A DNA stretch of 36,908 nt. It comes from an uncultured Verrucomicrobiales bacterium (GTDB taxonomy: Bacteria; Verrucomicrobiota; Verrucomicrobiia; Limisphaerales; Palsa-1400). Shown one piece after another: positions 1 through 36,908 of the stretch. The notes beneath the pieces are model-generated. The model was given only the letters and a program-made list of their open reading frames with translations. It was not told where the DNA came from and searched no databases. The DNA lies in assembly GCA_903898185.1 (NCBI GenBank), contig CAIUEN010000451.1, forward strand, positions 1 to 36,908, in the 5' to 3' direction. Both the position numbers and the translations under genes were made by a program. The number at the start of each line of letters is the position of its first letter. Position 1 is the stretch's first letter.

Positions 1-87
1 GCCGCAATCTCCGCCACGGATTACGCAGAAAGGAAACCTGCTGGACAATTGACTCTTGGTGCAGACCTTTTCAAAAAATCCCTATGT

Positions 88-1146
88 TTACGGGGATGCC
101 TGCAATCCTAGACCCTCCAGTAGCGAAAGTCGGGCTAGCAATGTCTTGCCGCTGGAAGTCGGCATTTGCACCACAACTGCGCGGAGCGCAAGGCTCATTA
201 CCGAATGCACTGTATCCTGCTGAGGCGGCAGCAGTTCAAAAAGAGGCCGCCAATCGGCCTCGTCGCGGGTCAATGCCTGTTTAAATTCGGTGATACGATG
301 GTTGTAGGCGGCCAGTTGGTGCCAGAGCGTCGTTTCGATGAGCCGCCTGAGCGCAGCGCGCAACCAACGCAACAACACCGCCCATTCGACAATGCCGCCG
401 ACATCGGCGGCTTCAATGGCATGTCTCATGTGCAACGACACATCGCCTAGTGCGTCGGCAGGCTTGCCATGTCCAGTGAACTCCGCCGCAGATTCAACGG
501 CCTTAGCGAAATGGTAAAATGTGATGAGCTCTAATGCGGCAGCTTGCCGGATACCATTGTGGGCTTCAAGGTAAGCGGCCTCGTTATTGGCTTGATCGCG
601 ACGTAAGTCTGCCACGAAATTTGCAACCGCGCGAAGATCAGACCATCCTTGTTTGCGCACCAACCGCAGAAAGGCATCACTGGTGGAGAAGAAAAGGCGC
701 CCAGCCCAGTCGTTTGGCTCACTGGCTTGGCCATCCAACGGCCATGTCGCATTTTTGATCCACCTCCGCCAGTCATCCACACGGCTTGCCAAGATGGCGA
801 CGCAGGCAGCAGTCAATGCACGTTTGACTGATTCTATTCCTCCACTGGTGTCGCCTAATGCACGATGAAATTCGAAGGCATTAGAACATAGCTCTCGAAG
901 AGTCTTGCCTTCGGTTTCTTCTAAACGAGCAACATCATTCTCACCGCAAAGTGTAAGCGCGGCCAGTTCGCACGCTTCTAAATATTGTGGCCACATGGCA
1001 CGCTCGGCGGCATCTATTGAGGCAGACGCTTCCGGCACAACCTTGCCCAGAACCTCTGCCCCAAAACAGTTTCGCGCTTGCCTAGCTGCAAGGGCGATAC
1101 ACTCCATACCCCCGACTCCAGCAACGATCTCCTTTGCTGTAATCAT
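88..1146 (-). pseudogene. DEAD/DEAH-type helicase, N-terminal part only (truncated after Walker A)
   Basis: Minus ORF ends ...AVVVQMPTSSGKTLLARLSLLEGLGLQASP*. Walker A is present, then a stop, and no helicase motif is visible in any frame of the remaining 87 nt. The likely start at 1146 overlaps the upstream stop (ATGA) with a GGAGGG SD. Confidence 0.6.
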
Positions 1147-1958
1147 ATCCGCCCTCCTTTCGCCAAGACAAGCGATGGCCATTCAGTTTTTTCAAACGGG
1201 AGGTAGAACCCCAAAAGCCATAGCTCCTGCTTCGCAACGCTTCCATCCAAAGCCACATGCGCACCAGCCAAATCAGATTCACTTTCAGCACGCTTGCCGC
1301 TGACGAGGCAGCCAACGATCAAACAATCGCCGCTATCACCGTATTGTTTAAACGCCGAGGCGAATCGGGAATCGCCTTTTGTTTCCCGCATTTCTCGGAA
1401 ACCAAGCCAAGCGATAAGGGTCTGGCGGCGCGAAGGTTCTGTGAGAAGACGGCGCAATTGGCCGGTCAATGTCTCCTGACCTGCGTTTCCATCCACGCCA
1501 GAAATGACCGCCGGTGGTGATTTCTTCTGCCCCGAGGATTTCACTTCCCCAAAGGCAAAACGGATAGGCTTGTGAGCAGGCAGGTGATAGCCCGGCAAAT
1601 CAGGCCCGGTTGCGTGTCCTTGCTTCTCGCGTTGATCGCGCGAAGTCGGCCATGGAAAAAGGCAGTCGAAGTGATCTTCTAGCACCGTTTCCACAAACGC
1701 CTCACCCACTTCCCAATCGCGTGGCGGAACGCTCTGGGCAGCCTCGGCACGCAAATGTGTGAGAGAAAAGCCTGTGTCCGGCATTCGATCAATATAGCTC
1801 CGAAGAAACTCCGCGCCATCTCCCTCCTTTAGTCTTCCAGCAACGCGTCCCTCGAAATATAAGCGGCAAGTTTCCGCATCACGCCAAGCATAACCATGAC
1901 TCCTAATGCGGTTGGAACCAGTCCGAACATACACTTGTGCGAACGGGGCGTTCATCAA
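1143..1958 (-). CDS. Predicted PD-(D/E)xK-type nuclease / defence-associated protein
   Basis: 271 aa; GPDLPGY...IRFAFGEVKSSGQ resembles a D...ExK nuclease core. Overlaps the neighbouring genes by 4 nt on both sides. Confidence 0.5.
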   Translation of the reverse strand: MMNAPFAQVYVRTGSNRIRSHGYAWRDAETCRLYFEGRVAGRLKEGDGAEFLRSYIDRMPDTGFSLTHLRAEAAQSVPPRDWEVGEAFVETVLEDHFDCLFPWPTSRDQREKQGHATGPDLPGYHLPAHKPIRFAFGEVKSSGQKKSPPAVISGVDGNAGQETLTGQLRRLLTEPSRRQTLIAWLGFREMRETKGDSRFASAFKQYGDSGDCLIVGCLVSGKRAESESDLAGAHVALDGSVAKQELWLLGFYLPFEKTEWPSLVLAKGGRI

Positions 1959-3859
1959 TTTAGATATGAATCAAGTTTTCGCAAAAGATGGGCATATTTG
2001 TCGGCGTTGAGTTCAAGAATATTGGTCGAGATCCAATCCCAACGCTGGACCTCCTGGACCATTCCGGACAAGTTGCTTAGGGGCTGCGGAATCGCAACGA
2101 GCCAATTAAGACGTGCTGCAAGCTCTGGATGACGAGCGAGTTTTAGCGCGTCATCGCGCTCATCCTCTGTTTCGCAGAGAGGGATGACGATGGTTCCGTC
2201 CGATGTGGTTGTTGTGTTCGCAATAACGGATTCCATCTCTTGGATGGAACAATAGCGCACGTCGTAATGGCGGAGGTTGCCGGTTTTTATGTAATGACGG
2301 CGAGCCACGATTGGTCGCGTTTCGAGGTAGTCCTTGATCAGGCTTGCCATTCGTTGTGTTGTGACCGTGGCACGGCGAGCCTCCTCATACGCCTTCTCAA
2401 GATCAACCGAAGTGTGTGGCCACAGGCACAGCCCTCGCGCCCGGCCTCGGTCATATAGAACACGTTTGCCAGAACGCAGTTTTTCCAGCGTGGCACGAAT
2501 CGTCTTTTGGTCATCACCGTCCGATCCCGCCAATGCGCAAACAATGGCATCCTCTGTGGAAACCAAGTCGTTGTCGTCGAGCAGATTTAGAATACCAACG
2601 GTCTTCAGAACCTTGACCTTTTCCGGGTTTTCCGTAGCGAAGCTTTCGACCAGCGAGTCGATCAGGTTCCAATGGCTCCGATAACTCTGCCCAGCCAGGC
2701 GGTGGCCGAGATTGGTGCGAACGTAATCGTAGAAATGGTGAAGCCGGTATGGTTCGGCTTCGGTGAGAGGTTTGGACGCAAAAGCCATCAGACCAAACGG
2801 CTCATTTGAAAGCAGAAAACTAAAGAGAGAACGCTCATTCTGCCCAAAGCGACGGAGAATACGAATGAGGACCGGAAGGACCGTCGGGTGCAACGGATAA
2901 AGCGACGGGGCCAAATCCAGCAGATTCGCAACGGGTGCAGACCCGAACCAACCGAGAGAAACAGTCTGCTTCATCGCCTGTTTCAAGGCGGCCTCTTGGG
3001 ATCTGGGCAACAGGTCTCGATTTACATTCAGCGCCGAACCGATGAGCGTGGCAATCTGTTCAACGGGCTGATTAAAAATGATTTCATCAAAGCGTCCCGC
3101 CACCTTCTCCCATTCGCGCTGGGCCGACTGGTTCAAAAAGTCGGCGTAGGCGTTGAACCCCTGATGAAGCAAGCAAACCACGAACAATGGCTCTTTCCCG
3201 CTGCGGGAAGCCGTCTCAGCTAGGCGTTGAAGCAGAAAAATATCCTGGCGCTGGGGGTGGAGCGAGGCAAACTCCAAGAACTTTCCAAGCTCGTCCATGA
3301 TCAACATCAGCCCTTTGCCTTTTCCATCAGCGATAAGGCGTGAGTTGACTTCGACTATGGTTTCCAGGACCTGGTCATCGGTGGGTTCTTGGTCACCGTC
3401 CAACAGGCGTTGCACTCCAACGGCGATTGGAGCTTTTTGACCACGTTCATATTTTGCAATCAGGGCTCGACGGAGCGATTTAAGGATGGAAGTGCCCAAC
3501 GGTTCACGGGAACAGGTCACCAACACGGGGAGGAAATTCGGATTCTTGGCACCGAATTTGTGAAATTCGAGTGATGACCACAGGCGTGAAGGGAATGCTT
3601 GGTTGTTGCCAGCAAACCAGTGCGCGAGGAGAAGCGCAAAGCTGGATTTGCCCGATCCATAATCTCCCGTCATTCGCCAAGCGCGCTGGCCCGAGCCGGG
3701 GTGAAGTCCTCCCGCAAGTCGTTCCAGGCAGGTCCGGGTGAAATCGGTTAAGACATAGCCCGTGAATGCGGTGGGGTCTTCGAAATCGCGGTCGAGCTGG
3801 GTCGAACGAAAATATCTGGTTTTAACATCGAACAAGTCGGAGATGCGCTTCTCACCCAT
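1955..3859 (-). CDS. Large P-loop ATPase (BrxC/defence-ATPase-like)
   Basis: 634 aa; Walker A GDYGSGKSS and Walker B-like KGLMLIMDELGKFLE. Confidence 0.65.
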   Translation of the reverse strand: MGEKRISDLFDVKTRYFRSTQLDRDFEDPTAFTGYVLTDFTRTCLERLAGGLHPGSGQRAWRMTGDYGSGKSSFALLLAHWFAGNNQAFPSRLWSSLEFHKFGAKNPNFLPVLVTCSREPLGTSILKSLRRALIAKYERGQKAPIAVGVQRLLDGDQEPTDDQVLETIVEVNSRLIADGKGKGLMLIMDELGKFLEFASLHPQRQDIFLLQRLAETASRSGKEPLFVVCLLHQGFNAYADFLNQSAQREWEKVAGRFDEIIFNQPVEQIATLIGSALNVNRDLLPRSQEAALKQAMKQTVSLGWFGSAPVANLLDLAPSLYPLHPTVLPVLIRILRRFGQNERSLFSFLLSNEPFGLMAFASKPLTEAEPYRLHHFYDYVRTNLGHRLAGQSYRSHWNLIDSLVESFATENPEKVKVLKTVGILNLLDDNDLVSTEDAIVCALAGSDGDDQKTIRATLEKLRSGKRVLYDRGRARGLCLWPHTSVDLEKAYEEARRATVTTQRMASLIKDYLETRPIVARRHYIKTGNLRHYDVRYCSIQEMESVIANTTTTSDGTIVIPLCETEDERDDALKLARHPELAARLNWLVAIPQPLSNLSGMVQEVQRWDWISTNILELNADKYAHLLRKLDSYLN

Positions 3860-4793
3860 AAACGACCTCCGTGGAATAGACTTTCTTTAGCAAATCAATG
3901 CCGTCCCGCTTGCCCGTGCGCTGCACTTGTTGGATGTTCGCGCCTTCTGCGTACCTCATAAATCCCCGCGTTTGTTTTTCGAGAAGCTCCAGGCGGGACC
4001 GAATGTCCTCATCCGGTAGTTTGAAAATCTGGCCTGGGCTTCCGTGACCATGGGCGATTTGCTGAAATGTGATCGTCCCGTCATTCGCATGGCGTTTCTG
4101 CCAGAAATCGTTCAGGCAATAAAGAAACAGCTCCGGAGTGATTTCAGGTTTTTCTTCTCGGCGAAATATGTAGATTGGCTCGCGCCGCCCTGCAGACTGA
4201 TCTAGTTCGCGGTCTCCAATTTTGAGGATAAGTTCCAATTCCACGAGAGGACAATCGAGATTATCCTCCTGCACCTCGCCCTTGCGTCCGCGAGTTGGGA
4301 CATATGTGTGCAGGAATGTTTCAAAATGCTGTTCCAACGTGACGGGGGAGTGTTTGGTGTCCTGTTTTGCCGCCTCCTGCTGCAACGCCTTCATAACCCT
4401 GGTCTGCGTCATTTCTGGATCTTGCCACCGATTCAGCAGGAAATCCCAAGCGAATAACGGGTTTTCGATATTCGTCGAGAGATTCCAGTGGATCAACCAA
4501 AGCGTTCGGACATCTTCGAGAAAAGGGTCGAGATTGCCGTCGCCAAGGATTTGATGCCCAATTTCAGTGGGCTCGTGGCCGCCGCCTGCCACCGCCGCCT
4601 GGATCATGCCGGACGCGTGTGCCCAAAACTTGATGGAGCGCACCATGTTTTTTCCGACGCCCAATTCCACCATCGCGTGTTGTTCCTCCGCAAATAGTTT
4701 TGGATCATGGCTGAGGCCCTGCACGGCCTTGGGCAACCATGTGTAACGGCAGGGGAAAGATTCATGCCCCGCGATTCGATAATTGTTAGCCAC
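3852..4793 (-). CDS. DUF4007 family protein
   Basis: 313 aa; (I)AGHESFPCRYTWLPKAVQGL...AMVELGVGKNMVRSIKFWAHASG matches the DUF4007 signature; GTG start; overlaps the ATPase gene. Confidence 0.75.
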   Translation of the reverse strand: MANNYRIAGHESFPCRYTWLPKAVQGLSHDPKLFAEEQHAMVELGVGKNMVRSIKFWAHASGMIQAAVAGGGHEPTEIGHQILGDGNLDPFLEDVRTLWLIHWNLSTNIENPLFAWDFLLNRWQDPEMTQTRVMKALQQEAAKQDTKHSPVTLEQHFETFLHTYVPTRGRKGEVQEDNLDCPLVELELILKIGDRELDQSAGRREPIYIFRREEKPEITPELFLYCLNDFWQKRHANDGTITFQQIAHGHGSPGQIFKLPDEDIRSRLELLEKQTRGFMRYAEGANIQQVQRTGKRDGIDLLKKVYSTEVVYG

Positions 4794-4867
4794 TTCCAGA
4801 CGGTTTTGACGCGCATAGGGTTGCCGGTTTCTCGGAGATTGTAAAGGGGATCGTTTGGCGATGCATC

Positions 4868-5257
4868 GAAATCGCCAATCTTCAAAACGATTGCAATAAG
4901 CCGTTTTAGCTTCCGGTGGTAGAAAAGAAGGTCGAGGTAATAATCACGTCCGTCGATCTGCACACGACGGAGATGGGACCAACTCAATTTTGCACACACT
5001 GCGTGCAAAATCTTCGGGTCCGGGAAAGTCTCCGCAAAACGGGCCATGTTCGCCAAGTTTCGCTCTGAAAATCCGCGCCCAAACTCGAGTGCCAATTTTC
5101 CACTCAGCGTGTGGAAAATCTTTTCGCCGTAACCGGCCCGTTGCTCTTTGAGGATGTCCATGCGAATACGCGCGCCGATTTGCCAGTAGAGAATTACCAG
5201 AGCGGAATTGATGTTATGCGCAACTGTCCCGCGCGTGGCAAGAATCAGTGTGCGCAT
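4868..5257 (-). pseudogene. DUF1016 / YhcG-type PD-(D/E)xK nuclease remnant with internal deletion
   Basis: N-part INSALVILYWQIGARIRMDILKEQRAGYGEKIFHTLSGKLALEFGRGFSERNLANMARFAETFPD...LSWSH joins directly to IDGRDYYLDLLFYHRKLKRLIAIVLKIGDF. The central region is missing and the Glu expected in AIELK is Val. Confidence 0.75.
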
Positions 5258-5393
5258 GGCTTGGCAGCTTCAGCACCCCCTTTTAAGGCGGGAAACCTCA
5301 CTCCGCAAGGAATTGAGAAAATCGAGAACCTCTGAGTTAAATTGTATCGACGAATCAAGCGCGGCTTGCTACAGTGTGGTAAATATAAGTCAG

Positions 5394-6971
5394 ATGTTTG
5401 GCGCTCTTAAACGACTTTTTTCAAAAACGGGCAAATCCGTGAGCGAATCGGGGAATGTCCCGGTTCGCCCCTCATCGCCTCGCGCTTCCTCGACGGGTGG
5501 TGTCGGCATGCAGGGGACGCCAGGCAAGGTTGTCGAGCCTGCCCGCTCTTCAACATCAACGCAAACCTCTGTTTTGCAGCGGGCTTCGACGGCAGACTCG
5601 CCGTCACAGTCGGTTCCGGCCCAGCGAACCACACCCGTGACGACGGTAAGGGCCTTCGTGCGCCTGCCATTGGAACCGATCCTGGCCCGTATGCCGACGA
5701 CCCTGACCGCCCTTGTGCGTCGGCCCGAAACGCGCGAAATCGCCATTCCTCTGCCGGTCATTACGGCTCAGCTCAGCACCGGAACGGTGCGCGTTACATT
5801 TGGAGAATTTCGCAAATTTGGTCCCGATGGCACGTTTGCCGACAATCCGGCCCACGACCAAGTTGTCATCGAATTACCGTTGCGCGATGTTCTGGCGCGG
5901 GTAAGCCCTCAGTTGCTTCAACGCCGGATGCAGCGCCGAGTGGTCGTGCCGGAGTCGGTCACCAGCATTTTTGAGCCGGCGGCAATAGTCGGTCAGCAAT
6001 CCGCTGCCGTTTCTTCAAGAGCTCCTGCAGCTCAACCAGTTGCCGGTTTCTCTGGCGTGGCTGCCGATCGCACGCCAGTCGCGCCTGCCCCTGCTCCTCC
6101 GCCGCCTTCTGCGCCACAGGAATCTCCCTCGCTTAGTCTGGTTGTTTCCACTGTCAGCGCTGCCTGGCCCGACCGTGTTCGCGCCGAGATCGACCAATAT
6201 GGACTTCAGCAGGCGGCGTTGGTAATGCCGATAAATCGACTGGAACCGGCGGTCAAATCAGGACGGGTAACCTTCGAGTGGGCGGAGCTGGCTCTCTGGC
6301 TTAAACCGGGGCTGCCGCCCGATGTGACGCCCGACCCGACAGCCTGGGTGGATCTGCCACTTAACATTGTCGCGCCCCTGTTCTTGTCGCGCTTGGGCGG
6401 AACAGTCAAACCCCGAAAAAAAGCGGCGTCGGTCGAGAACATGCCGGATCTCTTCACAGGCAAGGCGGACGTGCCGTCCACAGTGCTGCCCCCTGCTCAC
6501 TCAATGCCGTCAAACATTGCGGATCTGGTTCCCCAGTCGGTGCCGTTCGTTCCCAAGCAGGCTCCTGCCCCCGAGGTTAAAACCGATTCTGTCACCGAAA
6601 TTCTGAGCGGGCTCTTCAAGTCCGACTGGTCGCCATTTGAGTTGGTTAACAAAACTGCCTGCCTTGTCGGAACAGTGGGGGCGCTCCTGGCTACCAAAGA
6701 TGGGCTGCTGGTGGCTGACAAGCTCCCCCCACATCTCAATCCCGAGACGGTGAGCGCGTTTCTGCCTCAGATGTTCACCCGGATGGACCACTACTCCACG
6801 GAATTGCAGTTGGGACCTTTGAGCTCCCTGACACTGATGCTGGGCGCGGTGCCCTGCATGATCTTGGATGCGGGCGCTCTTTACTTGATCGTGCTGGGGC
6901 GGGCTGGAGAGCAACTTCCCACGCTTCATGTTCATCAAATCGCGGCCGCATTGGCCAAACGAACTTCCTAG
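5394..6971 (+). CDS. Pro/Ala/Ser-rich protein with duplicated N-terminal module and C-terminal roadblock/LC7-like domain
   Basis: Likely start MFGALKRLF at 5394 (the ORF track starts earlier). C-terminus FELVNKTACLVGTVGALLATKDGLLVADKLPP...LGPLSSLTLMLGAVPCMILDAGALYLIVLGRAGEQLP is roadblock-like. Followed closely by the MglA-like gene. Confidence 0.7.
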   Translation: MFGALKRLFSKTGKSVSESGNVPVRPSSPRASSTGGVGMQGTPGKVVEPARSSTSTQTSVLQRASTADSPSQSVPAQRTTPVTTVRAFVRLPLEPILARMPTTLTALVRRPETREIAIPLPVITAQLSTGTVRVTFGEFRKFGPDGTFADNPAHDQVVIELPLRDVLARVSPQLLQRRMQRRVVVPESVTSIFEPAAIVGQQSAAVSSRAPAAQPVAGFSGVAADRTPVAPAPAPPPPSAPQESPSLSLVVSTVSAAWPDRVRAEIDQYGLQQAALVMPINRLEPAVKSGRVTFEWAELALWLKPGLPPDVTPDPTAWVDLPLNIVAPLFLSRLGGTVKPRKKAASVENMPDLFTGKADVPSTVLPPAHSMPSNIADLVPQSVPFVPKQAPAPEVKTDSVTEILSGLFKSDWSPFELVNKTACLVGTVGALLATKDGLLVADKLPPHLNPETVSAFLPQMFTRMDHYSTELQLGPLSSLTLMLGAVPCMILDAGALYLIVLGRAGEQLPTLHVHQIAAALAKRTS

Positions 6972-6979
6972 ATCACACT

Positions 6980-7591
6980 ATGGCCATCATCAATCAAGCC
7001 ACCAAAGAACTTCAGGTCAAGATCGTCTATTACGGCCCGGGAAAGGGCGGCAAGACCACCAACCTGGAACAAGTCCACGCCCACGTTCAAAACGTGCGCG
7101 AGAAAGGCAAGCTCGTCTCCCTGGCCACCAATGCGGACCGCACTCTTTTCTTTGACTTCCTGCCCATTGAGGCGGTCGCCATCAAGGGGTTTCGCACCAA
7201 GTTCCAGCTCTACACCGTGCCGGGCCAGGTCATATACAACACCACCCGCCAGTTGGTCTTGCGCGGGGTGGACGGCGTCATTTTTGTCGCCGACTCGCAG
7301 TATGAAAAAATGGCCGAGAACGTCGATAGCTTCCGCAACCTGGAGGAGAACCTGGCCGCCCTCAAACTCAACCTGGCTGACATCCCTTACGTGCTTCAGT
7401 ATAATAAACGCGATGTGCCCAGCGCCGCGCCGGTTGAATACATGGAATACCTGCTGAACAATCGCGATGTCGAAGCGCCCTCGTTCGTGTCGGTGGCGGC
7501 AAAGTGCGAAGGCGTGTTCGAGTCTCTGAACATGATCACGCGAATGCTTCTCAACAAGTTCATCAACGAAAACTCCCGCAATTCGGCATGA
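6980..7591 (+). CDS. MglA-like small Ras-family GTPase
   Basis: 203 aa; KIVYYGPGKGGKTTNLEQVH (P-loop), TVPGQVIYNTTRQLVLRGVDGVIFVADSQ, QYNKRD. Confidence 0.92.
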   Translation: MAIINQATKELQVKIVYYGPGKGGKTTNLEQVHAHVQNVREKGKLVSLATNADRTLFFDFLPIEAVAIKGFRTKFQLYTVPGQVIYNTTRQLVLRGVDGVIFVADSQYEKMAENVDSFRNLEENLAALKLNLADIPYVLQYNKRDVPSAAPVEYMEYLLNNRDVEAPSFVSVAAKCEGVFESLNMITRMLLNKFINENSRNSA

Positions 7592-7594
7592 CCT

Positions 7595-8074
7595 ATGGCT
7601 ACGCTCCCACCATTGACTGAAGAAGATGTCCAACTCATTGACAAAACCCTGGACGAACTCCTGAGCAAAACCGAGGCGACAGCCGCCTTCATCATTGACA
7701 AAGGGGGGCCGCTGCTAAGCCAGCGCGGCCAGATCGGCCAGATGGACACCACGGCCGTCGCGGCTCTGGCCGCAGGCTCATTTTCCGCCACCCAGGCCAT
7801 CGCCGAGCGCGTCGGCGAAACCAATTTCAACAGCATTTACCAGCAGGGCGACCAGAGCAGCATTTTTGTTGTCAGCATCGACGACAACCTGTTGTTGATT
7901 GTTATTTTCAAAGCCACCCTGAGTGTCGGCGTCATTAAACATTACGCCAAGAGCGGAATCATCGCCATCGCCCAGCAGTTGGAGTGCGCCCGCAAGAGAT
8001 CCCCAAACGTCCACATGGATATGGTCGCGATGGAGAACATTGAGACAAACGTCTTCCGCAAGAAGGCGGATTGA
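7595..8074 (+). CDS. Roadblock/LC7 domain protein (MglB-like)
   Basis: 159 aa; AAFIIDKGGPLLSQRGQIGQMDTTAVAALAAGSFSATQAIAERVGE; immediately downstream of the MglA-like gene. Confidence 0.8.
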   Translation: MATLPPLTEEDVQLIDKTLDELLSKTEATAAFIIDKGGPLLSQRGQIGQMDTTAVAALAAGSFSATQAIAERVGETNFNSIYQQGDQSSIFVVSIDDNLLLIVIFKATLSVGVIKHYAKSGIIAIAQQLECARKRSPNVHMDMVAMENIETNVFRKKAD

Positions 8075-8152
8075 ATACAATATCGAACAAGGAATTTCCC
8101 TTTTGCGTGTATTCCGTGGTTCCTTTTCCCCTCACAATGAGAGGTTTTCCCT

Positions 8153-9763
8153 TTGAATATTCGACTTGCCACCGCTGACGACGCTTCCAGGTGGCTTGAG
8201 CTATTTCGAGCAACCTTCGGCGAGCAGCATCCCGCCAGAACCGTTTATAGTGAGAGTTGGATCGCTGAACAGTTGATCCCGCTCTCGGGTCATGAAACAT
8301 GGGTTTCGGAAAGCTCCAGTCGGCTGGAAAGCTCTGTTTCGTTTCTAACTCCTTCGTCTAAAGTTGCGGCGGGGCCGATCATCAATCTTGGGCGCAATCT
8401 TCATCGTTCGGAAAGCATCGTCAATGGCAGCGCGGAGACCTTGCTCAATGCCATTAACGAGATCGCCGCTCAGCGGTTCCAGTCGGTGGTTACGCGCATT
8501 CAGGCGCATGGTAATTCACAGCAGATTCTTTACGAGAATGCCGGCTACGTGTGTGTGGGGTTCCAGCCACTCAAGCACCAGTTGCAGAACCGGGTTGGGA
8601 TGCTTTTTTACATGCGTCCGGAGGCAGACTGGGTGCGCTCGAATCCGCGAAGCGTTGTTTCGCAGGCTTTCCCCGAGGTGGCGGAGTTGGCGACCATTGT
8701 CCTGAGTCGATTGCGTCTGCCGACACCGCGAATCATCGCCGATGACATCATCGGATACCCGCTGCAGACTGATTTGACGATCACTTCGTCCACATTCGAA
8801 AGCTTCGAAGAGAGTCGCGAGCAGTCGCGGAATTCCAATCCGCCCATCGAGATTTTCAGCCCGTTCAACATGGGCCACGGACTGATGCGGATTTCCAGCT
8901 CGCAGCCGTGTAGGGCGCTCTTGTGCGTGGACCACGAACGAACGGTCGGTGGTCTGCTTTTTCGATTCGACGAGATGGACAAGTGCGCCCGTATTGTGGA
9001 CGCCTTCGCCACCGACGGCATGTCGATGGGGGCGATGTTGGCTCGGACATTGAAGCTGGCGGAAGACCATCTGGGCGCGGTTTACACAGAGGTGGATTTG
9101 TTGTCCACCGCGTCGCGATTGCTCAAGACGACCGAGCAATTGGGTTTTGTGCCGGTAGCCTACCTGCCCGGATTCGGATGGCGCAAGGATGCTCGTGTCG
9201 ATATGGTCAAATTGGCAAAGTTCAACATGCCCTATTCGGCGGAGACAAGCGACTTGACCAGGCATGCGCATGGAATCGTGGAGATCGTTGATCGGTGCTT
9301 CGACAATCAACGGATGGGGCTGGCCACCATCAAGCTGTTGCGTCCCCTGGCCATGTTCGCCGGATTGGGCGATGGGGAGATGAGAAAGATTTTGCGTCTG
9401 TTTACTCAAAGATTTTATCGCGTTGGAGAACGGGTGTTTGCTAAAGGGGACAACAGCAATGAGGCATACATCGTGTTGCGCGGGCAGATCGACATCTTGC
9501 TGGAGCCGAACTCGGAGCCGGTCGCGTCGTTATCCAACGGAAAGATTTTTGGCGAACTGGCGTTTTTGGACGGAGGCCCAAGGAGCACATTTGCCATCGC
9601 CGCCCAGCCAAGCATTCTGCTGGTTGTCCAACAGGCTGCGTTCTTGGAACTGACGCGCCGGGAGCCATCGTTGGGCATGGTCGTGATGCGCAATATTGCG
9701 GTGGACCTCACAGGCAAGCTTCGTGCGGCGGACGTTGCCATTGCCACGCACAGATCCGGGTAG
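8153..9763 (+). CDS. GNAT-like acetyltransferase region(s) fused to a C-terminal cyclic nucleotide-binding domain
   Basis: 536 aa; N-terminal MNIRLATADDASRWLELFRATF and ILYENAGYVCVGF are GNAT-like. C-terminal FYRVGERVFAKGDNSNEAYIVLRGQIDIL...GKIFGELAFLDGGPRSTFAIAAQPSILLVV is CNBD-like. TTG start. Confidence 0.75.
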   Translation: MNIRLATADDASRWLELFRATFGEQHPARTVYSESWIAEQLIPLSGHETWVSESSSRLESSVSFLTPSSKVAAGPIINLGRNLHRSESIVNGSAETLLNAINEIAAQRFQSVVTRIQAHGNSQQILYENAGYVCVGFQPLKHQLQNRVGMLFYMRPEADWVRSNPRSVVSQAFPEVAELATIVLSRLRLPTPRIIADDIIGYPLQTDLTITSSTFESFEESREQSRNSNPPIEIFSPFNMGHGLMRISSSQPCRALLCVDHERTVGGLLFRFDEMDKCARIVDAFATDGMSMGAMLARTLKLAEDHLGAVYTEVDLLSTASRLLKTTEQLGFVPVAYLPGFGWRKDARVDMVKLAKFNMPYSAETSDLTRHAHGIVEIVDRCFDNQRMGLATIKLLRPLAMFAGLGDGEMRKILRLFTQRFYRVGERVFAKGDNSNEAYIVLRGQIDILLEPNSEPVASLSNGKIFGELAFLDGGPRSTFAIAAQPSILLVVQQAAFLELTRREPSLGMVVMRNIAVDLTGKLRAADVAIATHRSG

Positions 9764-9834
9764 CGCAAGCAGGGGAGAGCAGGCTGGAAGCACTGCTCTA
9801 CGCAGCAATCCTGCGCCAAAAAGGGATTGTTTTC

Positions 9835-9862
9835 TTAAGAAATGCCTATATATTGTCGATAT
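9835..9862 (+). promoter_or_regulatory. Weak sigma28-like promoter upstream of the MCP
   Basis: TTAAGAAA-N12-GTCGATAT, partial match to TAAAGTTT-N11-GCCGATAA (6/8 in the -10). Confidence 0.3.
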
Positions 9863-10013
9863 GGCCTGTTGGAATACTTGAGCGGAGATTGCTGTGTTGG
9901 CACACGTTCTTTGTCCAAGTTAGCTTGCAGGTGGAATCTGAAGCAACCGAGCGGCTGAACGCATGTTCAGAAACGAAGCTGATAACGTATCACGTTGCAA
10001 GAGAAAGGCGTCA

Positions 10014-11462
10014 GTGACAATTCAAAAGAGACTGATTTGGAGTTTGATGGCCGGAATGCTTGTCGTGCTTCCGGCGGTGCAGTTTTTCCAGCACTTGCAT
10101 AATAAGAGTTCCACGCGTGAGGCGCAGAGGGAGAACGTGAGCTTGATGCAGGAGCGGGAACTTCAAAGCGTTCAAAACTTTCATCAGGCGCTCAACGTGG
10201 CGATATCCAGGGCGCTGGCTCGGGGCGACATGCAAATCTATGAAGAAATGATCCATCTTCAGCGCAAGGTGCCCGGATTCGCGGAGTTTTCTTTGTATAG
10301 CAAATCGGGAATAATCACCTATTCCTCAGAGAAGAAATTGCTCAACAAAGCGATCGACCCAGCCATGCTTCAGAGGATGATGGGCCAGACCAACCTGGTG
10401 ATGTTCGCAAAAACCAACCAAATCGAAATATTTGATCCACTGATTGCCACTGCCCAATGTTTGGAATGCCATGACGACTTCAAGAATGAGTCGTTTTGCG
10501 GCATCAGCTATTTCCGGATGTCCAACAATGTGGCGATGCAGGCCGAACGGCAGATCAATGAAGTTGCCGCCAAGGCTGTCCGACAGGAGGTGGGCGATTC
10601 GATGATCGCGTTTGTGGCGCAGGTCGTGTTTTTGGGGCTCTTGATCTTGCTGGTGGCGCGTTCAATCACAAAAACGGTGTGGAGTGTTGTCAAAAACATC
10701 AAGGAGCGCACCGATGATTTGGAAAAGACCGCCGAGAACCTGGTTTCAGCGAGCCAATCCATGGCTGAAGGCGCCAGTAAACAGGCCGCGTCGGTTGAGG
10801 AAACAAGTTCAGCGCTCGAGGAAGTGTCGAGCATGAGCAAGCGAACGGCCAACAACGCTCACGATGCCAAAGGATTGGCAAGCCAGGCTCACGCCGCAGC
10901 CAGTTCTGGAATTGAGCAGATGGATCGCATGGGCCGCGCGATGGGGGATATAAAGGCTTCCACCGGTGACATCCAAAAAATCATCAAAACCATCGATGAA
11001 ATTGCATTCCAGACCAATATTCTCGCCTTGAATGCGGCGGTTGAAGCCGCGCGCTTTGGTCAGGCTGGCGCGGGATTCGCCGTTGTTGCGGGTGAAGTGC
11101 GGTCACTGGCGCAACGTTCGGTCGTTTCCGCTCGAGAGACCTCGTCGCAGATCGAAGCTGCGATCGCCAAGACCGTAATGGGAGTTCAGATCAGTCGGGA
11201 GGTATCTGAGAATCTGCGGGAGATAGTGGAAAAAGTGGAGAAGGTGGACCAACTGATCGCCGAGACGGCTGTTGGCAGCAACGAGCAAAGTCAGGGTATC
11301 GCCCAAGTCAACACTGCTGTATCGGAAATCGACAAGGTGACGCAGGCGAATGCGGCCAGCGCCGAGGAAAGCGCCAGTGCTGCAGCCGAACTTAACGGTC
11401 AGGCGAACGCATTGAAAGTGGCACTCAAGGATCTGATGAGCTTGGTGGAACAGGAAAGTTGA
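10014..11462 (+). CDS. Methyl-accepting chemotaxis protein with CxxCH-containing sensor domain
   Basis: ORF track starts at 9963; a GTG at 10014 preceded by AGAAAGG is plausible. TM segment, periplasmic region with CLECH, second TM, and the MCP hairpin IDEIAFQTNILALNAAVEAARFGQAGAGFAVVAGEVRSLAQRS. Confidence 0.93.
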   Translation: MTIQKRLIWSLMAGMLVVLPAVQFFQHLHNKSSTREAQRENVSLMQERELQSVQNFHQALNVAISRALARGDMQIYEEMIHLQRKVPGFAEFSLYSKSGIITYSSEKKLLNKAIDPAMLQRMMGQTNLVMFAKTNQIEIFDPLIATAQCLECHDDFKNESFCGISYFRMSNNVAMQAERQINEVAAKAVRQEVGDSMIAFVAQVVFLGLLILLVARSITKTVWSVVKNIKERTDDLEKTAENLVSASQSMAEGASKQAASVEETSSALEEVSSMSKRTANNAHDAKGLASQAHAAASSGIEQMDRMGRAMGDIKASTGDIQKIIKTIDEIAFQTNILALNAAVEAARFGQAGAGFAVVAGEVRSLAQRSVVSARETSSQIEAAIAKTVMGVQISREVSENLREIVEKVEKVDQLIAETAVGSNEQSQGIAQVNTAVSEIDKVTQANAASAEESASAAAELNGQANALKVALKDLMSLVEQES

Positions 11463-11480
11463 ACCACTAATGCCGTAATT

Positions 11481-11567
11481 CGTAATTCGTAAGTTCGTGA
11501 GTCGGATTGACGCTTCTTTTACCCAGTAAAATCCATCCATTCCTTGCTCACGAACTTACGAATTACG
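11481..11567. repeat. Inverted repeat, 21-bp perfect arms, 45-nt loop
   Basis: cgtaattcgtaagttcgtgag (11481-11501) and ctcacgaacttacgaattacg (11547-11567). Confidence 0.9.
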
Positions 11568-11698
11568 GTAATAGTATGGGGAATCTCCGCGTTCTCCGCG
11601 CCTCCGCGTGACTCTCTGCGCCAAGCGAGTATCCCAGTTGCAGCCCCTTAAGAACAAAGTGTTGGGACTGATTCCGCCTCGAACGGAATATGGCAGAG

Positions 11699-11729
11699 CA
11701 AAAAAAGAGGCGCTCTTTCGAGCGCCTCG
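11699..11729 (-). terminator. Rho-independent terminator of the pseudopilin gene
   Basis: Minus strand: gaggcgctc-gaaa-gagcgcctc followed by TTTTTT. Confidence 0.85.
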
Positions 11730-11755
11730 GAAGTTAAAGACTTTGTAGCCGCAGA

Positions 11756-12496
11756 TTACGGGAAGAGCACGCGAATGCTGTTACTGTTAGTGCCACCGCT
11801 GTCAATAGCGTTGACCAAGTAGTCGCTACGCAGGCGGGTTGAGGACGCCTGTTGTACTGAACCGTCACCCAATAGAAGGTTGCCAGCGCCTTGGGCAGCA
11901 CCCCCAGAATGCATCTTCATCGACCAGCAGATACTAGAACTAGTTCCGTTTATGTCGGTGCTAATGTTTTTTTCAGCGCCACCACTGCTGTAACCATATG
12001 TGTTGTCATTTGCAGTTCCAGAGACGTTGCGGTCGCCAGCGAGCAAGGATTGCGGGAAGGCATCAGAGGCTCCAGCACCTACGAAGTAAGAGCAGTTGGT
12101 GTTACTGAAAGAGCCTACAGGAGTCGAGGCGCTATCATTGAAGTTAGAGTTCGCGCTCCGTTCGTCAGAAGGGCACACAACAACTCGGGGTGCTTGCCCC
12201 AACTCGCTAGCCATGACACTATAGACCTTATAAGTTTTTGTTGCGTCCGCGATCAACTCCTTCACGCCACCGTCATTGGTGCTGGTCACAGCAGGCATGC
12301 GGTCGTTGTTGTCACTCGCCCATACACGATAGGCCGTGCCAATCTGTTTCAGGTTGTTTACGCAAGAGATGCGTTGCGCCTTCTGCTTGGCGCGAGCCAA
12401 GGCAGGCAACAGCATACTGGCCAAGATAGCGATGATGGCGATAACGACCAACAACTCAATAAGAGTGAAAGCCCCTCGTTTCAAATTCAGTTTCAT
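11756..12496 (-). CDS. Type II secretion/pseudopilin-like protein with prepilin cleavage/methylation motif
   Basis: [54 protein letters not shown]-terminal LLLGDGSVQ typical of PVC pseudopilins. Confidence 0.92.
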
Positions 12497-12565
12497 AGGG
12501 TTAAGGCTGCTCACGGCAACCTCATCTCTACTGTAACAGGCCATGCCATAGTGTCAATTCAATTC

Positions 12566-12651
12566 AACAATTCAACAATTCACGATTCAACAATTCACGA
12601 TTCAACAATTCACGATTCAACAATTCACGATTCAACAATTCACGATTCAAC
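12566..12651. repeat. Tandem repeat, 15-bp unit (aacaattcacgattc), ~5 copies
   Basis: Direct reading of tandem aacaattcacgattc units between the ychF stop and the pseudopilin gene. Confidence 0.95.
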
Positions 12652-12655
12652 GACA

Positions 12656-13759
12656 TTACACATTAAACCGAAATAGAATCACATCGCCATCTTTCACCAC
12701 GTATTCTTTTCCTTCCATCCGATACAGTCCCTTTTCGCGGGCGGCGGCAATGGAACCACAGCGTACCAAGTCCTCGTAAGCGACGGTTTCAGCTTTGATA
12801 AAGCCGCGTTCAAAATCAGAATGAATGACCCCTGCCGCTTTGGGAGCGGTGTCGCCAGCATGGATGGTCCATGCGCGGGTTTCTTTTTCGCCGGCGGTCA
12901 AGTACGTTCGTAATCCAAGCAGATGATAAGCGCTTTTGATCAAGTTGCCCACCCCAGACTCTTCCACTCCCAGTTCCTTAAGGAACTGACGAGCCTCTTC
13001 CGGAGGTAGATCGATCAGGTCGCTTTCGATCTGGGCGCTGATCACCACCGTTTCGCAGGCAATATGCTTTAGCGCATAATCCCGGACTTGAGCGACGAAA
13101 GGATTGGAATCGGCAGTGGCCAGATCGGACTCTTTGACGTTCGCAGCAAAAATCACCGGTTTATCGGTCAGCAGGCAGAAGCTTTTCACAACGAGCTTCT
13201 CTTCTGGCGTTAACCCAAGCGTGATGGCCGGTTTTCCGGTATTGAAATGGGCTTGGAGCTTCTTGAGCACTTCAGCTTCGGCAATCGCAGACTTGTCTCC
13301 CCGCTTGGCGTCTTTGGCCACCCGATCAAGTCGCTTCTGAACGGTTTCGAGATCCGCCAGCGCCAGTTCGGTCAAAATCGTTTCGATGTCGCGGATAGGG
13401 TCAATATTGCCCGCCACATGATGAATGTCCGGATCTTCAAAACACCGCACCACTTGGACAATGGCATCAACTTCCCGGATGTGGGTCAAAAACTTGTTGC
13501 CCAAGCCCTCGCCTTGGGATGCTCCCTTGACCAGGCCGGCAATATCAACAAACTCGATCGCTGTCGGAATGGTGGTGGCGCTTTTCGCGATTTTCGCAAG
13601 AACTTCCAAACGGCTGTCCGGCACCAAAACCATGCCCACGTTGGGATCAATGGTGCAAAAGGGGTAATTAGCGGCTTCGGCCTTGCGTGTGCGGGTCACC
13701 GCATTGAAGAGAGTGCTCTTACCAACATTGGGCAAACCGACGATTCCAGCTTTGAGCAT
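12656..13759 (-). CDS. ychF: Redox-regulated ATPase YchF
   Basis: [42 protein letters not shown]...; C-terminal TGS-like [19 protein letters not shown]. Confidence 0.97.
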
Positions 13760-13836
13760 AATAATGTAGAAAGATAAATTGAGTTATTGCAGAGCATTGG
13801 GACGCAATCCGATGAATTCCGGTTGGGTGACCCCCA

Positions 13837-15054
13837 CTACGAAGCTTGTGTCACTGACGCCACAGCTTCTCGAATGGTGGCCTTGAATCGCTCCAATCCC
13901 TCATCATAAGCAGCGGAAATAGACAGCACTTCGGTCTTTCGAATGCGGCGTTTGAATTTCTTGAGATTCTCCTCCGCAACGGGTTCGTCCATTTTATTGG
14001 CAACGACCAAACGCGGCCTTTCGACCAACACAGGGTCATAAAGTTCGAGTTCCCGCAACAGTTGCCTGTAATCGTCCCAAGGATTGCGACCATCGGTCCC
14101 AGCCATGTCCAGAAGCAGTACCAGCACTTTGCACCGTTCGATATGACGGAGAAACTCGTGTCCTAGGCCGACATCCTGATGAGCGCCTTCAATCAAGCCG
14201 GGAATGTCACAGACCGTCAGACGGGTGAAATCAGAATACTCAAGGATGCCAATCTGGGGATGCAGAGTGGTAAAAGGGTAAGGCGCAACTTTGGGACGGG
14301 CCTTGGAAATAGCGCTCAAGAGTGTCGATTTTCCGGCATTGGGATAACCCACCAAACCGACTTCGGCAATGATGCGCATTTCAAAGAGGAACTCACCCTC
14401 ATGGCCGGGTTCTCCCGGTTGAGCAAATCGAGGCGTTTGCCGACGTGCGGTGGCAAAATTCCGGTTGCCCAGTCCGCCACGCCCGCCTTTGCAAAGAACA
14501 AATTGCTGACCATTTTTCACCAAATCGGCGACCAATTCACCTTTGCCTTGGATGTCCTTGGATTGCCCTGAGGCATCGCCTTCCAAGTTAAGTTCCATCG
14601 CCCGTTCCGCGCCCGAATGTCTCAACACGGGGCGGTGACTGACCGAGGTCATGAGCGCTTTCGGAGCGGCTTTGGATGTGGATTCTGTGCCGTTCTCGTC
14701 TTCATCATCGTTGGCAGCGGAGCGTTTGGACGGCAATTCGGGAGGCGGGGTTGTGTCGCGCAGCTTCCAAATAAGTGTGCCGCAAGGAACCTTGATGATG
14801 AGATCCTTGCCTCCAAGTCCATCCATGCCTTTGCCCAGACCGGGATTGCCGTTGGACGCAATCAAACGAGGATTAAAAAACTGGTCAACGAGATTGTTGA
14901 GGTCGTGATCAGCCTGAAGAATCACATCGGCCCCGTGGCCGCCATTGCCGCCGCTGGGACCGCCCTTGGGCCGGAATGTTTCGCGCAAGAACGCCACACA
15001 CCCTTTGCCACCGTGCCCTGCCCGGGCGTAGATTTTGACTTGGTCAACAAACAC
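13837..15054 (-). CDS. obg: Obg family GTPase with unusual insertion in the glycine-rich domain
   Basis: GTG start VFVDQVKIYARAGHGGKGCVAFLRE; GLVGYPNAGKSTLLSAISKARPKVAPYPFTTLHPQIG. Confidence 0.95.
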   Translation of the reverse strand: MFVDQVKIYARAGHGGKGCVAFLRETFRPKGGPSGGNGGHGADVILQADHDLNNLVDQFFNPRLIASNGNPGLGKGMDGLGGKDLIIKVPCGTLIWKLRDTTPPPELPSKRSAANDDEDENGTESTSKAAPKALMTSVSHRPVLRHSGAERAMELNLEGDASGQSKDIQGKGELVADLVKNGQQFVLCKGGRGGLGNRNFATARRQTPRFAQPGEPGHEGEFLFEMRIIAEVGLVGYPNAGKSTLLSAISKARPKVAPYPFTTLHPQIGILEYSDFTRLTVCDIPGLIEGAHQDVGLGHEFLRHIERCKVLVLLLDMAGTDGRNPWDDYRQLLRELELYDPVLVERPRLVVANKMDEPVAEENLKKFKRRIRKTEVLSISAAYDEGLERFKATIREAVASVTQAS

Positions 15055-15064
15055 ACTATGAGAA

Positions 15065-15093
15065 TAAAAAAAGGCGAGGCTGATCACCTCGCC
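15065..15093 (-). terminator. Rho-independent terminator between rpmA and obg
   Basis: Minus strand: ggcgagg-tgatcag-cctcgcc then TTTTTTT, just upstream of the obg GTG. Confidence 0.8.
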
Positions 15094-15114
15094 ATAAAAG
15101 CGGTATTCAAACAG

Positions 15115-15390
15115 TTAATTGGTGGCAGCAACTTCCGCAACGACGATCTCGGGAACGACGTTCACACGCCGACTGTCCTTGTCAAACAAGACCTTGCCAG
15201 CCGTCAGCGCGAACAAAGTCCAGTCCCGGCCGGTGCCAACGTTCTTGCCGGCGATGAATTTGGAACCGCGTTGGCGGACCAAAATGCTGCCTGCGGTAAC
15301 AAGCTGCCCGCCGTATTCTTTGACGCCAAGCCGCTTGCTTACGCTATCACGTCCATTACGGACGCTGCCTTGACCTTTCTTGTGTGCCAT
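15115..15390 (-). CDS. rpmA: 50S ribosomal protein L27
   Basis: [42 protein letters not shown]. Confidence 0.97.
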
Positions 15391-15395
15391 AAAAT

Positions 15396-15704
15396 CTATT
15401 TAATTTCTTTAATTTTAACAATCGTAAGTTCCTGGCGATGGCCAACTTTACGATGGTAACCCTTGCGGCGTTTCATCTTGAACGCCACTTTCTTCTCACC
15501 GCGAATGTGATCAACAACGTCCGCCACCACAGCCGCTTGCGCCACTACGGGCGAACCGACACTGAGTTTTCCATCGTTATTCACGAGCAACACGCGCTCG
15601 AAGGTATAAGATTGACCCTTTTCAACGGCCAATCGTTCAATCTCCAGCGTATCTCCGGCGCTCACTTTATACTGCTTGCTTCCAGTTTCGATTACAGCGT
15701 ACAT
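15396..15704 (-). CDS. rplU: 50S ribosomal protein L21
   Basis: [41 protein letters not shown]; start set at MYAVIE inside the track ORF. Confidence 0.96.
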
Positions 15705-15840
15705 AATTCCAAATTCAAAAAGGAGGTTGATAAAACCAAACCTGTGCCGACATGTCAACCTTCAATTCGTTGTCTGTTTGAATATCCGGGAAGAATCGTC
15801 AAAGTGCAAGCCTCGAAATTGAGCAATTCTCATTATGTGG

Positions 15841-15866
15841 AAAAAAGCCGGACTTGAGGTCCGGCC
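15841..15866 (-). terminator. Minus-strand intrinsic terminator upstream of rplU
   Basis: gccggac-ctcaa-gtccggc followed by TTTTTT on the minus strand. Confidence 0.65.
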
Positions 15867-16083
15867 TTTCAATATGAAAACAAAGCAAATGTCTTTGTGT
15901 TGACCGCTGCGGCGCTGCAGACATTCGCCATTCCCACACACGGAAAACTGCATTTTTGCACCGTCAACGTCATTACATTACCTCAACTGCTGTCCCCTGC
16001 CAGTCACCAGTACTGGGGACAAACGGGAGTCGATTGAGCTTTATCTTGAAGAGTTCACTCTTGAGAGTGCTTTGACTTTTTCA

Positions 16084-16111
16084 GTAACACCTGACTTGAG
16101 TCGGGTGTTAC
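16084..16111. repeat. Hairpin gtaacacctgac-ttga-gtcgggtgttac
   Basis: 12-bp stem with one G-T wobble, next to the transposase remnant. Confidence 0.7.
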
Positions 16112-16122
16112 GCTTGGAATAA

Positions 16123-16242
16123 AAGGCCCGCTACGGCTACAGCCGTGATCACCGCTTCGACTGCAAGCAAGTGGTGCTGGCCCTGGTGGTGACGCCTGAG
16201 GGGTTTCCCGTGGGTTATGAAATCATGGGTAGTGAAGAATAA
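16123..16242 (+). pseudogene. IS transposase fragment (IS4/IS1634-like)
   Basis: Plus strand reads KARYGYSRDHRFDCKQVVLALVVTPEGFPVGYEIMGSEE*, resembling the GYSRDHRxDCKQVVxGLVVxxxGFP transposase core. Confidence 0.75.
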
Positions 16243-16395
16243 TTGTCGTTGACCAGCCTAAAGCAGAAATACGACTTCTGACGGCGTATTTATTGTGGTC
16301 TATCATATCAAGTTGGATATAATTCATTCCATGCCAGACACCAGACCCAATCCGAAATGGCAACCTTCCCACTCCGGAAGCCAGCGGCTTCCCAG

Positions 16396-16442
16396 CCTGT
16401 AGCCGGTGGTTGAGCGAAGCGACACCACCGGCTACAGGCTTT
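16396..16442. repeat. REP-like hairpin, perfect 17-bp stem
   Basis: agcctgtagccggtggt-tgagcgaagcgac-accaccggctacaggct. Confidence 0.85.
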
Positions 16443-16572
16443 CATGCCTTCGGCATGAGGTTTCGTCTGCATAAAATCGAAAGTCCGGTTACTTTTCGGT
16501 CACACATCCCAAACATAATGAGAGCTTTCTTTGGCGTTGCGTTTTTTTGGAATGTCATTGAAGTTTGTTTAG

Positions 16573-18588
16573 ATGCCGCATGACTATATTCTGCAACCCG
16601 TTCGCAAGCCGGTCAGTTTCCAGATTGACTACGCTGCGGAACTCAACGAGCAGCAATACGCGGCGGTGACGGCGCCACCCGGACCGTCGCTTGTTATCGC
16701 GGGAGCTGGGTCCGGCAAAACCCGCACTCTGACCTACAGGGTTGCCTATCTCCTGGAGCAAGGCATTGATCCAGAACGCATTCTCCTGCTGACTTTCACC
16801 AACAAGGCCGCCAAAGAGATGATGCGCAGGGTCGCTGAACTTCTGGGCAGCGAACTCTCCGGGCTGTGGGGCGGCACATTTCATTCCATCGGAAATCGCG
16901 TTCTCCGGCGTCATGCCAAGCTGCTCGGCTACCAGCAGGATTTTTCCATCCTGGACCGGAACGATGCCGAGTCGTTGTTGAAATCCTGCGTTACCGACAT
17001 GAAAATCGATATTGCGGCAACCCGATTCCCGAAACCCGGCACGCTCGCCGACATGCTTTCGCTCAGCGCCAATAAGTCCGAACCGATCAAAACGATTCTT
17101 GGAGGGCAGTTCTCGGAATATCTGTTTTTGTCACCTCAAATTGAAGAACTGCAAACGCTTTACATCGCCCGCAAGCTTTCGACCAATGGAATGGATTTTG
17201 ACGATCTGTTGATTCTCTGGCTGCGACTCTTGAAGGAGAACGCCGACGTGCGTGAAGAGTATCAGCGTCGTTTTGCGTTTGTGATGGTCGATGAATACCA
17301 GGATACCAACCGGATCCAGGGCGAACTGATCGATCTGCTGGCTGCCAGGCAAAAAAACCTGATGGTTGTGGGCGACGATTCACAGAGCATCTACGCGTGG
17401 CGGGGGGCTCACTTTGAAAACATCATCCGGTTTCCTGAACGTTATCCAGACGCGAAGGTTTACCGCATCGAAACCAACTACCGCAGCACGCCCGAGATTC
17501 TGGAGGTGGCCAATGCCGCCATATCCCCAAACGTCCGCCAGTTCCGAAAAGCCCTTGCCCCAGCGCGCAATGCCGGCCCCAAACCGGTGGTCGTGGTTTG
17601 CGACACTGCATCTCAACAAGGAGCGTTTATCGCTCAACGCGCCTTGGAACTGCGGAATGAAGGCGTTGAGTTGCGCAATATCGCCGTGCTATACCGTTCG
17701 CATTTCCACGCCTTGGAACTGCAAATGGAACTGACGGCGCGCAACATTCCCTACAGCATCACGAGCGGCATCCGGTTTTATGAACAGGCGCACATCAAGG
17801 ACGTGGTCGCCTGGCTCAAACTGGTAACCAACCCCGCCGATGAACTCGCTTTCAAGCGCATTGTTGGCCTTCTCAAAGGCGTCGGTGAGCGCAGCGCTGA
17901 AAAACTGTGGAAAACTTATTGCGTTGCCCGCGCCGAAACACTCTCCGCCACGTCCCCTCTGGCGACACTGCTGCAAAAATGCAGCCGCGCCATCCCGAAA
18001 AAATCGGAGGTCTCTTGGGCGCAGTTTCTTGCGACGGTCGCGCAACTTGAAGATTCATCGGTGCGCACGGACCCTTCAAAGATGATCCAGACCGTCACCG
18101 AGGCGGTTTACGAGGATTACCTGAAAGCGAATTACGCCAATTACCAGGCCAGAAGGGACGACTTGAATCAGCTTGCGGAATTTGCGCACACGATGAGTTC
18201 CCTTGATGAATTCCTCACCCAGATTGCCCTTCAGACCAGCGTTGAAGCCCAGTCGGAGGTTTCCGGCTCGGAAGGCAACGAAAAAATCCGCCTCTCGACC
18301 ATTCACCAAGCCAAGGGATTGGAGTTCGACATCGTGTTCGTGATCACCTTATGCGAAGGGCTTTTTCCATCATCGAGATCGGCGAAGACCCAAGACGGGC
18401 TGGAAGAGGAGCGGCGGCTTTTTTATGTCGCGATCACACGGGCGCGAAACCAGCTCTATCTGAGTTATCCGGCGCGCCGATGGATGGCGGATACCCAGGC
18501 AGAGGTCAACCTGAAGCGTTCGGAGTTCTTGGATGACATTCCACCATTCCTCCTTGATGCGTGGAATTTGCGTTCGCCAGGATACTGA
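16573..18588 (+). CDS. UvrD/PcrA/Rep family ATP-dependent DNA helicase
   Basis: LNEQQYAAVTAPPGPSLVIAGAGSGKTRTLTYRVAYLL; VDEYQDTNRIQ; STIHQAKGLEFDIVFVITLCEGLFP; EERRLFYVAITRAR. Confidence 0.96.
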   Translation: MPHDYILQPVRKPVSFQIDYAAELNEQQYAAVTAPPGPSLVIAGAGSGKTRTLTYRVAYLLEQGIDPERILLLTFTNKAAKEMMRRVAELLGSELSGLWGGTFHSIGNRVLRRHAKLLGYQQDFSILDRNDAESLLKSCVTDMKIDIAATRFPKPGTLADMLSLSANKSEPIKTILGGQFSEYLFLSPQIEELQTLYIARKLSTNGMDFDDLLILWLRLLKENADVREEYQRRFAFVMVDEYQDTNRIQGELIDLLAARQKNLMVVGDDSQSIYAWRGAHFENIIRFPERYPDAKVYRIETNYRSTPEILEVANAAISPNVRQFRKALAPARNAGPKPVVVVCDTASQQGAFIAQRALELRNEGVELRNIAVLYRSHFHALELQMELTARNIPYSITSGIRFYEQAHIKDVVAWLKLVTNPADELAFKRIVGLLKGVGERSAEKLWKTYCVARAETLSATSPLATLLQKCSRAIPKKSEVSWAQFLATVAQLEDSSVRTDPSKMIQTVTEAVYEDYLKANYANYQARRDDLNQLAEFAHTMSSLDEFLTQIALQTSVEAQSEVSGSEGNEKIRLSTIHQAKGLEFDIVFVITLCEGLFPSSRSAKTQDGLEEERRLFYVAITRARNQLYLSYPARRWMADTQAEVNLKRSEFLDDIPPFLLDAWNLRSPGY

Positions 18589-18597
18589 AACTCGAAG

Positions 18598-18756
<159 letters not shown>

Positions 18757-18831
18757 TAGTTTCTTAATCGCGGGTGTAACTGTTAGGCAAATCTGCCGCC
18801 AAGGGCAGAGATTTATTAGGGGGAGATAATT

Positions 18832-19002
18832 GTGTCAGCACCAATACCCCCTTCCATTCGTTCAGAGCCATTTGAAACGGAAATCCAATTTGAAATTGTA
18901 GAGTCATGGAACCTTTGGATTAACTCCGTCATTGACCGCTCTTTCCACTGGTACTGGCTCTTTTCAAAAAAAGTGATCAACTTGTGCTTTGGGCTTTTGT
19001 AG
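18832..19002 (+). CDS. Possible small protein (56 aa), GTG start
   Basis: AGGGGGAG upstream of GTG; VSAPIPPSIRSEPFETEIQFEIVESWNLWINSVIDRSFHWYWLFSKKVINLCFGLL. Not in the ORF track. Confidence 0.25.
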   Translation: MSAPIPPSIRSEPFETEIQFEIVESWNLWINSVIDRSFHWYWLFSKKVINLCFGLL

Positions 19003-19107
19003 GATTTTGCATTCATTGACTTTCTTGCGCTGATAGTACGAGGCTAAATCCATCAATATCAAAGAATAATTAAAGCATGAACTAATTTTCTTCAATTCAA
19101 CACCCTA

Positions 19108-19178
19108 CCTCCGGCCTGCCGGTTTGCGGGGCTCAGCCCCCTCGACACATCTTCCTCCAGAGCAAGTCAGCAATTCTC
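19108..19178 (-). repeat. Partial copy of the repeat at 36154-36224 (inverted)
   Basis: 71-bp match to the reverse complement of 36154-36224 with about 5 differences. Confidence 0.85.
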
Positions 19179-19190
19179 TTCGTGATTTCA

Positions 19191-21593
19191 TTACTTGGTT
19201 CTCAATGCCAGAGGCAGAACTTCTGACAAAGTTCGCGCAAAATGGACGGTCATTTTGTCGCGGACCTCCGCAGGCACTTCAAGCCAGTCATTGCGGTTCT
19301 GATCGGGCAAAATCACCTGTTTGAGACCCGAACGAGCCGCCGCCATCACCTTTTCTTTGATGCCTCCCACGCGCAGAATTCTGCCGCGCAAGCTGATCTC
19401 GCCCGTCATGGCGACGTCCGAGCGCACGATGCGACCGCTCAAGAGCGAAGCCAGGGCGACTGCGATGGTCACGCCCGCGCTGGGACCGTCCTTGGGGGTG
19501 GCGCCGGCGGGCACATGGATGTGAATATCGCGTTTGTCGTGTCCGCTGAAATCGATGTTTAGTTCCTTCGCTTTGCTTCGCAGCAAGCTCAACGCGGTCT
19601 GTGCGCTTTCCTTCATCACTTCGCCCAGCGACCCTGTCAAAATCAAGCTGCCATGTCCGGGCATCTTGGTGGCTTCAATGAAAAGAATTTCACCGCCGAC
19701 CGGCGTCCAGGCGAGCCCAATGGCAATGCCAAGATCGACAATGCGCTCCGCAAGCTCGGAAACAAACGGGGCCGGCCCAAGGTAATCTGAGAGTTCTTTT
19801 GGCGTGATGGCCACCGACTCATCAAGGGAGTGACCCACGCTGACAAGCTTGCGGGCGGCTTTGCGTGTTAACGCCGCGATTTCGCGGTCGAGTTGACGCA
19901 CGCCCGCTTCGCGCGTGTAGTCTTGGATTAGCTTCTTCAGTGTGGCGTCCGGGAGCTTAAGCTGTTTCTTCTGAAGACCGTGTTCCTCAATAACCCGCGG
20001 AACCAAGTGCCGCCTGGCAATCTGGAGCTTCTCGGCAGCCGTGTAGCTGGGGAGTTCGATCACCTCCAAGCGGTCGCGCAAAGCAGGGTGGACCGGGTCA
20101 AGCCAGTTGGCCGTGGTGATGAACAATACCCGCGACAAATCATAAGGCATGTCCAGGTAATAGTCGGTAAAGGAGTTGTTTTGGGCGGGATCAAGCACCT
20201 CAAGCAGCGCTGCGGCAGGGTCGCCGCGATAATCGGAGCCGACCTTGTCCAGTTCATCCAGCAAAATAACGGGATTGCTCGATTCAGCGCGCCGGAGCGT
20301 CTGAATAATTCTGCCGGGCAGCGCCCCGACATACGTGCGCCGGTGTCCGCGAATCTCAACTTCATCACGCATGCCGCCCAAGGCAATGCGCGCAAACTTG
20401 CGACCAAGCGAGTCGGCCACACTCTTGCCCAGCGACGTTTTTCCAACTCCCGGTGGTCCCACAAGGCACAAAATCGGACCTTTCAACTGCTGCTTCAATT
20501 TGATGACGGCGAGAAACTCAAGCAACCGGTCCTTGACCTTGGCGAGACCGAAATGGTGGCGGTCGAGCAATTGCGCGGCGTCTTCGATGTTAAACTGGTC
20601 TTTGGTAAACTTGGTCCAAGGCAGGTTGATCAGCCAATCAAGGTAGTTGCGCGTCATGGTGTATTCCGCGACCGCTGGCGGCATCTGCTGGAGCCGATCC
20701 AATTCCTTAAGCGCAACTTTCCTGGGTTCCTCGGGCAGATTGTTCTGTTCGATCAACTCGCGTAATTGCTTGGCTTCGGCGGCACCCGGATCGGACTCTC
20801 CCAATTCGCGTTGAATCGCTCGAATTTGCTCGCGCAAATAGAACTCGCGCTGGTTATTGGAGAGCGAGGTTACGACATCATTTTGAATCTTGGAACCCAG
20901 CCGGAGCACCTCCAATTCGCGGCTCAAAAGCGGCAGCAACCGCACCAATCGCGTTTTGACGGATGGGATTTCGAGCAGGTGTTGGCGTTCTTCCAGGCTC
21001 AGATTGAGATTGCCGGCAATCAAGTCAGACAAGCGGGCCGGATCCTCGGTGTTCAATGCCGCCACTTTGACCTGTTCGGAAAGGGCGGGCAAGAGTTTGA
21101 CGATTTCCTGATACTCGCGCTCAGCGTTGCGCGCCAAGGCAGTCATTTCGATGGAGTCCTCGACTTCGTCACTAAGTTTCTCGATTCGCGCGATCAAATA
21201 CGGCTTTTCGGCGGTAAATTCGACAATGTGAAAACGGCGCAGTCCCTCGACCAGCAGGCGAACCGTGTTGTCGGGAAACTTGAGCATCTTTAACACCCGC
21301 GCGGCACAGCCGTGAGGCCAAAGCTCGGCAGGGCCGGGATTGTCATTCTCCGGGTTGCGCTGCAACACCAGCCCGAGAAATCGGTCTCCAGCAACAACAT
21401 CGTCAATTAACCGGATGCTCTGTGCTGTTTCCACCAACAACGGCGTGACCGTGCCCGGGAAGATGACGATGTCGGAAAGGCCGAGAATAGGCAGGCACTC
21501 AGGAAGAGCATTAGACCAGGTTTTTGTGCCCGACGGGTCAGAGCTTCCCGTGGTGCCGAGAATATGGATTAGTTCGGATTCCGGTGTGGGCAT
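19191..21593 (-). CDS. lon: Endopeptidase La (Lon protease)
   Basis: 800 aa; [60 protein letters not shown]; catalytic [11 protein letters not shown]. Confidence 0.97.
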
Positions 21594-21620
21594 GCTGTTT
21601 GGATAATTGGTACCGTTAAA

Positions 21621-22034
21621 TCAGGGTGTTTTATCCTCGGGCGCGGATACCGGGATTGTCTTGGAAGAATTGGGCTGATGGGGAATGTCAATCCGCAGGA
21701 ACCCGTTTAGGTAAGCGGCGCGAGCTTGCTTCAAATTGTAACCGGACGGGATCTCAATGACGCTTTGGAACGGGCCATAATTGATTTCCATGACCAGAAA
21801 CTTGCATTTTGTGGCCCGGCAATCATCAGGCCGTTGGCCGCTGACCTTGATGCGATGACCCTCAATGGTGAGCTCTAGATCCTCCCGGCGCATTCCAGCC
21901 AGTTCGACCTTGATGACCAGCCCAGAATCGGCGATGTAAACGTCCGTGTTCGGAATCCAATGAGCTTCGGTTTCCTTACCCGTTTGAGCCAGGCGGGGCT
22001 TTGAAAAGTGCAATGACGAACTGGTTTTTTGCAT
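21621..22034 (-). CDS. Hsp20/alpha-crystallin family protein
   Basis: WIPNTDVYIADSGLVIKVELAGMRREDLELTIEGHRIKVSGQR. Confidence 0.88.
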   Translation of the reverse strand: MQKTSSSLHFSKPRLAQTGKETEAHWIPNTDVYIADSGLVIKVELAGMRREDLELTIEGHRIKVSGQRPDDCRATKCKFLVMEINYGPFQSVIEIPSGYNLKQARAAYLNGFLRIDIPHQPNSSKTIPVSAPEDKTP

Positions 22035-22084
22035 CGTAACTACCCATCAATCGTAACCTACTCGCATTAACGGCGCAAGTGACA

Positions 22085-23023
22085 TTACGCCGCTACTTCT
22101 TGCGGCTTGCCGCCGTTGATCAGGAAAAGCACGGCCATGCGCACGGCCAGTCCATTGGTTACCTGCTCAAGGATGACCGAACGCTTGCAATCGGCGATTT
22201 CGCTGTCGATTTCCACGCCACGGTTGATCGGACCGGGATGCATGATCAAAGCGTCCGGCTTGGTACGGTCCATGCGGGCGCGGGTCAGGCCAAAAAGACT
22301 CGTGTATTCATTGAGGCTCGGGAACATCGTTTGGCGCTGGCGCTCGTGCTGGATGCGCAAAAGATTGATAATATCCGCGTCCTTGATGGCTTCTTCAACG
22401 CTGTAGGTGACCCGGCATCCCATTTTCTCAAACACCTTAGGTACCAGCGTCGATGGTCCGCAGAGCGTCACGTTGGCCCCCAGTTTGGTTAACGCCCAGA
22501 TATTCGAGCGCGCGACGCGGCTGTACAAAATGTCGCCCAGGATGGTCACGTTCAAGCCTGCAATCCGTCCCTTTTTTTCGCGTATGGTGAAAGCATCAAG
22601 CAGCGCCTGCGTGGGGTGTTCATGAGCGCCATCCCCGGCGTTGACGACGCTGGCGTTGAGAAAACGCGAAAGGAAATGAGGAGCGCCGCTGGCGCTGTGA
22701 CGAATGACGATGAAATCCGCGTTAAGAGCCTCGAGATTACGCGCAGTGTCCTTGAGTGTCTCGCCTTTCTTGAGCGACGATGCCTCGGCTGTGAAATTAA
22801 TGACGTCGGCGCTGAGGCGTTGCTCCGCTAATTCAAAACTGATCCGCGTGCGTGTCGAGGGCTCGACAAACAGGTTGATCACCGTCTTGCCGCGCAAGGC
22901 GGGGACTTTCTTGATCGCGCGGGTGCCGACCGCCTTGAATGCCCGAGCTGTGTCGAGAACGGTGTTGAGTTCGTCGGCGTCAAGCGATTCGATATCCAGA
23001 AGGTGCTTTCGATTCCAAGCCAT
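22085..23023 (-). CDS. pyrB: Aspartate carbamoyltransferase catalytic subunit
   Basis: [51 protein letters not shown]. Confidence 0.96.
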
Positions 23024-23048
23024 GTTGGTTGCGGGGAGATAATGGTGA

Positions 23049-23579
23049 TTACTGGTCTTTGCGAACCAGGGTTACTTCATCCTTGCCCCCATCTTCGCTG
23101 AAATTGACCAAAATTTGTTCAGTGAGAGCGGTGGGGACGTTCTTGCCGACAAAATCAGCTTTGATTGGCAGTTCGCGATGCCCGCGGTCCACCAGCACAG
23201 CCAGTTGAATTCGCTTGGCGCGGCCGAAATCATTGAGCGCATCCAAAGCGGCCCGGGTCGTGCGCCCGCTGAAGATAACGTCATCGACAATAACGACCGT
23301 CTGGCCGGTGACGTTAAACGGGATCACGGTAGGCTGAATGACTGGGGGGATGGCTTGGCCGACGTCGTCGCGGTGCATCGTGATATCCAAGCTTCCCACC
23401 AATACAGGTTGTCCCCAGATCGCGGTCAAAGATACTGCCAGGCGTTGCGCCAGGATAATCCCGCCACGCTGAATTCCTATCAGCACGGCGCTACGGTTGC
23501 GCTCGGCGATCTCATGGGCGATGCGGGTCAACGCTCTGTGAATGGCCGCGCCATCCAAAATGACGGTGTGCTCAGGCAT
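23049..23579 (-). CDS. pyrR: Bifunctional pyr regulator / uracil phosphoribosyltransferase PyrR
   Basis: [53 protein letters not shown]. Confidence 0.94.
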
Positions 23580-23599
23580 GGCAAACGATTAAGTTGTTT

Positions 23600-23696
23600 G
23601 TAACTGTTCACTTAGCATAGGCACCCTGCCCGTGCTCCTCTTTGCGGCAAGCATCAGCAAGACGCTAATTTCTCCTTCTGACCTGAACACAGTTAC
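23600..23696 (-). repeat. GTAACT-bounded repeat element, copy A
   Basis: gtaactgttcac...gaacacagttac; aligns over its length with the reverse complement of 24086-24181. Confidence 0.85.
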
Positions 23697-23698
23697 GG

Positions 23699-23926
23699 TT
23701 AATTATTATTTCCAACGGGATGCTGCTGACGTCTCTTGCGCCATCTGGCGCGGTGCTTGATGATCCAGTCTGTCAGCGCCCGTTCAAATCCAATATCATA
23801 ACCCGCTTTTTCGGATTCGATCCACTTGTGTCTCAATATCTCCTCACGCTCCGCCTGGAATTCTCGATATAAAGAAGAATTCTTTACCAAATCGTTGGCA
23901 TTTGTGCCATCAAATGTTGTTGACAT
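23699..23926 (-). CDS. Hypothetical protein (75 aa)
   Basis: MSTTFDGTNANDLVKNSSLYREFQAEREEILRHKWIESEKAGYDIGFERALTDWIIKHRARWRKRRQQ; plausible soluble small protein with a basic C-terminus. Confidence 0.65.
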   Translation of the reverse strand: MSTTFDGTNANDLVKNSSLYREFQAEREEILRHKWIESEKAGYDIGFERALTDWIIKHRARWRKRRQQHPVGNNN

Positions 23927-24085
23927 AAACTCAGCCTTCTCTGTTCATACCTTATGACCAAGCAAACTAGCCCCTTTCGCCAATGGAATCAATTAGTAAT
24001 TAGGGGGTTTAATGACAATTTCACTGGGTATGTCCTATAAGTGTATGTACTCGTCCCATCAAATAAACCACAGTGATCGCTATTT

Positions 24086-24181
24086 GTAACTATTCAGCTC
24101 AGAGGGAGAAATTAGCGTCTCGCTGACGCTCGCCGGAGCGAGGGGCGCAGGCAAGGATGCCTACGCTACGTGAATAGTTAC
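24086..24181 (+). repeat. GTAACT-bounded repeat element, copy B
   Basis: gtaactattcagctcagagggagaaattagcgtctcgctgacgctcg...gtgaatagttac. Confidence 0.85.
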
Positions 24182-24183
24182 CG

Positions 24184-25227
24184 CTATTTAATGTTCGTTC
24201 GCAACCTGCGAGCGATTTCAATGAACGCCTGGCTTGGCGCGCCGGAAGGATTGCTCATGACCACCGGCAGACCTTGGTCGCCCCCGATGCGGATATCCAT
24301 GAAAAGCGGAATTTCCCCCAAGAACGGCACGTTTTTGCGCCGGGCTTCGAGTTGTCCCCCTCCGTGCCCGAATATTTCGACCCGTTCGCCGCCGGGAGTG
24401 GTGAAGTAGCTCATGTTTTCCACAATCCCCAGAATCGGCACACTTACTTTCTCGAACATGGCAGCCCCCTTGCGCACCACACTCAGGGAAGCTTCTTGCG
24501 GGGTGGTGACAATCAAGCCTCCGTCCAGCGGCACTGTTTGGCAGACCGTCAATTGGGCGTCGCCAGTGCCGGGCGGCAGATCGATCAGCAGGTAATCCAA
24601 TTCGCCCCACTCGACCTCAGTCAGAAACTGCTGAATGGTCTTCATGATCATTGGCCCCCGCCATATCACCGGGGCGTCGCCGTCGATCAAGAAACCGATG
24701 CTCATGAGTTTAATCCCGTGCTTTTGGGGTGGAACCATCTTCTGCGCCTCGCTCAGAGTGGGGCGTTCGTTGGTTCCCATCATGAGAGGAATACTGGGAC
24801 CGTATATGTCGCAATCGAGCAATCCGACCTTCGCCCCGAGGTGTGCCAGGGCACATGCCAGGTTAACTGATACGGTGGACTTGCCGACGCCCCCTTTGCC
24901 GCTGGCCACGGCCACCACATGAGCAATGCCAGGAATCCGGCTCTGGTTTGTCCACGGATTCTGCGCCGCCGCTGCTGGAGAAACGGACTGAGTTTTCACC
25001 TCCACTTCGACACGCTGCACGCCGGGCAGCTTCCCCAGGACATTTTTGATCTCGGTTTTGATCTGAGCTTCGGCCTGGCCACTATTGGACGTGAGCAGAA
25101 GCTGCGCGGAAACCTTGTCGCCTTCGACTGTCACATTGCGGACAATGCCAAAGGACACAATATCCCTTGAGTAACCGGGATATTTTACCGCTTTAAGCGC
25201 ATTGAGTATGGTTTCCTGAGTTTGCAT
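24184..25227 (-). CDS. Mrp/ApbC-NBP35 family P-loop ATPase (iron-sulfur carrier)
   Basis: AVASGKGGVGKSTVSVNLACALAHLGAKVGLLDCDIYGPSIPLMMG; VIWRGPMIMKTIQQFL; LPPGTGDAQLT. Confidence 0.95.
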   Translation of the reverse strand: MQTQETILNALKAVKYPGYSRDIVSFGIVRNVTVEGDKVSAQLLLTSNSGQAEAQIKTEIKNVLGKLPGVQRVEVEVKTQSVSPAAAAQNPWTNQSRIPGIAHVVAVASGKGGVGKSTVSVNLACALAHLGAKVGLLDCDIYGPSIPLMMGTNERPTLSEAQKMVPPQKHGIKLMSIGFLIDGDAPVIWRGPMIMKTIQQFLTEVEWGELDYLLIDLPPGTGDAQLTVCQTVPLDGGLIVTTPQEASLSVVRKGAAMFEKVSVPILGIVENMSYFTTPGGERVEIFGHGGGQLEARRKNVPFLGEIPLFMDIRIGGDQGLPVVMSNPSGAPSQAFIEIARRLRTNIK

Positions 25228-25816
25228 GAGAATTTCGCTCGCCGAAGTAGAATGTAATCAACGGATCGCTATGCGGCAAGGCGGGATGTTGCGCCCCAGC
25301 AATTCTCATTATGCCAAGCAAGCAAGAATACCCAATATCGAACAAGGAATTTCCAATAATGAAGTAGGAAGCCATCAAACCGAGAATCCCAAATTTGTTG
25401 ATAAACTTGATGTTGCGTATGAGTTATTTATTCAAACGAAAAAAATCGCATTCTTGGTATGCTCGCTGGCAGGTGAAGGCAAGGAGCATGTTGTCTCCAC
25501 CAAACGCAGTGACCGCGCCCAAGCTGCCGCCCAGTTGCTGCGTCTGGAAGCCGACACCCCAGTGATCGATACCGCATTTCTAAACTGCCATTGAGTCGGG
25601 TCTGGAGGCGGTCAAGGCAATGCGGGTGCGTGACAGGAAAGTGAGCCTTCCCCTGTTTGGCAGTTATACTTTGAATGGGCAACAATGTTATTTTTGCGCC
25701 AAGAACAATGGATGATCTTACCCGTTTGCAGTAAATATGGATATTCGTTTCCGTGTATTGCGTGGTTCCTGTTTCTTATCTTGTTAATGGGTCTGCTTTA
25801 TGCTAGAATGATATGA

Positions 25817-28800
25817 GTGATAAATCGAGATGTCGGCATCTTTGGAGCTTTGGTCGTTGGGCTTTTGTTTTTTGCGTTGGATGCCAACGCCTTCCGAAAG
25901 CCAGATAAAGCCCCATTGCCGGATATGGATGTCCGGCAGAAGGCTGGGACAAATTTGCCGCCAACGGAGCGCAAGGCGTCTCTTGCTCACATGCAATCGC
26001 TCCAGCCGGGGGTGAAAACATCGTTTGATCCGTTGATCGACTCTCCCCGACTGGTGGCGTCTGCGGAATCATTCCTAAGCGGCAGGGACGGCTCGGGGCG
26101 TGCGATTTCACCCGAAGTGGCGGCCCGGTTTGCGAACGACCCGAATGGCCCTACCAAAGCGTTTCTTGAAGAGCACCACGGGCTTTTTGGTCATGGATCG
26201 GAGGTTTTGCCGCAGGCGCGCATCAAGCGCGATTATGTTTCGGCTCACAATGGTTTGCGCACGACAGCATGGGAGCAGCAGGTCGGTGGCATAGGCGTGT
26301 TCGAAGGACTGCTGGTTTCCCACACGACTCGGAACGGCGAGTTGGTCAATATATCGAGTCGATTTCTGCCAAAGACCTTTGAGGCAGTCGCAGCGGGAAC
26401 TCCAAGATCGGCGGCGGTTCCAAGAAAGTCGGCGTTATCCGCTGCGGAGGCGCTTGTCATCGCCGCCCAAGATGTGGGTGAAAATCTCGCTCTGAGCCAG
26501 GTTTCGAGCGTTGCCGGGCAAGCTGGAGATGCAGAACGGCATGAGACGTTTCGAGCCCCGGCATTGAAAGGTGACGCATACGCCAACCTCACCTGGCTTC
26601 CGATAAGCGCAAAGTCGTTTAGGCTTTCCTGGAAACTGATTTTTGAAAGCCAGTCGCGCCATGAGATGTTTCTGACCTTGGTGGATGCGCAAACGGGAAA
26701 GACGCTGCTGCGCCGGACACTGACACGCCATGCAAGCCCGGCGACTTTTCGTGTCTTTACCGGCGAAAGCCCCACCCCCCTGTCGCCTGGATTCTCCTCG
26801 CCAAACACATCCCAACCGCCACAGGTGTCGCGCGAACTGATCACCCTTGTGGCGCTGGACACCAACGCCTCGCCCGCCGGCTGGATTGACGAGGGCATCA
26901 ACGAATTGCACGGAAATAACGTGAATGCCTACCTGGATCGCGATTCCAGTGACAGCCCGGATTTGCCGCTGACCCAAGGCTCGCCGAACCGTGTGTTTGA
27001 TTTTCCCCTTGATTTGAAACTGAGTCCACGGGCGTACGGTGACGCGTCGGTGGCACAGCTCTTTTATGTCTGTAATTGGTATCACGATAAACTTTACCAA
27101 CTGGGTTTCACAGAAGCGTCCGGCAATTTCCAAAATGACAATTTTGGCCGGGGCGGCTTGGCTGGCGATGCTGTTAACGCCGAAGCCCAGGACGGAAGCA
27201 GTATCAATAATGCAGACTTTTCTCCCGCACCGGATGGGCAGCCGCCGCGAATGCAAATGTATCTCTTCAACGGCCCTTCGCCACGACGGGACGGGACATT
27301 TGACACCGAAATCGTCCTGCACGAATACACGCATGGGTTGACAGACCGGATGGTGGGCGGCGGCATGGGATTAACCACGGTTCAATCGCTCGCGCTGAGC
27401 GAAGGCTGGTCGGATTTTTACGCGCTGGCCCTATTGACCGGCTCGGGAGACGATGTGGACGGCTCTTATCCGATGGCTCCCTACGCCTCGTATCTGCTGG
27501 ATGGGGAAACACAGAATTATTATTATGGAATTCGCAGGTATCCTTACTCGACGGACATGGCAAAAAACCCGTTGACATTCAAGGATATCGATCCCGCTCA
27601 AGCCATCAGCCATTATGGAGCGCCAATGTCTCCCGCTTTCGTTTTCAAGGCAACGGATGCCATTGAAGTACACAACGCCGGAGAGGTCTGGTGCGCCACG
27701 TTATGGGAGGTGAGAGCCGGATTGATCAAGAAATACGGCTGGGCCACTGGAAATCAGCTCGTTCTCCAGTTGGTAACGGACGGTCTGAGACTCTCGCCGC
27801 CAAACCCCAGTTTTGTTGAGGCGCGCGATGCGATCATTCAGGCAGATCGAGTGAATAACGCCGGAGCCAATTACCGGGCGCTTTGGGCCGCGTTCGCCAA
27901 GCGCGGCCTAGGATTCCACGCCTATTCACCGGCAAGCGCTGACACGGCTGGCATCGTGGAGTCGTTCGCCGACGCGGACGACTTGGCGATCACAACCGAC
28001 GGCGAAACCAGCTCCGGACCGGTTGGCGGACCGTTCACAGTTCTATCGCACGAATGGTTGCTCAGCGACAGTGGCGTCAACCCGGTGCCGTGGTCCGCCG
28101 GCACGGCCAGTTCATGGATTACGCTGTCGCAAACCTCCGGCACGCTGATTTCCAACCAACCTCCAGTTTCTGTAAGCGCGTATTTGAACTTGGCGGCATT
28201 GAATTTGACTGCCGGCATTTACACCAATTTCATTCGGTTCACCAACCAAGCTTCGGGCGTCACTCAGTCCCGACAGTTCGTGCTTTATGTTGGCCAGCCC
28301 GATTATTTCGCTGAATCTTTTGACACAACCACCAACGATCTCGCATGGCAGAGTTTTACCTTTACGCCCGACACTTCGCTCAGCGCCTACAACGTCTGCC
28401 GCGCGGACATTATTGATTTTCCCACTGACCCCACCGGCGGAGTTCCCGTGGCCATGAAGGACGACAACTGCGCGACGGTCACTCTTACGGGGAGTCACAA
28501 AGCCGTGTTATACGGAACAGCATCGAGCGCCTTTTACATCGGCAGCAACGGTTACATCACGTTCGGTTCCGGAGATTCCTCGAATGACCAGACCTTCGGT
28601 AATTTGTTCAAGTTTGCGAGGATTGCGCCGTTCCTCGACGACTTGGATCCTGGTACCAACGGCGTGGTTTCCTGGAAGGAGTTGTGCGACCGGGTTGCTG
28701 TGACTTGGAGCAACGTGCCTGAATACGGACTGGGGAACACGAATAGTTTCCAGGTGGAGCTATTCTATGACGGCAGAATCCGGCTGAGCTACCTGCGCAT

Positions 28801-31800
28801 GGATGTCATTCACGGAATCGTCGGGCTCTCGCGCGGAGTCGGCATTCCGTGCAATTTCACGCCCTCGGATTTCTCGGGTTATCGCCGATGCTGCGCGCCA
28901 AATGCCTGGCTGAGCGTGGCGCTTCCCACATCGGTTGTTGAAGGAGTCGGCTCGCTTGTCGGCCAAGGAGCAGTGATGCTATCAAAACCGCTTGCTTATA
29001 ATCTGGCAGTTGCGCTTGCTTCGAGCGACCCCGCCTCGATCACGGTGCCAGTTTGGGTGGTGGTTCCAGCGGGTTTGACAAACGCGGCATTCGACCTGAC
29101 AGTGCCTGACAATACGGTAATCAACGGCCTGCGGACGGTTACAATCACCCCGACAGCGACGGGCTTGGCTGCCATGCCTGGGATCATGCAGGTATCGGAC
29201 AGCAAAACACCGGTTCTGACAGTGAGGCTTCCCTCGATCTCCATAGCAGGATCGGTCGCGCAAGGCCAAGTCGGCATCAGTCCCACACCCTCGTTCAATG
29301 TCGGCGTTAAATTAAGCATGAGCGGTTCGGGTTCGGTTGGGGCGCAGATACCTTCCTGGATTGCCATTCCGGCGGGCCAAACCTCGGCAGTGTTCAATGT
29401 CCAGACAGGCAACACGCCGTTCTCCAATTCCCGATCTCTGATAGTGACAGCTCATGTGGATCAATGGGCTGACGCGTCAGCGGCAATGACGCTGCTTTAC
29501 AGTCAAAGCACCAACCTCACTGTTTCAGTTCCTTCCAACGCGATTGCCGGCAACGGCACGCTTACCAACTACGGATGGCTGGCCCTGAGCAACGCGCTTG
29601 TGAGTTCGTTGACAGTGCCGCTGTTTTCGTCAAGCGCCAATGTGACTGTGCCCGCAAACGTCACCATTCCAGCAGGACGCAAGGGCGTGGCGTTCAATAT
29701 CACCATTGCCGATCACATTGACGGCAGCCAAACGGCGGTGATTTCAGAGGGGCTGACCGGTTCCTCCTCTTCGATTTCTCTTTTGGATGACCAGACGCCG
29801 CTGCCGCCGTCCGTCGTGACGCCGGTGGACGGATCAGCCACCAATTCGTGCGTTGTCAGCTTGACATGGTGTTCGGGGCTGGGCGAAGGACGCGAATTGA
29901 TTGTCAATGGTAATTTCGAGACGGGTGATCTCACCGGTTGGACCCTGGCGGGGAACACAAACGGGAGCTTCGTGATTGAAGATGGAACGGTGAGCCCCGC
30001 CAGCGGAGATAACCCGCCCCCACCCTACGCGGGAGGATACAGCGTGTTGGGCCAGAGGAGCGGCTCTGGCGTTTTCCAAATGAGCCAGGATATTGCGCTT
30101 CCAGCCAAGGCTTCGGTGATCGCCTTGGGATGGACAGACCGGCAGCGGAACTTTGCCGGCTTCACGAATATCAGCCAGCAATTCCGAGTGGAGCTCCGAA
30201 CCACCAACAATGTTTCTTTATGCGCCGTATTCGCCTCAACCAACGGGATTTTCAGCGACTGGACAACGCGCATTTATGATATTTCCAGTTTTCGCGGTCA
30301 GACGCTGCGTCTCTGCTTCATCATCACCGCGGCTATGGCTCCATTGGATGTTTATATTGACAATATCACTGTTCGTGCCGCCAATCCTTCCGCGACACTC
30401 TACGATGTTTACCTCGGAACCAATGCCACGCTGGACGCAGCCCAGTTTCTCGGAACAACCACCAACACAACCTGGCCGGCGGTCACGCTGCCGGTCGGCG
30501 CTGAGTATTGGCAGGTTGTGGCCCGGCGAACCGGTTCGGCTGTATCACCTGTGTGGCGGTTCTCGACCGTGCCCACGGTGTTCTTGAGTAACACAGAAGT
30601 TCTGGAAGGCGCGGCGGGCACAACGACCAACGCGGTTTTTTCGGCAAGCCTCTCCGGTCCCAGCGCCCAGACCATCAGCCTGGCGTATGCGACATCCGAC
30701 GGCACGGCCACAGCGGCAACCGATTACGTGGCAGTTGTGAATGGAACTCTGGTGTTCATGCCGGGTGAGGTCAGCAAAACGATCAGCGTTGCCGTGAACG
30801 GTGACGACATTCCCGAGCAGGACGAAACATTCTGGCTCAACATCACCAGCGCCACCAACGCTCCGCTGGCCACCAACCGCGCGATGTGCGTTATACGCAA
30901 CGACGACCCGTGGCCGGGCGTGGTGGATCGTTTCGTCTGGAGCCAGATACCTTCGCCCCAGGAGGTCGGCGAGCCGTTCCGTGTCAACATTGCTGCGTAT
31001 GACATTTTCGACAATCCGGTGACCAATCTGACCACACTGTTTCTCAGCGGCATCGCGCTGGGGCAGGAGACGAATATTTTGGGCAACCGCACTCCAAGCG
31101 GTTCCGACCATTTCTCCACCTACACGCTCGGCCTGGCTTTTACGCCAGACACGAACATCACCGTCACGCATGCGCGGCATTATGGAGGAGCCAAGGTCTC
31201 CATCTGGACCGAATCACAAACATTGATCGCAAGCGTCTCTGTTCAAAGTGTCGCCGGACAGTGGGTCGAGACTCCATTCTCGTCGCCGGTGCGACTGACA
31301 GCCGGAACGCGCTATCGCGTGGGCGTTTATACCGCCGGCCAGACCTATTCGTGGGTTTCGGATAGTTGGCCGCGAGCGTTTGCCGATGGAACGATTCATC
31401 AGCCGTGCTATTCCTCGACTGACTCGTTTCCGACCAACTCCGCCAGCCGCGGACTTTACCTGGTGGACCTGGGTTACTCGGTGGGTTGGCCTGCGCAGAT
31501 CGCCGTAACTCCGGCTGTAGTCACCAATGTCGCAGATGCTGCCTGGACCGGCACAGTGACAGTGCCGATGCTGGCGACAAACTTTGAGCTGGTGGCCGAC
31601 GACGGCGCGGGCCATCAGACCTGCAGCAACCCTTTTGACACCGTAATTGTCGGCCCCCGCCTTCTGAGCGCCGGGATGTCGTCAAGCGGATTTGTCATCT
31701 CGTGGCCTGCGCCCATCGGGACGTATGTCTTGGAAAGCACCGACAGCCTTGATCCTATGAACTGGCAACCGGTTGCTGAAGCGCCGGTTCAAGTTGGAAA

Positions 31801-31861
31801 CACGCTGCTCGTGACAAACCCGCCAACCAACGGCGAACGCTATTTCCGATTGAGGAAGTAG
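25817..31861 (+). CDS. Secreted giant metallopeptidase, M36 (fungalysin)-like, with BACON-like, Calx-beta and DUF4082-like regions
   Basis: 2014 aa, GTG start, signal peptide VGIFGALVVGLLFFALDANA, HEYTHGLTDRM plus EGWSDF, Calx-beta LSNTEVLEGAAGTTTNAVFSASLSGPSAQTISLAYATSDGTATAATDYVAVVNGTLVFMPGEVSKTISV. Confidence 0.88.
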   Translation: MINRDVGIFGALVVGLLFFALDANAFRKPDKAPLPDMDVRQKAGTNLPPTERKASLAHMQSLQPGVKTSFDPLIDSPRLVASAESFLSGRDGSGRAISPEVAARFANDPNGPTKAFLEEHHGLFGHGSEVLPQARIKRDYVSAHNGLRTTAWEQQVGGIGVFEGLLVSHTTRNGELVNISSRFLPKTFEAVAAGTPRSAAVPRKSALSAAEALVIAAQDVGENLALSQVSSVAGQAGDAERHETFRAPALKGDAYANLTWLPISAKSFRLSWKLIFESQSRHEMFLTLVDAQTGKTLLRRTLTRHASPATFRVFTGESPTPLSPGFSSPNTSQPPQVSRELITLVALDTNASPAGWIDEGINELHGNNVNAYLDRDSSDSPDLPLTQGSPNRVFDFPLDLKLSPRAYGDASVAQLFYVCNWYHDKLYQLGFTEASGNFQNDNFGRGGLAGDAVNAEAQDGSSINNADFSPAPDGQPPRMQMYLFNGPSPRRDGTFDTEIVLHEYTHGLTDRMVGGGMGLTTVQSLALSEGWSDFYALALLTGSGDDVDGSYPMAPYASYLLDGETQNYYYGIRRYPYSTDMAKNPLTFKDIDPAQAISHYGAPMSPAFVFKATDAIEVHNAGEVWCATLWEVRAGLIKKYGWATGNQLVLQLVTDGLRLSPPNPSFVEARDAIIQADRVNNAGANYRALWAAFAKRGLGFHAYSPASADTAGIVESFADADDLAITTDGETSSGPVGGPFTVLSHEWLLSDSGVNPVPWSAGTASSWITLSQTSGTLISNQPPVSVSAYLNLAALNLTAGIYTNFIRFTNQASGVTQSRQFVLYVGQPDYFAESFDTTTNDLAWQSFTFTPDTSLSAYNVCRADIIDFPTDPTGGVPVAMKDDNCATVTLTGSHKAVLYGTASSAFYIGSNGYITFGSGDSSNDQTFGNLFKFARIAPFLDDLDPGTNGVVSWKELCDRVAVTWSNVPEYGLGNTNSFQVELFYDGRIRLSYLRMDVIHGIVGLSRGVGIPCNFTPSDFSGYRRCCAPNAWLSVALPTSVVEGVGSLVGQGAVMLSKPLAYNLAVALASSDPASITVPVWVVVPAGLTNAAFDLTVPDNTVINGLRTVTITPTATGLAAMPGIMQVSDSKTPVLTVRLPSISIAGSVAQGQVGISPTPSFNVGVKLSMSGSGSVGAQIPSWIAIPAGQTSAVFNVQTGNTPFSNSRSLIVTAHVDQWADASAAMTLLYSQSTNLTVSVPSNAIAGNGTLTNYGWLALSNALVSSLTVPLFSSSANVTVPANVTIPAGRKGVAFNITIADHIDGSQTAVISEGLTGSSSSISLLDDQTPLPPSVVTPVDGSATNSCVVSLTWCSGLGEGRELIVNGNFETGDLTGWTLAGNTNGSFVIEDGTVSPASGDNPPPPYAGGYSVLGQRSGSGVFQMSQDIALPAKASVIALGWTDRQRNFAGFTNISQQFRVELRTTNNVSLCAVFASTNGIFSDWTTRIYDISSFRGQTLRLCFIITAAMAPLDVYIDNITVRAANPSATLYDVYLGTNATLDAAQFLGTTTNTTWPAVTLPVGAEYWQVVARRTGSAVSPVWRFSTVPTVFLSNTEVLEGAAGTTTNAVFSASLSGPSAQTISLAYATSDGTATAATDYVAVVNGTLVFMPGEVSKTISVAVNGDDIPEQDETFWLNITSATNAPLATNRAMCVIRNDDPWPGVVDRFVWSQIPSPQEVGEPFRVNIAAYDIFDNPVTNLTTLFLSGIALGQETNILGNRTPSGSDHFSTYTLGLAFTPDTNITVTHARHYGGAKVSIWTESQTLIASVSVQSVAGQWVETPFSSPVRLTAGTRYRVGVYTAGQTYSWVSDSWPRAFADGTIHQPCYSSTDSFPTNSASRGLYLVDLGYSVGWPAQIAVTPAVVTNVADAAWTGTVTVPMLATNFELVADDGAGHQTCSNPFDTVIVGPRLLSAGMSSSGFVISWPAPIGTYVLESTDSLDPMNWQPVAEAPVQVGNTLLVTNPPTNGERYFRLRK

Positions 31862-31996
31862 CACACGGCCAGGGGAAGGCTCACAAAAAGGAACGCCACA
31901 GGGAGGAGTCATCTCCCCCCTTCTGGCCAACATCAACCCGGAAAGAGGAGCGCAGGCAAGGATGCCTATACAACTCTGAAAATTCTAAATTTCCGC

Positions 31997-32023
31997 TTAA
32001 GTTATCGTGTTCTTAGCCGATAA
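31997..32023 (+). promoter_or_regulatory. Sigma28 (FliA)-type promoter match upstream of fliD
   Basis: TTAAGTTA-N11-GCCGATAA: exact -10 match and spacer, 6/8 in the -35. Confidence 0.6.
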
Positions 32024-32034
32024 AGGAAGTTGGT

Positions 32035-33777
32035 ATGGCAACATCAGGAGTCGATCTATCGATATCGGGTCTGGCCTCCGGCTTCGATTGGAAGACGGTG
32101 GTCAGCCAGCTTGCTGACGTCTCGCGGGCTCCGGAAAAAACGCTCCAGGCGGATCAAGCCAAGATTCAACAGCGCAATAGCGCGTACAAGAATCTCAATA
32201 CGGAGATGAGCACGCTGAGCGACAAAATTGCAGCGCTCAAGGACTCAACGCTGTATGGAAAGCTCCTGGCCCAGAGTTCTGATTCAATGGCCGCGACGGC
32301 AACGGCCGCAACCGGAAGCGCGCCGGGTGTTTACTCGTTCGCAATCACCCAACTGGCCAAGGCTGCCGTGCAGCAGGGGACCACAAATGTCGCCGCTCCT
32401 CTCAGCGCCACCAGCGATGTCTCCAGCGTTGTGGTCGCAACCGCCGGACTGTCCACCCCCATTACGGCTGGGACGTTCTCGGTCAATGGCCAGCAGGTTA
32501 CGGTTGCCTCCACCGACACGTTGCAGGCTGTTTTCGACAACATTTCCAAAGCCACCAGTGGCGCGGTGACGGCTTCCTATGATCCAAGCGCCGACAAGAT
32601 TACGTTGCTGAGCGCCAGCAACATCGTGATCGGGAGCGCCACTGACACCAGCAGCTTCCTTCAAGCCGTCAAGCTCACCGATAACGGCGCCACCTCCATT
32701 TCCAGCAGCGCGGCCTTGGGCGGCATCAAGAAGACCGGCAGTCTGACCAATGCCAATTTTGCCACGCCGATTACTGGCGACACGAGCGGCAACGGGCAAT
32801 TCAGCATCAATAATGTCACCATCGACTATTCGACGGGCGATAGTTTGTCGGATGTGCTTGGCCGGATTAACAATTCGACGGCAGGGGTTTCCGCCAGTTT
32901 CGACGCAGGCAAGGGCCAGTTCTCCATCACCAGCAAGAGCACTGGCGATCTTGGCGTCTCGCTGGCGGATGTGACCGGTAACTTCCTGACAGCCACAGGG
33001 TTGCTTGGGGGCTCGCTTCAGCGCGGCCAGAATCTTCTCTATTCCATCAATGGCGGCGGCCAATTGAGCAGTCAAAGCAACACAATCACCGAAGCCAGTT
33101 CAGGCATCGCGGGGCTCTCGGTGACGGCGCTCAAGGAATCGACGGTCACCATCACGACTTCCAGTGACTCCTCAGGCGTCAATACCGCGATCAATGATTT
33201 TGTCACCCAGTTCAACAAGGTTCAGTCGCTCGTTGACACCTACACCGCCAGCGCCACCGACTCCACTGGAAAGGTCACAGCCGGCATTCTGACTGGCGAG
33301 GGGGATGCCACGGATATCGCCTCCACACTGCGCAGGCTGGCTTACAACCCCATCGCGAACCACGCAACAGCCATCGGGAGCTTGGATGACTTGGGCATTA
33401 CGACCACCGGCAATGACAATAAGTTGACGGTCACCGATAGCCAGAAACTGGCGGATACGCTGGCCAACAATTTGAATGGGGTGCAGGACCTATTTGCTAA
33501 TTCGACGACTGGATTGACGGTCAAATTGACCGATTACATGACTCGGACGATTGGCGACTCCGGTTCTCTGGTGGCCAAGCAGAGCACCCTCACCAAACAA
33601 GCATCGGACATCGATACGCAAGTGGCCACTCTCGAACGGCGGGTTTTGGCCGAATCCGCCAGCATGACCTCCGAGTTTGTTGCCATGGAAACTGCCCAGC
33701 AGAATCTCAAAACCCAACTGAGTTACCTTCAACAGAACCTGGGTTTGACGACCTCATCCTCTTCCAAGACTGGTTAA
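32035..33777 (+). CDS. fliD: Flagellar filament capping protein FliD
   Basis: MATSGVDLSISGLASGFDWKTVVSQLADVSRAPEKTLQ; C-terminal SDIDTQVATLERRVLAESASMTSEFVAMETAQQNLKTQLSYLQQNLG. Confidence 0.94.
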   Translation: MATSGVDLSISGLASGFDWKTVVSQLADVSRAPEKTLQADQAKIQQRNSAYKNLNTEMSTLSDKIAALKDSTLYGKLLAQSSDSMAATATAATGSAPGVYSFAITQLAKAAVQQGTTNVAAPLSATSDVSSVVVATAGLSTPITAGTFSVNGQQVTVASTDTLQAVFDNISKATSGAVTASYDPSADKITLLSASNIVIGSATDTSSFLQAVKLTDNGATSISSSAALGGIKKTGSLTNANFATPITGDTSGNGQFSINNVTIDYSTGDSLSDVLGRINNSTAGVSASFDAGKGQFSITSKSTGDLGVSLADVTGNFLTATGLLGGSLQRGQNLLYSINGGGQLSSQSNTITEASSGIAGLSVTALKESTVTITTSSDSSGVNTAINDFVTQFNKVQSLVDTYTASATDSTGKVTAGILTGEGDATDIASTLRRLAYNPIANHATAIGSLDDLGITTTGNDNKLTVTDSQKLADTLANNLNGVQDLFANSTTGLTVKLTDYMTRTIGDSGSLVAKQSTLTKQASDIDTQVATLERRVLAESASMTSEFVAMETAQQNLKTQLSYLQQNLGLTTSSSSKTG

Positions 33778-33782
33778 TTAAT

Positions 33783-35192
33783 ATGAGACGGTGGTTTGGA
33801 TACTTAAAAGTGACAATTGCGCTGGCGTGTCTGACGGCATCGACTGGTTGCCGGTCGTTTTCATTCAGCGACCCGGTAATCGGCCCCAGTTACAAGCCCA
33901 AGAACATTTTTTCCAAAGCGGGTCCTTGGCCAAGAGAAATCCGCAGGGTGGCGATTCTGCCGATGGCTTACAACGAAAACCAGCCGAACACCGTCTCCGG
34001 GCGCGATTTGTTGGAGCCGATTTTACGTACGGAGCTGGCCAAAGCCCAACGGTTTGAGTGCATCAGTGTTTCGGCTGAATTCGTCAAAAAATGGACCCAT
34101 AAGGAGAAGTGGTCATCGACCGAAATGCTGCCCGGCGACATGATTCAGATACTCAAGACCGAAATCGGGTGCGACGCGGTGCTGTTTGCCGAACTAACTC
34201 AATACCGGCCCTATCCCCCACTGGTCATCGGGTGGAATATGAAGCTGGTGTCGGTCAGCACGCAGGAGATTCTTTGGGCGGTGGACGAAACCTTTGATGC
34301 GGGCGAATTGGCGGTGGCCAACGCCGCGCGCCGGTTCGAGATGCAGCGGGAACAGCCCAATCCCGTCCTGGCCGAATCCCGCCAAGTGCTCATTTCGCCG
34401 CGGCGCTTTGGCCAATTTACGACGGAAACGCTGGTGGCGACTGTTCCAGAATACAAGGAACCTCCAAATTCGACACGGGCTGCCCATCGTGCTGCAGCTT
34501 CCAAAGCAGTGACTCCCGATGTAGCGGCCCCCGATGCAGCAGCTTCTAAAGCAGTGGCTCCCGATTCAACGGCTTCCGATGCAGCAGAGGTCAACGCAGC
34601 AGAGGCCAAGGCAGCAGAGGCTAAGGTAGCAGAGGCTAAGGTAGCAGAGGCCAAGGCAGCAGAGGCTAAGGTAGCAGAGGCCAAGGCAGCAGCGGCTAAG
34701 GTAGCAGAGGCCAAGGCAGCAGAGGCCAAGGCAGCAGAGGCCAAGGTAGCAGAGGCTAAGGTAGCAGAGGCTAAGGCAGCAGAGGTCAAGGCAGCAGCGG
34801 CTAAGGCAGCAGAGGTCAAGGCAGCAGCGGCTAAGGCAGCAGCGGCTAAGGCAGCAGCGGCTAAGGTAGCAGAGGCCAAGGTAGCAGCGGCTAAGGCAGC
34901 AGAGGTCAAGGCAGCAGCGGCTAAGGCAGCAGAGGCCAAGGCAGCAGCGGCTAAGGCAGCAGAGGTCAAGGCAGCAGAGGTCAAGGCAGCAGAGGTCAAG
35001 GCAGCAGAGGTCAAGGCAGCAGAGGCCAAGGCAACGGCTAATGATTCAACGACTCACGAAGTCAGCGTTTCTGGCGTTGGAGCTACTCGATTTGGGGATT
35101 CTGGGGTTGGCGGTTCCGGGAATCGGCAGAGTGGGTCTCTGCCCCAAAAAGGCGCTTCAGAGCAATCTAGCGCCGAAAATGATAAACGCTAA
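33783..35192 (+). CDS. Lipoprotein in flagellar cluster with C-terminal AAEAK pentapeptide repeat region
   Basis: 469 aa; lipobox-like TASTGC; VAILPMAYNENQPNTVSGRDLLEPILRTELAKAQRF...GCDAVLFAELTQYRPYPPLVIGWNMKLVSVSTQEILWAVDETFDAG. Confidence 0.75.
   Translation: MRRWFGYLKVTIALACLTASTGCRSFSFSDPVIGPSYKPKNIFSKAGPWPREIRRVAILPMAYNENQPNTVSGRDLLEPILRTELAKAQRFECISVSAEFVKKWTHKEKWSSTEMLPGDMIQILKTEIGCDAVLFAELTQYRPYPPLVIGWNMKLVSVSTQEILWAVDETFDAGELAVANAARRFEMQREQPNPVLAESRQVLISPRRFGQFTTETLVATVPEYKEPPNSTRAAHRAAASKAVTPDVAAPDAAASKAVAPDSTASDAAEVNAAEAKAAEAKVAEAKVAEAKAAEAKVAEAKAAAAKVAEAKAAEAKAAEAKVAEAKVAEAKAAEVKAAAAKAAEVKAAAAKAAAAKAAAAKVAEAKVAAAKAAEVKAAAAKAAEAKAAAAKAAEVKAAEVKAAEVKAAEVKAAEAKATANDSTTHEVSVSGVGATRFGDSGVGGSGNRQSGSLPQKGASEQSSAENDKR
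34595..35038 (+). repeat. 15-bp coding tandem repeat (about 29 pentads of [AV]A[EA][AV]K)
   Basis: Repeated gcagcagaggccaag / gtagcagaggctaag / gcagcggctaag-type units. Confidence 0.95.
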
Positions 35193-35233
35193 AGTTTCAT
35201 TGCAAAGGGTCGATATATCCTGCGAGTGATAAC

Positions 35234-35518
35234 ATGCCTGACAGAAGTGGTGAGTTTATGGAAATCAAATTAAATACAAATGTAGATCCGATTGGCCGTG
35301 TTTCAGTCGGCCAGACAAAGAAGACCGAAGCGAAGGTGGAAAGCGAAGGGGCGGCGTTTACGCAATCCCAAGCCCTAAACCAGACGTTGAGCCAGTTGCC
35401 GGATTCGCGCGCGGATGAAGTGGCGAAGGGCAAGCAATTGGCAGGCACTTCAACCTATCCGCCGCCGGAGACCATCAAGAAGATAGCGTCTCTGCTGGCG
35501 ACGCATGTGGAAGCATGA
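35234..35518 (+). CDS. Small protein, FlgM-like (anti-sigma28) candidate
   Basis: LSQLPDSRADEVAKGKQLAGTSTYPPPETIKKIASLLATHVEA resembles the FlgM C-terminal R-x-x-x-V...Y...I...LL pattern. An alternative start is at 35258. Confidence 0.5.
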   Translation: MPDRSGEFMEIKLNTNVDPIGRVSVGQTKKTEAKVESEGAAFTQSQALNQTLSQLPDSRADEVAKGKQLAGTSTYPPPETIKKIASLLATHVEA

Positions 35519-35553
35519 GAATCAAACCTCTTGTTGATTAAACTAGTTGAATT

Positions 35554-36000
35554 ATGAGTTTTTCAAATCCTTGGAAGTCGTACCATAAAGTTGCGACGCA
35601 GACTGCTTCGCCGGGCCAGCTTGTGCTCATGCTCTATGATGGGGCGATTCGGTTTCTCGAACGGGCGCTTACCGGCTTTGCTTTTGACGATCCTGCCGAG
35701 TTCAATGCCAGCATCAGCAATAATATCCTGCGCGCTCAAGCCATCATCAACGAGCTTAATTCATCCTTGGATATGGAGAAGGGAGGCGATATCTCGATCA
35801 ATCTGCGCCAACTCTACACCTACTTTGATCGCCGAATGACCGAGAGCAATATCCGCAAGGAACAGGAAGGCATCAAGGAAGTCATTGAACGGTTGACGGT
35901 GTTGCGCGATGCCTGGTCAACGATGCTCGGACGCCAGACGGCCAGCCAGCCACAGTTTGATAGTTCAGCGGAATCCGTCCTGGCAGCCGTTGGCGCATGA
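35554..36000 (+). CDS. fliS: Flagellar export chaperone FliS
   Basis: MSFSNPWKSYHKVATQTASPGQLVLMLYDGAIRFLERAL...GGDISINLRQLYTYFDRRMTESNIRKEQEGIKEVIERLTVLRDAW. Confidence 0.95.
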   Translation: MSFSNPWKSYHKVATQTASPGQLVLMLYDGAIRFLERALTGFAFDDPAEFNASISNNILRAQAIINELNSSLDMEKGGDISINLRQLYTYFDRRMTESNIRKEQEGIKEVIERLTVLRDAWSTMLGRQTASQPQFDSSAESVLAAVGA

Positions 36001-36040
36001 CACTTGGTAGCACACGCATCCTTGCCTGTGCCCGGGCTAA

Positions 36041-36238
36041 CCCTGTGGGGCAGGCCTCCGGCCTGCCGGTTGCGGTGCCTCTGGCTCCGCAGAGAGTTGG
36101 AGACCCAGTGCGCAGGCAGATCAGAGTTTTTCCCCCCCATATTTCCTCAAAATGAGAATTGCTGACTTGCTTGGAGGAAGATGGGTCGAGGGGGCCGAGA
36201 CCCCGCGAACCGGCAGGCCGGAGGCCTGCCCCACAGGG
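36041..36238. mobile_element. MITE-like element with perfect 31-bp terminal inverted repeats
   Basis: ccctgtggggcaggcctccggcctgccggtt (36041-36071) and its exact reverse complement (36208-36238). Confidence 0.75.
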
Positions 36239-36296
36239 CTGCTTTCCTGTCACGCATCCCCTATGCCCATTTCTCCTTCCAACCCTCACAGTCACC

Positions 36297-36665
36297 ATGA
36301 ATAATCCCCCTTCATTGTCGGTCTTGTTGGAAGAGTGGCGCGCGATAAGCGAAGTGGAAGGGGCGGGCATCCAGACGGGGGACTGGGATAAAGTTGCCCG
36401 GTGCCAGGAACGCAAACGCTTTCTCAAGGAAATAATTTCCTCATCGCCCGAGGCCGCCCCTGACAACCCGTCAAGAGAGGCTCTTCAAAAGACAGTGCGT
36501 GAACTTGCGGCTGTGGAGTTGCGCAACTCCCAGTGGCTCAATGAACGACGGGAAAAAGTGATGGCCGATAAATCGCGCATGCAAAGGGCTTCCGCCAATT
36601 TGCGGCGAGTGCGCTCCGCTTACGGAAACTCCGGCCCCAACGCCATCTGGAACTCGTTTTCATGA
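36297..36665 (+). CDS. FliT-like / flagellar accessory hypothetical protein
   Basis: MNNPPSLSVLLEEWRAISEVEGAGIQTGDWDKVARCQERKRFLKEIIS; helical and short, located after fliS. The track start at 36159 lies inside the repeat. Confidence 0.5.
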   Translation: MNNPPSLSVLLEEWRAISEVEGAGIQTGDWDKVARCQERKRFLKEIISSSPEAAPDNPSREALQKTVRELAAVELRNSQWLNERREKVMADKSRMQRASANLRRVRSAYGNSGPNAIWNSFS

Positions 36666-36724
36666 AATGTGTGACCACTGTTTATTTTCGGTTTCACACC
36701 CTTTGACGTGATCAGGGGAAGGTT

Positions 36725-36755
36725 TACACGAAGACACGAAGGCACGAAGAGGCAG
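36725..36755. repeat. Phrase-type repeat acacgaagacacgaaggcacgaag
   Basis: Quasi-tandem 8-9 nt (g)acacgaag units. Confidence 0.8.
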
Positions 36756-36827
36756 GGAAGGAACTCTCTTTTTATACTTTGAACGGGTAAGAATCTTACT
36801 TTTTGCGCCAGATCTTCGGACGTAGCG

Positions 36828-36868
36828 CAGACATTCTTGTCTGCCGTTCCGCCGACTTTCCAGTCGGC
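36828..36868. repeat. Paired short hairpins cagaca-ttct-tgtctg and gccgact-ttcc-agtcggc
   Basis: Two adjacent perfect palindromes with 4-nt loops. Confidence 0.8.
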
Positions 36869-36908
36869 AAAGCGTCGGCAGCAAGACAACCGCTGGAATT
36901 ACCGACGC

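Follow-up and report, generated by a model that had tools for sequence, protein, structure and literature searches.

A four-gene defence-like run in an uncultured Verrucomicrobiales bacterium: a probable mosaic of Ssp remnants and an interrupted Hachiman-like gene pair

Closest described systems

In Ssp defence, SspB binds DNA and SspC hydrolyses ATP; placing sulfur in the DNA backbone takes these two proteins plus SspD and a cysteine desulfurase, and DNA that lacks the mark is damaged by SspFGH. The genes studied here lie at one end of the window, by which we mean the whole 36,908-nucleotide stretch of DNA analysed, and read on the minus strand as sspB, sspC, M23A and a helicase. Like SspBCD-SspFGH (PMC8092258), the window encodes clear homologues of SspB and of the N-terminal half of SspC, an SspH remnant persists in the genome, and the sister loci are Ssp clusters; unlike it, the genome yields neither SspD nor the C-terminal half of SspC, its HNH protein is short and its SspH is a fragment. 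PDC-M23, a PADLOC candidate whose name we did not find in use in a literature search, agrees with genes 3 and 4 in both genes, their order and their overlap, but here the pair sits inside an Ssp relic and its helicase is interrupted by an insertion element. Hachiman HamA-HamB (PMC12278908) is likewise a nuclease-helicase pair, and the helicase of the window genome matches both HamB models and the solved HamB 8vx9, although the window's M23A falls short of the HamA model and the pair is divergent, with a putative function.

DndCDEA-PbeABCD also ties four restriction genes to phosphorothioation, and pbeA and pbeC occur on another contig of the window genome (C473); PbeA is an HKD nuclease-helicase and PbeC a CxC ABC ATPase (PMC10853773). 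Gene content excludes PbeABCD as the identity of the quartet, no Pbe protein matching any of its members. Type 4 BREX (PMC12839542) shares DUF4007 and a BrxC/SspC-like ATPase. It too is excluded, since the window's ATPase is a far closer match to SspC models than to BrxC, and the BREX likeness proposed in an earlier, sequence-only reading of this DNA does not stand as an identity; none of PglZ, BrxL and BrxP is among the genes examined at the locus. SspFGH is excluded for genes 3 and 4, having a Walker-A protein and an FtsK-like protein instead.

The four genes of the window

The sequence-only reading described four frames in tight succession, and the minus-strand open reading frames bear this out: sspB and sspC overlap by 8 nt, sspC and M23A by 1-4 nt depending on the start chosen, and M23A and the helicase by 4 nt if the helicase begins at the ATG near 1146. 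The gene content it listed is recovered in part, as a DUF4007 protein, a Walker-A ATPase, a nuclease with the signature GPD...GEVK and the N-terminus of an SF2 helicase are all present, but the helicase is one third of a gene and the ATPase is truncated. The PADLOC check that it proposed labels genes 1 to 4 as SspB, SspC, PDC-M23A and PDC-M23B (Table 1). The suspected link to phosphorothioation holds for genes 1 and 2, and for genes 3 and 4 the defence content is right; the suggestion that the run belongs to a known system is right for each half, an Ssp relic and PDC-M23, but not for the four as one system. The segments of the locus cannot be told apart by GC or GC3. No SspA cysteine desulfurase adjoins sspB. 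Its upstream neighbour is a pseudogene, as had been noticed, and Pfam identifies it as DUF1016/YhcG; its N-terminal domain runs, across an internal deletion, into a short stretch of the C-terminal one, and the C-terminus is missing.

Table 1. Coordinates of the features at the locus, with the HNH-S24 genes of two sister loci
Feature	Position	Strand	Evidence or remark
Insertion-element end, multi-copy	1..137	.	Terminal repeat CAGTAGCGAAAGTCGGGC at 118-135, TA target duplication; contig breaks inside element
HamB-like SF2 helicase (PDC-M23B), N-terminal ~347 residues	88..1146	-	PDLC04531 positions 38-338 (of 1060)
PDC-M23A, PD-(D/E)XK-type nuclease, distantly HamA-like	1143..1955	-	PADLOC E 7e-54
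sspC stub	1955..3859	-	PADLOC SspC E 1e-227, profile positions 1-602 of 1053
sspB (DUF4007), full length	3852..4793	-	Pfam DUF4007 E 1e-71; PADLOC SspB E 1e-110; SspB 6juf E 1e-22
DUF1016/YhcG nuclease pseudogene	4794..5257	-	Pfam DUF1016_N 3-100/137, then YhcG_C 50-85/157
HNH-S24 (HNH nuclease + S24/LexA-like peptidase)	L106:7260-9104 (G629); L108:1138-2910 (G413)		Between sspC and sspD

SspB aligns with its relatives over the entire length. The sspC stub encodes an ORC/Cdc6-like AAA+ ATPase up to residue ~624, with a Walker-A motif (GDYGSGKS) at residue 65 and the AAA+ motifs retained, followed by ~10 unrelated codons and a stop. When aligned with full-length relatives, homology stops at ELNADKYA, inside the continuous conserved block ELNxDxYA-REEVSRQ (the hyphen marks the break) and not at an alignment gap. 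Missing at the locus is the 3' ~45% of the gene (~624 residues against ~1150), and a 502-aa C-terminal SspC query, run without a positive control, had no match in the genome itself. The ten best-scoring SspC relatives among 390 genomes of the phylum have open frames of 1022-1457 aa and called genes of 1015-1273 aa, and SspD adjoins nearly all of them. Of the plasmid SspC loci that were read, ten hold a gene about 1110-1230 codons long. Most of these phylum and plasmid relatives have an SspD annotated or detected nearby; in two of the ten plasmid loci (Leptolyngbya and Pseudanabaena ABRG5-3), the stretch that was read carries no SspD annotation. The exception in length is Synechocystis plasmid pSYSM (L078:3881-9220), which has an SspC-like gene of 563 codons and no SspD annotated in the stretch; this gene adjoins a reverse-strand LAGLIDADG gene, and a member of the HNH family of the window genome follows.

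The M23A-M23B pair and its insertion element

Gene 4 continues beyond the window. Only the N-terminal third of the helicase lies within it, and the remaining ~730 residues resume on contig C205 (C205:120-2305, L007), covering positions 326-1059 of PDLC04531. As the first 137 nucleotides of the window are the end of an element, the final 17 codons and the stop of the helicase frame are foreign, the residues after GKTLLA (window 88-137) being element sequence. An identical 120-nt arm of the element ends contigs C122 and C215, and the opposite arm occurs at the start of C205 and at ends of C366, C334, C280 and C165; both arms finish in CAGTAGCGAAAGTCGGGC, with a TA after it wherever an end was inspected. 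When a script removed the element together with one copy of the TA, the two sides joined into a continuous frame of 1076 aa (...GKTLLAQFRIIQ...), which places the site at a TA within the helicase gene, just past motif I (GKT). The TA target duplication and the short terminal repeats suggest an IS630/Tc1-type element or a non-autonomous derivative; no transposase was seen. M23A is directly followed by M23B, with the gene order and overlap of PDC-M23, but the helicase is not intact, as the element splits it after motif I. Because of this split, M23AB very probably does not work in the population that was sequenced.

The active-site residues of M23A are invariant across the family alignment. A model of HamA, a DUF1837 nuclease, is matched by 3 of 10 family members (best E 6.9e-7), the window's own M23A not among them, and M23A found no match in PDB sequences; an AlphaFold (AF2) model built from 4 sequences reached a pLDDT of 38 and was set aside. 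The helicase matches models of HamB, a Ski2-like helicase, at E 6e-42, its part on C205 matches 8vx9 (PDB) at E 7e-19, and the C-terminal part of M23B matches its PADLOC model at E 3e-229. Given the HamB matches of the helicase and the HamA matches within the M23A family, the likeliest guess at how an intact pair would act is a Hachiman-like mode, and PDC-M23 is probably a divergent Hachiman-type pair. By analogy with HamAB, intact M23AB would work alone, the helicase surveying or unwinding aberrant DNA and releasing the nuclease.

Members of the M23A family occur in 7 of 390 phylum genomes, 6 of 385 class genomes and 3 of 347 genomes of the class of G128, sets that overlap and of which the first two count the window genome itself. 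Others turned up in a Synergistaceae genome, in a Brocadia genome and on a single viral contig; searches of plasmids and phages returned no match. For the weakest hit (G525, E 2.7e-4), phmmer gave no confirmation that it is an M23A. At seven loci (G171, G039, G048, G128, G374, G601 and the Synergistaceae locus), a helicase 1073-1104 aa long comes after M23A. On the viral contig the pair is partial, with an incomplete helicase, and SspC was not found there; in G386, M23A is present and no helicase was detected. Relatives of SspB, SspC or HNH were detected beside none of the other M23A loci. No second instance of the whole quartet turned up among about 1,000 sampled genomes, whether in the 390 phylum genomes, the 385 class genomes or the class of G128, nor in plasmids or phages. 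The sequence-only reading had raised an orphan or undescribed four-gene combination, to be judged by conserved co-occurrence. The neighbourhood comparison it called for does not support this proposal: no other M23A locus found has SspB/SspC beside it, close SspB/SspC relatives lie in Ssp modules, nearly all of which have a full-length SspC and an SspD gene, and the absence of conserved co-occurrence is the outcome that the reading itself had named as a refutation. In Candidatus Brocadia pituitae (L046:10001-11500), the M23A frame is cut short and transposase-like genes come directly after it; in G601 (L089:8214-13613), the pair is directly followed by a gene that resembles a cytosine methyltransferase by its N-terminal motif.

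Ssp remnants, sister loci and alternative readings

The count of four genes is correct for the window, but a fifth follows the helicase on C205, a 350-aa HNH_4 protein. Its closest relatives found, at the loci of G629 and G413, are 590-614 aa long and carry a C-terminal S24 peptidase-like domain. The protein of the window genome ends where the S24 part would start and no other frame continues it; the 3' 40% of the gene is gone at this locus. These two genomes and G537 also hold the nearest SspC relatives in the class search (63% identity for G629, 60% for G537 and 63-69% over pieces for G413). G537 has sspB, a 1152-aa sspC and sspD. G413 has sspC pieces, one of them ending at residue 327, the HNH-S24 gene, a complete sspD (82% identical to that of G537 over 265 aa), part of sspG, and sspH. 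G629 has sspB, an sspC that breaks off at residue 628, HNH-S24, an sspD with an internal deletion that leaves only residues 15-41 and 205-283, sspF, sspG and sspH. In the reverse-complement coordinates of its locus (L106), the sspC cut falls at 10112 and the deletion-bearing sspD at 13331-13646, and SspFGH stay open; these would be expected to be toxic if active. The Ssp order in the nearest relatives is thus sspB-sspC-HNH/S24-sspD-(F)GH. Since the HNH gene lies beside sspC and sspD in G629 and G413, it belongs to the Ssp cluster, and M23A-M23B accordingly sits between two Ssp pieces in the window genome.

The Ssp pieces found in that genome are sspB, the sspC stub, the HNH stub and the end of sspH, in genome-wide searches that covered the C-terminal half of SspC, SspD and SspH. 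SspF, SspG and SspH are not downstream at the locus; the last 395 residues of SspH, 76% identical to those of G413, occur on C296 only, adjoining unrelated sequence. SspD was not found in the genome, where the four PAPS-reductase matches are other genes, two in a sulfate-assimilation cluster (C54) and two DndC. With SspD not found, half of SspC missing, HNH short and SspH a fragment, this cannot be a working Ssp locus. The observation that no modification gene is present holds locally; elsewhere, C473 carries dndA, dndB, dndC, dndD and dndE, with pbeA and pbeC close by and the SspA/DndA-type desulfurase located in this dnd locus, and C375 carries a second dndC-dndD pair. These genes make phosphorothioate modification by Dnd enzymes likely in the organism, but they do not rescue the Ssp relic. 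Also on C473 (L019:2493-2810), dndC and dndD are separated by a 105-aa DUF1016 N-terminal fragment that overlaps its neighbours by 4 nt; DUF1016 remnants thus occur in one genome both at the dnd locus and at the flank of the Ssp relic.

We consider it highly probable that the quartet is not a four-gene machine but a mosaic, in which the remains of an eroded Ssp locus stand together with a Hachiman-like pair that has itself been disrupted. The ancestor would have been a phosphorothioation locus of the type sspB-sspC-HNH/S24-sspD-(sspF)-sspG-sspH. The 3' part of sspC and sspD would have been lost, with M23AB entering the gap, in either order, so that a two-gene Hachiman-like module (M23A + M23B) now fills the space between the sspC and HNH stubs; the HNH gene would also have been cut short, and the element would have inserted in the helicase last. 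Some features sit awkwardly with this mosaic. No frameshift occurs in sspB, the stub of sspC, M23A or the joined helicase, the ATGA-type overlaps appear operon-like, and the sspC of G629 is cut within 5 residues of the window's break, which is improbable for independent random breaks. A rival reading is a new hybrid system, in which SspB and the short SspC would form a DNA-scanning, ATP-driven module that delivers M23A/M23B to foreign DNA, reading Dnd phosphorothioate marks made elsewhere in the genome. The tight overlaps and intact frames, the AAA+ motifs kept in the short SspC, the modification genes elsewhere and a second genome with a short SspC (G629) fit this idea. Against it stand the absence of recurrence in every set searched, the self-sufficiency of the M23AB pair elsewhere, and an SspC cut in mid-block beside a disrupted helicase, and we regard it as distinctly improbable. 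Very improbable indeed is the narrower version, in which the lineage keeps a short SspC without SspD and uses it with SspB as a scanning front end for a Hachiman-like nuclease-helicase; were it true, the locus would be a hybrid of phosphorothioation and Hachiman defence.

The shared truncation could also mean that a short SspC is the ancestral functional form in the class, common to G629, with M23AB as a replacement effector. The breaks at residues 624 and 628 speak for it, but the tails beyond the break are unrelated between the window and G629, and G537, almost as close, has a full-length SspC with SspD. In the SspC tree the window, G629 and G537 form a trio in which the window and G629 are not resolved as sisters, and the internal deletion in the SspD of G629 together with the end of the G413 SspC at 327 resembles decay. 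This, too, seems distinctly unlikely. A false join at the sspC/M23A junction, bringing together two genomic places or organisms, is the least probable account, and highly unlikely. The assembly is a draft of 535 contigs with repeats at contig ends; even so, beyond M23AB, on C205, the HNH gene of the ancestral Ssp cluster follows the helicase without a break, so that both flanks of the pair are Ssp. Moreover, the sole multi-copy sequence in the four-gene region, by a search of the genome against itself, is the insertion-element end, and GC is uniform.

The mosaic removes a false candidate system and illustrates that what is annotated as a defence operon of four genes can consist of a relic with an insert. 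For Ssp loci of the class, it offers worked evidence of decay by loss of the modification half. The HNH-S24 fusion of the sister loci is possibly an undescribed Ssp component, and single-domain HNH relatives occur near SspA, SspB or SspC on Hymenobacter, Leptolyngbya, Geminocystis and Synechocystis plasmids.
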